A program made the translations under genes and the position numbers. The notes under the pieces are model-generated. The model saw nothing but the letters and a program-made list of their open reading frames with translations, made no database searches and had not been told where the DNA came from. From assembly GCF_039536245.1 (NCBI RefSeq), contig NZ_BAAAYN010000002.1, forward strand, positions 153,942-202,436: 48,495 bases of DNA, written 5' to 3'. Source of the stretch: Cryptosporangium minutisporangium (GTDB taxonomy: Bacteria > Actinomycetota > Actinomycetes > Mycobacteriales > Cryptosporangiaceae). How positions within the stretch are numbered: position 1 is the first letter of the stretch; each line of letters starts with the position of its first letter. This document shows, in pieces, positions 1 to 48,495 of this stretch.

Positions 1-222
1 GACGGCGCTGCGGGCGCCGTCGGCACGGTGACGGCCGCCGCGGCGGACCCTTCCGAGAACGCCCCCTCGCCTCTCCGCACGCCGGTCCTCCCCCGGGCGG
101 CTCGGGCCGCCCGCGATCTCCGCACGCTCGGCGGCCACGTCGGCAGTGGCCGCCCGATCGTTCGGCTTCACCTCACCGACCGGGCCGCCGGCCTGGCCCA
201 GCTTCTCGAGGCGGTGCGATGA
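1..222 (+). CDS. pgi: 3' end of probable glucose-6-phosphate isomerase (partial)
   Basis: An open frame enters from the left edge and stops at 220-222. Its last residues (RPIVRLHLTDRAAGLAQLLE) resemble the C-terminal end of actinobacterial glucose-6-phosphate isomerases, where a sugar-phosphate isomerase domain finishes in a similar LHLTDR...GL...L motif. The enzyme interconverts glucose 6-phosphate and fructose 6-phosphate in the cytosol. The position supports this, because pgi or tal commonly precedes zwf-opcA-pgl in actinobacteria, and the stop codon overlaps the zwf ATG in an ATGA junction. Only about 73 residues are visible and the upstream part is Ala/Pro-rich and not diagnostic, so the family call rests on the tail and the context. 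Transaldolase is the main alternative. Confidence 0.6.
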   Translation, partial: DGAAGAVGTVTAAAADPSENAPSPLRTPVLPRAARAARDLRTLGGHVGSGRPIVRLHLTDRAAGLAQLLEAVR

Positions 223-1961
223 CCAAACCGGCCACGGGCGCTCCCAAGGCGTCCGGCAAACCATCCTCCGGGGCGAAGTCCGCCCCGGACACGTCCGACC
301 CGGACGCCGGCGGAAAGCCCGCGGCTGCAGCGCCAGCCGGCACACCGGCGGCGGGCAGCCCCACCGCGTCCAGCCCGGCGGCCGACAAACCCGCGGCGGG
401 CACCATCCCGCCGTCGCAGCTCACCGCGTCGCCGGGGGGACGCGCGGCCAATCCGCTGCGTGACCCGGCCGACCGACGGCTGCCGCGGGTCCCCGAGCCC
501 TGTGCGCTGGTCATCTTCGGGGTCACCGGCGACCTGTCCCGTAAGAAGCTCATCCCGGCGATCTACGACCTCGCCAACCGCGACCTGCTGCCGCCCGGCT
601 TCGTCGTCCTCGGCTTCGCCCGACGCGACTGGGGCGACGGGGAGTTCGAGGAGGTCGCCCGGGAGTGGGCGAAGAACGGCGCGCGCACCCAGTGGCGCGA
701 GGACGCCTGGGAGCGCCTCTCGGAGAACATCCGGTTCGTCGCGGGCTCGTTCGACGACGACGAGGCGTTCGACCACCTCGCCGGGGCGCTCAAGGAACTG
801 CACGACGAGCACGGCATCCTCGGCAACGCCGCGTTCTACCTGTCGATCCCGCCGGCGCTGTTCCCGATGGTTCTCAACCAGCTCGAGCGAACGAAGATGG
901 CGGACAGCACCACCTCCGGCGGGTGGCGGCGGGTCGTCGTCGAGAAGCCGTTCGGCCACGACGTGGAGTCCTCCAAGGAACTCAACCGTCTGGTCGACAA
1001 CGTGTTCACGGCCGACGACGTGTTCCGGATCGACCACTACCTGGGCAAGGAGACGGTCCAGAACCTGCTCGCGCTGCGGTTCGCCAACCAGCTGTTCGAG
1101 CCGGTCTGGAACGCGCACTACGTCGACTCGGTGCAGATCACGATGGCCGAGGACGTCGGCATCGGGACCCGGGCCGGGTTCTACGACAAGACCGGTACCG
1201 CCCGCGACGTGATCCAGAACCACCTGCTCCAGCTGCTCGCGCTCACCGCGATGGAGGAGCCGGTGAGCTTCTCGTCGGAGGCGATCCGCACCGAGAAGCT
1301 CAAGGTCCTGCACGCGACGAAGATCCCGGACGACCTCGAGCACGACGCGATCCGCGGGCAGTACGAGCAGGGCTGGCTGGCCGGTCAGCGCGTGCCGGGG
1401 TACCTCCAGGAGAAGGACATCCCGCCGGACTCGACCACCGAGACGTACGCGGCGATCAAGCTCGGCGTGCAGACGCGGCGCTGGGCCGGGGTGCCGTTCT
1501 ACGTCCGGGCGGGCAAGCGCCTGCCGCGCCGGGTCACCGAGATCGCGGTGCTGTTCAAGCGCGCGCCGCACCTGCCGTTCGCCGACACCGACACCGAGGC
1601 GCTCGGCCAGAACCAGCTGGTGATCAAGGTGCAGCCGGACGAGGGCATGACGATGAAGTTCGGCTCGAAGGTGCCCGGCTCGGCGATGGAGGTCCGCGAC
1701 GTCGCGATGGACTTCCTGTACGGCGAGGCGTTCACCGAGTCCTCCCCCGAGGCGTACGAGCGGTTGATCCTGGACGTGCTGATCGGCGACGCGACGCTGT
1801 TCCCGAACGCGGACGAGGTCGAGGCCAGCTGGGTGGTGATCGACGCGCTGGAGGACTACTGGGAGGGCACGGCGCCGCACAAGTACCGGGCCGGTGAGTG
1901 GGGCCCCAAGGCCGCGGACGAGATGCTCGCCCGCGAAGGACGCACCTGGAGGCGGCCGTGA
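219..1961 (+). CDS. zwf: Glucose-6-phosphate 1-dehydrogenase
   Basis: Oxidises glucose 6-phosphate to 6-phosphoglucono-1,5-lactone with NADP, the entry step of the oxidative pentose phosphate pathway. The nucleotide-binding motif GVTGDLSRKK lies at residues 101-110 and the substrate/catalytic motif RIDHYLGKE at 270-278, where H273 and K277 are the expected substrate contacts. The family body starts near NPLRDP at residue 79, so the protein (580 aa) carries an extra Ala/Pro/Ser-rich tail of about 75 residues compared with the usual length of about 510. The ATG at 219 overlaps the upstream stop (ATGA), which favours translational coupling, and no equally good start is seen closer to the conserved body. 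It forms an operon with opcA and pgl. OpcA is known to be needed for full activity of this enzyme in actinobacteria and cyanobacteria. Confidence 0.96.
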   Translation: MTKPATGAPKASGKPSSGAKSAPDTSDPDAGGKPAAAAPAGTPAAGSPTASSPAADKPAAGTIPPSQLTASPGGRAANPLRDPADRRLPRVPEPCALVIFGVTGDLSRKKLIPAIYDLANRDLLPPGFVVLGFARRDWGDGEFEEVAREWAKNGARTQWREDAWERLSENIRFVAGSFDDDEAFDHLAGALKELHDEHGILGNAAFYLSIPPALFPMVLNQLERTKMADSTTSGGWRRVVVEKPFGHDVESSKELNRLVDNVFTADDVFRIDHYLGKETVQNLLALRFANQLFEPVWNAHYVDSVQITMAEDVGIGTRAGFYDKTGTARDVIQNHLLQLLALTAMEEPVSFSSEAIRTEKLKVLHATKIPDDLEHDAIRGQYEQGWLAGQRVPGYLQEKDIPPDSTTETYAAIKLGVQTRRWAGVPFYVRAGKRLPRRVTEIAVLFKRAPHLPFADTDTEALGQNQLVIKVQPDEGMTMKFGSKVPGSAMEVRDVAMDFLYGEAFTESSPEAYERLILDVLIGDATLFPNADEVEASWVVIDALEDYWEGTAPHKYRAGEWGPKAADEMLAREGRTWRRP

Positions 1962-2944
1962 CGACACTCTGGGACACCACCGGCACCGACGTGGTCAAGG
2001 CGCTGTCGGAGTCGCGCCGGGCCGCCGGTTTCGTCGCGAGTGGCGTTGCGCTGACCCTGGTCGTCGTCGCCAACGAGAAGCACGTGGCGGCGGCCGAGGA
2101 CGCCGCCAGCGTGGCCGCCGCCGCCCACCCGTGCCGCCTGCTCATCGTGGTCCGGCGCCAGATCGAGGCACCGATGCCGCGGCTGGACGCGGAGATCTCG
2201 GTCGGTGGTCGGCTGGGCCCCGGTGAGGCCGTCGTGATGCGGATGTACGGGCGGCTCGCCGCCCACGCCGAGTCGGTCACGCTGCCGCTGCTCGCGCCGG
2301 ACGTTCCGGTCGTGACGTGGTGGCACGGGGAGCCGCCGGAGAGGATCGCGTACGACCCGCTCGGCGTCTTCGCCGACCGCCGGGTCACCGACGCCCGCGA
2401 GGCCGCCGACCCGATCGCGGCGCTGCACGGCCGGGCCGAGGACTACGCGCCGGGCGACACCGACCTCGGTTGGTCCCGGACGACGCCCTGGCGGACGCTG
2501 CTGGCCGGGGCCTTCGACACCGTGACCGGGCGGCCGTTGTCGGTGAAGGTGGTCACCGCGCCGCGCAACGTCACCGGCACGCTGCTGGTCGGCTGGTTGC
2601 GCAGCCGACTGGGCCTCGACGTCGATCTGCAGGAGACCGCGAAGCGGGGCATCGCCGAGGTCACCGTCGAGATCGACGACGGCACGACGATCTCGGTGGT
2701 CCGGCAGGACAGCCACCACGCGATCCTGCGCCGGACCGGGGTACCCGACCGGATCCAGCCGCTGGCCAGGCGGACGCTCGGCGAGCAGCTCGCCGAGGAG
2801 ATCAAACGGCTCGACCCGGACCAGCCCTACGGTGAGGCGCTCGGCGCCGCTACCGGGCTGACCGGGCTCAACCAGCGCTCGCCGTTCCGTTCGCACGTCT
2901 GGAAGGACCCCATGCCCGCCGCCTCCCCCGCCACCCCCTCATGA
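1958..2944 (+). CDS. opcA: Glucose-6-phosphate dehydrogenase assembly protein OpcA
   Basis: Allosteric or assembly partner of glucose-6-phosphate dehydrogenase; it has no known catalysis of its own. The start is the GTG at 1958, which overlaps the zwf stop (GTGA) and follows a GGAGG at 1948-1952. The protein then begins VTTLWDTTGTDVV, the usual OpcA N-terminus, and is 328 aa, close to family length. Typical segments are the PCRLLIVVRR stretch, the LLAPDVPVVTWWHGEPP stretch near residue 115-130, and the LGLDVDLQETAKRGIAEVTV region in the second half. A longer open frame begins at 1898 inside zwf but has no ribosome site and would encode out-of-family sequence. Its stop overlaps the pgl ATG (ATGA), so zwf, opcA and pgl are probably translated in coupled, near-equal amounts. 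Confidence 0.95.
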   Translation: MTTLWDTTGTDVVKALSESRRAAGFVASGVALTLVVVANEKHVAAAEDAASVAAAAHPCRLLIVVRRQIEAPMPRLDAEISVGGRLGPGEAVVMRMYGRLAAHAESVTLPLLAPDVPVVTWWHGEPPERIAYDPLGVFADRRVTDAREAADPIAALHGRAEDYAPGDTDLGWSRTTPWRTLLAGAFDTVTGRPLSVKVVTAPRNVTGTLLVGWLRSRLGLDVDLQETAKRGIAEVTVEIDDGTTISVVRQDSHHAILRRTGVPDRIQPLARRTLGEQLAEEIKRLDPDQPYGEALGAATGLTGLNQRSPFRSHVWKDPMPAASPATPS

Positions 2945-3708
2945 CCGTGGGCGAACTCTCGGTCGTCGTCCACCGGGACGCCGACGTGCTGGCCGCGGCG
3001 GCCGCGGCCCGGCTGATGGTGCGGATCGTCGACGCGCAGCAGGCCCGGGGTAGCGCCTCGATCGTCCTGACCGGCGGCGGCGTCGGCATCGGGACGCTCA
3101 AGGCGCTCAACGCGAGCCCGGCCAGGGACGCGATCGACTGGGGCGCGGTCGACATCTGGTGGGGCGACGAGCGGTACCTGGCGCCCGGCGACCCCGAGCG
3201 CAACGAGGTGCAGGCCAACGAGGCCCTGCTCGACCACGTCCCGGTCAATCCGGCACGCGTGCACCGGATGCCCGCCGACACCGGCAGCGACCCGGAGACC
3301 GCGGCCGAGCGCTACGCCGACGAACTGTCGAAGGTCGCGCGGGCCGGCACGTCGCTGCCGAAGTTCGACGTGCTGCTGCTCGGCGTCGGGCCGGAAGGGC
3401 ACATCGCGTCGATCTTCCCGGAGTCACCGGCGGCGTACGACGAAGGACTGGTGACCGCCGTCCGGAACTGCCCGAAGCCACCGCCCACCCGGATCTCGCT
3501 GACGTTCGGCACGATCACCAGCGCGGACGAGGTGTGGCTGCTCGCCGCCGGGGCCGGTAAGGCCGAGGCGGTGGGGCTGGCGCTGGCCGGCGCGGGACGC
3601 GTCCAGATCCCGGCGGCCGGTGCGCGGGGCGGCGTCCGGACGTTGTGGTTGGTGGACGAGGCCGCGGCGGTCAAGGTGCCCCCGGAACTCCGCCTCCGCC
3701 GAGGCTGA
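2941..3708 (+). CDS. pgl: 6-phosphogluconolactonase (DevB/Pgl type)
   Basis: Hydrolyses 6-phosphogluconolactone to 6-phosphogluconate, the second step of the oxidative pentose phosphate branch. Family landmarks are LTGGGVGIG near residues 42-50 (usually LSGGST), WGDERYL at 74-80, the catalytic loop LGVGPEGHIASIFP at 147-160 with H154, and RISLTFGTI near 185. Its 255 aa match the family. The substitution of the usual LSGGS by TGGGV is a small oddity in the phosphate-binding loop. The ATG overlaps the opcA stop, so it is the last gene of a coupled pgi-zwf-opcA-pgl operon. A strong hairpin follows 14 nt after the stop. Confidence 0.94.
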   Translation: MTVGELSVVVHRDADVLAAAAAARLMVRIVDAQQARGSASIVLTGGGVGIGTLKALNASPARDAIDWGAVDIWWGDERYLAPGDPERNEVQANEALLDHVPVNPARVHRMPADTGSDPETAAERYADELSKVARAGTSLPKFDVLLLGVGPEGHIASIFPESPAAYDEGLVTAVRNCPKPPPTRISLTFGTITSADEVWLLAAGAGKAEAVGLALAGAGRVQIPAAGARGGVRTLWLVDEAAAVKVPPELRLRRG

Positions 3709-3722
3709 TCCGGCCGGAACGT

Positions 3723-3758
3723 GAACAGCCCCCGTCCCGGGAGGGATGGGGGCTGTTC
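3723..3758. terminator. Bidirectional hairpin terminator between pgl and rbpA
   Basis: Two 16-nt arms (3723-3738 and 3743-3758) pair with a single G-T wobble around a GGGA loop. There is no long T tract, which is normal for actinobacterial terminators. It sits between the convergent pgl and rbpA genes and probably serves both. Confidence 0.85.
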
Positions 3759-3821
3759 GACGTTCGTACCGCGCGCGGGTGGGTCGCACCGCGCCGCGGG
3801 GCGGAGCGCGTCAGCTACGAC

Positions 3822-4166
3822 TCAGATCTCGCCTCGGCGAGCCCTGACTTTCGCAAGCGCTTCCTCGAGGATCGCCTCACCGTCTGCGTCGCTGCGCCGT
3901 TCCCGCACGTAGGCCAGGTGCGTCTTGTACGGCTCGTTACGCGGAGCGGCCGGCGGGTTCTCCCGGTCCTTACCGGCGGGCAGCCCGCACCGCGGACAGT
4001 CCCAGTGCTCCGGCTCGGCCGCTTCCTGGGCGAACGACACGCGGGTCACGTGTCCGTTAGCGCAGTAGAAGGGAATGTGACGGCGGGGCGCTGACTCCCC
4101 CCGCTCCGCCTCTCCCATCGGCCCCGCGCCCACGCGGGTACCTCGGATGGCATTTCCACCAGCCAC
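3822..4166 (-). CDS. rbpA: RNA polymerase-binding protein RbpA
   Basis: Actinobacterial transcription factor that binds RNA polymerase together with group 1/2 sigma factors and stabilises open complexes. The protein is 114 aa. It starts with the typical GNAIRGTRVGAGPMGEAERG stretch, followed by a zinc-ribbon-like core (YCANGH near residue 34 and WDCPRCG near 55) and a C-terminal sigma-interaction helix rich in Arg and Glu (EEALAKVRARR). The start is the GTG at 4166, because the family consensus begins immediately after it. It lies 74 nt downstream of secG on the same strand, an arrangement common in actinobacteria. The principal sigma factor (28.5 kb) and sigB (44.8 kb), its expected partners, are also in this window. 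Confidence 0.95.
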   Translation of the reverse strand: MAGGNAIRGTRVGAGPMGEAERGESAPRRHIPFYCANGHVTRVSFAQEAAEPEHWDCPRCGLPAGKDRENPPAAPRNEPYKTHLAYVRERRSDADGEAILEEALAKVRARRGEI

Positions 4167-4240
4167 GGTTACAGCGCTCCGTTCCTTCCCAGAGGGGGTG
4201 GGTGGGGTGGTCGCTGCCGGGGTCGACCGAGCCCGAGAAA

Positions 4241-4483
4241 TCAGGCGCCGGCGGTCGTCTTCAGCAGCAACCCGAGCGTCACGATGCAGGCGAACCAGAT
4301 CACGCCGGTAGCGATCGTGATCCGGTCGAGGTTCTTCTCCGCGACCGAGGAACCGGAGAGGTTAGAGGAGACGCCACCACCGAACATGCTGGACAAACCT
4401 CCACCCTTACCACGGTGGAGCAGGATCAGCAGGATCAGCGCCAAGCTCGTCACGACGAGCACGGTCGACACGGCGATGGTCAT
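4241..4483 (-). CDS. secG: Preprotein translocase subunit SecG
   Basis: Small accessory subunit of the SecYEG protein-export channel. The 80-aa protein starts MTIAVSTVLVVTSLALILLI, the first membrane helix (about residues 3-22). It continues with the family loop HRGKGGGLSSMFGGG (23-37), where the GKGGGLS...G motif is diagnostic, and ends with a second helix (about 55-75). The frame extends upstream to 4678 but that part is Arg/Pro-rich and unlike SecG. The ATG at 4483 is preceded by GAGGAA about 12 nt upstream. It may be cotranscribed with rbpA downstream. The 209 bp up to the histidine kinase stop show no tRNA or other gene that I can recognise. Confidence 0.93.
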   Translation of the reverse strand: MTIAVSTVLVVTSLALILLILLHRGKGGGLSSMFGGGVSSNLSGSSVAEKNLDRITIATGVIWFACIVTLGLLLKTTAGA

Positions 4484-4692
4484 TGCGGGTGGGAGTTCCT
4501 CTCGCTCTCGCGGGGGTCGCGGACACCGGCCCGATTCTCCGGGGTGCCGCGCTGGGGCCGCAGCACCACCCGGACAGGATAACTGCCTCGGCGGCGCGGA
4601 CGAGCCATGGTCACCATCCACTCCACCATTCAGAGGAATTGTTTGGGGAAAACCGCGCCGAGAAGCCGCCCCACGCACGGCTCAGCGGCGGG

Positions 4693-5958
4693 TCAGCGGG
4701 GTTGGGGACGCGCGACACCACGGACCCGCCCGGTCGGGGCGGCGTCGCGGCCCGGCGCGGTGAGCGTCGCGGCGATCGCCGGATCCGCCGCGGGGATCAG
4801 CACCGTCACCTCGAGCCCGCCGCCGGGGCGCGCCACTGCCTGCACGGTTCCGCCGTGCGCACCCGCGACCGCTCGGACGATCGAGAGCCCCAGGCCTGCG
4901 CCACGGGTGCCGGTGCGCTCCACACCGCCGCGCCGGAACGGCTCGAACAGCCCCGGGACGTCGCGCTGGTCGAGGTCCGGTCCGTCGTTGGCGACCACCA
5001 GCCACGCCTGCCTGCCGTCGCTGCCGGTCCGCACGTTCAGGACGCCATGGGTGAGGTTGTAGCGGACCGCGTTCTCCACCAGGTTGCCGGCCAGCCGCTC
5101 CAGCAGGCTCGGGTCCCCCACCACGACCGCCGGCGCAAAATCCGTGCTGACCTGGAGCGAGAGCCGCTCGGTCTCGGCCGCGACCGCCGCCAGCGTGGAG
5201 GGCACGCCGCGGGCCAGGTCCACCGGGATCTGCTTGGCCAGCCGTCCGGCCTGCGCCTCGGTGCGGGCGAGCAGCAGGAGGGCCTCGATCAGCTCGTTCG
5301 CTCGGCTGGACGCATCCCGGACCACGGTGCCCATCCGGCGGAGATCCTCGACCGTGGCGTCGGAGTCGGCGAGCGTCACGTCGATCTCCGTCCGCATGAC
5401 CGCGAGCGGTGTGCGGAGCTCGTGGCTGGCGTTCGCGACGAACCGCTTCTGGCTGCCGAACGCGGCGGACAACCGGTCGAGCATGCTGTCGAACGTGTCG
5501 GCCAGCTCCTTCACCTCGTCGTCCGGGCCGGTGTGGTGCAGCCGGTGGTCGAGCGTCTCGGTGGAGAGGCGGCGGGCGGTCGCGGTCACCTGGTGCAGCG
5601 GGCGCAGCGCCCGCCCGGTGAGCAGGTGTCCGCCCGCCACTCCGGCCACGCCGATCGCGACCAGCGCGAGGAAGCCCTTCACCAGGAGGTCGGTCGTCGT
5701 GGTGGACGCCACGCTCTCCTGCCATGCGGTCGCACTCTCGGTGTGCGTACTGCCGTCCGCGTCGACGAGCGTGACGCTGGAGCCCGGCGCGAGCTGCTCG
5801 GTGGACATCAGCTGGTCGCGGACCAGAAGGTAGGAGAGCACCAGCAGGAGCAGGCCGGCGCCGACCAGCAGGATCCCGTTGAGCAGCGTCAGCCGCAGCC
5901 GAAGCGTCGGGCGCAGGCGAGACGGGCGTACCGGGGCCGTCCCCCCGTACACGGTCAT
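4693..5958 (-). CDS. Sensor histidine kinase (HAMP-HisKA-HATPase)
   Basis: Membrane kinase of a two-component system (421 aa). Helix 1 lies at about residues 23-47, followed by a short extracytoplasmic segment (about 48-90), helix 2 at about 91-112, and a HAMP linker at 113-165. The phosphoacceptor motif is ASHELRTPL with H179, the N box NLVENAVRYN is at 292-301, and the ATP-lid glycines are at NDGPD (324-328) and GAGLGLS (353-359). All catalytic boxes look intact. The sensor loop is only about 40 residues, with a Thr/Ser-rich stretch, so the signal may be membrane-related or very small; I cannot name it. Its ATG overlaps the response regulator stop (ATGA), so the regulator and kinase are one transcript with the regulator first. 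Confidence 0.93.
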   Translation of the reverse strand: MTVYGGTAPVRPSRLRPTLRLRLTLLNGILLVGAGLLLLVLSYLLVRDQLMSTEQLAPGSSVTLVDADGSTHTESATAWQESVASTTTTDLLVKGFLALVAIGVAGVAGGHLLTGRALRPLHQVTATARRLSTETLDHRLHHTGPDDEVKELADTFDSMLDRLSAAFGSQKRFVANASHELRTPLAVMRTEIDVTLADSDATVEDLRRMGTVVRDASSRANELIEALLLLARTEAQAGRLAKQIPVDLARGVPSTLAAVAAETERLSLQVSTDFAPAVVVGDPSLLERLAGNLVENAVRYNLTHGVLNVRTGSDGRQAWLVVANDGPDLDQRDVPGLFEPFRRGGVERTGTRGAGLGLSIVRAVAGAHGGTVQAVARPGGGLEVTVLIPAADPAIAATLTAPGRDAAPTGRVRGVARPQPR

Positions 5959-6617
5959 CTCGGTGTCACCCGGTAGCCGGCACCGACCACCGTCTCGATC
6001 AGCGGCGGATCACCGAGCTTCTTGCGTAGCGTCATCATCGTCACCCGCACGGTCGTGGTGAACGGATCAGCGTTGGCGTCCCACACCCGTTCGAGCAGCT
6101 CCTCGCTGGAGATCACCGCGCCGCGGGCGGACAGCAGCACCTCCAGGACGCCGAACTCCTTGCGGGTCAGGTCGACCGGACGCCCGGCGCGGCTGACCAC
6201 CCGGCGGGCCGGGTCCAGCTCGACGTCGCCGACGGCCAGCACCGGCGGCGCGGGCGGGGTCGCCCGCCGGCCGAGCGCGCGGACGCGAGCGACCAGCTCC
6301 TCGAACGCGAACGGCTTCGCGAGGTAGTCGTCCGCGCCGATACCGAGGCCCTCGACGCGATCGGCGACCGTGCCGCTGGCGGTCAGCATGAGGACTCTGG
6401 TGAGCGAGCCGGAGGCCGCCAGCTCGGTGCAGATCACGTCCCCGTGGACGCCCGGCAGGTCACGGTCGAGCACGACGACGTCGTAACGGGTGACGGTGGC
6501 CATCTCCTGGCCGTCGGTTCCGTTGTAGGCGACGTCGACGGCCATCCCTTCCCGGCGCAGACCACGGGTCACCGCGTCGGCCAGAGCCCGCTCGTCCTCG
6601 ATCACCAGCACCCGCAC
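5955..6617 (-). CDS. OmpR/PhoB-family response regulator
   Basis: DNA-binding partner of the adjacent kinase (220 aa). The receiver domain covers about residues 1-115, with the acidic pair E7/D8, phosphoacceptor D51 (in VVLDRDLPG), T79 and K101 (AKPF) all present. A PhoB/OmpR-type winged helix (about 126-220) contains LTRKEFGVLEVLL and ends with VGAGYRV. The GTG at 6617 is the start because the receiver domain begins directly with RVLVIEDE. The spacing of key residues is standard, so it should be a functional transcription factor. Targets are unknown; autoregulation from the 6618-6800 intergenic region is a normal expectation, not something seen. Confidence 0.94.
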   Translation of the reverse strand: MRVLVIEDERALADAVTRGLRREGMAVDVAYNGTDGQEMATVTRYDVVVLDRDLPGVHGDVICTELAASGSLTRVLMLTASGTVADRVEGLGIGADDYLAKPFAFEELVARVRALGRRATPPAPPVLAVGDVELDPARRVVSRAGRPVDLTRKEFGVLEVLLSARGAVISSEELLERVWDANADPFTTTVRVTMMTLRKKLGDPPLIETVVGAGYRVTPR

Positions 6618-6807
6618 GTCGTGCCTCCTACTGCGTACCGTCGCCGGGAGCCCGACACCGAACCCCCACCCCGACGGTAAGCCTCCTCTGCACGGCAGTC
6701 GGCACTGGGCGCGGCGTAATGCCGGTTACGTCCACGTTGGACGGCCTTCGGTGGCGACCGTGCGCGCAGCGCCACTCCGGCGGTGTGGTATCGATCGCGG
6801 GGTGCGC

Positions 6808-7758
6808 ATGCTGTCGACTCCCCCACCACCGCCCGCTTCGACCCCGGTACCACTCGCCGGTCTCGATGCGGTGCCGTGGAACCGGCTGCACCACGCCTAC
6901 GGTGTCGCCACCGACGTCCCAGGGCATCTCCGGGCGTTACGGTCGAGCGATCCGGACGTCCGGCAGAACGCCTGCGCGGCGCTGCTGGGCACCGTCTATC
7001 ACCAGGGAACCCGCTGGCAGGCGACCCGGTACGTGGTCCAGTTCGTAGTCGGGCTGGTGGAGGCCAGGGACACGCCGGACCGCGCGATCCTCATCGGGCT
7101 GCTGCGCGCGCTCTCGGTGGGCGACCGCGAGGACGGCGAGCTGCCGTTCTCCCCCGCCGCGGCGTTCGCGGGCGCGCGCGGCGTGACGTCCGAGACCGAG
7201 CGGACGGTGCTCACCTGGCTCTACGACGAGGAGACCCGTCCGGACGAGGCGCAGCTCGCCGCCACCGACGCGGTCGCCGCCTACTGGGCCCAGGCCGCGT
7301 ACGAGGCGGGCGCCCGGCACGGGTACCGCTACCTGAACTGGCTCGCCGACCCCGATCCGGCGGTGGCGGCCGGCGCCGCGGAGTTGCTGGCGTGGTTCCC
7401 CGCGACGCCCGGCATGGTGCCGGCCCTGATCGCGGTCCCGGAGGACGACGCGCACGCGCTCGCCCGCTGCAGCGCGAACCTGAGCCTCGGACACCTGGGC
7501 AGCAGCGCGGCCGGCAACATCGAGGTGGACGCCCGGCTCGTCGAGCTGCTCGGGGCGGCACATCTCACGGTGGCGCTGACGGCCGCGGTGGCCCTGGCCT
7601 ACCGGCACGGGACCGCTTTGCCACCGAAGGCGCTCCAGGTGCTCCAGGAGGCGCGCAATCACAAGGTGGGGCGCCGGGAGTGGTCCGACAGCTGGCCCTG
7701 GGACCGCCCACCAGCCGCCTTCGCCTCGCTGGCCCTCCGGAAGGCGTCAGCGAACTGA
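6808..7758 (+). CDS. HEAT-repeat-like protein of unknown function
   Basis: The protein, about 316 aa, consists of tandem amphipathic helices resembling HEAT repeats. An N-terminal module begins near PWNRLHHAYGVATDVPGHLRAL and is followed by repeats such as DPDVRQNACAALLGTVYHQG, DPAVAAGAAELLAWF and VALTAAVALAYRHG. Similar proteins with a WNxLxHAYGxAxDVP start occur widely in actinobacteria, and their function is not established. There is no signal peptide, membrane segment or catalytic motif, so it is probably a cytosolic protein-interaction scaffold. The start is uncertain: the ATG at 6808 is chosen, the GTG at 6802 is almost equivalent, and the GTG at 6751 would add 19 Arg-rich residues. Its stop is 24 bp before the toxin-antitoxin remnant, with which no functional link is visible. 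Confidence 0.75.
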   Translation: MLSTPPPPPASTPVPLAGLDAVPWNRLHHAYGVATDVPGHLRALRSSDPDVRQNACAALLGTVYHQGTRWQATRYVVQFVVGLVEARDTPDRAILIGLLRALSVGDREDGELPFSPAAAFAGARGVTSETERTVLTWLYDEETRPDEAQLAATDAVAAYWAQAAYEAGARHGYRYLNWLADPDPAVAAGAAELLAWFPATPGMVPALIAVPEDDAHALARCSANLSLGHLGSSAAGNIEVDARLVELLGAAHLTVALTAAVALAYRHGTALPPKALQVLQEARNHKVGRREWSDSWPWDRPPAAFASLALRKASAN

Positions 7759-7765
7759 ACCTCGC

Positions 7766-7782
7766 GCATGCATTCTGCATGC
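7766..7782. promoter_or_regulatory. Palindrome at the antitoxin start: candidate autoregulatory operator
   Basis: The arms GCATGCA and TGCATGC are perfect 7-bp inverted repeats around a TTC spacer, ending one base before the ATG at 7783. FitA/VapB-type ribbon-helix-helix antitoxins typically repress their own operon by binding such palindromes. Confidence 0.5.
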
Positions 7783-7962
7783 ATGGTCGCTCTCCGGATC
7801 CGTGACGTTCCGGACGACGTCCGCGATGTTCTCGTCGAACAGGCACGCGTCAAGGGACAGTCGCTCCAAGCCTTCCTACTCGACCTGTTCCGCATGCAGG
7901 CCCGCCGCTCCGTGAACACGACCCTGCTGCAGCAGTTCAGCGGCCGGTCGGACGGCTCCTGA
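7783..7962 (+). CDS. FitA/VapB-like ribbon-helix-helix antitoxin, probably truncated
   Basis: The 59-aa product starts MVALRIRDVPDDVRDVLVEQ, the ribbon-helix-helix DNA-binding fold of FitA/VapB antitoxins, followed by a helix (KGQSLQAFLLDLFRMQARR). After the TGA at 7960-7962 the same frame stays open (SLAGETAATLAEQRGAR) up to a second TGA at 8014-8016, which overlaps the ATG of the toxin remnant in the ATGA junction usual for these operons. The first TGA therefore looks like a nonsense mutation that removed about 17 C-terminal residues, the part that normally wraps the toxin. DNA binding may survive while toxin neutralisation probably does not. The ATG at 7768 is an alternative start, but it lies inside the palindrome. 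Confidence 0.7.
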   Translation: MVALRIRDVPDDVRDVLVEQARVKGQSLQAFLLDLFRMQARRSVNTTLLQQFSGRSDGS

Positions 7963-8012
7963 TCGCTCGCCGGAGAGACCGCGGCCACGCTGGCGGAGCA
8001 ACGCGGCGCACG

Positions 8013-8228
8013 ATGATCGTGATCGACGCGTCCGCGCTCGCGGACGCCTTGATGGACGACGGAGACATCGGCGAACAGGCCCGGCGGCTGCTGGCGTCCG
8101 ACCCGGGATGGGCGGCACCGAGCCATCTCGTCGTCGAGGTGCTCTCCGTGCTCCGGGTGGAGATCACCGAGGGCGGGGCCGGCGTGGTTCTCAGCGGGCC
8201 GCCCACTCGGAGGGTTGGTCAGCGCTGA
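8013..8228 (+). pseudogene. Truncated PIN-domain (VapC/FitB-like) toxin remnant
   Basis: The frame begins MIVIDASALADALMDDG, the first strand of a PIN nuclease with its catalytic Asp (D5). It continues WAAPSHLVVEVLSVLR, which holds the conserved Glu of the second acidic position. PIN toxins are normally about 125-140 aa. Here homology ends after about 55 residues, and from 8191 onward the frame is only the antisense of the dxs 3' end, giving a 71-aa chimeric tail. The remaining acidic residues and the C-terminal half are missing. I infer a deletion that joined the middle of the toxin gene to the end of dxs. Nuclease activity is very unlikely. The start overlaps the ancestral antitoxin stop (ATGA). 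Confidence 0.75.
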
Positions 8229-10152
8229 GCGACACCCACTCGGTGATCTGGCGCGCGATGTCCTGCGCGGTGAGCCCCAGGTCGGCCAGGATCTCGCCGC
8301 GCGAGCCGTGCGGGTGCCAGGCCGCGGGCACGCCCAGGTCGCGCACCGGCACCGCGACACCGGCGTCGGAGAGCGCCTGCACGAGCGCGGTGCCGATACC
8401 GCCCGCCCGAACCCCGTCCTCCAGCGAAACGACCAGTTGGGCGTCGCCGGCCAGCGTCACCAGCTCGGCGGGCACCGGCCGCACCCACCGCGGGTCGACG
8501 ACCGTCACCCGGATGCCGTGCTCGGCCGCTCGCGCCGCGACCTCGACCGCGGTGTGCGCGAACGCGCCGACGCTCACCAGTAGGACGTCCGGCTTCTTGC
8601 CGGCGTCGACCAGCACGTCCACGCCGCCGACCCGGGCCACCGCCGGGAGGTCGGCCGGGACCGCGCCGGTCGGGAACCGCACCACGGTCGGGCCGTCGCT
8701 CACCGCGACCGCCTCGCGGAACTCCTCGCGGAGCGTCGCGGCGTCGCGCGGCGCCGCAACCCGGATCCCGGGTACGACGCCCAGGATCGACAGGTCCCAG
8801 ATGCCGTAGTGGCTCGGCCCGTCCGGCCCGGTGATCCCGGCCCGGTCGAGGACGAACGTGACCGGCAGCTCGTGCATCGCGACGTCGAGCAGCGTCTGGT
8901 CGAACGCCCGGTTGAGGAACGTGGCGTACACCGCGACGACGGGGTGCATACCGCCCATCGCCAGGCCCGCCGCCGACGTGACCGCGTGCTGCTCGGCGAT
9001 GCCGACGTCGTACGCCCGCTCCGGGTAGCGCTGGGCGAGCTTGTCGATGCCGGTGGGGATCGCCATCGCCGCGGTGATGCCGACGATGTCCTCCCGCTCC
9101 TCGGCGACCGCGACGAGCTCTTCGGAGAAGACCTTGGTCCACTTCAGCGTCGGCGGGGCGATCGACTTGCCGGTCGCCGGGTCGAACGCGCCCGGGCCGT
9201 GGAAGTTGTCGGCCTCGTCGGCTTCGGCCGGCGCGTAGCCGTAACCCTTGCGGGTGACCGTGTGCACGATCACCGGACCGCCGAACGACTTGGCCCGGCG
9301 CAGCGCCGACTCCAGCGCGTCGAGGTCGTGCCCGTCCACCGGGCCGACGTACTTCAGGCCCAGGTCTTCGAACATGCCCTGCGGGCTGATCGCGTCCTTC
9401 AGGCCGCGCTTCACGCCGTGCAGCGCGTCGTAGAGCGGCGCGCCGACCAGCGGAGTGCGGGACAGCGACTCGCGCACCACGTCGAGCACCCGCTCGTACC
9501 CCGGGTTCAGGCGCAGCGTCGCCAGGTGGTTGGCGAGGCCGCCGATCGTGGGCGCGTACGAACGACCGTTGTCGTTGACGACGATGACGACCGGCCGGTC
9601 CTTGCCCGCGGCGATGTTGTTGATCGCCTCCCAGCACATGCCGCCGGTCAGCGCGCCGTCGCCCACCAGCGCCACGACGTGCCGCTTCTCGCCGCGCAGC
9701 GCGAACGCCTTGGCCAGGCCGTCGGCGTAGGAGAGCGCAGTCGACGCGTGCGAGTTCTCGACCAGGTCGTGCGTGCTCTCCGCCCGGCTCGGGTAGCCGG
9801 AGAGGCCGCCGCGCTGGCGGAGCTTGTCGAAGTCGTGCCGGCCGGTGAGCAGCTTGTGCACGTAGGCCTGGTGGCCGGTGTCGAACAGGATCTTGTCGAC
9901 CGGGGACTCGAACACCCGGTGCAGCGCGATCGTCAGCTCGACCGCGCCGAGGTTCGGACCGAGGTGGCCGCCGGTCTTCGAGACCTTGGCCACCAGGAAG
10001 TCACGGATCTCGGCCGCCAGGGTCGGCAGCGCCTCGGCGGGCAAGGCCCGCAGCTGCTCCGGCGAGCTGACCGTGGCCAGCAGGGAGGTCGACTCACCGT
10101 CGGACTGTGCACCCTTGAAGGGGGGAACCTCGGCGCGGGCCTGGTCGGTCAC
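8191..10152 (-). CDS. dxs: 1-deoxy-D-xylulose-5-phosphate synthase
   Basis: Thiamine diphosphate enzyme that condenses pyruvate and glyceraldehyde 3-phosphate, the first step of the MEP isoprenoid pathway, also feeding thiamine and pyridoxal synthesis. Key motifs are GGHLGPNLG with H63, [10 protein letters not shown] (from residue 91), the diphosphate/metal motif GDGALTGG at 164-171 with the downstream NDNG, and the pyrimidine-domain YDVGIAEQH with its catalytic Glu. A transketolase C-terminal domain follows ([13 protein letters not shown]). The GTG at 10152 is preferred because GAGGAG lies 11 nt upstream; the GTG at 10173 would add seven residues. Either way about 20 residues precede the family body. 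A -10-like TAGACT (10219-10224, minus strand) could drive it. The gene ends directly against the broken toxin gene. Confidence 0.96.
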
Positions 10153-10409
10153 GGTGGCGGCAACTCCTCGCACTTGCGGGGTCAGGGGGCCTGCTGGTGG
10201 GAGCCGGCGAGGCTTTCGAGTCTAGCCACGGCTGACCCGACCGCATCTCGAAGCCCAGACCGCCACCCCATGGTGCACCCCCGAGGAAACCCCAGCTCAT
10301 CGGGGCCGACGCAGGCCCCGCCCCGCCGCTACCGCGGCCGGAAACCCACACAGAAACTTCACGCACACGCCCGGCTTCGCCCTTTTCAGACGCCTGCCGT
10401 TACAAAACC

Positions 10410-10445
10410 GATGCGGACGCCGCGCGCGTGCGCAGCGTCCGCATC
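10410..10445. terminator. Hairpin with 11-bp stem
   Basis: GATGCGGACGC (10410-10420) pairs perfectly with GCGTCCGCATC (10435-10445) around a 14-nt GC-rich loop. It lies downstream of the minus-strand ABC operon and upstream of dxs, so it could be a backup terminator for the operon. Confidence 0.5.
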
Positions 10446-10500
10446 AGCAGTTGTTGTTGCACTTGCAGTTACGACGAACCTGGAGCCCGTCCAGGGCGGC

Positions 10501-10568
10501 GCTGACATCCGCGCGCAAGGCCGCCTCGACCTTTGGGTGGTCTCAAGGCCTTGCGCGCGGCTGTCAGC
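10501..10568 (-). terminator. Long inverted repeat after the ABC permease
   Basis: Arms 10501-10522 and 10547-10568 (22 nt each) pair with one mismatch around a 24-nt loop. Further pairs at the base include C10500-G10569. It begins 18 nt after the permease stop on the minus strand, the position of an intrinsic terminator. There is no U tract, and the stem is unusually long for an ordinary terminator. Confidence 0.65.
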
Positions 10569-10586
10569 GTTGTTCGGGACGGGCCG

Positions 10587-11861
10587 CTACCGACCGGAGG
10601 ATTTGCGGCCTCGGGAGGAGGCAGCGTCGATCACCACGGCGCCGAGGAGGACCGCACCGGTGATGATGTACTTCACCGAGCTCGACAGCGACATCAGCGC
10701 CAGGCCGTTCGCGATCGCACCGATCACGACCGCGCCGAGCAGCGGCGCGTACCGGCGGGTGCGGCCACCGAAGAGGCTGGTACCACCGATGACCGCCGCG
10801 GCGATCGAGTTGACCAGCACGTCACCGGCGCCGGACTGCTGGTTCGCGAAGCCCAAGCGCATCGCGGCGATGACGCCACCGACCGCGGCCAGCGTCGAGC
10901 AGAGCATGAACACCGAGATCCGGATCGCGTCGACCTTGATACCGGCCCGGCGCGCGGCCTCGATGTTGCCACCGACCGCGAGGATGGACCGGCCGTAGCG
11001 CGTCCGCCGGATGATCCAGTCGAAGATCAGCACCAGCGCCACGGCGAACACGAAGATCCACGGCAGGCCACGGTCGAGACCGAGCTTGTAGGCGAGCGCC
11101 ACGGTCACGACGACGAGGAAGGCCGCGACGACCGCGGTGACCCAGATCGGCTGGCCGGAGAGCCCGGCCTTCCGGCGACGGGCGGACCCGGTGAGCGCGG
11201 TCACCACGTACAGCGCGGTCAGCGCGAAGCCGATCGTGTAGGTCAGCCACGTGGGCAGGAACTTCTGCTGGCCGATGTCGATCAGCACGCCGGCCGGCGG
11301 CATGTTGACCGTGCCCTGCTCACCGAGGATCTGCAGCTGCACACCCAGCCAGCCGAGCAGGCCGGCGAGCGTGATGACGAACGACGGCACGCCGATCTTG
11401 GTGAACACGATGCCGTGGATGAGGCCGATCACCGTGCCGGCGATCACCGCCATCAGCACCGACAGCCACGGGTTCACCCCGTTCGTCGCGTTGGCCACCG
11501 CCACGATCGCGGCCGCGACGCCGCTGACCGAGCCGATCGAGAGGTCGATCTCGCCGAGCAGCAGCACCAGCGTGATGCCGAGCGCGATGATCGTCAGCGA
11601 GGCGATCTGGAGGCAGAGGTTGACCAGGTTGAACGCGTTGAGGAACGTGTCGTTCAAGCTCTGGAAGACGATGACGATGACGACCAGGCCGACGATGATC
11701 GGCAGCGAGCCGATGTCGCCGCTCTTCAGCCGCTGCACCAGCGCACTGAGGTAGCCCATCGGGCCGCGGGCCTGGATCAGACGAGGATCGAGCAGGTCCG
11801 CCGCGACGGCACCTTCGGCCGGCTTCTCGGCCGGGTCCAGGGGGGTGTTCGTCGTGCTCAC
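10587..11861 (-). CDS. Sugar ABC transporter permease (XylH/RbsC family)
   Basis: Integral membrane subunit of a CUT2-type sugar importer (424 aa). About ten hydrophobic segments are visible, starting near residue 52 (LPIIVGLVVIVIVF). The family signatures are ALGITLVLLLGEIDLSIGSV (about 92-111) and the cytoplasmic coupling region RRTRYGRSILAVGGNIEAAR...I (about 285-305), which contacts the ATPase. The N-terminal 45 residues are hydrophilic. Length and the GNIEAARRAGI motif resemble XylH-type permeases. The GTG at 11861 overlaps the ATPase stop (GTGA), so the two are coupled. It is the last gene of a binding protein-ATPase-permease operon and is followed by a long hairpin. The substrate is inferred only from the binding protein. 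Confidence 0.93.
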   Translation of the reverse strand: MSTTNTPLDPAEKPAEGAVAADLLDPRLIQARGPMGYLSALVQRLKSGDIGSLPIIVGLVVIVIVFQSLNDTFLNAFNLVNLCLQIASLTIIALGITLVLLLGEIDLSIGSVSGVAAAIVAVANATNGVNPWLSVLMAVIAGTVIGLIHGIVFTKIGVPSFVITLAGLLGWLGVQLQILGEQGTVNMPPAGVLIDIGQQKFLPTWLTYTIGFALTALYVVTALTGSARRRKAGLSGQPIWVTAVVAAFLVVVTVALAYKLGLDRGLPWIFVFAVALVLIFDWIIRRTRYGRSILAVGGNIEAARRAGIKVDAIRISVFMLCSTLAAVGGVIAAMRLGFANQQSGAGDVLVNSIAAAVIGGTSLFGGRTRRYAPLLGAVVIGAIANGLALMSLSSSVKYIITGAVLLGAVVIDAASSRGRKSSGR

Positions 11862-12697
11862 GCGTTCGTCCCTTCGTGCCGGCCACCGGTGCGCTGTTCC
11901 CGGGCGGCCCGCTCGGCCACCACGTTGTCGCTGGCGCCGGTGATCGCGGCGACCAGCTCGGTCGTGCTCACCTGGCGGGCGTCGAACTCGCCGGCGTTCC
12001 GGCCGAGCCGCAGTACCACGACGCGGTCGGCGACGGCCTGCACGTCGGCCATGTTGTGGCTGATCAGGACGACCGCGAGGCCGCGGTCGCGGAGCCGCTC
12101 GACCAGGTTGAGCACCTGCGCGGTCTGGGCGACGCCGAGCGCGGCGGTCGGCTCGTCGAGGATGACGACCTTCGGGTTACCGAGCAGCGAGCGCGAGATC
12201 GCGACGGTCTGCCGCTGGCCACCGGAGAGGGAGGCGACCGGGATCCGGACGCTGGGGATCTTCGCGGCGAGCGTCTTCAGCAGCTCCCAGCTGCGGCGCT
12301 CCATCTCGGCTTCGTCGAGGGCGACGCCGCCGATCGTGACTTCGTTGCCGAGGAACAGGTTGCCGACCACGTCGAGGTTGTCGCAGAGCGCGAGGTCCTG
12401 GAAGACCGTGGCGATGCCGAGGTTCTGCGACGCCGACGGCGACGGGATGTTGACCGGGCGACCTTCGAACAGGATTTCGCCGGAGTCCGACGGTCCCGCT
12501 CCCGACATGACCTTGACCAGGGTGGACTTACCCGCTCCGTTGTCCCCGACCAGCGCGACCACCTCCCCCGGGCGAACCGAGAAGGAGACGTCGGTGAGCG
12601 CTTGGACGGCGCCGAACCGCTTGTTGATGCCCGTCATCGAGAGCACCGGCGCATCTGTGCCGGTCCTTGGACGGCCGGCCCCTGTGGTGGCTGTCAT
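11858..12697 (-). CDS. Sugar ABC transporter ATP-binding protein, single ATPase domain
   Basis: ATPase of the sugar importer. Walker A GDNGAGKST is at residues 51-59, the Q loop at FQD (99-101), signature LSGGQRQ at 157-163, Walker B VVILDEP at 177-183 and the switch His at 214 (LISHN). All are intact. At 279 aa it has a single nucleotide-binding domain, whereas classical xylose, ribose and galactose systems (XylG, RbsA, MglA) have two fused domains of about 500 aa; this one resembles FrcA-type half-size ATPases and would act as a homodimer. The ATG at 12697 is chosen because GAAGAGGA lies 5 nt upstream; the open frame runs further to 12778 with Pro-rich non-family sequence. The stop overlaps the permease start. 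Confidence 0.93.
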   Translation of the reverse strand: MTATTGAGRPRTGTDAPVLSMTGINKRFGAVQALTDVSFSVRPGEVVALVGDNGAGKSTLVKVMSGAGPSDSGEILFEGRPVNIPSPSASQNLGIATVFQDLALCDNLDVVGNLFLGNEVTIGGVALDEAEMERRSWELLKTLAAKIPSVRIPVASLSGGQRQTVAISRSLLGNPKVVILDEPTAALGVAQTAQVLNLVERLRDRGLAVVLISHNMADVQAVADRVVVLRLGRNAGEFDARQVSTTELVAAITGASDNVVAERAAREQRTGGRHEGTNA

Positions 12698-12769
12698 GCG
12701 GTCCTCTTCGCTGCGAGGGGGTGGGATGGGATGGCTGGCTGCCGGAAGTGGAGGGCTGACGTGCGGGGA

Positions 12770-12797
12770 CGACGGCACACCGTCCGGTGTGCCGTCG
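12770..12797 (-). terminator. Intergenic stem-loop between binding-protein and ATPase genes
   Basis: A perfect 12-bp stem (12770-12781 with 12786-12797) closes a GTCC loop, 26 nt after the binding-protein stop. In ABC operons such stem-loops usually act as partial terminators or 3' stabilisers that keep the binding protein more abundant than the membrane components. Confidence 0.7.
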
Positions 12798-12823
12798 CCC
12801 GCGCCTTCAGGAGAGGTCGGCCG

Positions 12824-13924
12824 TCACTGGAGGCCGGCCGCCTTGCAGGCCGCTGCGTAGTCGGCCGTGCAGATCTGCGCCGCGGTGTAGAAGTTGTCGG
12901 CGACGACAGTGGTCTTGATGTTGTCCTTGGTGACCGCAACCGGGGTCAGCAGGATCGACGGAACGTCTTCCTTGCCGTTGTTGACCGGCGTGGTCGTCTC
13001 GGTGATCTCCTTGCCCTGGGCCAGGGCGACCGCGATCTCGGCGGCCTTCTCGGCCTCCGGCTTGATCGCCTTGTAGACGGTCATGAACTGGTCACCGGCG
13101 ACGATCCGCTGGATCGCGGCGAGCTCGGCGTCCTGACCGGTGACCGGCGGGAGCGGGGTCACGCCCGCGGCCTTCATCGCGGCGATCGCGCCACCGGCGG
13201 TGCCGTCGTTGGCGGCGTAGACGCCGACGAAGCCGGTCTTACCCAGCTTGGAGATCTGGCCGTCCATGAACGTCTGGGCGTTCTCCGGCTTCCACTCCGG
13301 GGTGAAGAAGTCGGGCGTCGGCTCCAGCTTGAAGCCGGACTTGTCGAGGACCGAGTGAGCGCCCTTGTTGAAGAGCTTCGCGTTGTTGTCCGTCGGCGAG
13401 CCGTTGATCATCACGACGTTGCCGCTGGTCTTGCCGGACTTCTTCAGCTGGTCGACCAGCGAGGTGGCCTGCAGGGCGCCGACCTTCTCGTTGTCGAACG
13501 AGATGTAGTAGTCGAGGTCCGCACCGGTCACGAGCCGGTCGTACGAGATGACCGGGACCTTCTTGGCCTTCGCGGTGTTGACGATGCTGGCAGCAGCCGC
13601 ACCGTCGACCGGGTCGAGCACGAGGACCTTCGCGCCGTCGTTCAGCGCGGCCTCGGCCTGCTGCTGCTGCGTGTCGGTCTGCTGGTTGGCGTTGTTGTAG
13701 ATGACCTCGCAGTCCGCGCAGAGCGACTTGACCTTGGCCTCGAACAACGGCTTGTCGAACTGCTCGTACCGGGTCGTCTGCGACTCCGGGAGCAGCAGGG
13801 CAATCTTGGCACTGTCGCTGCTGCTGCCGGACTCAGAGCCTTCGTCTGAGCTCTCACAGGCTGCCGCGCTTAGCGCCAGCAGCACGGCAGCGGCAACAGC
13901 GACGCCGCGACGCAGAGTGAACAC
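12824..13924 (-). CDS. Sugar ABC transporter substrate-binding lipoprotein (XylF-like)
   Basis: Extracytoplasmic binding protein of the importer, 366 aa. A lipoprotein signal runs VFTLRRGVAVAAAVLLALSAAAC, with the acylated Cys at residue 23, followed by a Ser/Glu/Asp-rich linker. The periplasmic-binding-protein type 1 body begins at KIALLLPES. The motif ISYDRLVTGADLDYYISFDN closely resembles D-xylose-binding proteins, and the QDAELAAIQRI segment near the C-terminus is also typical, so xylose or a related aldose is the best guess. The GTG at 13924 is chosen because GGGAGG lies 4 nt upstream; a longer frame to 13969 has no ribosome site. It is the first gene of the operon and divergent from a ROK regulator. 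Confidence 0.92.
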   Translation of the reverse strand: MFTLRRGVAVAAAVLLALSAAACESSDEGSESGSSSDSAKIALLLPESQTTRYEQFDKPLFEAKVKSLCADCEVIYNNANQQTDTQQQQAEAALNDGAKVLVLDPVDGAAAASIVNTAKAKKVPVISYDRLVTGADLDYYISFDNEKVGALQATSLVDQLKKSGKTSGNVVMINGSPTDNNAKLFNKGAHSVLDKSGFKLEPTPDFFTPEWKPENAQTFMDGQISKLGKTGFVGVYAANDGTAGGAIAAMKAAGVTPLPPVTGQDAELAAIQRIVAGDQFMTVYKAIKPEAEKAAEIAVALAQGKEITETTTPVNNGKEDVPSILLTPVAVTKDNIKTTVVADNFYTAAQICTADYAAACKAAGLQ

Positions 13925-14120
13925 CGAACCTCCCGATGGGGACGCATCAAAAACACTGCACCGGCGCACTCCGCCGATGACCAGAACACTCTGCCCTCGG
14001 GCTAGGTTCCGTCAAGGAACACCCATAACGGTTTGGTTTCGTCATGGACACGACACTTCACTGTATCGGTAAAGCCGACGAAAGCGACGAAGCATGCACT
14101 CCCGGCGGCTTCCAGCGATT

Positions 14121-14170
14121 CAGTTTTGTGTTCAGTTGACAGAACTGGCGACACGCCCGAATATTCGTGC
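14121..14170 (+). promoter_or_regulatory. Promoter and candidate ROK operator; leaderless start
   Basis: TTGACA at 14136-14141 is separated by 17 bp from GAATAT at 14159-14164, and the ROK ATG follows 6 nt later, so the transcript should begin at the start codon. There is no ribosome site. The -35 box sits inside the inverted repeat CAGTT-GACAG-AACTG (14133-14147), and a wider imperfect pair joins CAGTTTTG (14121) to CAGAACTG (14140). Confidence 0.6.
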
Positions 14171-15349
14171 ATGACTGACCAGGTGTCAGGTGTCACGGCC
14201 CTCGGCGGTAATCAACGCCGTCTGGCTGATGCCCTGCGGGCAATGGGGCCCAGTACCCGAGCAGATCTGGCCTCCGCGACAGGGCTTTCCCGCGCCACGG
14301 TGTCCACTACTCTGAGTGATCTCGCGGACCTCGGACTGGTCGTCGAACCCGGCGGTACGGCACCCGCCGGACCCGCCGGTGGCCGACCGGCCGCCGTCGT
14401 GCAGCTCGCGCCGGGCGCGGGCGTCGTCGCCGGGGTGGACGTCGGGCGGCGCCACGTCAACGTCGCGGTGGCCGATCTGGCGCACACCGTCATCGCTGAG
14501 CGCGGAGAGCGTCTGCAGCCGGACGAGGAGCATACCGCCGAGGTGATGCTCGACCGGGCCGCCGCGCTGGTGGTGGCCGCCGTCGAGGAGTCCGGCCACC
14601 TCCTGTCCGACGTGATCGGCGTCGGGCTCGGCCTCCCGGCGCCCGTGGTCAGCGGCACCGGCCTGCTGGGCGCGTCGAACATCTTGCCGGCCTGGGCCGG
14701 GCTGGCGCCCTCGGTGGAGCTGGGACGACGTCTCCAGCTGCCGGTGCACGTGGAGAACGACGCGAACCTGGGTGCGCTCTCCGAGCACACGTGGGGTGCC
14801 GGCCGGGGCAGCGAGGCGCTGGTCTACCTCAAGCTGGGCACCGGCATCGGTGGCGGGCTGGTGATCAACGGTCGGCTGTTCCGGGGAATCTCCGGGACGG
14901 CCGGGGAGATCGGTCACCTCAGTCTGGACGCGGCCGGTGACGTCTGCCGCTGCGGCAACCGCGGCTGCCTGGAGCTGGTCGCCGGTGGTGCGGCGCTGGT
15001 CTCGGTGCTCGGCCGCGGCCGCCCGGAGGTCCGGTCGCTGGCGGACGTCGTCGGGCTGGTCGCCGACGGGGACGCACCGTGCCGCCGACTCGTCGCCGAC
15101 GCGGGTTCGTCGATCGGGGTGGCGCTCGGCGGCCTGGTGAACCTGATCAACCCGGACCGGGTCGTGGTCGGTGGTGAGCTGGCGGCGACCGGTCAGGTCC
15201 TGCTCGACCCGCTCCGGCACGCGCTCGGACGGTCGGCCGTGCCGTCGGCGGTGGAGGCCGTGGACGTCGTCCAGGGGACGCTCGGCGGCCGCGCCGAAGC
15301 GCTCGGCGCCGTGGCCCTGGTGCTCCGGGAGCCCTCCCCGACCCGGTAG
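14171..15349 (+). CDS. ROK-family transcriptional regulator (XylR-like)
   Basis: The 392-aa protein has an N-terminal winged helix (about residues 12-70, with LASATGLSRATVSTTLSDL as the helix-turn-helix). A ROK sugar-kinase-like fold follows: GVDVGRRHVNVAVADL near 92-107, PVHVENDANLGAL near 191-203, and the ROK zinc motif CRCGNRGCLE near 258-267. In this family the kinase fold senses a sugar and the winged helix represses uptake genes. It is divergent from the xylose-type ABC operon, a classical arrangement for local repression and autoregulation. The start is the ATG at 14171; the frame is open to 14033 but the extra part is not family sequence and would lie upstream of the predicted promoter. 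Confidence 0.92.
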   Translation: MTDQVSGVTALGGNQRRLADALRAMGPSTRADLASATGLSRATVSTTLSDLADLGLVVEPGGTAPAGPAGGRPAAVVQLAPGAGVVAGVDVGRRHVNVAVADLAHTVIAERGERLQPDEEHTAEVMLDRAAALVVAAVEESGHLLSDVIGVGLGLPAPVVSGTGLLGASNILPAWAGLAPSVELGRRLQLPVHVENDANLGALSEHTWGAGRGSEALVYLKLGTGIGGGLVINGRLFRGISGTAGEIGHLSLDAAGDVCRCGNRGCLELVAGGAALVSVLGRGRPEVRSLADVVGLVADGDAPCRRLVADAGSSIGVALGGLVNLINPDRVVVGGELAATGQVLLDPLRHALGRSAVPSAVEAVDVVQGTLGGRAEALGAVALVLREPSPTR

Positions 15350-15356
15350 TCCGCGC

Positions 15357-16730
15357 TCAGCGGGCCGCCGTCAAGGTTCCCACGCATTCGACGTGGTGGG
15401 TCATGGGGAACGCGTCGAACGCGCGCACCTGGGTCAGCGTGTAACCCTCCTCGGCGAACGTGGCGACGTCACGCGCGAACGCCGCCGGGTCACAGGCCAC
15501 GTAGGCCACGGCCCGCGGGCTGCGCGCCGCTACCGCACGTACCACCGCACTCCCGGCACCCGAGCGCGGCGGGTCCAGCACGACCAGGTCCACCCGGTCC
15601 GGCACTCCCCCGGCCAGGGCCCGGTCGACCCGGGCGGTGACCACCTCGACCCACTCCAGATCCCGCACGTTCCGGCGGGCGTCGTCGCAGGCACCGCGAT
15701 CGGCCTCGACCGCCACCACCCGTCCGTCCGGCCCCACCAGCGCACCCAGTACCCCGGCGAACAGCCCGGCACCGGCGTACAGGTCGAGCACCGACTCCCC
15801 CGGCTCCGGCGCCAGCGCCTCGACCACCGCGTCCGCCAACGCGTCCGGCGCCGCCGGGTGGACCTGCCAGAATCCGTCGGCGCGCACCAGCCAGCGGCGA
15901 TCGGCCGCGACCTCCCGGACCCGCCGGTGTCCCCGGATCGGTTCGGCCGGCGCCCGCTCGGCGCTCCGCACGGTCGACGCCGCAACCAGCACCGCCACCG
16001 ACTCCGGCAACTCGTCCGGGAGGTCCGGCGCGGGCACCCGGTGCGGGCGGCGCGGACGCCCCGGACGGCGTCCGCGGGGCGGGGCACCGCGCGGCGCCGG
16101 CTGGTCGAGCACGAGCGCGTCGTCACCGGCCGCGGACGCCACGGCCTCGACCGCGGCGACCCCCGGCCACCCCAGGTGGGTCACGCCGAGCGCGTTGATC
16201 CGCGGGTCGGCGATCGGGCAGCTCTCCACCGGCAACACCGCTCGCGACCGGTGCGGGTGCAGCCCCGCCCGGCCCTGCGCGTCCACCGCGAACTGGACCC
16301 GCGTCCGCCAGCCCAGCGGACCGCCGGGGAGCTCCTCCACACCGTCGAAGATCTCCGCGATCCGCGCCGGAGGCAGGTGTCCCAACCGCTCCAGCTGCTC
16401 GCGGACGACGCCCGCCTTCAACGAGCGCTGCGCGTCCGGAGCGACGTGCTGCAGGTCGCACCCGCCACACCCACCGGGATGCGCGTAGGGGCACGGCGGC
16501 TCGACCCGCTCCGGCGCGGCCCGGAGCACCGACACCGCGTCGGCGCGGCAGAACGAGCCGCCCCGGTCCTCGGTCACCCGGACCAGCACCCGCTCACCCG
16601 GCAGCGTGTGCCGGACGAACACCACCCGGCCGGAGTGCCGGCCCACGCAGTGCCCACCGTGCGCGAACGTCTCGATGTCCAGCTCGAACTCGGTCCCCAC
16701 CCAGGACGTCGCGGCCGCCGACTCGGTCAT
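15357..16730 (-). CDS. TrmA/RlmD-type RNA (uracil-5-)methyltransferase-like protein
   Basis: S-adenosylmethionine-dependent enzyme expected to form 5-methyluridine in rRNA or tRNA (457 aa). A TRAM-like RNA-binding domain covers about residues 10-65. Iron-sulfur cluster cysteines are at C80, C88, C91 (CPYAHPGGCGGC) and C171. The AdoMet motif is LDLYAGAGLF, the catalytic nucleophile is C413 (YVACDP) and the general base Glu is near 448 (HHVE). An Arg/Pro/Gly-rich insert lies around residues 210-235. The exact RNA target cannot be told from sequence. The ATG at 16730 overlaps the stop of the permease upstream (ATGA); the longer frame to 16985 is antisense-type sequence. The M. tuberculosis counterpart, from memory, is Rv2689c, also next to the permease. 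Confidence 0.88.
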   Translation of the reverse strand: MTESAAATSWVGTEFELDIETFAHGGHCVGRHSGRVVFVRHTLPGERVLVRVTEDRGGSFCRADAVSVLRAAPERVEPPCPYAHPGGCGGCDLQHVAPDAQRSLKAGVVREQLERLGHLPPARIAEIFDGVEELPGGPLGWRTRVQFAVDAQGRAGLHPHRSRAVLPVESCPIADPRINALGVTHLGWPGVAAVEAVASAAGDDALVLDQPAPRGAPPRGRRPGRPRRPHRVPAPDLPDELPESVAVLVAASTVRSAERAPAEPIRGHRRVREVAADRRWLVRADGFWQVHPAAPDALADAVVEALAPEPGESVLDLYAGAGLFAGVLGALVGPDGRVVAVEADRGACDDARRNVRDLEWVEVVTARVDRALAGGVPDRVDLVVLDPPRSGAGSAVVRAVAARSPRAVAYVACDPAAFARDVATFAEEGYTLTQVRAFDAFPMTHHVECVGTLTAAR

Positions 16731-18796
16731 GACGACGACCCCGATCCGGTCGACTCCGGCTCCCGCTCCTCGGCGGTCGCGGCGCGGGCACTGGCCGAAG
16801 GCCGCGGGTCGGGGTGCAGGCCGCGGCGCACCGCGCCGGGACCGGCCACCCGATCGGCACGGTCCGGATCGCGTCCGACCGTGGAGCGCAGCTGCCACGG
16901 CACGCTCGTCACCATCACGCCCGGCTCGAACAGCAGGCGCCCCTTGAGCCGCAGCGCGCTCTGGTTGTGCAGCAGGTGCTCCCACCAGTGCCCGACCACG
17001 TACTCCGGAACGAACACCGTGACGACGTCGCGCGGGGACTCCCGCCGCAGGCTGTGCACGAAATCGAGGATCGGCCGGGTGATCTCCCGGTACGGCGACT
17101 CGACGACGGTGAGGGGCAGCGAGATGCCCCGGCGGTCCCAGTCCTCCTGCAGTGCCCGCGTCGACGCGGGGTCCACGTTCACGGTCACCGCGGTGAGCGA
17201 GTCCGGGCGGGTCGCTTTCGCGTAGGCCAGCGCCCGCAGCGTCGGCTGGTGCAGCGTCGAGACCAGGACGACCGCGTGGTTGCGGGACGGCAGGATCGGC
17301 TTCTCCTCGGTCGGACGCAGCTCCTCGGCCACCCGGTTGTAGTGGCTACGGATGCCCAGCATCAGCAGGTAGATGAATGCCATCGCGGCGATCGCGATCC
17401 ACGCGCCCTGGGTGAACTTGGTGGCCAGCACGATCACCAGCACGGAGCCGGTCATCACCAGGCCGAAGCCGTTGATCGCCTGCGAGCGGCGCATCCGTCG
17501 GCGGATCTGCGGGTCGCGCTCGACCCGCAGCAGCCGGCTCCAGTGCCGCACCATGCCGATCTGGCTGAGTGTGAACGACACGAACACCCCGACGATGTAG
17601 AGGTGGATCAGCGCGCTCGGGTCCGCTTTGAACACCACCAGCAGGATGCCGGCGGCGACCGCGAGGAACAGGATGCCGTTGCTGAACGCCAGCCGGTCAC
17701 CGCGGGTGTGCAGCTGCCGCGGCAGGTACCGGTCCTGCGCGAGGATCGAGCCGAGCACCGGGAAGCCGTTGAACGCGGTGTTCGCCGCGAGCACCAGGAT
17801 CAGCGCGGTCATGAACGTCACGAAGTAGAAGCCGGGCGAGAACCCGCTGAAGATCGCCTCTCCGAGCTGGGCGACGACGGTCTTCTGGACGTAGCCCTCC
17901 GGCGCGCCCTCCAGCTGCTCGGCGGGGTTCTCCACGTATTGGAGGCCGGTCAGCCGGGCCAGCCAGATCATGCAGAGCATCATCGCGACCGAGATCAGCC
18001 CGAGCATCAGCAGCGTCGTCGCCGCGTTCTTGCTCTTCGGACGCCGGAACGCCGGCACACCGTTGCTGATCGCCTCCACACCGGTCAGCGCCGCGCAGCC
18101 GGACGAGAACGCCCGGGCCAGCAGGAACACCAGCGCCACACCCGCGAACGTGTCCTCGCCCTGCAGCTCGAAGCCGGCGCTCTCGGCCCGCACCTCGTCG
18201 CCGGAGACGAAGATCCGGTAAGCGCCCCAGAGCACCATGCCGAAGACCGCGATCATGAACCCATAGGTGGGGATCGCGAACGCCACCCCGGATTCCCGGA
18301 CGCCCCGCAGGTTGAGCGAGGTCAGCAGGGCCACCAGCAGGACCGCCACCAACACCTGATGGTCGTCGAGCATCGGCACCGCGGAGGCCAGGTTCGCCAC
18401 CCCCGACGCCACCGACACCGCGACCGTCAGCACGTAGTCGACGAGCAGCGCGCTGGCCACGCCCAAGCCGAACCGCGGCCCGAGGTTGGTGTTCACCACC
18501 TCGTAGTCACCGCCACCGGACGGATAGGCGTGCACGTTCTGCCGATAGGAGGCCACGACCGTGAGCAGGACGACCACGACGGCCAGCGCGATCCACGGCG
18601 AGAGCGTGTAGGCGGCCAGGCCGGCGGCGCTCAGCGTCGCGAGGATCTCGGCGGGGGCGTAAGCGACCGACGACAGCGCGTCGGACGCGAAGACCGGCAG
18701 CGCGATGCGCTTCGGCAGCAGGGTTTCAGCGAGCTTGTCGCTCCGCAGCGCCCGTCCGATGACGAGGCGCTTGAACACGGACGTCGGGGACGGCAC
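16727..18796 (-). CDS. APC-superfamily permease, KimA-like potassium importer
   Basis: A 689-aa membrane protein with about twelve helices (residues about 30-460) and a cytoplasmic C-terminal domain of about 200 residues. The start PKRIALPVFASDALSSVAYA is characteristic of the KimA/YdaO group of APC transporters, which take up potassium by proton symport in Bacillus. The soluble part (VVLVSTLHQPTLRALAYAK...) looks like a universal-stress-protein-like fold. It sits divergent to two TrkA-type subunits, supporting a role in potassium handling, although an amino-acid substrate cannot be excluded. The last 40 residues are Arg/Asp/Ser-rich. The GTG at 18796 begins directly before the family body. 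No c-di-AMP riboswitch like that of Bacillus kimA is recognisable in the 143-bp upstream gap. Confidence 0.85.
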   Translation of the reverse strand: MPSPTSVFKRLVIGRALRSDKLAETLLPKRIALPVFASDALSSVAYAPAEILATLSAAGLAAYTLSPWIALAVVVVLLTVVASYRQNVHAYPSGGGDYEVVNTNLGPRFGLGVASALLVDYVLTVAVSVASGVANLASAVPMLDDHQVLVAVLLVALLTSLNLRGVRESGVAFAIPTYGFMIAVFGMVLWGAYRIFVSGDEVRAESAGFELQGEDTFAGVALVFLLARAFSSGCAALTGVEAISNGVPAFRRPKSKNAATTLLMLGLISVAMMLCMIWLARLTGLQYVENPAEQLEGAPEGYVQKTVVAQLGEAIFSGFSPGFYFVTFMTALILVLAANTAFNGFPVLGSILAQDRYLPRQLHTRGDRLAFSNGILFLAVAAGILLVVFKADPSALIHLYIVGVFVSFTLSQIGMVRHWSRLLRVERDPQIRRRMRRSQAINGFGLVMTGSVLVIVLATKFTQGAWIAIAAMAFIYLLMLGIRSHYNRVAEELRPTEEKPILPSRNHAVVLVSTLHQPTLRALAYAKATRPDSLTAVTVNVDPASTRALQEDWDRRGISLPLTVVESPYREITRPILDFVHSLRRESPRDVVTVFVPEYVVGHWWEHLLHNQSALRLKGRLLFEPGVMVTSVPWQLRSTVGRDPDRADRVAGPGAVRRGLHPDPRPSASARAATAEEREPESTGSGSSS

Positions 18797-18893
18797 GGCG
18801 ATAGCGTACGTCCGTCCTGCCCGGTCGAACGGTCCGGGCGGCGATCCGTTCGGTGATCTGTACGGCCGTGGGCTAACACCCGGTCCGGACGTG

Positions 18894-18930
18894 TAGCGTC
18901 CAGGCGAGGTCAGCCTGAGGGCGTGGAAGG
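18894..18930 (+). promoter_or_regulatory. Promoter and ribosome site for the TrkA pair
   Basis: TAGCGT at 18894-18899 fits an actinobacterial -10 box. The transcript would begin near 18906 and carry a GGAAGGA ribosome site (18924-18930) 9 nt before the GTG at 18940. No clear -35 box is seen. Confidence 0.45.
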
Positions 18931-18939
18931 ACTGCGGAC

Positions 18940-19611
18940 GTGCACATCGTCATCATGGGCTGCGGGCGAGTCGGTTCCACCCTCGCGCACAGCCTGGAGA
19001 AGCGCGGGCACACCGTTGCGGTGATCGACCAGAACCCGGACGCGTTCCGCCGACTCGGTCCCCAGTTCGGCGGCTCGACGGTCACCGGCGTCGGGTTCGA
19101 GCGCCGGACGCTCGAAGAGGCCGGCATCGAGCGGGCCGACGCGTTCGCGGCGGTCAGCAGCGGCGACAACTCCAACATCATCTCCGCGCGGCTGGCCAGG
19201 GAGACCTTCGGCGTGCAGCGGGTCGTGGCGCGGATCTACGACCCTCGCCGTGCGGCCGTCTACGAGCGCCTGGGCATCCCGACCGTCGCCACCGTCCGGT
19301 GGACGTCCGACCAGGTGCTGCGGGCGCTGATGCCGGAGACCGCGGTCGAGGTGTGGCGCGACCCGTCCGGCTCGGTCGCGATGATCGAGCCGCCCCTGCA
19401 CCCGGGGTGGCTCACCCAGCGGATCTCGGCGCTGGAGGAGGCGACCGGCGCACGGGTGGCGTACCTGACCCGGTTCGGGGTCGGTCAGCTGTGCAGTCAG
19501 TCCACGGTCATCCAAGAGGGCGACCGGATCTTCCTGCTCGCTGCCGAGGGACAGGTCGACAAGGTCGGCGAGATCGCCGGGTCCGCCCCGGTGGAGCGGG
19601 GACGCTCGTGA
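18940..19611 (+). CDS. TrkA-family potassium uptake regulatory subunit (CeoB-like)
   Basis: Cytosolic regulator of potassium transport, 223 aa. The N-terminal RCK/TrkA-N domain opens HIVIMGCGRVGSTLAHSLEKRG, a Rossmann motif GxGxxG, followed by VIDQNP with the acidic residue that contacts the nucleotide ribose. The C-terminal TrkA-C domain covers about residues 140-215 and contains VIQEGDRIFLLA. The usual third Gly of GCGRVG is kept. The GTG at 18940 is fixed by the family N-terminus. It is followed 61 bp later by a second TrkA protein, and the divergent neighbour is a KimA-like permease. It matches the ceoB-ceoC pair of mycobacteria (Rv2691-Rv2692, from memory). No TrkH/TrkG membrane subunit is in the window. 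Confidence 0.92.
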   Translation: MHIVIMGCGRVGSTLAHSLEKRGHTVAVIDQNPDAFRRLGPQFGGSTVTGVGFERRTLEEAGIERADAFAAVSSGDNSNIISARLARETFGVQRVVARIYDPRRAAVYERLGIPTVATVRWTSDQVLRALMPETAVEVWRDPSGSVAMIEPPLHPGWLTQRISALEEATGARVAYLTRFGVGQLCSQSTVIQEGDRIFLLAAEGQVDKVGEIAGSAPVERGRS

Positions 19612-19672
19612 ACGCTCGCGCCGAGACCGGAGATGCAGTGATGAGCGCTTGCGCGAAGAGCGGAGGGCACTG

Positions 19673-20347
19673 ATGCGGGTCGCGATCGCCGGAGCGGGCA
19701 ACGTGGGACGTTCGGTGGCGAACGAGCTGGCGGAGAACGGCCATCAGGTGATGTTGATCGACCGTGACCCGCGGCAGATGCGCAGCCACCTCGTGCCGGA
19801 GGCGGAGTGGGTGCTCGCCGACGCCTGCGAGCTGTCGTCGCTGGACGACGCGGGGCTGGCCGGCTGCGACGTGGTCGTCGCCGCGACCGGCGACGACAAA
19901 GTCAACCTCGTCGTCTCGCTGCTGGCCAAAACCGAGTTCGCGGTCGGCCGGGTGGTCGCGCGGGTGAACCGGGCGGAGAACGAGTGGCTGTTCACCGACC
20001 AGTGGGGCGTGGACGTCTCGGTCAGCAAGCCGCGGCTGATGGCGGCGCTGGTCGAGGAGGCCGTGACCGTCGGTGACCTGGTCCGCCTGATGACGTTCCG
20101 CCAGGGTCAGGCCAGCCTGGTCGAGATCACGCTCGCGCCGGACGCACCGTACGTGGGGCGTCCGCTCCGGGAGGTGCCGCTGCCGTCGGACGCCGCGCTG
20201 GTCGCGATCCTGCGCGGCGCTCGGGTGCTGGTGCCGACGCCGGACGACCCGCTGGAGCCCGGTGACGAGCTGATGTTCCTCTGCCCGCCGGAGACCGAGG
20301 ACCGCCTGCACACGGTGATCAGCGGCGACGGTTCCCCGCACTCCTGA
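19673..20347 (+). CDS. TrkA-family potassium uptake regulatory subunit (CeoC-like)
   Basis: Second RCK protein of the pair, 224 aa. The Rossmann motif is RVAIAGAGNVGRSVANEL at the N-terminus with VMLIDRDP as the adenine/ribose segment. A TrkA-C domain follows with APYVGRPLREVPLP and EPGDELMFLC. The ATG at 19673 has an excellent GGAGGG (19662-19667) 5 nt upstream; the open frame extends to 19649 but without support. The two TrkA proteins probably form a hetero-oligomeric gating ring for a potassium transporter. The gap from the first gene contains no hairpin, so the two are likely cotranscribed. The stop is 4 bp from the convergent DUF3159 stop, so transcripts must terminate within each other's coding region. 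Confidence 0.92.
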   Translation: MRVAIAGAGNVGRSVANELAENGHQVMLIDRDPRQMRSHLVPEAEWVLADACELSSLDDAGLAGCDVVVAATGDDKVNLVVSLLAKTEFAVGRVVARVNRAENEWLFTDQWGVDVSVSKPRLMAALVEEAVTVGDLVRLMTFRQGQASLVEITLAPDAPYVGRPLREVPLPSDAALVAILRGARVLVPTPDDPLEPGDELMFLCPPETEDRLHTVISGDGSPHS

Positions 20348-20351
20348 CTTC

Positions 20352-21395
20352 TCAGACGGTCGCGGACCGCTCGGCGTCCGCGTGGATCGCACGCCGTCCG
20401 TACCAGATCGTGAACGCGAGGCAGACGCCGAACATCGGCCAGCCCATCGCCAGCGACGCCCAGCCGAGCGCGTCGGCGTCGTGCCGCGACCAGAGCCAGA
20501 TCTGCACTCCGGCCCGGATCGCGAACATCAGCGCCCAGACCAGCGTGATCAGCGAGAACGCGCGCACGAGCGACCGCTGCTCCCGCCACGTCGACGGGAT
20601 CTCGGCGATGAATCGCCAGGCGTACCCGATCACCGGGCGGCGGACCAGCACGGAGCCGGCGCAGAGCAACGCACCCCCGCTGTTGCGGGCGATGTTGAGC
20701 AGGTAGAAGTCCTCGGCCTGGCCGGTGCGCGCGGCGATGAACGCCGCGATGCCGACCGCGAACAGGCCGTTGAGCGCGTGCCGTACGGAGTCGCGCCGCG
20801 CGAGCCGGAACACCGCGATCAGCGCCGCCGACCCGACCGCCGCCCAGAGCGCCGGCTTCAGCGACATCATCATGTTCACGATGATGAAAACGAGTACCGG
20901 CAGGCTGCTCTCGACCAGCCCGCGGATCCCGCCGAGCTGTTCGCGGACCTGGTCGGCGATGGAGATCGGCGGTTCTTCGGCGTCGTCGGACCGATCACCG
21001 CGGTCGGTCGGCTCCACTGGTGGCGTGATCCGGACGCGGGGCCGCGCGCTGCCAGCGGGCGGGTGACCGTCGACCGCGGGCAGCGGACCGTTGGGCGCGG
21101 TGGCCGGACGGGCGGCGCCCTCGGTGCCCTGGGCGGCGTCGGCAGCGTCTGCAGCGTGGCCGTGGCGCTGCGGCGGAGCCGCGTGCCGGCCGTAACCGAC
21201 GGGGTCACCCGGCGGCGAGTCGGCGACGAACTCGACGGCCTCCTCCGCGAGGATCTCCGCGACCCGGCTCGACGGGTGCTCGTCACCGAAGATCGCCTCG
21301 GCGAGCTGCTCGTCCTCGACCCTGCGCTGGTCGTCCCCGGCGGCGTGCGTGGAGTCGGTACGGTCGCCGGTCGGCCGGGCGCGGTGGTCGGTCAC
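20352..21395 (-). CDS. DUF3159 family membrane protein
   Basis: A 347-aa protein with a hydrophilic, low-complexity N-terminal half (residues 1-145, rich in Ala, Asp, Pro and Arg) and a C-terminal DUF3159 domain. The domain holds about six helices, starting SSLPVLVFIIVNMMMSLKPALWAAV (about 165-190). The conserved motif RNSGGALLCAGSVLVRRPVIGYAW (about 236-260) is typical. Function is unknown; similar proteins are integral membrane proteins found throughout actinobacteria (Rv2693c-like, from memory). The GTG at 21395 overlaps the stop of the OB-fold gene (GTGA), so the two are coupled. The acidic N-terminal half is longer than in most relatives. Confidence 0.85.
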   Translation of the reverse strand: MTDHRARPTGDRTDSTHAAGDDQRRVEDEQLAEAIFGDEHPSSRVAEILAEEAVEFVADSPPGDPVGYGRHAAPPQRHGHAADAADAAQGTEGAARPATAPNGPLPAVDGHPPAGSARPRVRITPPVEPTDRGDRSDDAEEPPISIADQVREQLGGIRGLVESSLPVLVFIIVNMMMSLKPALWAAVGSAALIAVFRLARRDSVRHALNGLFAVGIAAFIAARTGQAEDFYLLNIARNSGGALLCAGSVLVRRPVIGYAWRFIAEIPSTWREQRSLVRAFSLITLVWALMFAIRAGVQIWLWSRHDADALGWASLAMGWPMFGVCLAFTIWYGRRAIHADAERSATV

Positions 21396-21787
21396 GGTGT
21401 GGTCGGCTCCAGCGAGTAGGCGGGGTTGAAGATCACCTTACGGCCATCCCGCAGGGCGAGCCGTCCCTCGACGGAGAGCGACCGACCTGGCTCGATGCCC
21501 GCGATCCGCCGCCGGCCCAGGAAGATCAGCGTGATCGACCCGGTGCCGTCGAAGAGCTCGGCCTCCAGCGTCGGCTGGTTGGTTCGCGGTGTGTAGCGGA
21601 CGGACGTCAGGCGGCCGGTGACCGTGGCGTACCGGCCCCGCGGACAGTCACAGACCTTCTCCGCCCCGGAACGGGCACTGACCTCCTGCAGGTTCTCGGC
21701 ATCGAGTTCCCGGTCGGAGGCGGTGAGGCGGCGGAAGAGCCGTTTCAGACCGGAATCCTCGGCGGTCCGCGGCAGCGTGTCAGTCAT
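21392..21787 (-). CDS. OB-fold nucleic-acid-binding domain protein
   Basis: A 131-aa protein. After a short basic helix (LKRLFRRLTAS) comes an OB fold at about residues 45-125: RYATVTGRLTSVRYTPRTNQPTLEAELFDGTG, then ITLIFLGRRRIAGIEPGRSLSVEGRL, the pattern of tRNA-anticodon or RecG-wedge type OB domains. It is a conserved actinobacterial protein coupled to the DUF3159 gene, and its true partner is unknown. The start is the ATG at 21787 with GAGGTG seven nucleotides upstream, although the GTG at 21796 would add three residues. It may bind single-stranded nucleic acid; no catalytic motif is visible. CDC in KVCDCPRG near residue 45 could be a metal site, but this is speculative. Confidence 0.85.
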   Translation of the reverse strand: MTDTLPRTAEDSGLKRLFRRLTASDRELDAENLQEVSARSGAEKVCDCPRGRYATVTGRLTSVRYTPRTNQPTLEAELFDGTGSITLIFLGRRRIAGIEPGRSLSVEGRLALRDGRKVIFNPAYSLEPTTP

Positions 21788-21982
21788 GGTGGGCACCTCA
21801 GCGACGAGTCGGCGCGGCTATGCCGTAGAACACGTTTGCGTGCTCCAGGCATACCCGGTACCGCGCCGTCCTGATCAGGGTAGGTCAGGAATGCTGGGCC
21901 ACAACGTTGAACCGTGTCAGAGACCCGACCGCCGACACCGCACCGCCCCCGGCGGCGCCGCACTGACTGGGTAGCGGCCCGG

Positions 21983-22642
21983 CTACTCCTCGGCCGACGC
22001 CTGCTGAGCGGACGCCTGCTCGACGACCTCCCGGGGCAACCGGAGCGGCAGCGGGTCACGCACCGGCATCGGATCGGTGCCGCGGACCACGACGGTCTGC
22101 CGCACCGACTCGGCCAGCTGCGGCCCGGAAGCGGGGTCGGCGGCCGCCGCGCCGGTGAACGTCGCCCGCAGGAACCACCGCGGCCCGTCGACCCCCACGA
22201 AGCGCAGCAGCTGCTTGCTGCCGTCCGGCACCTTCACCGTCGCGCGCAACTCGGGGCCGAACTCACCGTGCTCGTGCTCGACCACCCCACCGTCGCCACG
22301 GATACCTGCCTCGAGCTCCCCGCGGACGTCGTCCCAGATGCCCTCGGTGCGCGGTGCCGCGAACGCCGCCAACTCCAGAGCGCTCGTCCCGTCGGTCAGC
22401 ACGACCGACGCCACCTGGCCCTGCTGGTCGGCCTCGACCCGCAACTCCACGTCCGAAAGGGTCGGGACGCGCAGCGCGCCGAGATCGACCCGCTGGACGT
22501 CGTCCGCAGGAGCCTCGTCGGCGTCCCAGGGGCCGGTACCGGCCTCGCCGTCCACCGAGTCCTCCGACTCGGTGCCGGTGGTCTCCAGGCCGTCTTCCTC
22601 CCGGCCGGTCGCCGCATGCCGGCCACGCCGACGTCGAAACAC
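21983..22642 (-). CDS. DUF3710 domain protein
   Basis: A 219-aa soluble protein. An acidic N-terminus (residues 10-50) follows the basic start MFRRRRGRH. The DUF3710 core covers about 50-195, with motifs RVDLGALRVP near 51, WDDVRGELEAGI near 102, and the strongly conserved VGVDGPRWFLRATFTG near 148. The family is widespread in actinobacteria next to dut and has no known activity (Rv2696c-like, from memory). The start is a GTG at 22642 just after a GAGGGG ribosome site. It is only 14 bp downstream of dut on the same strand, so the two are probably an operon. The 195 bp between its stop and the OB-fold gene show no gene. Confidence 0.88.
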   Translation of the reverse strand: MFRRRRGRHAATGREEDGLETTGTESEDSVDGEAGTGPWDADEAPADDVQRVDLGALRVPTLSDVELRVEADQQGQVASVVLTDGTSALELAAFAAPRTEGIWDDVRGELEAGIRGDGGVVEHEHGEFGPELRATVKVPDGSKQLLRFVGVDGPRWFLRATFTGAAAADPASGPQLAESVRQTVVVRGTDPMPVRDPLPLRLPREVVEQASAQQASAEE

Positions 22643-22656
22643 CCCTCACACCCCTC

Positions 22657-23154
22657 TCATTCTGAATTCGGGCGTACAGGAACCAAGTCGCGGTGCCCTC
22701 CGGTCGAGCCGTGGCCACCCGTCCCGCGGACCGACTCGGGCAGCACGGATGCCACCCGGAATTCGGCCCGCTCGACGCGCTGCACCACGAGCTGGGCGAT
22801 CCGGTCGCCCCGCGCGAGTGTCACGGTCTCGGTCGGATCCAGGTTGATCAGGTTCACCTTGATCTCGCCCCGGTATCCCGCATCGACGGTACCGGGTGCG
22901 TTGACGATCGAAACGCCGAACCGCGCGGCCAGACCTGAGCGCGGGTGCACGAACCCCGCGTAACCCTCCGGGAGCGCGATCGCCAGGCCGGTGCCGACGA
23001 GCGCGCGCTCACCGGGGCCGAGCGTCACGTCCGCGGACGTGACCAGGTCGGCGCCGGCGTCACCCGGCTTCGCGTACGCCGGGAGCGGCAGGTCGGGGTC
23101 GAGCAGTTGCACGAGCACCTCGACCGGGGCGGTCGCGATGGTGGCGTCGGTCAT
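22657..23154 (-). CDS. dut: Deoxyuridine 5'-triphosphate nucleotidohydrolase (dUTPase)
   Basis: Homotrimeric enzyme that hydrolyses dUTP to dUMP and pyrophosphate, keeping uracil out of DNA and supplying dTMP synthesis. At 165 aa, all five family motifs are present in order: [12 protein letters not shown] (26-37), [11 protein letters not shown] (70-80), [14 protein letters not shown] (85-98, catalytic D91), [11 protein letters not shown] (115-125) and the P-loop-like [11 protein letters not shown] (143-153). The ATG at 23154 is chosen by family length, with GGAGGG about 12 nt upstream; an in-frame ATG at 23178 would add eight residues. The long upstream frame to 23469 is Arg/Pro-rich antisense sequence. 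It is divergent from the DUF3093 gene and followed by DUF3710. Confidence 0.96.
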
Positions 23155-23315
23155 CCGGTGTCCGTTCCCTCCAGGCATCAGCGTGGCCGGAGGCACGATA
23201 ACCGGCGCCGGGCCAGCCGGTGCCGCACGGCACCGGCCAGGGCGCGTTTCCTCGACTCGACGGCGTCGCCGCGCACCGGCGAGACGACGCCCGGGGCGCT
23301 GCGCGGGGCGTGGCC

Positions 23316-23321
23316 TAAGCT
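23316..23321 (+). promoter_or_regulatory. -10 box of a leaderless transcript (DUF3093 gene)
   Basis: TAAGCT is followed by exactly 6 nt and then the ATG at 23328, which has no ribosome site. A transcript starting 7 nt after the box would begin at the start codon. Confidence 0.5.
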
Positions 23322-23327
23322 CGGCAC

Positions 23328-23810
23328 ATGCGCTCCCGCTCGGCCGTCGCGACCACCAGCACGTACCAGGAACGGTGGACCGTGCCCTGGTGGGGCTGGC
23401 TCGGCGCGGTGGCCGTGGCGCTGCTCCTGGCGGCCGAGATCCACCTCGGGTACGGCGGGCTGCGGTCATGGCTGCCCTACGTCGTCTTCGTTCCGCTCGC
23501 GCTGGTCGCGGTGGCGGCCCTCAGCCGGATCACGGTCGCGGTCACCGACGACGAACTCCACCTGGACGACGCCCACATCCCACGGCGGTTCCTGCTCGCC
23601 GCCGAGGCACTCAGCGGCGACGCGAGGCGGGACGCGCTCGGCCCGGAGCTGGACCCGGTGGCGTTCGTCGTCCACCGGCCGTGGGTGCAGGGCCTGGTGC
23701 GGGTCTATCTGGACGATCCCGACGACCCCACGCCGTACTGGATCTTCTCGTCCCGGGATCCGGAGGCGCTGCTCGCGGCACTCGACCTGCCGCTGCCCGC
23801 GCCGGAGTAA
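23328..23810 (+). CDS. DUF3093 family membrane protein
   Basis: A 160-aa protein with two adjacent membrane helices near the N-terminus (about residues 22-38 and 46-65) and a cytoplasmic C-terminal domain. Family landmarks are [12 protein letters not shown] at 13-24, the [18 protein letters not shown] stretch near 68-85, [21 protein letters not shown] near 112-132, and the end [17 protein letters not shown]. The function is unknown; the soluble part resembles a small PH-like beta domain. Homologues sit beside dut throughout actinobacteria (Rv2698-like, from memory). It is divergent from dut and probably transcribed as a leaderless mRNA. No catalytic residue is apparent. Confidence 0.88.
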
Positions 23811-23901
23811 CCGCTGAACACCGTCAACCGGAAACGTGGTCTTCCCGAAATCGGCGTCCGCGGCCCGGTGGTTCCCGAAGGTGGCCTCGGGATGAGTTCG
23901 C

Positions 23902-24753
23902 TCAGTAGAGCGACGGCCGATCGGACGGTCCGTCCACCGCCGACCGTCCCTTGCGCAGGTCGGCGCGGACCGCGTCGCCGAGCATCCGGGTCGCCCGGCG
24001 GTTGAGCTCGGCACCGATCGCGGCTCCGGTGAACAGCGGGCCGAGCGTCGTCATGTTGCGCCCCATCCGGCGCAGCAGCCGGTCCCGCAATTCCCTGCGC
24101 ATGCCGGTGCTGAGGATCGTCGTGAAACCCCGTCCACTCTGCAGCAGCGTCACGCCGCGGCGGCGGGCCCAGGCCTGCAGCAGCGCGCTGCCGCGTTCGC
24201 TGGCCGAGCCGCGGACCGGCACGCCGTAAACCTCGTGCAGCTCCGCCAGCAGTTTGATCTCGATGGCGACGATCGCGGCGGTCTCCACGGCGATCAGGAT
24301 CGGAGCGGAGAGCAACGACGGAGGCGCGGCCCACTCGACCGCGGCGACCCCGCCGCCGGCGGCACCGAGGCTGGCGGACACCCGGGAGGCGTTCCGGATC
24401 AGGGCGTCGGCGAGTTCCTCACCGGACTTACCGTCGTAGTGCCGCTGGAGCGTCTCCAGGTCGCGGACGGTCAGGTGCGGCGTCACGGCGATCACCAGAT
24501 CCGTCGCCCAGTTCACGGCGGCGCGCGGTCCGCGCAGGGCCCGACCAGCGCCACGGCCGGCGCTGGTGACCGCCCGGCTGAGCAGGCGACGGCGGTCCGC
24601 CGTCGTGAGTTCCGTGTCGGTCAGGCGAGCCAGAGCGCCGGTGGCCTCCGGAGAGACGTCAGTCGGCGCGGCGTCGGACGCGGGCGTCCCGGACGTCGAA
24701 TCCGGCACCTCTGGCGCGGATCCGGCGCTCGACGGGTTGTCCGAGTAGGTCAT
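23902..24753 (-). CDS. Conserved hypothetical protein with hydrophobic helices, possibly EcsC-like
   Basis: A 283-aa protein with no function I can name. The first 45 residues are Ser/Pro/Asp-rich. A conserved helical body follows, including LETLQRHYDGKSGEELADALIRNASR and two hydrophobic stretches (SLGAAGGGVAAVEWAAPPSLLS and ILIAVETAAIVAIEIKLLAELHEVYG). The pattern recalls EcsC-type proteins and a set of hypothetical proteins seen beside dut/sigA in other actinobacteria; that link is from memory and uncertain. The C-terminal part is basic (RRELRDRLLRRMGRN). The ATG at 24753 has GAGGG 9 nt upstream, and the frame to 24828 is unsupported. It lies downstream of DUF4193, separated by a hairpin, and is convergent with the DUF3093 gene. 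Confidence 0.7.
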   Translation of the reverse strand: MTYSDNPSSAGSAPEVPDSTSGTPASDAAPTDVSPEATGALARLTDTELTTADRRRLLSRAVTSAGRGAGRALRGPRAAVNWATDLVIAVTPHLTVRDLETLQRHYDGKSGEELADALIRNASRVSASLGAAGGGVAAVEWAAPPSLLSAPILIAVETAAIVAIEIKLLAELHEVYGVPVRGSASERGSALLQAWARRRGVTLLQSGRGFTTILSTGMRRELRDRLLRRMGRNMTTLGPLFTGAAIGAELNRRATRMLGDAVRADLRKGRSAVDGPSDRPSLY

Positions 24754-24882
24754 GGCGGTAATCCCTCGGGTCACGCGGAGCGGGTGCCGGCGCGGTTCCG
24801 GCTCTCGCCGGACGTCCGCGCCCGTCACACCGCCCGCGGGTGGCAGCGCGGTCGGTAACGGACCGCTCCTGCACTACCCCGT

Positions 24883-24917
24883 ACGGTCGGGGTACTACCC
24901 CCCGGAGCCCCGACCGT
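24883..24917 (-). terminator. Hairpin terminator candidate after the DUF4193 gene
   Basis: ACGGTCGGGG (24883-24892) pairs perfectly with CCCCGACCGT (24908-24917) around a 15-nt loop. It lies about 100 nt after the DUF4193 stop and about 130 nt before the next minus-strand start, so it probably separates the two transcripts. Confidence 0.55.
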
Positions 24918-25017
24918 CGTCGGTTCTTACGGACGCCCGATTCCTTCCAGGGACTCAGTGCGCGGTCGTGGCGAACCGCCGGGCGTCCCGTACTGCTTCT
25001 CGCGGCCGACCGGGGGA

Positions 25018-25320
25018 TCAGGCCGCGCATTCGGTGCAGACGTACTGGCCGTTCTTCTCTTCGGCCAGCTGGCTGCGGTGGTGGACAAGGAAGCACTGCG
25101 AACAGCGGAACTCGTCGTTCTGCATCGGCAGTACCTTGACGGTGAGCTCCTCGCCGGACAGATCTGCGCCCGGCAGTTCGAAGCCTTCTGCAACCTCAGC
25201 CTCGTCGACGTCCACACTGCCGGACTGTGAATCGGTCCGGCGTGCCTTCAGCTCCTCGAGGCTGTCCTCGCCGAGCTCCGATTCCTCGGTTCGACGTGGC
25301 GCGTCGTAGTCGGTGGCCAT
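25018..25320 (-). CDS. DUF4193 family zinc-ribbon protein
   Basis: A 100-aa acidic protein of a family found widely in actinobacteria (Rv2699c-like, from memory). The start MATDYDAPRR is the family signature. A Glu/Asp/Ser-rich middle (residues 12-55) is followed by a C-terminal zinc ribbon, FRCSQCFLVHHRSQLAEEKNGQYVCTECAA, with two CxxC pairs at about 73-76 and 95-98. Its function is unknown; in mycobacteria it is regarded as an essential small protein. The ATG at 25320 has AGAGGA about 9 nt upstream. It is monocistronic or leads into the hypothetical gene downstream. Confidence 0.9.
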   Translation of the reverse strand: MATDYDAPRRTEESELGEDSLEELKARRTDSQSGSVDVDEAEVAEGFELPGADLSGEELTVKVLPMQNDEFRCSQCFLVHHRSQLAEEKNGQYVCTECAA

Positions 25321-25495
25321 CGTGGTGGTCCTCTTCTTTCGTTGGATGCCAGCCCGGGTGACGCCGTGAACGGCCAGGTTCCCCGGCCAGGAAGGAAACC
25401 CGTTCGACCCGGCGAGCGCGGAACCTTACCGTTTCCAGCGCCCCTAATACGCACAGCCCACCGGATGTGTTCCCGATGTGATCGAGGTGACACCG

Positions 25496-26701
25496 ATGCC
25501 CGTCTTCCCTGCACCGGAGCAGCAGCCGGACCAGGGGCGGGCCACCGCGCTTTCCGCGGACCCGACCTTGGCGCCGACGACCGCCGGTCCAGTGCCCCCC
25601 ATCGGCGGGCGGCGTAGCCGGGCCCGGCTACGCCGCCTCGGATGGTCGGACGAATGGGACGCACGGTACCGGATGGCGACGGCAACCGGCAGATGCCCCA
25701 CGACGCCGGATATCCGGGTCGCGGATGGCGACCTTACCCAATACGCGGACCGGATCGGGGACCCCGAACCTCACCGCTCACCAGCCGGGACACGGCACCT
25801 ACTGTTGCCGGACGAACGCCGGGCGCGGTGGCCCCCGTCCGGTGGGCGGGTGGCGCGACGGCTCTCCACCGGATGCGGGCCACTCGTCCCGGCACGCGTC
25901 ACCGACGTCGACGACGACGGCTGTGGCTGCCTGGCGGCGACCGGACCGGTGCGCGCGGTCGCCGAGCCGGGGCTGACGCCGGTCGCGGGCGACTGGGCCG
26001 TCCTGGCCGGAAACGCGCTGGTCGCGGTGCTCCCCCGGACCTCCGTGGTGCGGCGCGGCCGGGGCGCCGACGACGTCTGCGGCGAGGTTCTCGCGGCCAA
26101 CGTCGATCTGGTGCTCGTGGTGCAGACGTTCTCCGCGACGCTCTCGCCGGACCGTACCGAGCGGTTGCTCGCGCTCGCCGCGGCGAGTTCGGCGACGCCG
26201 GTGCTGGTGCTGAGCCAGATCGACCGGGCACCGGACGGCGCGGTGGTCCGCTCCGTCCTGGCCGACCTGGCCGTGCTCGCCGAGAGCTGTCCGGGGACCC
26301 GGGTCGTGGGCGTGAGCACGCTGCCGGACCATCCCGGCGTGGCCGGTCTGCATCGACTACGCGCCCTGCTGCCCGGTTCGACGCCGGCCGCCAGCCTCGC
26401 GAGTCCGGACGGGGCCGCGGGCGCGGCCGCGGTCGTCGGTCCGCCGGGCTGCGGCAAGAGCAGCTTGGTGGACGCGCTGTCCGGCGGGGCACCGCGGGCC
26501 GGCGCCGGCTCCGCGCTGGTGCCGCTGCCCGGCGGTGGAGCGCTGGTCGACACCCCGAGCTGCTCCGCCGACGAGCCGGACTGGCTCGCCGAGCGATATC
26601 TCAGCCGGTTGCGCGCCACGCAGCGGGAACGGTGGCGGGCCGGCCCTCACCCGCGGTCCCAGACCCGTCGTCGCCTCCGCCCGCTGGCCGGTGGAGCCTG
26701 A
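25496..26701 (+). CDS. Divergent RsgA (YjeQ)-like circularly permuted GTPase, key motifs degenerate
   Basis: The 401-aa protein follows the RsgA plan: an N-terminal OB-like part (LGWSDEWDARY; RVTDVDDDGCGCLAATGPVRA), VAGDWAVL, LAANVDLVLVVQTFSATLSPDRTERLLALA, then a P-loop GPPGCGKSS at 315-323 and DTPS at 352-355. RsgA is normally a ribosome-assembly GTPase. Several features are broken: the base-recognition motif reads SQID instead of N/TKxD, the switch I segment with its Thr cluster (normally between P-loop and DTPG) is absent, DTPG is DTPS, and the C-terminal zinc domain is replaced by a short Arg-rich tail. It also has a long low-complexity N-terminus. GTPase activity is doubtful. The ATG at 25496 has GAGGTG 6 nt upstream. 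Confidence 0.7.
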   Translation: MPVFPAPEQQPDQGRATALSADPTLAPTTAGPVPPIGGRRSRARLRRLGWSDEWDARYRMATATGRCPTTPDIRVADGDLTQYADRIGDPEPHRSPAGTRHLLLPDERRARWPPSGGRVARRLSTGCGPLVPARVTDVDDDGCGCLAATGPVRAVAEPGLTPVAGDWAVLAGNALVAVLPRTSVVRRGRGADDVCGEVLAANVDLVLVVQTFSATLSPDRTERLLALAAASSATPVLVLSQIDRAPDGAVVRSVLADLAVLAESCPGTRVVGVSTLPDHPGVAGLHRLRALLPGSTPAASLASPDGAAGAAAVVGPPGCGKSSLVDALSGGAPRAGAGSALVPLPGGGALVDTPSCSADEPDWLAERYLSRLRATQRERWRAGPHPRSQTRRRLRPLAGGA

Positions 26702-26772
26702 GGTACGGGCCGGCAGCGCGGACCCGGATCCGGAACGGTCGCCGGGTTATCACCGGGGATGAACCGGGACGC

Positions 26773-26813
26773 TACAGTCTGGGCCCATGACGACCGGGAT
26801 GGTGGGGCGGTGA
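26773..26813 (+). promoter_or_regulatory. -10 box plus 8-codon upstream ORF coupled to the LytR_C gene
   Basis: TACAGT (26773-26778) is a good -10 box. Eight nt later an ATG (26787) opens a short frame, MTTGMVGR, whose TGA (26811-26813) overlaps the GTG at 26810 that begins the LytR_C protein. This suggests a near-leaderless transcript with translational coupling. Confidence 0.4.
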
Positions 26814-27310
26814 GCCTGGCGCGAGTCAGGGCACTGACAGTAATCGGGGTATTGGCGCTGGTCGCGGTCATCACCGTGGTGTGGGCGATCGTCACCGACG
26901 ACCAGACCGGGAAGTCGGCTCTGGGCTGCGACACCGTGCAGGCGAGCATCCCGGCGCCGAACGCGGTGCAGGTCCGCGTCTACAACGGCACCGACGAGGC
27001 GGGCCTCGCCGACAAGGTGCGGACCGCGCTGGAGAAGCGCGGCTTCAAGGTGATCGACGTCGGCAACGACCCGCAGGGCGAGCCGGTCACGCAGACCGCG
27101 CAGATCCGCTACGGGCCGACCGGAGCCGGTGCGGCGCAGCTGCTCCAGGCGAACCTGCGCGGCAGCGTGATCGTCGACGACGCCCGTGAGGACGCCAGCG
27201 TGGACGTCGTCCTCGGGATCGAGTTCAAGGAACTGACCCCGGACAAGGAGGTCCCGGCCGAGCTCGAGGGCCTGGACCCCCCGCAACCCTCCCAACCCGC
27301 CAACTGTTGA
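26810..27310 (+). CDS. LytR C-terminal domain (Cei-like) membrane protein
   Basis: A 166-aa protein with one N-terminal membrane anchor (VRALTVIGVLALVAVITVVWAIV, about residues 6-28) and an extracytoplasmic LytR_C domain. The domain is seen in VQVRVYNGTDEAGLADKVRTALEKRGFKVIDVGNDP (about 53-88), the usual hallmark V.V.N.T...GLA..v...L..rGF.V...gN. Such domains occur in cell-envelope proteins, and the mycobacterial counterpart (Rv2700, Cei, from memory) supports envelope integrity. It may interact with peptidoglycan or LCP ligases; this is inference. Two cysteines (near residue 40 and at the C-terminus) could form a disulfide. The GTG at 26810 is preferred over the ATG at 26759 because a likely -10 box lies between them. 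It is convergent with suhB. Confidence 0.82.
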   Translation: MSLARVRALTVIGVLALVAVITVVWAIVTDDQTGKSALGCDTVQASIPAPNAVQVRVYNGTDEAGLADKVRTALEKRGFKVIDVGNDPQGEPVTQTAQIRYGPTGAGAAQLLQANLRGSVIVDDAREDASVDVVLGIEFKELTPDKEVPAELEGLDPPQPSQPANC

Positions 27311-27357
27311 GTCTGCACGGCCTGCTGAGGGTCAGAACAGACTGCGCTCGGGGCCGG

Positions 27358-28167
27358 TCAGCGCTGGGGAGTGGCTGCTATCAGGGCGTCGTGTAGGGCT
27401 GCGTGGATCTTGGGGGGTGCGGCCAGCGTCATCGCGTCGCTCGCCGGCTCGCCGCGCAAGCCGGTGACCAGCAGCCCCGCCTCCTCGGCGATCAACCCGC
27501 CGGCGGCCCGGTCCCACGGGCTCAATCCTCGCTCGAAGAACGCGTCCAGCCGCCCCTCGGCCGCTGCGCACAGGTCGAGCGCCGCCGATCCGATCCGGCG
27601 GATGTCCCGGATCTCCGGCAGCAGCCGCAGCAGCACCTCGGCCTGCTCCCGGCGCCGCTGCGCCGCGTAGCCGAACCCGGTGCCGACCAGCGCGCTGCCC
27701 AGCGCGGTCACCGACGAGCCGTGCAGCCGCGTCCCGTCGCGCCAGGCGCCGCCACCGCGCACCGCCGTCCACTCTTCCCCGGTGACGACGTTCCGCACCA
27801 CCCCGGCGACGACCACCCCGTCCACCTCCGCCGCGAGCGACACCGCGTACGCCGGGATGCCGTAGACGAAGTTGACGGTCCCGTCGATCGGGTCGAGCAG
27901 CCACCGCACCGCGTCGGGAGCGGCCTCCTTCCCGACCGGTCGGAACCCACCCTCCTCACCGAGCACCAGGTCGCCGGGGCGCGCCGCGGCCAGCCCCTCC
28001 ACCACCAGCTCCTCGGCCGCCCGGTCGGCCGCGGTGACCGGGTCGGTCGGCGTCGACTTGGTCTCCACCGAGGTGACCGCCGCCGTCCGCTCGTTCCCGA
28101 CCAGGACGGCCGCCCGGCGGACGAGGTCGACGGCGAGATCCTTCAGTTCGGTGGGTGCTACTGCCAT
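27358..28167 (-). CDS. suhB: Inositol monophosphatase family protein
   Basis: Magnesium-dependent phosphatase acting on inositol 1-phosphate or related sugar phosphates, feeding inositol lipids and possibly mycothiol in actinobacteria (269 aa). Metal ligands are visible: E71 (VLGEEGG), D92 and D95 in LLDPIDGTVNF (90-100), and D219 in SPWDRAAGGLIAEEAG. All are intact. The ATG at 28167 follows GAGGAG by 10 nt; the open frame upstream to 28434 is the antisense of the sigma-factor leader. It is divergent from the principal sigma factor, as suhB and sigA are in mycobacteria (Rv2701c and Rv2703, from memory). Confidence 0.92.
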   Translation of the reverse strand: MAVAPTELKDLAVDLVRRAAVLVGNERTAAVTSVETKSTPTDPVTAADRAAEELVVEGLAAARPGDLVLGEEGGFRPVGKEAAPDAVRWLLDPIDGTVNFVYGIPAYAVSLAAEVDGVVVAGVVRNVVTGEEWTAVRGGGAWRDGTRLHGSSVTALGSALVGTGFGYAAQRRREQAEVLLRLLPEIRDIRRIGSAALDLCAAAEGRLDAFFERGLSPWDRAAGGLIAEEAGLLVTGLRGEPASDAMTLAAPPKIHAALHDALIAATPQR

Positions 28168-28414
28168 GTCGGTTGTGCTCCTCGCGTCGAGATCCCCCAG
28201 GCCCACCTTCGCACCCGCCCGCGCGGCGACTGAATCGAGCCGCTGAATCGTTCCGTGCTGGTAGTGCGAATGTTGCTTCGTGGCGGTCGTGGCCAGAACC
28301 CGGGAATGCGACGTACAGTCCAGCAGGCGTCGAGCCTCGCCAGGCCGGGCGACCCCCACCAACCAGACACAACGGATGGATCGATGGTGGGAACCGTCTC
28401 CCCCGACCCGGCGG

Positions 28415-28420
28415 TACAAT
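28415..28420 (+). promoter_or_regulatory. Likely -10 box for the principal sigma factor
   Basis: TACAAT matches the consensus at five of six positions. No good -35 hexamer lies 16-19 bp upstream. Transcription would begin near 28427, giving a leader of about 105 nt before the GTG at 28532. A second weaker candidate, TACAGT, lies at 28314-28319. Apart from these promoters the 364-bp suhB-sigA gap shows no gene. Confidence 0.5.
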
Positions 28421-28531
28421 TCGTTGCCAGCCACCGGGAAGACCCGGAGGAATCTTGGAGATCAGCCCCCCGGTCAGCCCCTGACCGGTGAGGTGTGTGC
28501 CCCGCCGCACCGACACGTGGAAGGTCACTTC

Positions 28532-30040
28532 GTGACAGACGCCGACCGCACCCCTCCGCGGGCCGACATCGTCCGTTCCCTCGTCGACACGCTGACAGCG
28601 CGGGCGGGTGATACCGCCTCCCTCACCTCTGATGAGGTGGCGCGGGTTCTCGGTGGTGCGGGGGTGTCACCAGCTCAAGGCAAGAAGATCCTGCAGGGCC
28701 TGTCGATCGCCGGCGTCACCGTCGTCGTCAACGGCTCGGCGGACCCCCGCCCGACCCGTCGCCGGGTCGCTGCCGCTCGCTCGGCCACCACCCCGGCGTC
28801 GAAGGCGACGACGGCGAAGACCACGCGCGCCGCCGCGGCCCCCACCGCGCCCGCCGAGGCTCCGACCGCTGCCGCGGCCCCCACGCCCCGCCCGACGAAG
28901 CGTGCCGCCGCCAAGAAGACCGCCGCCGGACAGGCCGCACCGGCCGCTGGTGCAGCCCCGGCTGAAGGCGCGCCGACTGCCGGCCCGCCCGCCGAGGGCG
29001 GCCTCGCCGTCGACGAGCCGGTCGTGCTGACGGACGGCGAAGAGGAAGAGTTCGCCTTCGACGAGGAAGAGGAGGAGTCCGAGGCGCTGAAGCAGGCGCG
29101 TAAGGACGCCGAGCTCACCGCGTCGGCCGACTCGGTCCGGGCGTACCTCAAGCAGATCGGTAAGGTCGCGCTGCTCAACGCGGAGGAGGAGGTCGACCTC
29201 GCCAAGCGGATCGAAGCCGGTCTCTACGCCGCCGAGCGCATGCGTCAGGGCGAGGACCGCGGCGAGAAGATGCCGCACCAGCTCCGCCGCGACCTGAACT
29301 GGATCATCCGCGACGGCGAGCGCGCCAAGAACCACCTGCTGGAGGCGAACCTCCGGCTCGTCGTCTCGCTGGCCAAGCGCTACACCGGCCGCGGCATGGC
29401 GTTCCTCGACCTGATCCAGGAAGGCAACCTGGGTCTCATCCGCGCGGTCGAGAAGTTCGACTACACCAAGGGCTACAAGTTCTCCACGTACGCCACCTGG
29501 TGGATCCGGCAGGCGATCACCCGCGCGATGGCCGACCAGGCGCGGACGATCCGTATCCCGGTGCACATGGTCGAGGTCATCAACAAGCTCGGCCGCATCC
29601 AGCGTGAGCTGCTCCAGGACCTGGGCCGCGAGCCCACCCCGGAGGAGCTCGCCAAGGAAATGGACATCACCCCGGAGAAGGTGCTGGAGATCCAGCAGTA
29701 CGCCCGGGAGCCGATCTCGCTCGACCAGACGATCGGCGACGAGGGCGACAGCCAGCTCGGTGACTTCATCGAGGACTCGGAGGCCGTCGTCGCGGTCGAC
29801 GCGGTCAGCTTCACGCTGCTCCAGGACCAGCTGCAGTCCGTGCTGCAGACGCTCTCCGAGCGGGAGGCCGGCGTGGTCCGGCTCCGCTTCGGCCTCGCCG
29901 ACGGCCAGCCGCGGACGCTGGACGAGATCGGCCAGGTCTACGGCGTGACCCGGGAGCGGATCCGCCAGATCGAGTCCAAGACGATGTCGAAGCTGCGTCA
30001 CCCGTCGCGGTCGCAGGTTCTGCGCGACTACCTGGACTGA
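28532..30040 (+). CDS. sigA: Principal RNA polymerase sigma factor (SigA/HrdB, group 1)
   Basis: Housekeeping sigma factor, 502 aa. A region 1.1-like helical start (residues 1-70) is followed by a long Ala/Pro/Thr/Lys linker (about 72-150) and an acidic stretch ([13 protein letters not shown]). Region 1.2 begins at [14 protein letters not shown] (about 198), region 2 runs from about 252 to 347 with the strongly conserved [20 protein letters not shown] and [10 protein letters not shown], region 3 follows, and region 4.2 ends with [21 protein letters not shown]. The GTG at 28532 has GGAAGG 7 nt upstream; the frame runs back to 28280 without support. A strong terminator follows 10 nt after the stop. 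It is the expected partner of RbpA encoded at 3.8-4.2 kb. Confidence 0.96.
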
Positions 30041-30050
30041 GCGTCGTCTC

Positions 30051-30085
30051 CGGCGCCGCCACCCGGTTCCCGGGCGGCGGCGCCG
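30051..30085 (+). terminator. Terminator of the principal sigma factor gene
   Basis: Arms 30051-30066 and 30070-30085 pair over 16 positions with one A-C mismatch around a TTC loop, starting 10 nt after the stop codon. Confidence 0.85.
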
Positions 30086-30610
30086 ATTCGCGTCCGGTGC
30101 TGCCCCGCCGGCGCCGTCGCGCGGCTGTCCCGCCGCACGGCGTCCGCAGAACTACTTTCGGTAATGACGTCGTGCAGCCGCCTGCCGTCCGCGGCCGCGC
30201 CTACCCGGCGCGGGACACCGTTCCCGGTCCGTCCGGCCGGCGCAAAAGCGGGGCAGATCCGCCCGCCGAAGCCCCCAAAGGGCCCTCTCGACGTGTTCCA
30301 ACTTGGTGACCGCGAGATGTCAGAACGTTGTCCGGCGGATCGTTTCGCGGCATATATCCTCGATGTACTCGAAGTGATTTGGCAGGCCCGGATGTCTGTC
30401 CGAGATCCGATCTCCGGAACGCCGTTTCCCGTGGCACTCTGGTGGTGGACCCGCCGATCATCGTGCGCGGTGGGCCCGAGACACCTGGTCACTCGCTGTG
30501 TGATGCGGAACATGGCGGTGGATCAGGAACGTCTCAGCACACTGATGTGTTGGACGATGTGTGAGCGGTAAGCACAACGAACAGCACGGTGAGAGCAGAG
30601 GAGGAGGCCA
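30086..30610. other. Gene-poor interval after sigA, partly A/T-richer than its surroundings
   Basis: About 525 bp. Frames are open on both strands (for example 30164-30571 plus and 30028-30513 minus) but none has a ribosome site, a recognisable family or typical codon usage. The part from about 30290 to 30600 is visibly richer in A and T than the rest of the window. The last bases (30598-30610) hold GAGGAGG, the ribosome site of the next gene. Confidence 0.4.
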
Positions 30611-30805
30611 ATGACCCCGACCCTGACCCCGCCGCCGACCGAGGCGCCGTCAGCTGGCGAGCGTTGCGACCGGTGCGGTGCGGCTGCCAAGGTCCGGGCA
30701 GTTCTGCCCGGCGGCGGCGACCTCGTCTTCTGCGGTCACCATGGTCACAAGTACGCCAAGGACCTCGAGAAGGTGGCAGTTCAAATCCTTCGTTCCGAGG
30801 ACTGA
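30611..30805 (+). CDS. DUF7455 family small zinc-binding protein
   Basis: A 64-aa protein, well started by an ATG with GAGGAGG 3 nt upstream. After a Pro/Thr-rich start it has CDRCGAAAKVRAVLP (about residues 19-33) and LVFCGHHGHKYAKDLEKV (about 38-55). These two half-sites, a CxxC and a CxHHxxK-type knuckle, form the zinc fold of DUF7455 proteins, which commonly follow the principal sigma factor gene in actinobacteria. The function is not known; association with the transcription or translation machinery is possible but unproven. It is monocistronic, with a near-perfect terminator 15 nt after the stop. Confidence 0.88.
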   Translation: MTPTLTPPPTEAPSAGERCDRCGAAAKVRAVLPGGGDLVFCGHHGHKYAKDLEKVAVQILRSED

Positions 30806-30819
30806 GGCCCGAGCGACAA

Positions 30820-30849
30820 AAGCCCCCCAGCCGAAAGGCTGGGGGGCTT
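30820..30849. terminator. Bidirectional terminator between DUF7455 and helicase genes
   Basis: A perfect 13-bp stem (30820-30832 with 30837-30849) is closed by a GAAA tetraloop, with an A run on the left side and TT on the right. It lies between two convergent genes and suits both. Confidence 0.93.
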
Positions 30850-30873
30850 CGTCGTTCTCGGGTGGCCGCGCAC

Positions 30874-32625
30874 CTAAGACCAGGTCTGGATCGTCGCGAT
30901 CCGCTCTTCGAGTTGTTCGATCGTGGCTTGGGCGCTGGGCGGACCACCGCAGAGACGGCGGAGCTCGGCGTGGATCTGGCCGTGCGGCCGGTTCGTGCGG
31001 TGGTGCTGAGCCGCCACCAACGTGTTCAGCTGCTTCCGCAGCATCTGGCGCCGCGCGAAGCTCGACGTCGGCACCGCCTCGGGCTCCGGCACGTCCGGTC
31101 CCCCGGAGGCCTTCTGCGCGGCCGCCGCCCGCCGCTGCGCCGCCACCTGCTCGGCCTGACGCTTCGCCAGCAGCGCCGCGATCTGGTCGGAGTTGAGCAG
31201 ACCGGGCAACCCCAGGTACTCCTCCTCCTCGGCGGTGCCCGGCGCCGCGCCGGTGCCGAACGAGGCACCGTCGTAGATCACCTGGTCGAGGTGCGCCGAC
31301 GCCGAGAGCGCGGTGAACTTCGGCTTGTCGTCGGTGTCCTCGTCCTCGGTGCGGTTCGCGGCCGCGACCAGGTCGTCGTCGAGAAGCTTCTCCCGGTGCG
31401 GCCGGTCGAGCACGTGGTCCCGCTCGACCTCCATCTCCCCGGCGAGCCCCAGCAGCACCGGGACGCTCGGAAGGAACACGGTCGCGGTCTCCCCCGGACG
31501 CCGCGCCCGCACGAACCGCCCGATCGCCTGCGCGAAGTAGAGCGGTGTGCTGGCGCTGGTCGCGTAGACCCCGACCGCGAGCCGCGGGATATCGACGCCC
31601 TCCGACACCATCCGGACCGCGACCATCCACCGGTCCTCCGACGCCGCGAACGCCGCGATCTTGGCGCTCGCGGTGCCATCGTCCGAGAGCACGACGACCG
31701 GCGCCTTACCGGTGATCCGGCGCAGCAGCTCGGCATAGGCCTTGGCGGCCGCGTGGTCGGTCGCGATGACCAGGCCGCCGGCGTCCGCCATGCCGTGCTG
31801 GCGGATGACCGTGAGCCGGGCCTCGGCGGCCCGCAGCACCTGCGGCATCCAGTCGCCCTTGGGATCGAGCGCGGTCCGCCAGGCCTGGCCGGTCTGCTCG
31901 GCCGTCAGCGGCTCTCCCAGCCGGGCGGAGAGCTCCTCACCCGCGCTGGTGCGCCACTTGGCTTCGCCGGAGTATGCGAGGAACAGCACCGGCCGGACGA
32001 CCTGGTCGCGCAGCGCGTCCGCGTAGCCGTAGTTGGAGTCGGACCGGGACCGGGTCAGCCCGTTCCGGTCGCGCTCGTACTGCACGAACGGGATCGGGTT
32101 GGCGTCCGACCGGAACGGCGTACCGGTCAGGGCCAGCCGCCGGGTGGCCGGCTCGAACGCCACCCGGACGCCGTCGCCCCAGGTGCGCGAGTCGCCGGCG
32201 TGGTGGATCTCGTCGAGGATCACCAGGGTCGGGCGGGCGGTGACCCGCCTCCGGTGGATCCCCGGGTAGAGGCCGACCTGCGCATACGTCACGACGATCC
32301 CGTGGAAGTCGGACGACGTGAGCCCGGTCGAGGAGAACGTCGGGTCGAGCTGGATGCCGACCCGGGCCGCTGCCTGCGCCCACTGCGTCTTCAGGTGCTC
32401 GGTCGGCGCGACGACCGTGACCTGGCTGACCGTCCGGTCGGCGAGCAGCTCGGCGGCGATCCGAAGTGCGAACGTCGTCTTTCCGGCTCCCGGGGTCGCG
32501 ACCGCCAGGAAGTCCTGCGGCGAGCGACGGAGGTACTCGACGAGCGCTTTGCGCTGCCAGACGCGGAGCGGCGGAGCGGCTCCCCCGACCGTGCCGGCAC
32601 TTGCACTCACTGGGTTCGCGGTCAA
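30874..32625 (-). CDS. DEAD/DEAH-box superfamily 2 helicase (XPB-like)
   Basis: ATP-dependent nucleic-acid helicase or translocase, 583 aa. Motif I is ATPGAGKT (43-50), motif II DEIHH (138-142), motif III LTGTPFR (about 166-172), and the second RecA domain contains RMVSEGVDIPRLAVGVYAT and motif VI QAIGRFVRARR. The Q-like entry RVWQRKALVEYL lies at 21-32. Domain order and DEIHH resemble XPB/Rad25- and ResIII-type proteins. A C-terminal region of about 170 residues (from about 410) is acidic, then Ala/Gln/Arg-rich and helical. The start appears to be the TTG at 32625, because GGAGGG lies 6 nt upstream; an in-frame GTG at 32610 is the alternative. The cellular role is unknown, possibly DNA repair. 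Confidence 0.9.
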   Translation of the reverse strand: MTANPVSASAGTVGGAAPPLRVWQRKALVEYLRRSPQDFLAVATPGAGKTTFALRIAAELLADRTVSQVTVVAPTEHLKTQWAQAAARVGIQLDPTFSSTGLTSSDFHGIVVTYAQVGLYPGIHRRRVTARPTLVILDEIHHAGDSRTWGDGVRVAFEPATRRLALTGTPFRSDANPIPFVQYERDRNGLTRSRSDSNYGYADALRDQVVRPVLFLAYSGEAKWRTSAGEELSARLGEPLTAEQTGQAWRTALDPKGDWMPQVLRAAEARLTVIRQHGMADAGGLVIATDHAAAKAYAELLRRITGKAPVVVLSDDGTASAKIAAFAASEDRWMVAVRMVSEGVDIPRLAVGVYATSASTPLYFAQAIGRFVRARRPGETATVFLPSVPVLLGLAGEMEVERDHVLDRPHREKLLDDDLVAAANRTEDEDTDDKPKFTALSASAHLDQVIYDGASFGTGAAPGTAEEEEYLGLPGLLNSDQIAALLAKRQAEQVAAQRRAAAAQKASGGPDVPEPEAVPTSSFARRQMLRKQLNTLVAAQHHRTNRPHGQIHAELRRLCGGPPSAQATIEQLEERIATIQTWS

Positions 32626-32865
32626 ACCACACCCTCCACGCCGGTAGCTCCGAACACCAGTGCGCCCCCGGCGGCGACCGCTGCGCGAGGGCTTTACGGA
32701 GCCTACCCGGCGTCGGTGCGGGATGATGGGGAGCGGCTGCGGCTCCCGCAGCGGTGAGTTTTACCGAGCTGGTCCGTCGGTGCCCCGTGCCGTGGCGACA
32801 TGCTGCGACGACACCGGGTCCGGGCGCGGCGCCGGCGCTCCTACCCCGTAGCGTGAACGGTTGAC

Positions 32866-34176
32866 ATGCTCACACTTCCCGCCGGGCGCGTCGCATGGCT
32901 GCGTGCGACGGCATCCCGAGCCGCGCGACGCGCGCTGGGTCCGGCTTTCGGCCCGGTGCGCGCCGCGCTTCGCTCGGTGGCGGCTACTCTCCGGCCCCTG
33001 TGGGTGACGATCTGCACGGTGTGGCAGATCGCGCGTTCGGCCGTGGCGAAGGCGTGGCAGGACCGGATCCTGGGTTTGTCGGCCGAAGCCGCGTTCTGGC
33101 AGCTGCTGTCGGTGCCGCCGCTGATGCTCGCGGTGCTCGGCGTCCTCGGGTACGCCGCACGCTGGACCGGCACCGACCTGGTCAACCGCACGGAGGCGCA
33201 CGCGCTGCGGGTCACGGCGGGGTTGGTGAACCCCTCGGTCCAGCAGGACGTGGTGACGCCGATCGTCGGCGAGCTACTGCGGCACGGGCGCGGCGGGGTG
33301 GCGACGATCAGCATCGCGCTGGCGCTCTGGGCGGGCTCGTCGTCCACCGCGACGTTCGTCAACACGGTCTCGATCGCCTACGGGCAGCGGGAGCTGCGGG
33401 GCGCGGTAGCCAGCCGCCTACTGGCGCTCTGGCTCTACGTCTTCACGCTCGCGACCGCCGTGGTGGCGGTGCCGCTGGTGGTGCTGGGGCCGGACTTCGT
33501 CGTGGCCCGGCTGCCGGACAGCTGGCACTCGGCCGCGGAGGCGGTGATCCGGTGGGGGTACTGGCCGGTGACCGCGGCGATCGTGTTCATGGCGCTCTCG
33601 GCGTTCTACCACTACGCGACGCCGGTTCGGCTGCGCTGGCGGCGGGCGTTTCCGGGCGCCGCGCTCGCGCTGGTGCTCTTCGTCGGCCTGTCGTGGGTCC
33701 TGCGGCTCTACATGGGCCGGCTCGGCGGCGAACTGCTGCTGTTCTCGACGCTCGCGGCGCCGATCGTCGCGCTCCTCTACTTCTACGTGCTGGCGTTCGC
33801 CGTCCTGCTCGGCGCGGAGCTGAACGGCACGCTCGAGGAGTTGCACCCGGCCGGCCGCCGGCCCAGGCACCTGCACCGGATCGCTCGTCTCTGGCGTCGG
33901 CTCCGCGCCGGGGTCCGCGGAGAGACGCTCGACGACCGGGACGAAGATCCCGACCGTGCCGCAGCGGAGCGCGACAGTGCCGGCGGGGCACCGCAGACGT
34001 CCAACACCGCTCCGGAGGTGCCCGACCCGGACCGGGACGACGCCGCCGACCGCCGCCCGGATCCCGCACCGGCGGAGCTGCCCGACCCCGAAGCGAGGCC
34101 GGCTCGGTCAGCGCTTCCGGGTGATCCCGGAAGCGCCGCCGCGCTGGCTCACTCGCCCTTGGGCAGCGACTCGTAG
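32866..34176 (+). CDS. YihY/BrkB-family inner membrane protein
   Basis: A 436-aa protein with about six membrane helices between residues 70 and 325. Family motifs are the GLSAEAAFWQLLSVPPLMLAVLG start (about 69-91), the central GSSSTATFVNTVSIAYG (about 157-173), and FYHYATPVRLRWRRAFPGAALA near 246-267. The hydrophilic C-terminal tail (about 330-436) is Asp/Arg/Pro-rich. Family members have been confused with RNase BN; the role is unclear. The counterpart in M. tuberculosis is, from memory, Rv2707, also next to a DUF3039 gene. The frame runs through a strong hairpin (34111-34136) and overlaps the convergent DUF3039 gene by 28 nt. A TAGCGT box at 32849-32854 would give an almost leaderless transcript. 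Confidence 0.88.
   Translation: MLTLPAGRVAWLRATASRAARRALGPAFGPVRAALRSVAATLRPLWVTICTVWQIARSAVAKAWQDRILGLSAEAAFWQLLSVPPLMLAVLGVLGYAARWTGTDLVNRTEAHALRVTAGLVNPSVQQDVVTPIVGELLRHGRGGVATISIALALWAGSSSTATFVNTVSIAYGQRELRGAVASRLLALWLYVFTLATAVVAVPLVVLGPDFVVARLPDSWHSAAEAVIRWGYWPVTAAIVFMALSAFYHYATPVRLRWRRAFPGAALALVLFVGLSWVLRLYMGRLGGELLLFSTLAAPIVALLYFYVLAFAVLLGAELNGTLEELHPAGRRPRHLHRIARLWRRLRAGVRGETLDDRDEDPDRAAAERDSAGGAPQTSNTAPEVPDPDRDDAADRRPDPAPAELPDPEARPARSALPGDPGSAAALAHSPLGSDS
34111..34136. terminator. Hairpin inside the 3' end of the YihY gene
   Basis: A perfect 11-bp stem (34111-34121 with 34126-34136) closes a TGAT loop. It lies 12 nt beyond the DUF3039 stop on the minus strand, and inside the plus-strand YihY frame. 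It most likely terminates the minus-strand transcript. Confidence 0.75.
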
Positions 34177-34382
34177 ATCTCCTTGCACGCCGGGCAGACC
34201 GGCGAGTTCGGCTTCGGCGACTTGGTCACCGGGAACACCTCGCCGCAGAGCGCCTGGACCATCGTGCCCATGACCGCGCTCTCGGCGATCTTGTTCTTCT
34301 TCACGTAATGGAAGACCTCGGGGGCGTTGTCGGTCTGGCGCTCTTGGGTCTCCGGCCGCTCCAGCGTCTCGGTGGCTCCCAC
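34149..34382 (-). CDS. DUF3039 family protein
   Basis: A 77-aa protein conserved in actinobacteria (Rv2708c-like, from memory). After a Glu/Thr/Arg-rich start comes the family core FHYVKKNKIAESAVMGTMVQALCGEVFPVTKSPKPNSPVCPACKEIYESL. A Cys near residue 45 (ALCGEVF) and CPAC near 62-65 probably bind zinc, possibly with the FHYV His. Function unknown. The GTG at 34382 is chosen because GAGGAA lies about 6 nt upstream and the core begins soon after; the frame to 34448 is unsupported. Its last 28 nt overlap the end of the YihY gene on the other strand. Confidence 0.88.
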   Translation of the reverse strand: MGATETLERPETQERQTDNAPEVFHYVKKNKIAESAVMGTMVQALCGEVFPVTKSPKPNSPVCPACKEIYESLPKGE

Positions 34383-34536
34383 AGTGCTTCCTCTCCTACG
34401 ACGTGATGGTTCCCGCGAACCAACTGATGCGCTTCCAGTCTGCCGCATGACCGCCCGCAGAGCCCCCTGATGGCCGACGTGAGGTCACGCCCAGATCTCG
34501 GGTCCAGGCCTCGATGGGATGCTCATCACCAGGAAG

Positions 34537-34542
34537 TACGGT
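34537..34542 (+). promoter_or_regulatory. -10 box of a leaderless transcript (psuG)
   Basis: TACGGT is followed by exactly 6 nt and then the GTG at 34549. No ribosome site precedes either the GTG or the upstream in-frame ATG at 34519. Confidence 0.5.
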
Positions 34543-34548
34543 GTTCGC

Positions 34549-35499
34549 GTGGAGATCGAACCGCCGCTCGGGCGCTACCGGATCAGGCTCGGCGAGGAAG
34601 TCGCGGAAGCGGTGCGCACCGGCGCACCGGTGGTCGCGCTGGAGAGCACGATCCTGTCCCACGGGCTACCTCGCCCGCAGAACCTCGACGTCGGTGCCGA
34701 GATCGAGCGCACGGTCCGCGCGACCGGAGCGGTGCCGGCCACGATCGGCGTCCTGAGCGGAGAGATCTGCGTCGGCCTCGACGAGGGGCAGCTGCGGCAC
34801 CTCGCGCTGACCGACGGCGTCGCCAAGGCCAGCGTCCGTGACCTGCCGGTGCTCGCGGCCAAGCGGGCCGACGGCGCCACGACCGTGGCCAGCACCGCGG
34901 CGGTAGCGGCGGCGGTCGGCACCGTCGTGCTCGCGACCGGCGGGCTCGGCGGCGTGCACCGGGACGCCTCGACGACGTTCGACGAGTCCGCCGACCTGGG
35001 CACGCTGGCCCGGACGCCGATCGCGGTGGTCTGCGCGGGCGTGAAGTCGATCCTCGACGTCCCGGCGACGCTCGAGCGGTTGGAATCGACCGGCGTGACC
35101 GTGCTGGGCTACCGCACCGACCGCTTCCCCGGCTTCTACCTCGCCGACTCCGGCTACCCGGTCGGGTGGCGCGCGGACGAGGTGACCGAGATCGCCGAGA
35201 CGCTGCGGGCCACCCGGGAGTTGAAGCTCTCGTCCGGCGCGGTCGTGGTCGCGAACCCGCTGCCGGTCGCCGAGCAGCTCGACCCGGCGTTGCACGACCG
35301 GGTGCTGGCCGAGGGCCTGGCCGGGCTGGAGCGCGAGGGCGTCACCGGCAAGGACGTGACGCCGTACCTGCTGGCGCACTTCCACGCGGCGACCGAAGGC
35401 CAGAGCCTCACGGTCAACACCAGGATCATCCTGCGCAACGCCGATCTGGCCGGCCGGATCGCGGTGGCGTTCGCCGGCACCCGGACGGCGCTCGCGTGA
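34549..35499 (+). CDS. psuG: Pseudouridine-5'-phosphate glycosidase
   Basis: Cleaves the C-C glycosidic bond of pseudouridine 5'-phosphate to uracil and ribose 5-phosphate (316 aa, manganese enzyme). Motifs include VALESTILSHGLPRPQNL near the N-terminus, with the family Glu and Lys/His environment, VAKASVRDLPVLAAKRADGATTVASTAAVAA in the middle, and LATGGLGGVHR followed by SILDVPATLERLESTGVTVLGYRTDRFPGFY. The GTG at 34549 is favoured over the ATG at 34519 because a -10 box sits between them and family proteins begin near this point. A PfkB-type kinase follows 40 bp downstream, the expected partner PsuK. No dedicated nucleoside transporter is adjacent. Confidence 0.93.
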   Translation: MEIEPPLGRYRIRLGEEVAEAVRTGAPVVALESTILSHGLPRPQNLDVGAEIERTVRATGAVPATIGVLSGEICVGLDEGQLRHLALTDGVAKASVRDLPVLAAKRADGATTVASTAAVAAAVGTVVLATGGLGGVHRDASTTFDESADLGTLARTPIAVVCAGVKSILDVPATLERLESTGVTVLGYRTDRFPGFYLADSGYPVGWRADEVTEIAETLRATRELKLSSGAVVVANPLPVAEQLDPALHDRVLAEGLAGLEREGVTGKDVTPYLLAHFHAATEGQSLTVNTRIILRNADLAGRIAVAFAGTRTALA

Positions 35500-35539
35500 C
35501 CCCGGACTCGTCGCCGACCCGCGCGCACGCCTGACGGCC

Positions 35540-36493
35540 GTGACCACCGAGGCGAACGGCCCGCACCCCGCGCCCAGCGGGGTGGGAACGGCTGCGGGCC
35601 GGAGCCGCGCGGGACGGGTCGCGGTCGTCGGCGACCTGGCGACCGACATCGTCATCCGGACCGACGGTCCGCCCGCGGTCGGGTCCGACCGGCCGGCGAA
35701 GATCCGGTACAGCGGCGGGGGCGCCGCCGCGAACACCGCGGTCTGGCTCGCCCGGGTCGGTGTGCCGGTGACGCTGGTCGCGCGCGTCGGCGACGACGCC
35801 CCCGGGCGGGAGCGGATCGCCGAGCTGGTGGCGGCCGGGGTGGAGCCCGCGGTCGCGGTCGACCCGGAGCTGCCGACCGCCTCGATCGCCGTCCTGGTCG
35901 ACGGGGACGGCGAGCGCACGATGTTTCCCGACCGGGCGGCCGCGGACCGGCTCGACGCCGCCGACGTCGCGGCCGTCGTGGGGCGGGACGGCGTCCGGCA
36001 CCTGCACCTGTCGGGCTACGCGCTGCTGGACGCTGGTTCCCGGAAAGCCGGGCTGGCCGCGCTGGACGCCGCCAAGCAGCGGGACCTGACGATCTCGGTC
36101 GACGCGGCGTCCGCGGCGCCGCTGGAGGCGGTCGGCCCGGCCCGGTTCCTCCGCTGGGTCGCCGGGGTCGACCTGCTACTGGCGAACGCCGCAGAGGCGG
36201 CGGCGCTCACCGGGCTGTCCGACCCGTCGGTGTCGGCCGCGAAGCTGGCGACCTCGGTCGGGACCGCGGTGGTGAAGGACGGCGCCGGTGGGGCCTGGTG
36301 GCGCGGAACGAGCGGGGCAGCGTGGGTGGCGGCGGAACCGGCCCGTCGGGTGGTGGACACCACCGGCGCCGGGGACGCGTTCGCCGCCGGCCTGCTGGCG
36401 GCGTGGCTCACCGGTGCGGGGCCCGCGGGGGCGCTCGCCGCGGGGGCGCGGGCCGGCACGCTCGCCGTCGGCCTACCGGGTGCGCGCCCGTAG
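35540..36493 (+). CDS. PfkB-family carbohydrate kinase, probable pseudouridine kinase
   Basis: ATP-dependent kinase of the ribokinase/PfkB family, 317 aa. The N-terminal signature is KIRYSGGGAAANTAVWLARVG (55-75), and PfkB signature 2 is DTTGAGDAFAAGLL (273-286) with catalytic D279 and the anion hole GAG. Close spacing after psuG makes pseudouridine, forming the PsuG substrate, the likely acceptor; ribokinase or a nucleoside kinase activity cannot be excluded by sequence. The start is the GTG at 35540, preceded by only a weak ribosome site. Twenty N-terminal residues are low-complexity. Together psuG and this kinase would recycle pseudouridine from RNA turnover into uracil and pentose phosphate. 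Confidence 0.88.
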   Translation: MTTEANGPHPAPSGVGTAAGRSRAGRVAVVGDLATDIVIRTDGPPAVGSDRPAKIRYSGGGAAANTAVWLARVGVPVTLVARVGDDAPGRERIAELVAAGVEPAVAVDPELPTASIAVLVDGDGERTMFPDRAAADRLDAADVAAVVGRDGVRHLHLSGYALLDAGSRKAGLAALDAAKQRDLTISVDAASAAPLEAVGPARFLRWVAGVDLLLANAAEAAALTGLSDPSVSAAKLATSVGTAVVKDGAGGAWWRGTSGAAWVAAEPARRVVDTTGAGDAFAAGLLAAWLTGAGPAGALAAGARAGTLAVGLPGARP

Positions 36494-36549
36494 GGCACGA
36501 CAGCAGATAGACGCTACCCGGCGCCGGATAACGTCCATCTGACGTTCGT

Positions 36550-36990
36550 TCAGTCCGGGTCGATGACCCGGGCGGAGGACGGCGGTAACTGCCGGGCGTT
36601 CAGTTCGGGCCGCTCGGGGTGTGCGGCGTCCGCCTGCTCGGCGTCGGATGCCAAGGCGCGGGCTGCGGCCGGGGACCGGCGGAACCGGGTCGAGAACCGG
36701 TTCTCCTCCCGCGGCGGACGGTCGTTCGCGAGCATCACCGCCATCCACGGAAACAGCACCATGCCGACGGTCAGCACGAGCACCCAGGCCAGGGCGTACG
36801 GGACCTCCAGGCTGACCAGGACGGCGGCCACGATCAGACACACGACCCGCAGCATCATCAGCCCGAAGTACTGCCATTGGCGGCGGCGGAGCTGATCGGC
36901 GGGGCTCTGGTCGGCCCCGGTGATCACCTCGACCCGCGATCGCCGTGTCTGCACGCGCTCCACCCGCTTCAGTCGGGGGCGCCCGGTCAC
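36550..36990 (-). CDS. DUF3099 family membrane protein
   Basis: A protein of about 146 aa with a basic N-terminus, the family entry VITGADQSPADQLRRRQWQYFGLMM, and two membrane helices close together (LMMLRVVCLIVAAVLVSLEV and ALAWVLVLTVGMVLFPWMAVML). A cytoplasmic tail follows that starts ANDRPPREENRF, the DUF3099 signature. Function unknown. The start is uncertain: GTGs at 36990, 36963 and 36954 are possible and none has a strong ribosome site. The open frame continues far upstream to 38031 but only as antisense of other genes. It is convergent with the PfkB gene and downstream of the GNAT gene on the same strand. Confidence 0.8.
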   Translation of the reverse strand: MTGRPRLKRVERVQTRRSRVEVITGADQSPADQLRRRQWQYFGLMMLRVVCLIVAAVLVSLEVPYALAWVLVLTVGMVLFPWMAVMLANDRPPREENRFSTRFRRSPAAARALASDAEQADAAHPERPELNARQLPPSSARVIDPD

Positions 36991-37061
36991 CCTTGGGCCG
37001 GGTACCGCATCAACCCATCGTTGCACTGCGCAGTGGGCGCCGCCATGCGGGTCGGCGGGGT

Positions 37062-37829
37062 TCAGGCCGGTGCCGGCTCCCCCGTCGGCGCGCTGCGCTC
37101 TCCGACCGGTGTGCTGGGCCGGGCGACGCCGTTCGCGGAGCGGTTGCCGTTGCTGGCCGGTTCCGGATCGGTGGCCGGGAGCCCGATCAGCCGCCGGCAG
37201 CCGTCCACGCCCTCGCACTCCACCGGCCCCAGGCCGTAACCCTGCCGGTGCAGCGCCCAGCGCTCCCGGGTCAGCCGCGACCAGAGCATGTGGGTGACGA
37301 CGCCGTCGTGCACCTCGTAGGTGTCGCCGCTGGGGCTGTACCCGAGCGAACGGGTGACGCCCAGCGCCGCGTCGTTGCCCTCGGCCGACTCGCTCTCCAC
37401 CGCCACCGCGCCGAAGCCCTCGAACGCCAGGTGCAGCGCGAGCGCCCGCATCGCCTTGCCGTGCCCGCGACGCCGGTGCTCGGCTCCCAGCCAGGACGAC
37501 GTCTCGACGATCCGGCGGCGCGGGAAGTCGTCCGCCTTCAGGTCCTGCTGGCCGACGAGCACGCCGTCGACGTAGGCCGCCAGGCAGATCCGCCACCGCT
37601 CCGGCGCCAGCTCGGCCCGCGATCGCCAGACCTGCCGCAGTACCGCCTGGGCGGCCACGTCGTCCGGGGTGGACACTCCGCTGATCGGCAGCGTCGGGTC
37701 GTGGCCGGCCTCGGTCGGCACCAGCGCGGCCAGCGCGGGGAGGTCGTCGTCGGTCGGCGGGCGCAGTTCGATCGCACCGGCGCGCACGCGTAGCCGGGCC
37801 AGGGGCCACAGCGAGGCGTCGAAACTCAT
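37062..37829 (-). CDS. GNAT-family N-acetyltransferase
   Basis: Acetyl-CoA-dependent acyltransferase of unknown substrate, 255 aa. A GNAT fold covers about residues 20-190. The acetyl-CoA loop is GAEHRRRGHGKAMRALALHLAF (about 114-135), with the R/QxxGxG/A signature read as RRRGHGK, and AAVESESAEGNDAALGVTRSLGY (about 141-163) is the usual final strand-helix. The opening ELRPPTDDDLPALAALV is typical. The last 60 residues are a Gly/Pro/Ala tail unrelated to the fold. Its ATG overlaps the stop of the HhH-GPD gene (ATGA), so the two form a coupled pair, although a functional connection between DNA repair and acetylation is not evident. Confidence 0.88.
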   Translation of the reverse strand: MSFDASLWPLARLRVRAGAIELRPPTDDDLPALAALVPTEAGHDPTLPISGVSTPDDVAAQAVLRQVWRSRAELAPERWRICLAAYVDGVLVGQQDLKADDFPRRRIVETSSWLGAEHRRRGHGKAMRALALHLAFEGFGAVAVESESAEGNDAALGVTRSLGYSPSGDTYEVHDGVVTHMLWSRLTRERWALHRQGYGLGPVECEGVDGCRRLIGLPATDPEPASNGNRSANGVARPSTPVGERSAPTGEPAPA

Positions 37830-38410
37830 CGCGCGGATTCCTCCTTGGCCTTCGCCTTGGCTGCCTTCTTGAACTCGCGAACGGCCTGCAGTGTCTCCGG
37901 GCCGGTGACGTCGGCGACCGACCGCGTCGAGCCGTCTTCGGCGTAGACGCCGGCGGCCTCGCGCCAGCCCTCCGGGCGGACGCCGAGCTGCTTGCCGAGG
38001 AGCGCGACGAAGATCCGGGCTTTCTGGTCACCGAACCCGGGCAGCGCCTTCACTCGCTTCAGGAGGTCCTTGCCGTCCGCGGCGCCGGTCCACAGCTGTG
38101 CGGTGTCACCGTCGTAGGCGTCCAGCACGTGCGTCGCCACCGTCTGCACCCGCCCGGCCATCGCCTGCGGATACCGGTGCAGCGCCGGTGGCGTCGCGAA
38201 CAGCGCGGCGAACTCGTCCGGGTCGAACGCCGCGATCGCGGCCGGGTCGAGCCGGGTCACGCCCATCCGGCGGCTGAGGAGGTAGGGCGATCCGAAGGCC
38301 CGCTCCATCGGGAACTGCTGATCGAGGAGCATGCCGACGAGCAGCGCGAACGGGTCCTCGGCCAGGAACGCGTCGGCATCGACGTCCTGACTCAGACGCA
38401 GCGTCACCAT
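37826..38410 (-). CDS. HhH-GPD-type base-excision DNA repair protein
   Basis: DNA glycosylase-like protein, 194 aa. The N-terminal part ALLVGMLLDQQFPMERAFGSPYLL (about 22-45) matches the first helices of the endonuclease III fold. The helix-hairpin-helix lies at LLKRVKALPGFGDQKARIFVALLG (about 116-139), where LPGFGDQKA is the hairpin. The Lys/Asp catalytic positions of classical enzymes are not clear, because the family's short actinobacterial members (about 190 aa) lack the iron-sulfur loop. It probably binds DNA; substrate unknown. The tail is Lys/Ala-rich (KKAAKAKAKEE). It is coupled to the GNAT gene. Confidence 0.88.
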   Translation of the reverse strand: MVTLRLSQDVDADAFLAEDPFALLVGMLLDQQFPMERAFGSPYLLSRRMGVTRLDPAAIAAFDPDEFAALFATPPALHRYPQAMAGRVQTVATHVLDAYDGDTAQLWTGAADGKDLLKRVKALPGFGDQKARIFVALLGKQLGVRPEGWREAAGVYAEDGSTRSVADVTGPETLQAVREFKKAAKAKAKEESAR

Positions 38411-38487
38411 GGGTCCAGACTGCCACGTCCGGTGCCCTCCACTCCCCCGGGGGCGTGGGACATCGGGCCGAGGGAGAGGATGGCCCG

Positions 38488-40059
38488 GTGACCGATCCGT
38501 TGCTTTCTCCGGACCAGATCGAGGGATTGCGCACCGCGCTGCGGGACGCGAACTTCACCCCGCGCGGGGTGGCGGACCGCCTGGGCGAGACCGCGAGCTC
38601 GGCGCTGGGCCGCGGCGAGCTCCTCGCCGTACGGCACCAGCTCCGCGAGCGCGGCGGAGACGACCCGCTGGGCACGCTGATCGACCTGTTCCCCACCGGC
38701 GGCACCGTCGCCGAGAAAGCCGCCGACGCAGCCTTCGGCGCGTTCGGCCTGGCGGGGGCGATCTCTACCGGTCTGGTAGAGAAGGTGGCGGACGGTGTGC
38801 GGGCGGCGATCGACCTCTCCCCGTACGGCGACGACGACGGCAACTGGTGGGTGCTCTCCGATCTCGGTTCGGACGTCCGGCCCGGGCCGGTGCGGACCGA
38901 CCACGTGCTCGGAATCGGCGGCGCGTCGGTGACGCTGGCGCAGTCGACGGTGCGTCCGTCCGTGGGCTCCGCACTGGACCTGGGGACCGGTTGTGGCGTC
39001 CAGGCGCTGCACCTGTCCCGGCACGTCGACGCGGTCACTGTGACGGATCTCTCCGAGCGCGCGGTCCGGTTCGCGGTGACCAACGCGGCTCTGAACGGAT
39101 TCACCTGGGAGGCAGTGCGCGGCGACCTGGCCGCGCCGGTGGCCGGGCGGCGATTCGACCTGGTGGTGAGCAACCCGCCGTTCGTTGTCGGGCCGTCGCG
39201 GTCGGGTCGTGACCGCATGGTCTACCGGGATTCCGGGCGGGTCGGCGACGGGATCTGTTCGGAGCTCGTGGCGGCGTTGCCGGGATTGCTGGCGCCCGGT
39301 GGGTACGGGCAGCTGCTCGCGAACTGGCTGCACATCGAGAGCGAGCCGTGGGAGGAGCGGGTCGGCGGCTGGCTGACGGCGACCGGCCTGGACGCCCACG
39401 CGGTGCAGCGGGAGGCGCTCGATCCGGCCGGGTACGTGGCGCTCTGGCTCCGCGACGCCGGTGAGCTGGTCGGCGCGGACGCCGAGCGGCGTACCGCGGA
39501 GTGGCTGGACTGGTTCACCGAGAACCGGGTGGAGGCGGTGGGCTTCGGCCTGATCAGCGTCCACGAGGCCGGGTCGGACCAGCCGGTGGTCCGGGTCGAG
39601 GAGGCGATGCAGGAGCACGACACGGTGCTGGGGCCCGAGGTCGAGGCCTGGTTCGAGCGGGTGGCGTTCGTCCGGGGCGCGGATCTGCTGCGTTCCCGGC
39701 TGGTGGCGGCGCCGTCCCTGCGGTTGCGGCAGACGGCCTCCCGGGGAGCCGAAGGCTGGGAGGTGGACCGGCAGGTGCTCGCGCTGGAGTCGGGCTGGCG
39801 CTGGTCGCAGGAGGTCGACCCGGTCACGGTCGCGCTGGTCGGCGGATGCGATGGGAGCGTGACGCTCGCCGACCAGCTGTCGGTGCTGGCGGCGGCGTAC
39901 GACGCGGAGCCGGTGGCGCTGGCGACGGTCGCGATCCCGTTGGTCGGGCGGCTGGTGGAGCGGGGCATGTTGGTGCCGGCGACGGGTGTTGGGGCCGCTG
40001 GACCGCGGGCCGCGGCAGGCGGGGCGGGTGCCGCCGGTGCTGCGGGGGCCGCTCGGTGA
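38488..40059 (+). CDS. Class I SAM-dependent methyltransferase with N-terminal DUF7059-like domain
   Basis: A 523-aa protein. The N-terminal domain (about residues 1-140, starting [22 protein letters not shown]) is typical of actinobacterial proteins of this type. The AdoMet fold begins at [19 protein letters not shown] (about 166-184) and contains the NPPF motif (VVSNPPFVV, about 229-237), which marks enzymes that methylate an amide or exocyclic amine of a protein or nucleic acid. A third domain covers about 340-500. The end is a Gly/Ala low-complexity run. The GTG at 38488 has GAGAGGA 7 nt upstream. The stop overlaps the dtd start (GTGA), suggesting a link with translation. The true substrate is unknown. 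Confidence 0.87.
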
Positions 40060-40478
40060 GAGCGGTCGTGCAGACCGTCGCGGAGGCGTCGGTCACGGTC
40101 GACGGCGAGGTGGTCGGGGCGATCGAGTCCGGGCTCCTGGTCCTGGTCGGAGTCGCGCGCACCGATACGCCGGAGCAGGCGGCGCTGCTCGCCCGGAAGG
40201 TATACGAACTGCGCATCCTGGACGACGAGCGGTCGGCGTCCGATATCGGCGCGCCGCTCCTGGTGGTCAGCCAGTTCACGCTCTACGCCGACACCCGGAA
40301 GGGGCGGCGGCCGTCCTGGCTGGCGGCGGCACCGGCGGACCAGGCGGAGCCGCTGGTGGACGCGGTGGTCGCGGCCTTGCGCGAGCGTGGCGCGACGGTG
40401 GAGACCGGACGGTTCCGGACCCACATGCTGGTGTCGTCGGTGAACGTCGGGCCGCAGACGATCCTGCTGGAGGTCTGA
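40056..40478 (+). CDS. dtd: D-aminoacyl-tRNA deacylase
   Basis: Homodimeric proofreading enzyme that removes D-amino acids (and misloaded glycine) from tRNA. The 140 aa begin [20 protein letters not shown]. The first active-site motif is [17 protein letters not shown] (72-88), canonical with Thr in SQFTLY. The second normally reads NxGPVT and here is NVGPQT (130-135): the Gly-Pro that forms the cross-subunit selectivity filter is kept, the flanking residues differ. The GTG at 40056 overlaps the stop of the methyltransferase upstream, indicating coupled translation. Downstream, GC-rich self-complementary sequence (about 40490-40550) may terminate the operon. Confidence 0.93.
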
Positions 40479-40561
40479 GGAGCGGGAAGCCGGGCGCGCG
40501 CGTCGGATGGCGATGGCGCGGCGCGCACGACGCGTCGCGCGCGGGCGTAACGGGGTCGCAC

Positions 40562-40600
40562 CTTAAGGCTGGTTAAGACCGTAACGAAGCCCAGTTAAGG
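40562..40600. promoter_or_regulatory. TTAAG repeats upstream of the sigma-like gene
   Basis: TTAAG occurs at 40563, 40573 and 40595, spaced 10 and 22 bp apart, in otherwise GC-rich DNA. This is close to one and two helical turns, as in direct-repeat sites for dimeric or OmpR-type regulators. A TAGCGT box follows at 40655-40660. Confidence 0.4.
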
Positions 40601-40675
40601 CCCGACTCACCGATTCGGCCACTCGTGTGACCCCTGACTTCTTTTGCGCCGCCGTAGCGTTTACCGTGCCGAATC

Positions 40676-42721
40676 ATGGACGACGTGACGCTTGTTGCAG
40701 CGGTCCAGCGCGGAAACGAGGAAGCGCTGGCCGATCTGTTCGAGGAGTGTCACGGCTGGACGTACTCGACCTGCCTCAATGCGCTCCGCGACCCGGACGC
40801 AGCCGAAGAGGCGACCGCCCGCGTGTTCGAGGTGGCGGTCCGGTCACGTCTGGTCGGTGCCCGCACGTTACGAGCGGCGATGATCCGGCTGATCTACGAC
40901 GCCTGCATCGAGGTCGAGCACGAGCTGCTCCGCCGTGAGTCGGTGGGGCTGGGGTGGCTCCGACGCAAGGGCGAGCAGCCGCCGGCCGCACCGGACCCGA
41001 AGGACCTGCGGCTGGTCGCGTGGCGCGCAGCCGGTGACCTGACCGGTCCGGACCGGATCCTGTTCGCGCTCGCGGCAGCCGCCGAGCTGTCCACCGACGC
41101 GATCGCGACGGCGGTCGAGCCGGACAAGCCCGCGGCGATCGAGAAGCGCCTGAGCGTGATCCGCGACCACGTCGTCGCGGACGTCATCGCGGCCCGCTCC
41201 CTGGACGACTGCCCCGACCTGCGCGACACGCTCCGGTACGCGGCGAAGGAGCCGGACCACGCGGCCCGGAAGAAGGTCCACGCGCACCGCGCGGGCAAGG
41301 GCAAGGTGCCGCCGTGCGCGAAGTGCACGACGACCTACGACCGGTGGCCGCTGGCGGCGCTCGCGGCCCTGCTGCCGCTGACCGCGGTGCCCGCGGGACT
41401 CAACGACCGGCTGCTCGACCGGATGGAGCTGGCGCTGCGGGCGGGGCTCGCCGCCGGCACCGACCGGGTGCGGGCGGTGACCGGCTCGTACGCGGTCATC
41501 GACGGCGCGACCGCGGAGATCGTCACGCCGCGCCGCCCGCCGGTGAGCACGCCGCCGCCCCGACCGTCGGCCGCGCGGCCGACGAGCGGGCGCACGACCC
41601 CGGGACGGCCGACGCCGCCGCACTCCCAGTCGACACACCACTACGCGTCGGCATCCCACTCCGAATCGGCACCGCGCCCCGCGTCGGCACCGCACTCCCA
41701 GTCGGCACCGCGCCCCGCGTCGGCACCGCACTCCCAGTCGGCACCGCCCTCCCAGTCGGCACCGTCCTCCGAGAGCTCCGCGTCCGCGGACCGGTTGGCG
41801 GGAGCCGGTACCGCTACCGCTACCGCGACGATGCCGCGGCCGGAGCCCACCGCCCCCGCGTCCGAGGCGTGGGACGACGACCCGACCCAGGTCCTGCCGA
41901 CCGCCCCGCCCGAGACCGCAGCGGCCCACGCGTCCGAGGCTCCTGGAGAACCCGAAGCACCCGCGAGCTCCGCCCCCGCCGGAGACGTGAACGCAGCCGA
42001 CCCGAACGAAGCGTCCACGGAGGCCCCCGACGATTCGGGAGCCGGCCGCGGCACCAGGCGGTACCGCCCGTTCGCCACCACCGCCACGATCGCCGTCACC
42101 GTCCTGGTTCTCGGCGCGGCCGGTGCACTCGCGCTGGCCACCCACCGCACCCCCACCCAGACCACGGAGAGCCTCGCCGTCGGCCCGACCGCGCCGACGC
42201 TCCCGGACGAGTCGCCCGCCTCGGACCTGACGACCCCGCGTCCGTCGCCGAGCACGCGGGTCTCCGGCCCGTCCGCGACGTCCGACCGCGAGAAGCCGGG
42301 CGCACGGACGTCGCCCTCCACATCCGCGCGGTCGTCGATCCGGCCGATCGCCGGTTCGGCCAAGCCGAAGCCATCAGCCGACCCGTTCCGGACCTTCGGC
42401 ACGCTGACCGTGGTCAGCCCGGCGTACGGCAGCACCGTCTCGCTCTACGACACCGAGGCGCGGCTCGCGAGCGTGACGCTGTCGGTGGCCGTGCCGACCG
42501 GCTTCGACGCCGCGCTGCTGAACTCGACGCTGACCTGGTCCGGGTCGTACGTCCGCCAGCAGGAGACTCACTACGCGGACCTGGGCAGCGGGCAGGACCT
42601 CACGGTTGACCTCCAGGCCGCGCCGAGGTGCACGACGGCGTGGACGATCACCGCGACGCTGACACCGCCCTCCGGAACCCCGCAGTACGCGACCACCGAA
42701 GTGAAGATCACGACCTGCTGA
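40676..42721 (+). CDS. Membrane-anchored ECF-sigma-like protein with extracytoplasmic C-terminal domain
   Basis: A 681-aa multidomain protein. Residues 1-85 resemble sigma region 2 (DVTLVAAVQRGNEEALADLF; LRDPDAAEEATARVFEVAVR). Residues about 115-172 resemble region 4 but lack a crisp helix-turn-helix (STDAIATAVEPDKPAAIEKRLS). A CAKC pair (C214, C217) after CPDLRDTLRYAA suggests a zinc finger like that of anti-sigma factors. A Ser/Pro/Ala linker with 18-bp repeats (about 283-460) leads to a single membrane helix (about 466-488) and a beta-rich outer domain (about 545-681) ending with C652 and C681. The DNA-binding end would be cytoplasmic. No separate anti-sigma gene is next to it. The ATG at 40676 has no ribosome site, so a short leader is likely. 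Confidence 0.7.
   Translation: MDDVTLVAAVQRGNEEALADLFEECHGWTYSTCLNALRDPDAAEEATARVFEVAVRSRLVGARTLRAAMIRLIYDACIEVEHELLRRESVGLGWLRRKGEQPPAAPDPKDLRLVAWRAAGDLTGPDRILFALAAAAELSTDAIATAVEPDKPAAIEKRLSVIRDHVVADVIAARSLDDCPDLRDTLRYAAKEPDHAARKKVHAHRAGKGKVPPCAKCTTTYDRWPLAALAALLPLTAVPAGLNDRLLDRMELALRAGLAAGTDRVRAVTGSYAVIDGATAEIVTPRRPPVSTPPPRPSAARPTSGRTTPGRPTPPHSQSTHHYASASHSESAPRPASAPHSQSAPRPASAPHSQSAPPSQSAPSSESSASADRLAGAGTATATATMPRPEPTAPASEAWDDDPTQVLPTAPPETAAAHASEAPGEPEAPASSAPAGDVNAADPNEASTEAPDDSGAGRGTRRYRPFATTATIAVTVLVLGAAGALALATHRTPTQTTESLAVGPTAPTLPDESPASDLTTPRPSPSTRVSGPSATSDREKPGARTSPSTSARSSIRPIAGSAKPKPSADPFRTFGTLTVVSPAYGSTVSLYDTEARLASVTLSVAVPTGFDAALLNSTLTWSGSYVRQQETHYADLGSGQDLTVDLQAAPRCTTAWTITATLTPPSGTPQYATTEVKITTC
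41648..41773 (+). repeat. Seven 18-bp tandem repeats in the linker of the sigma-like gene
   Basis: Seven 18-bp units begin TCGGCA and encode six-residue blocks SASHSE, SAPRPA, SAPHSQ, SAPRPA, SAPHSQ, SAPPSQ, SAPSSE. Units at 41666-41701 and 41702-41737 are identical 36-bp pairs, pointing to recent duplication. The length is a multiple of 3, so copy-number change keeps the frame. Confidence 0.9.
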
Positions 42722-42846
42722 CGCGTACCTCCGGTCCGGGCCCGGAGCCCGAGGAACGCGGAGTGGTTGTCGCCGTTCCGGGTGGCCGCCCGGATGATTG
42801 CTGCGCTTTCGGTGCCATGGCACGGAAAGCGCGCCAGCCATCCCAG

Positions 42847-43036
42847 GCGTCACCCAGAAAACGCGACACCCACCAGGCGTCCTGTCCAGAAAGCACGACA
42901 ACCACAGCAGACGTCACCCGGGAAGCGCAGCAACCACCGCGGCGTCACCCAGAAAGCGCAACAACCACCGCAAGCGTCGCCCAGAAAGCGCAACAACCAC
43001 CGCAAGCGTCGCCCGGAAAGCGCGACAACCAACCGA
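42847..43036. repeat. Tandem array of about six 30-34 bp imperfect repeats (cluster 1)
   Basis: Units begin GCGTCACCC or GCGTCGCCC, continue AGAAAGCGC or similar, then ACAACCACCGC. Approximate bounds are 42847, 42877, 42911, 42942, 42974 and 43006. Two adjacent 32-bp units are nearly identical. Unit length varies and is not a multiple of 3, so this is not coding sequence. It fills the 353-bp gap between the sigma-like gene and the M56 peptidase gene; a degenerate unit also lies at about 42829-42846. Confidence 0.75.
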
Positions 43037-43074
43037 CGGCGGTTACGCGAGCTCTCCGCGGCGAAGCGGGCGCG

Positions 43075-44019
43075 TCAGGCGACCGCGAGCGGCAGCGCGA
43101 ACGCCCAGAACGGGGAGGTGGCCGTCACCGCGGCGGCCGCGTAGGACAGCGTCCGCAGCCACCAGGACGGCGCGGGCGGCTCCAGGAGCCGCCGCACCCG
43201 CGGCAACACCGCGAGATCCGTCGATCCCAGTGCCCCGGACGGCGCCACGCCGCTCGCACCCGCCGCACCGACCCGGGCGAGCGCGGCGGCCAGCACCGCA
43301 CGGTCCCGGCCCAGGCACGCCCGGTCGTCCGCGAGCATCTCGACGAGCTGCGCGACCGCCCGCCGCGTGCGCTGGGTACCGGCGAGCCCGAACATCGCTT
43401 CCGACCAGGCCGCGAACGGCAGCAGCAACAGGTCGTGCCGCTCGGCCAGGTGTGCGTGCTCGTGTGCGAGGACGGCGTCCAGCTCATCGGGCTCGAGCAG
43501 GGACAGCGCGCCGGTCGTGATGACGACCCGGGAACTCGGCCCGGGCAGGCAGTAGGCCGCCGCCGCGGGATGCTCGATCAGCCGGGCACCCGCGCCGGTG
43601 GCCCGGGCCGGGCTGACCCGGTTCGGCCACGGCGTGCTCACCAGGTCGACCAGCTCGCGCTGGCGCGCGCGGCACCGTGTCGCCCGCCAGGAGGACACCG
43701 CGGTCATCGTCAGCAGCCAGCCGAACAGCCCGATCGCCGCACCCAGCAGGAACAGGTGCACGACGTCGAGCCCACCGCTGAGGTCGCCGGAACGCCAGTA
43801 CGCGGCCAGCGCACCCGGCAGCGACCCAGCCAGCGGCGCGAGTGCGGCCGCCAGGACCGCTCCCCCGGCAGCCAGCCCGGCGGCCAGGCCGAGCGCCTGC
43901 CAGAGCACGAGAACCGCGCGCGGCTCACGCTGGACCCACGCCGCACGGGACAGCGCGGCCGGCACCGGGCCGATCAGCAGGACGGCGACGATGCCGAGAC
44001 CCGCAATCGTGGTCAGCAC
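43075..44019 (-). CDS. M56 family (BlaR1-like) membrane metallopeptidase
   Basis: A 314-aa protein with about four membrane helices (near residues 5-25, 37-65, 87-108 and 288-312). The gluzincin motif HEHAH lies at 186-190, followed by an ExxAD-type element (E227-D231) that could supply the third zinc ligand. M56 peptidases such as BlaR1 cleave a partner repressor; this one has no extracellular penicillin-binding sensor, as in the short actinobacterial members. It lies 85 bp downstream of a BlaI-family repressor on the same strand, its likely substrate or co-regulated partner. The GTG at 44019 begins directly with the first helix; the ribosome site is weak. Confidence 0.88.
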   Translation of the reverse strand: MLTTIAGLGIVAVLLIGPVPAALSRAAWVQREPRAVLVLWQALGLAAGLAAGGAVLAAALAPLAGSLPGALAAYWRSGDLSGGLDVVHLFLLGAAIGLFGWLLTMTAVSSWRATRCRARQRELVDLVSTPWPNRVSPARATGAGARLIEHPAAAAYCLPGPSSRVVITTGALSLLEPDELDAVLAHEHAHLAERHDLLLLPFAAWSEAMFGLAGTQRTRRAVAQLVEMLADDRACLGRDRAVLAAALARVGAAGASGVAPSGALGSTDLAVLPRVRRLLEPPAPSWWLRTLSYAAAAVTATSPFWAFALPLAVA

Positions 44020-44104
44020 GGGGCGACCTAGCCGGCGGCCGGCGGCCGGTCGATGCGCGTAGTCACTTCCGCCTCCCTGGTGGCGAGCTGGGGAAAGTGC
44101 AGCA

Positions 44105-44479
44105 CTACGCCGAGGCCTTGCCCGACCGGCGCAAGGCCTCGTCGAGCGCGCCGGAGAGGGCAGCGGCCTCCTCCGGGCTCACCCGACCAGCGAAGCGCAC
44201 CAGCGCGGCGGTGCGGTCGGCGGCGTCGCCGAGCGCCTCGTCCATCAGCTCGGCGATGTAGTCCTCGCGAGTGGCGGTCGGGGTGTACGTGTGGGCCCAT
44301 CGGTCACGGCATCGTTCGACGCGACCTTTCGATTCGAGGCGGGACAGCACGGTGAGCACCGTGGTCTTCGCCAGTTCGCGATTGGCCAGCGAATCGGCCA
44401 CCTCGCGGGCCGTGCGTGGAGCGTCGGCGGACCAAAGGACCTCCATCACCGCTCGCTCCAACTCGCCCAACCGGGCCAT
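44105..44479 (-). CDS. BlaI/MecI/CopY-family transcriptional repressor
   Basis: A 124-aa protein with an N-terminal winged helix: LGELERAVMEVLWSADAPRTAREVADSLANRELAKTTVLTVLSRLESKG, where the recognition helix is KTTVLTVLSRL (about 38-48). The C-terminal helical part is for dimerisation. Members repress beta-lactamase, copper or respiration genes and are inactivated by cleavage through an M56 peptidase. The ATG at 44479 has GGAAGGAG 7 nt upstream; the frame to 44671 is unsupported. It is followed by the M56 gene, a standard pair, and preceded by a perfect palindrome at 44516-44532, so autorepression is probable. The inducing signal is unknown, and no beta-lactamase gene is in the window. Confidence 0.93.
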   Translation of the reverse strand: MARLGELERAVMEVLWSADAPRTAREVADSLANRELAKTTVLTVLSRLESKGRVERCRDRWAHTYTPTATREDYIAELMDEALGDAADRTAALVRFAGRVSPEEAAALSGALDEALRRSGKASA

Positions 44480-44515
44480 TGGGGGTCTCCTTCCGCCACG
44501 ACGGACGCATCTCCA

Positions 44516-44532
44516 GTCTACGGAACGTAGAC
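44516..44532. promoter_or_regulatory. Perfect palindrome, candidate BlaI-type operator
   Basis: GTCTACG-GAA-CGTAGAC is a 17-bp perfect inverted repeat, 37 nt upstream of the blaI-family start codon. BlaI/MecI operators are dyads built around TAC/GTA half-sites, and this one fits that pattern. Confidence 0.75.
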
Positions 44533-44721
44533 GGGGATTGAGGAATCGTCCGAACGAGGGACCTGTCGAGCCCGAACGCGACCCACTGTCCGCAAACGCG
44601 CGTGGAGTTCCCGAAATCGCTGTCGGGTAGCCGACAGTAACCGCCGCGCCCGCCCCGCTGACGGCGTTCACCGATGTAGTGGCAGGTCACCGGCGCTGCT
44701 CTGGCCTGCGGATGCGGCCAC

Positions 44722-44765
44722 CTCACACGGATCTCACATCGACCTCACCGCGGCTTCACGGCGAA
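44722..44765 (+). promoter_or_regulatory. Four 11-bp phased TCAC direct repeats upstream of sigB
   Basis: CTCAC, CTCAC, CTCAC and TTCAC begin at 44722, 44733, 44744 and 44755, exactly 11 bp apart. Such 11-bp direct repeats are the form of PhoP-type boxes in actinobacteria (TCACAGC repeats in M. tuberculosis, GTTCACC repeats in Streptomyces). The last repeat ends 76 nt before the sigB start. The blaI-sigB gap (44480-44840) contains no other gene. Confidence 0.55.
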
Positions 44766-44840
44766 AACGCGAGCCTGGTTTCCACGACGCACAGTACGCG
44801 GGGGAGTCCACCTCCCCCGCGCCACGAGGAGGCGAGCCGG

Positions 44841-45968
44841 GTGTCCGTTCCGCTCATGATCGAGGAAGCGTTCGACGTGTACCTCGTGCCCGGGGATGTC
44901 GACGCCGACAGCGCCGACGTCCGCCGCAGCGGTGACACTGCGACTGGGGAAGACGACGCCGTCTCCCAGTCCCGCATCGACGGGGCAGAAGACGAGCCAG
45001 AGACCCCTCGGCGCACCCGCGGTAGCCGCGGCGCCGACGACTCGACCGGGCGCGGCGTCTCCGCCGACCTGGTCCGCGCTTACCTGAACGGGATCGGCAA
45101 GACCAAGCTGCTGACCGCCGTCGAGGAGGTCGACCTGGCCAAGCGCATCGAGGCCGGGCTCTTCGCCGGCCAGGCGCTGGAGGATCCCGCCCGCGTGCTG
45201 AGCGCCGACGACCGGGTCGACCTGGCCGAGGTCGCCCGCGACGGCGTCGCCGCGAAGAACCACCTGCTCGAGGCGAACCTGCGCCTGGTCGTCAGCGTGG
45301 CCAAGCGGTACACCGGCCGGGGCATGTCGCTGCTCGACCTGATCCAGGAGGGCAACCTCGGCCTGATCCGCGCGGTGGAGAAGTTCGACTACACCAAGGG
45401 CTTCAAGTTCTCGACCTACGCCACCTGGTGGATCCGGCAGGCGATCACCCGGGCGATGGCCGACCAGTCCCGCACGATCCGGCTGCCCGTCCACCTGGTC
45501 GAGCAGATCAACCGGCTGGTCCGCGCCCGTCGCGACCTGTCGATCTCGCTGGGCCGCGAGCCCTCGCCGGCCGAGCTCGCCACCGAGCTGGGCATCGAGC
45601 CGTTCCGCGTCGTGGAGCTGCTCGGCTACGACCGCGAGCCGGTGAGCCTCGACCAGACCGTCGGCGACGACGGCGAAAGCCAGCTCGGTGACTTCATCGC
45701 CGACGCCGACCCGATGAGCCCGGCCGACAACGTCTCGTACGCGCTGCTCAAGGCCGAGGTCAACAAGGTGCTGGCGACGCTCTCCGACCGCGAGCGCGAG
45801 GTGATCCGGCTCCGCTTCGGCCTCGACGACGGCCGCCAGCGCACGCTCGACGAGATCGGCCGCGACTTCGGGCTCTCCCGCGAGCGCATCCGGCAGATCG
45901 AGAAGGGCACGATGGCGAAGCTGCGCGACCCGCTGCGGGCCGAGCCGCTCCGCGCGTACGTGAGCTAA
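44841..45968 (+). CDS. sigB: Group 2 RNA polymerase sigma factor (SigB-like)
   Basis: A 375-aa primary-like sigma factor with a shorter N-terminus than SigA. An acidic, variable start (residues 1-72) is followed by region 1.2 ([18 protein letters not shown], about 75-108), region 2 (about 135-218, with [20 protein letters not shown] and [10 protein letters not shown]), region 3, and region 4.2 ([21 protein letters not shown], about 332-352). Regions 2.4 and 4.2 are almost identical to those of the SigA protein at 28.5 kb, so promoter recognition should overlap; SigB-type factors serve stress and stationary phase. The GTG at 44841 has GAGGAGG 8 nt upstream; the open frame to 44679 covers the regulatory region. 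A terminator with a TTCG loop follows. Confidence 0.94.
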
Positions 45969-45984
45969 CCCCGCGGTGGTTGAG

Positions 45985-46004
45985 GCCGGGCCTTCGGGCC
46001 CGGC
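45985..46004 (+). terminator. Intrinsic terminator of sigB
   Basis: An 8-bp stem GCCGGGCC/GGCCCGGC closes a TTCG tetraloop, with two further weak pairs at the base, and is followed by a pyrimidine-rich stretch ending in TTTT (46005-46015). It begins 16 nt after the stop. Confidence 0.92.
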
Positions 46005-46186
46005 TTCTTCATTTTCACGCGTGCTCGCGCACCACCGCCGGACAGTGGCCACCGCAAGGCGCACCCGCGGGACACGCCGGGGGCGGCGCCGCGGAGTCTC
46101 CCGGTGCGTGCCGGGTGCGGATGCGGAACTTCCCGGAGCGCGCGGCGTGGGAACACAGAACCTCGCCGTGCCGGCAGGGCGGAGGC

Positions 46187-46338
46187 GCGGAAGCGCGGGG
46201 ACGCGGAAGCGCGGGGACACGGAAGCGCGGAAGCGCGGGGACGCGGAAGCGCGGGGACGCGGGGACGCGGAAGCGCGGGGACGCGGGGACGCGGAAGCGC
46301 GGAAGCGCGGAAGCGCGGAAGCGCGGAAGCGCGGAATC
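46187..46338. repeat. Nineteen-unit octanucleotide array with two alternating unit types
   Basis: Nineteen 8-bp units fill 46187-46338 without interruption. Type A is GCGGAAGC and type B GCGGGGAC, in the order A B A B A A B A B B A B B A A A A A A, with single-base variants at units 5 (ACGGAAGC) and 19 (GCGGAATC). The period is not a multiple of 3, so it is non-coding. It lies in the 1.2-kb interval between sigB and the MFS gene. Confidence 0.95.
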
Positions 46339-46394
46339 TTGCGGGACGCGCCGAGGAGGGGCGTGGGCTTCGGGGGACGTGCCCGGATGGGCGT

Positions 46395-46540
46395 CGCCGT
46401 TCTCCAGGCAAGCGCCGCGGTGGATGTCGCCGTTCACGGTGAACGCCGCGGTGGGTGTCGCCGCTTCCGCGCCCAGGCGCGGGGAGCGCCACAACCATGC
46501 TCGGGTGACTCGGAGAGCGCGACAGCCATGTCCGGCGCGA
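46395..46540. repeat. Dispersed ~31-bp repeat family, cluster 2 (both orientations)
   Basis: At 46395-46475 two to three units in minus orientation read GGTGGATGTCGCCGTTCACG and GGTGGGTGTCGCCGCTTCC, ending GAACGCCGC. At 46480-46535 plus-orientation units read GGAGCGCCACAACCATG and GGAGAGCGCGACAGCCATG. They match the reverse complement and the direct form of the 42.8-kb array but are more diverged. Confidence 0.5.
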
Positions 46541-46678
46541 CGCCGGAGCCGGGCAGCGCGCCCGCGCCGGCCGGTGCGCCCGCGCCGGCCGCTGCCGCGA
46601 GCCAGCGTGGGCGCAGTACGGAACGCCGGAACGTGGCTCTCCCCGGAGGGGGCGGGCGGTGGGACGTCGGTCTCACCT

Positions 46679-46728
46679 GATGAAAGTCGGATCCTGCACG
46701 TCATGACGTGCAGGATCCGACTTTCATC
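46679..46728. repeat. Fifty-bp perfect palindrome
   Basis: Positions 46679-46703 (starting GATGAAAGTCGGATCC) are the exact reverse complement of 46704-46728, 25 bp per arm with no spacer and centre ACGTCATGACGT. It is isolated from genes: sigB ends 711 bp before it and the MFS gene starts 433 bp after it. As RNA it would fold into a very stable hairpin; as DNA it could be a cruciform or a mobile palindromic element. Confidence 0.95.
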
Positions 46729-46922
46729 CGCCGGCCGGAATCAGGTGTTCCCGTCACTGGCGACACCACCCCCCATACCGGCGTCCCGTCCTAGCGGGAG
46801 TCGGCCCAGCATTCGCGGAAATCGGACCTCCGACAGCAACGAGCTCCCATAACCCGAGACGCGTCCCATCAACTGGGACCAGCCCCCTGGCTCAACCAGG
46901 CCGCCGCGGATCGCACCCCCCG

Positions 46923-47030
46923 CTATGACGCGGAAGGCACGCCAGCCATCCCCAGCAGGCACCCGGAAACGGCGCCAACACCACCACGCCAGGCGCCCGG
47001 AAACGGCGCCCACCACGCATGCACCGCAGG
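46923..47030. repeat. Dispersed ~31-bp repeat family, cluster 3
   Basis: Three imperfect units begin near GGAAGGCACGCCAGCC (46932), GGAAACGGCGCCAACACC (46966) and GGAAACGGCGCCCACCAC (47000). Segments such as GGCACCC and GGCGCCC separate them. The order of blocks matches the 42.8-kb array in plus orientation. The sequence between here and the MFS gene (47031-47149) shows no gene. Confidence 0.5.
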
Positions 47031-47149
47031 CAGAAGAAACTCGCCGCCCGAGCGGCCGGACACTCGCTGCGCGTTTCGGCGACGTACGAGTGCCCGGAAC
47101 GCCCAGCGCTCCACGGTGTACACCTCGTCGAACCGGTCGCGAGGGCACG

Positions 47150-47155
47150 TAGGGT
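47150..47155 (+). promoter_or_regulatory. -10 box of a leaderless transcript (MFS gene)
   Basis: TAGGGT is followed by exactly 6 nt and the ATG at 47162, which has no ribosome site. Confidence 0.5.
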
Positions 47156-47161
47156 CGAATC

Positions 47162-48376
47162 ATGGACCCGGCCGGCGAGACAGCGGCGGCGCTCACGCCG
47201 ACCGGGGTGCCCGACCCGGACCGCACGACGCGGCCGGACCGGGCAGCGCGCCGGGCCCGCATCGCCACGTTCTACACGTTCGGCGCGAACGGCGCACTGT
47301 ACGGCGCCTGGGTGCCGTGGATCCCCGAGCTGAAGGCCGACCTGCGGCTCTCCGCCGGCGTACTCGGGTTGGCGCTGCTCGGAGTCGCGATCGGATCGAT
47401 GGTCTCGCTGCCGCTGGGTGGCGCCGCCGCGGTCCGGTTCGGCAGCCCGCGGGCGGTGCGCGCCGCGTTCGTCGCGACGTGCGCTCTGGCGGTGCTCCCC
47501 GGGCTGGCGGCCAACGGCGTCTCGCTGTTCGTCGCGCTGTTCGTCTGGGGCCTCGCGGTCGGCGCCTGCGACGTGACGATGAACGTCCAGGCGGTGAGCG
47601 TCGAGCGTCGGTACGGCCGTTCGGTGCTGTCGGGCTTCCACGCGATGCTGAGCCTGGGCGCGCTGGTCGGCGCCGGGCTCGGCAGCCTGGGGGCCGCGTG
47701 GTCGATGCCGGTGTCGACGCACATGGGGCTCGTCGCGGCGATCCTGCTGGCCGGATGGCTGCCGGTGAGCCGCTGGTTCGTCCCCGACTGGGTCGACGAG
47801 GACGCGGAGACCCCGCCGCTGTTCGCCCGGCCGAGCGGACGGTTGCTCGCGCTCGGCGCGGTGGGATTCATCGTCCTGAGCAGCGAGGGCGCCGTCGGCG
47901 ACTGGAGCGGCGTCTACCTGCGGGAGAACCTCGCGGTGGACGTCGGCGCCGCAGGCCTCGGATTCGTCGCGTTCAGCGCGACGATGACGGTCGGGCGACT
48001 ACTCGGGGATCGCGTGTTGACCCGCGTCGGGGCGCGCCGGGCCATGCAGTGGCTCTGCGCGCTGGCCGCGATCGGGCTGGGCGGCGGGCTGCTCACCGGG
48101 GAGCCGGCCGGCACCGTGGTCGGCTTCGCCGTGCTCGGGTTCGGACTCTCGTGCACGTTCCCGGCGCTGGTGTCGACGGCCGGTAGCGGGAGCGCGCACC
48201 CCGGCGCGGCGATCGCGGCGGTCACCACGTGCGGATACGTGGGGTTCCTGGTCGGGCCGCCGGGGATCGGGGCGCTCACCGAACTCGTCGGGCTGCGGCT
48301 CGCGCTCGGCGTGCTGCCTGCCCTGCTCCTCGTCGCGCTGGCGCTCGTCACGTTGTCCGTGCCGCGCCGTCCCTGA
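47162..48376 (+). CDS. MFS transporter
   Basis: A 404-aa major facilitator with about twelve helices, starting RIATFYTFGANGALYGAWVPWIPELKADLRLSAGVLGLALLGVAIGSM (about residues 33-80). The FxxNGxxxGxWxPxIPxLKxxLxLSxGxLGxALLGxAxGSM pattern is that of a bacterial MFS subgroup related to FucP/YbjJ-type transporters, and motif-A-like residues sit after the second helix. Other landmarks are GACDVTMNVQAVSVERRYGRSVLSGFHA (about 139-166) and SSEGAVGDWSGVYL near 240-253. The substrate is unknown; such proteins often export sugars or drugs. The first 30 residues are hydrophilic and cytoplasmic. The gene is alone, probably leaderless, and its 3' flank is a tandem repeat. Confidence 0.9.
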   Translation: MDPAGETAAALTPTGVPDPDRTTRPDRAARRARIATFYTFGANGALYGAWVPWIPELKADLRLSAGVLGLALLGVAIGSMVSLPLGGAAAVRFGSPRAVRAAFVATCALAVLPGLAANGVSLFVALFVWGLAVGACDVTMNVQAVSVERRYGRSVLSGFHAMLSLGALVGAGLGSLGAAWSMPVSTHMGLVAAILLAGWLPVSRWFVPDWVDEDAETPPLFARPSGRLLALGAVGFIVLSSEGAVGDWSGVYLRENLAVDVGAAGLGFVAFSATMTVGRLLGDRVLTRVGARRAMQWLCALAAIGLGGGLLTGEPAGTVVGFAVLGFGLSCTFPALVSTAGSGSAHPGAAIAAVTTCGYVGFLVGPPGIGALTELVGLRLALGVLPALLLVALALVTLSVPRRP

Positions 48377-48387
48377 CCCAGGCCGCA

Positions 48388-48495
48388 CCAGACGGGCTCA
48401 GCACAGGCACCGCACGGGCTCAACGCAGGCGCCAGACGGGCTCAGCACAAGCGCTGGGCGGGCTCAGCACAAGCGGCGGGCGGACTCAGCACAAG
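48388..48495. repeat. Tandem array of 22-bp repeats running off the window end
   Basis: Five units of 22 bp with consensus near CCAGACGGGCTCAGCACAAG-CG begin at 48388, 48410, 48432, 48454 and 48476; the last is cut by the window edge. The invariant core is CTCAGCACAAG (CTCAACGCAGG in unit 2). It starts 11 nt after the MFS stop. Confidence 0.9.

Follow-up and report, generated by a model that had tools for sequence, protein, structure and literature searches.

A membrane-tethered protein with a degenerate sigma-like part, a zinc anti-sigma-like domain and a receptor-like layout

The window, by which we mean the whole stretch of DNA analysed (48,495 nt), contains a gene for a 681-residue chain whose parts are collected in Table 1. 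The gene is real: its genus retains it, and the selection acting on it is purifying. With its orthologs (L019, L020 and L021) it is present in 4/4 genus genomes, the ATG start and the three following codons are identical in all of them, and dN/dS, obtained by a simple Nei-Gojobori count, is 0.17-0.44 for residues 1-279 in 6/6 ortholog pairs. The gene order reads GNAT, HhH-GPD-like, methyltransferase, dtd, window gene, M48-type peptidase, BlaI-like repressor and four-region sigma factor; around the window gene it is identical in G002 and G003, and the contig of G001 stops inside the ortholog. Among these neighbours dtd encodes a D-Tyr-tRNA deacylase, the BlaI-like gene is a Penicillinase_R match, the peptidase is of Peptidase_M48 type, and the HhH-GPD-like match lies below the cut-off. 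The domain scan of the neighbours contains no anti-sigma, in line with a sequence-only reading of this DNA that had found no anti-sigma gene beside the window gene. Orthologs, kept gene order and dN/dS rule out a chance reading frame. Opposite-strand frames over the gene (the longest of 425 aa) were not taken as genes; the reverse frame-1 translation contains stops. Judged by the relatives of the protein, its host is probably an actinomycete. Elsewhere in each of the four genus genomes there is a paralog (L015, L016, L017 and L018) with 26-29% identity across the N-terminal part; we refer to the window gene and its orthologs as A and to these paralogs as B.

Table 1. Parts of the window gene and its upstream element, in window coordinates.
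Feature	Residues	Position	Strand	Basis
Triple TTAAG element (TTAAG, N5, TTAAG, N17, TTAAG), 37 bp, 76 bp before start codon		40563..40599	+	Invariance, genome scan
Complete reading frame (681 aa) of the tethered protein with degenerate sigma, anti-sigma and receptor-like parts		40676..42721	+	Orthologs, gene order, dN/dS <1
Sigma2-like domain	1-89	40676..40942	+	E45/A48/R49 (clamp-contact positions) and A68 differ from relatives
Sigma4-like domain	111-178	41006..41209	+	AlphaFold helices; 2-residue deletion in helix-turn-helix turn (alignment columns 227-228)
Class I anti-sigma (ZAS-like) domain; predicted zinc ligands C179, H204, C214, C217	179-259	41210..41452	+	Ligand quartet and helices
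Cytoplasmic leash, Pro/Ala/Ser/Thr rich, 6- and 12-residue repeats	260-468	41453..42079	+	Repeats, hydropathy
Transmembrane helix	469-489	42080..42142	+	Hydropathy only
Extracytoplasmic Ser/Thr/Pro stalk	490-573	42143..42394	+	Translation; dN/dS 0.72-0.89
Outer domain, predicted beta sandwich, cysteine pair C652/C681	574-681	42395..42718	+	AlphaFold; dN/dS 0.33-0.41

The boxes of the upstream element are identical in 4/4 orthologs, and the triple pattern occurs once per genome in 4/4 genus genomes, always at the same distance before the ortholog of the window gene; a reversed-pattern control gave 1 match over the 4 genomes. By its invariance and placement the element may be an operator or promoter element of the window gene. 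A scan of 40400-43200 for the sigma-70 consensus found no promoter-like site. Two repeat arrays lie nearby. Between the stop codon of the window gene and the convergent M48-type peptidase gene, 42822-43035 holds about six degenerate 32-nt direct repeats with the core GAAAGCGCRACAACCAC (6 matches in the window versus 0.02 expected), and at 46179-46336 there is an 8-nt / 24-nt tandem array of GCGGAAGC, in which the short unit recurs about 20 times.

Part of the leash is encoded by 18/36-nt repeats at 41618-41773, which bears out the repetitive linker of the sequence-only reading. The window protein (252) and the G002 ortholog have 252-255 aa between the CxxC pair and the membrane helix, and the G003 ortholog has 159 aa; the value for the G001 ortholog (48) is an artefact of the contig end. 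B has 345-1033 aa here, and 49 relatives outside the genus have 42-176 aa. Degenerate proteins do not all have a long leash: in four proteins of a second tethered set in the genus (C/D, below) it is short, 55-67 aa. The leash of the B paralogs is Gly/Ala-rich, with near-perfect repeats in L015. The single membrane helix, also anticipated from sequence, has a mean hydropathy of 1.97, and the net charge of +4 before and 0 after it predicts an N-inside orientation; the corresponding charges in the orthologs are +2/-1 and 0/-1. The leash and the stalk change quickly (dN/dS 0.29-0.89). Because one of the three orthologs is cut by its contig end (G001; L021), membrane and outer parts were compared in 2 orthologs.

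The outer domain, described beforehand as beta-rich, is indeed predicted as all-beta: AlphaFold, run with 3 rows, gives 8 strands, with pLDDT values of 72.9, 72.2, 47.9, 47.8 and 32.4 for the five models. The model resembles Ig/FN3-like sandwiches in a generic way, and Foldseek returned nothing for it at E<=0.001. The cysteine pair is present in 3/3 orthologs that reach that part. It had been expected that the outer domain would be conserved across several genera, for which the comparison gave no support: it is kept in the two orthologs that reach it, and an HMM of the outer ends of 12 relatives does not reach the window protein or these 2 orthologs at E<=10, so we claim no homology of the outer domain with other genera. 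In B the outer end is a Pro/Thr-rich tail with no evident domain, and Pfam gave no match in 2/2 scanned.

The four predicted zinc ligands, which we read with the ligand spacing of RsrA as our assumed guide, are invariant in 35/35 aligned proteins. The CxxC pair already noted from the sequence, at 214-217, belongs to this quartet, which had not itself been listed. AlphaFold places the helices of the domain at 180-189, 195-206, 215-222 and 242-259. The relatives have Hx3Cx2C in 27/27, and an insertion common to A and B turns this into Hx9Cx2C; the presence of the motif in all relatives is partly selection, because the profile that picked them covers the zinc region. The Pfam model zf-HC2 does not match the window protein. 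In the sections available of PMC7406223, class I anti-sigma domains (ASDI) are defined by a helix bundle with the Hx3Cx2C signature, in which the first helix binds sigma4 and the fourth sigma2. The window protein departs from the exact signature by its H-x9-C-x2-C spacing, and its model has four helices. As in ECF48, ECF52 and ECF53, the predicted quartet puts a zinc-finger (ZAS) domain directly after sigma4.

For the N-terminus, single-sequence evidence of a sigma factor is weak, whereas profile and fold evidence is strong. Pfam assigns the window protein to no family at E<=10, no Pfam sigma model is matched by any of the 8/8 genus proteins (the window protein, 3 orthologs and 4 paralogs), and phmmer against solved structures gave 4 matches for the window protein, none of them a sigma factor. 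We attribute the TFIIB-like phmmer matches (E 0.59-0.6), like the match of one paralog to Acyl-CoA_dh_2 at 21.3 bits, below the cut-off of 22.7, to noise or all-helical likeness. NCBIfam ECF models match inside residues 1-51 with E 0.0013-0.072 for this N-terminal piece, at 12.8-18.3 bits against cut-offs of 194-265. A 35-row profile, built from the 8 genus rows and 27 relatives from outside the genus, matches ECF sigmas among solved structures with E down to 6.7e-29; the 8-row profile of the genus only finds nothing but sigma factors at E<=10, with 6 matches at E 0.017-0.14.

AlphaFold predicts the sigma/anti-sigma module (pLDDT 86.4, pTM 0.84) as an ECF-sigma fold in the anti-sigma-bound pose, although having the anti-sigma domain in the same chain may bias it towards this closed pose. 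In a structural comparison of the module the top 17 rows are all sigma factors or PhyR; Foldseek found nothing at E<=0.001 (best 0.066). The predicted closed arrangement of sigma2 and sigma4 is like that of SigW-RsiW of Bacillus subtilis (5wuq/5wur), which differs in being two proteins rather than one and in that SigW is an active sigma. The AlgU-MucA, sigmaE-RseA and SigK-RskA complexes superpose on one domain of the model only. The sigma-like N-terminus of the sequence-only reading is therefore confirmed by profiles and predicted fold, and the absence of a sigma fold, which would have told against it, is not what the model gives.

Within this fold, residues shared by the sigma-factor relatives have been lost. 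We name the clamp positions by sigma70 D403/Q406/E407, which we take to be the contacts to the beta' clamp. The first is D in 26/27 relatives, E45 in A and I/L/Y in B; the second is H or Q in 26/27 relatives, A48 in the window protein and G in the paralogs; the third, four columns past the clamp D, is D or E in 27/27 relatives, R (R49) in A and Q in B. At alignment column 117, presumably the position of the region 2.3/2.4 aromatic, 27/27 relatives have W and 8/8 genus proteins have A. The net charge of region 2.4 is -1 to +1 in A, compared with +3 to +7 in the relatives and +3 to +4 in B, where both the region-2.4 and the sigma4 helices stay basic (+3 to +4). A and B have in common a 2-residue gap after region 2.2 and a second in the helix-turn-helix turn, where the relative G025b is also gapped. 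R66 is retained in 35/35 rows and R158 in 34/35. The degenerate region 4 of the sequence-only reading is borne out, and regions 2.2-2.4 are degenerate besides. Its suggestion that the protein titrates RNA polymerase is weakened, because the aligned clamp positions are replaced both in A and in the paralogs.

The same loss appears in the scores of a sigma2 model, trained on 20 of the 30 sigma loci fetched from the same genome (omitting 8 that are group 1-3-like and two others). Ordinary ECFs score 80-112 bits (19/20), which is high by construction since the model was trained on sigma loci of their own genome, and this range excludes ecf_L054 (-1.4 bits), whose locus begins at a contig end and is probably mis-cut. 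The tethered relatives outside the genus score 22-66 bits in 48/49 cases, with G025b at 15.8, and 12/12 tethered genus proteins score -3 to 12 bits; L139 stood outside both this scoring and the domain scan, and a sigma4 model (6 sequences) was not used. The sigma2 parts of the relatives already score below those of ordinary ECFs, so the genus proteins may sit at one extreme of a gradual series, which counts against the switch reading that we favour below.

Selection has nevertheless not relaxed to decay. Pooled dN/dS of the sigma2-like part is 0.22 (A) and 0.26 (B) versus 0.08-0.34 in five groups of relatives; for sigma4 it is 0.37 (A) and 0.18 (B) versus 0.02-0.22. The tree unites A and B in a single clade (100/99); its stem measures 1.51 and its two branches 1.82 and 1.49, and the tips are short. 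Thirteen residues are identical across all 8 genus rows and occur in at most 2/27 relatives, 3 of them in columns gapped in 11-27 relatives; six control pairings, each of non-sister groups with 4-8 rows, gave 0, 0, 0, 0, 0 and 4 such residues. Read from the alignment and tree, this history suggests rapid change followed by new constraint, not decay.

Profile searches and trees support common descent of the window protein with the 49 tethered sigma-zinc-membrane proteins outside the genus, 27 from the order and 22 from the class. (The count over class genomes, 333/394, includes ordinary ECFs and has no part in the argument.) The relatives keep the hydropathy peak of a membrane helix after the zinc motif, the weakest uncut one being G204 with 1.58. 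The expectation of homologues with the same order of parts holds as far as this peak. Their outer parts differ: L078 has a glycosyl hydrolase core, L076 a CAP domain, and several have Pro-rich tails in which no domain is evident. The outer part of L078:1462-3339 is the catalytic core of a glycosyl hydrolase (PF11790, E 1.8e-46), fused to the tethered sigma. In a search of G000 with the profile of the relatives that scored 150 of 195 candidates we saw no tethered copy with a clear sigma part; among the 34 of 36 profile matches listed, only the paralog on C12 passes model position 185.

We liken the 49 relatives to ECF48/52/53 by layout, without assigning published ECF group numbers. As described in the passages available of PMC5826349 and PMC8999054, in ECF52 (SCO4117) a sigma factor is followed by a zinc finger, a membrane helix, a stretch rich in Pro and a domain that binds carbohydrate, ECF48 and ECF53 combine sigma, zinc finger and 1-2 membrane helices, and proteolysis is the model for activation of all three. 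The tethered layout is therefore already known, as these groups and our relatives show the identical order; what is unusual is the degenerate sigma part. SCO4117 of Streptomyces coelicolor, as far as PMC5826349 describes it, is like the window protein in having a one-chain sigma, zinc finger, membrane helix, Pro-rich stretch and sensor-like outer domain, and unlike it in that both its sigma domain and its carbohydrate-binding module are recognised. The window protein has instead a sigma part with no Pfam match, an unassigned outer domain and, on the cytoplasmic side, a leash about 200 residues long. ECF48 and ECF53 share with it sigma, zinc finger and a membrane helix C-terminal to that finger (here predicted by hydropathy), but are classified as sigma factors (PMC8999054, in part), and the recognisable ECF sigma2 and sigma4 domains of these groups are absent from the window protein by Pfam and NCBIfam, though the fold is predicted. 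IutY of Pseudomonas putida (ECF243) is likewise a sigma fused to a membrane anti-sigma and freed by proteolysis; by the same partial account it differs as an active sigma of iron-starvation signalling in another lineage (PMC8999054).

The sequence-only reading of a sigma factor, a zinc anti-sigma segment and a sensor-like outer part merged in one polypeptide is supported by these comparisons; as an interpretation of what the protein does, it is partly supported. Because the window protein lacks key residues common to its sigma-factor relatives, it is probably a signalling switch of another kind. The reading that we favour, and to which we give about an even chance, is that it is a single-pass receptor derived from an ECF48/52/53-type tethered sigma, whose sigma/anti-sigma clamshell has become a partner-exchange switch and is no longer a sigma factor. 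The tethered-sigma ancestry, the predicted fold with its closed pose, the loss of shared sigma residues, the ongoing selection and the new fixed residues are computed results, as described above; the loss of sigma activity, the outside signal and the exchange of partners are inferred. A signal on the outer domain, by the example of the relatives a cell-wall or carbohydrate ligand, would loosen or cleave the cytoplasmic module via the membrane helix, and the opened clamshell would then swap partners: either the sigma-like half would take an anti-sigma, or the anti-sigma half would take a real ECF sigma. The precedent for such a role is PhyR of the Alphaproteobacteria (4qic), whose sigma-like domain has ECF structure with degenerate promoter and polymerase regions and acts by titrating the anti-sigma NepR (PMC8103513, in the part available). 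PhyR differs, on the same account, by its receiver domain and its separate anti-sigma (PMC8103513); the window protein has no receiver, carries its anti-sigma domain in cis and is membrane bound. It lacks the PhyR-type combination of a degenerate ECF sigma domain with a receiver domain, and its origin is probably independent of PhyR. If the sigma-like part does bind other regulators, it would be a membrane-bound PhyR counterpart of its own origin. Proteins that keep this tether and zinc clamp and have lost the sigma signature are a natural set in which the roles of the two halves come apart and can each be tested. Among the papers listed from open-access full-text literature, we found no report of proteins of this kind.

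That the window protein is still a working ECF48/52/53-type sigma, with diverged polymerase and promoter contacts and freed by regulated proteolysis, we consider unlikely. Its layout is that of groups expected to be activated by proteolysis, for which the available parts of PMC5826349 and PMC8999054 still give switching of SCO4117-like tethered ECF sigmas as a proposal; the sigma fold is predicted, R66 and R158 are retained, the paralogs have basic region-2.4 and sigma4 helices, and selection is purifying. The diverged contact residues may, as judged from the alignment, be compatible with kept polymerase binding, and that B keeps basic helices with no evident outer domain counts against our receptor or mimic reading. 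Set against this are the 0/8 genus proteins with a Pfam sigma match, the substituted clamp and region 2.4 positions with W replaced by A in 8/8, the low charge of region 2.4 in A and the deletion in the helix-turn-helix turn. Release by proteolysis as a working sigma, as the sequence-only reading had proposed, may occur but is less likely than in the relatives.

We also think it improbable, to a similar degree, that the protein is a membrane anti-sigma acting in trans on an intact ECF, the sigma-like half being an internal lid until the signal arrives. This would fit a zinc quartet kept in 35/35 while shared sigma residues were lost, the four class I helices of the model, the 92 Sigma70_r2 matches over cut-off in the genome, most of them possible clients, and a leash of 252-1033 aa in 6/7 A/B copies reaching the helix, which would give reach. 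However, no ECF adjoins the window gene, and the zf-HC2 matches that pass the cut-off in this genome, 8 in all, each begin 277-566 bp from a Sigma70_r2 match, so that no orphan client is implied. Moreover, the sigma2-like part is about as constrained as the anti-sigma part (dN/dS 0.22 vs 0.30), beyond the needs of a mere lid. A further idea is that of a decaying or structural remnant, a cell-surface or membrane protein whose sigma part only folds. The quickly evolving leash and stalk and a sigma4 that is laxer in A than in the relatives speak for it, but with the gene in 4/4 genus genomes, its order kept wherever the contig allows, its upstream element conserved, its dN/dS far under 1 and 13 residues fixed anew, we regard it as very unlikely.

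The genus has five copies of the second tethered set in 3/4 genomes, four of C type (L132, L133, L134 and L139) and one of D type (L135), with no match in G000. These proteins carry the zinc motif, and the three full-length C copies scanned have an outer domain of the carbohydrate-binding AbfB type (E 1.4e-39 to 1.1e-37). Sigma70_r2 is found in 1/4 scanned, at 12.3 bits (cut-off 24). In the tree C/D groups 100/100 with G208, G222 and G488 (39.5-44.8 bits on the sigma2 model), and a tree forcing A, B and C/D into one clade is disfavoured (p-AU 0.036, which is moderate); the A+B+C grouping was named after the tree had been seen, and the tree warns of two meeting long branches (the G131 group and the G208/C group). 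Since C/D groups elsewhere and a single clade is disfavoured, degeneration probably occurred at least twice in the genus, the C/D set having by this phylogeny probably degenerated separately from A/B. It is conceivable, if on balance somewhat doubtful, that receptors whose non-transcribing clamshell is a partner-exchange switch for other sigma or anti-sigma factors have arisen repeatedly from tethered sigma-anti-sigma fusions, on at least two occasions within one genus.

In another family, L085:6098-7594 (G025b) lies beside a tethered sigma with clear sigma domains; its own sigma2 score of 22.1 bits is below the Pfam cut-off of 24 bits and its sigma4 is weak, at 15.7 against a cut-off of 25.7 bits. 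It may be a third, younger case of degeneration.
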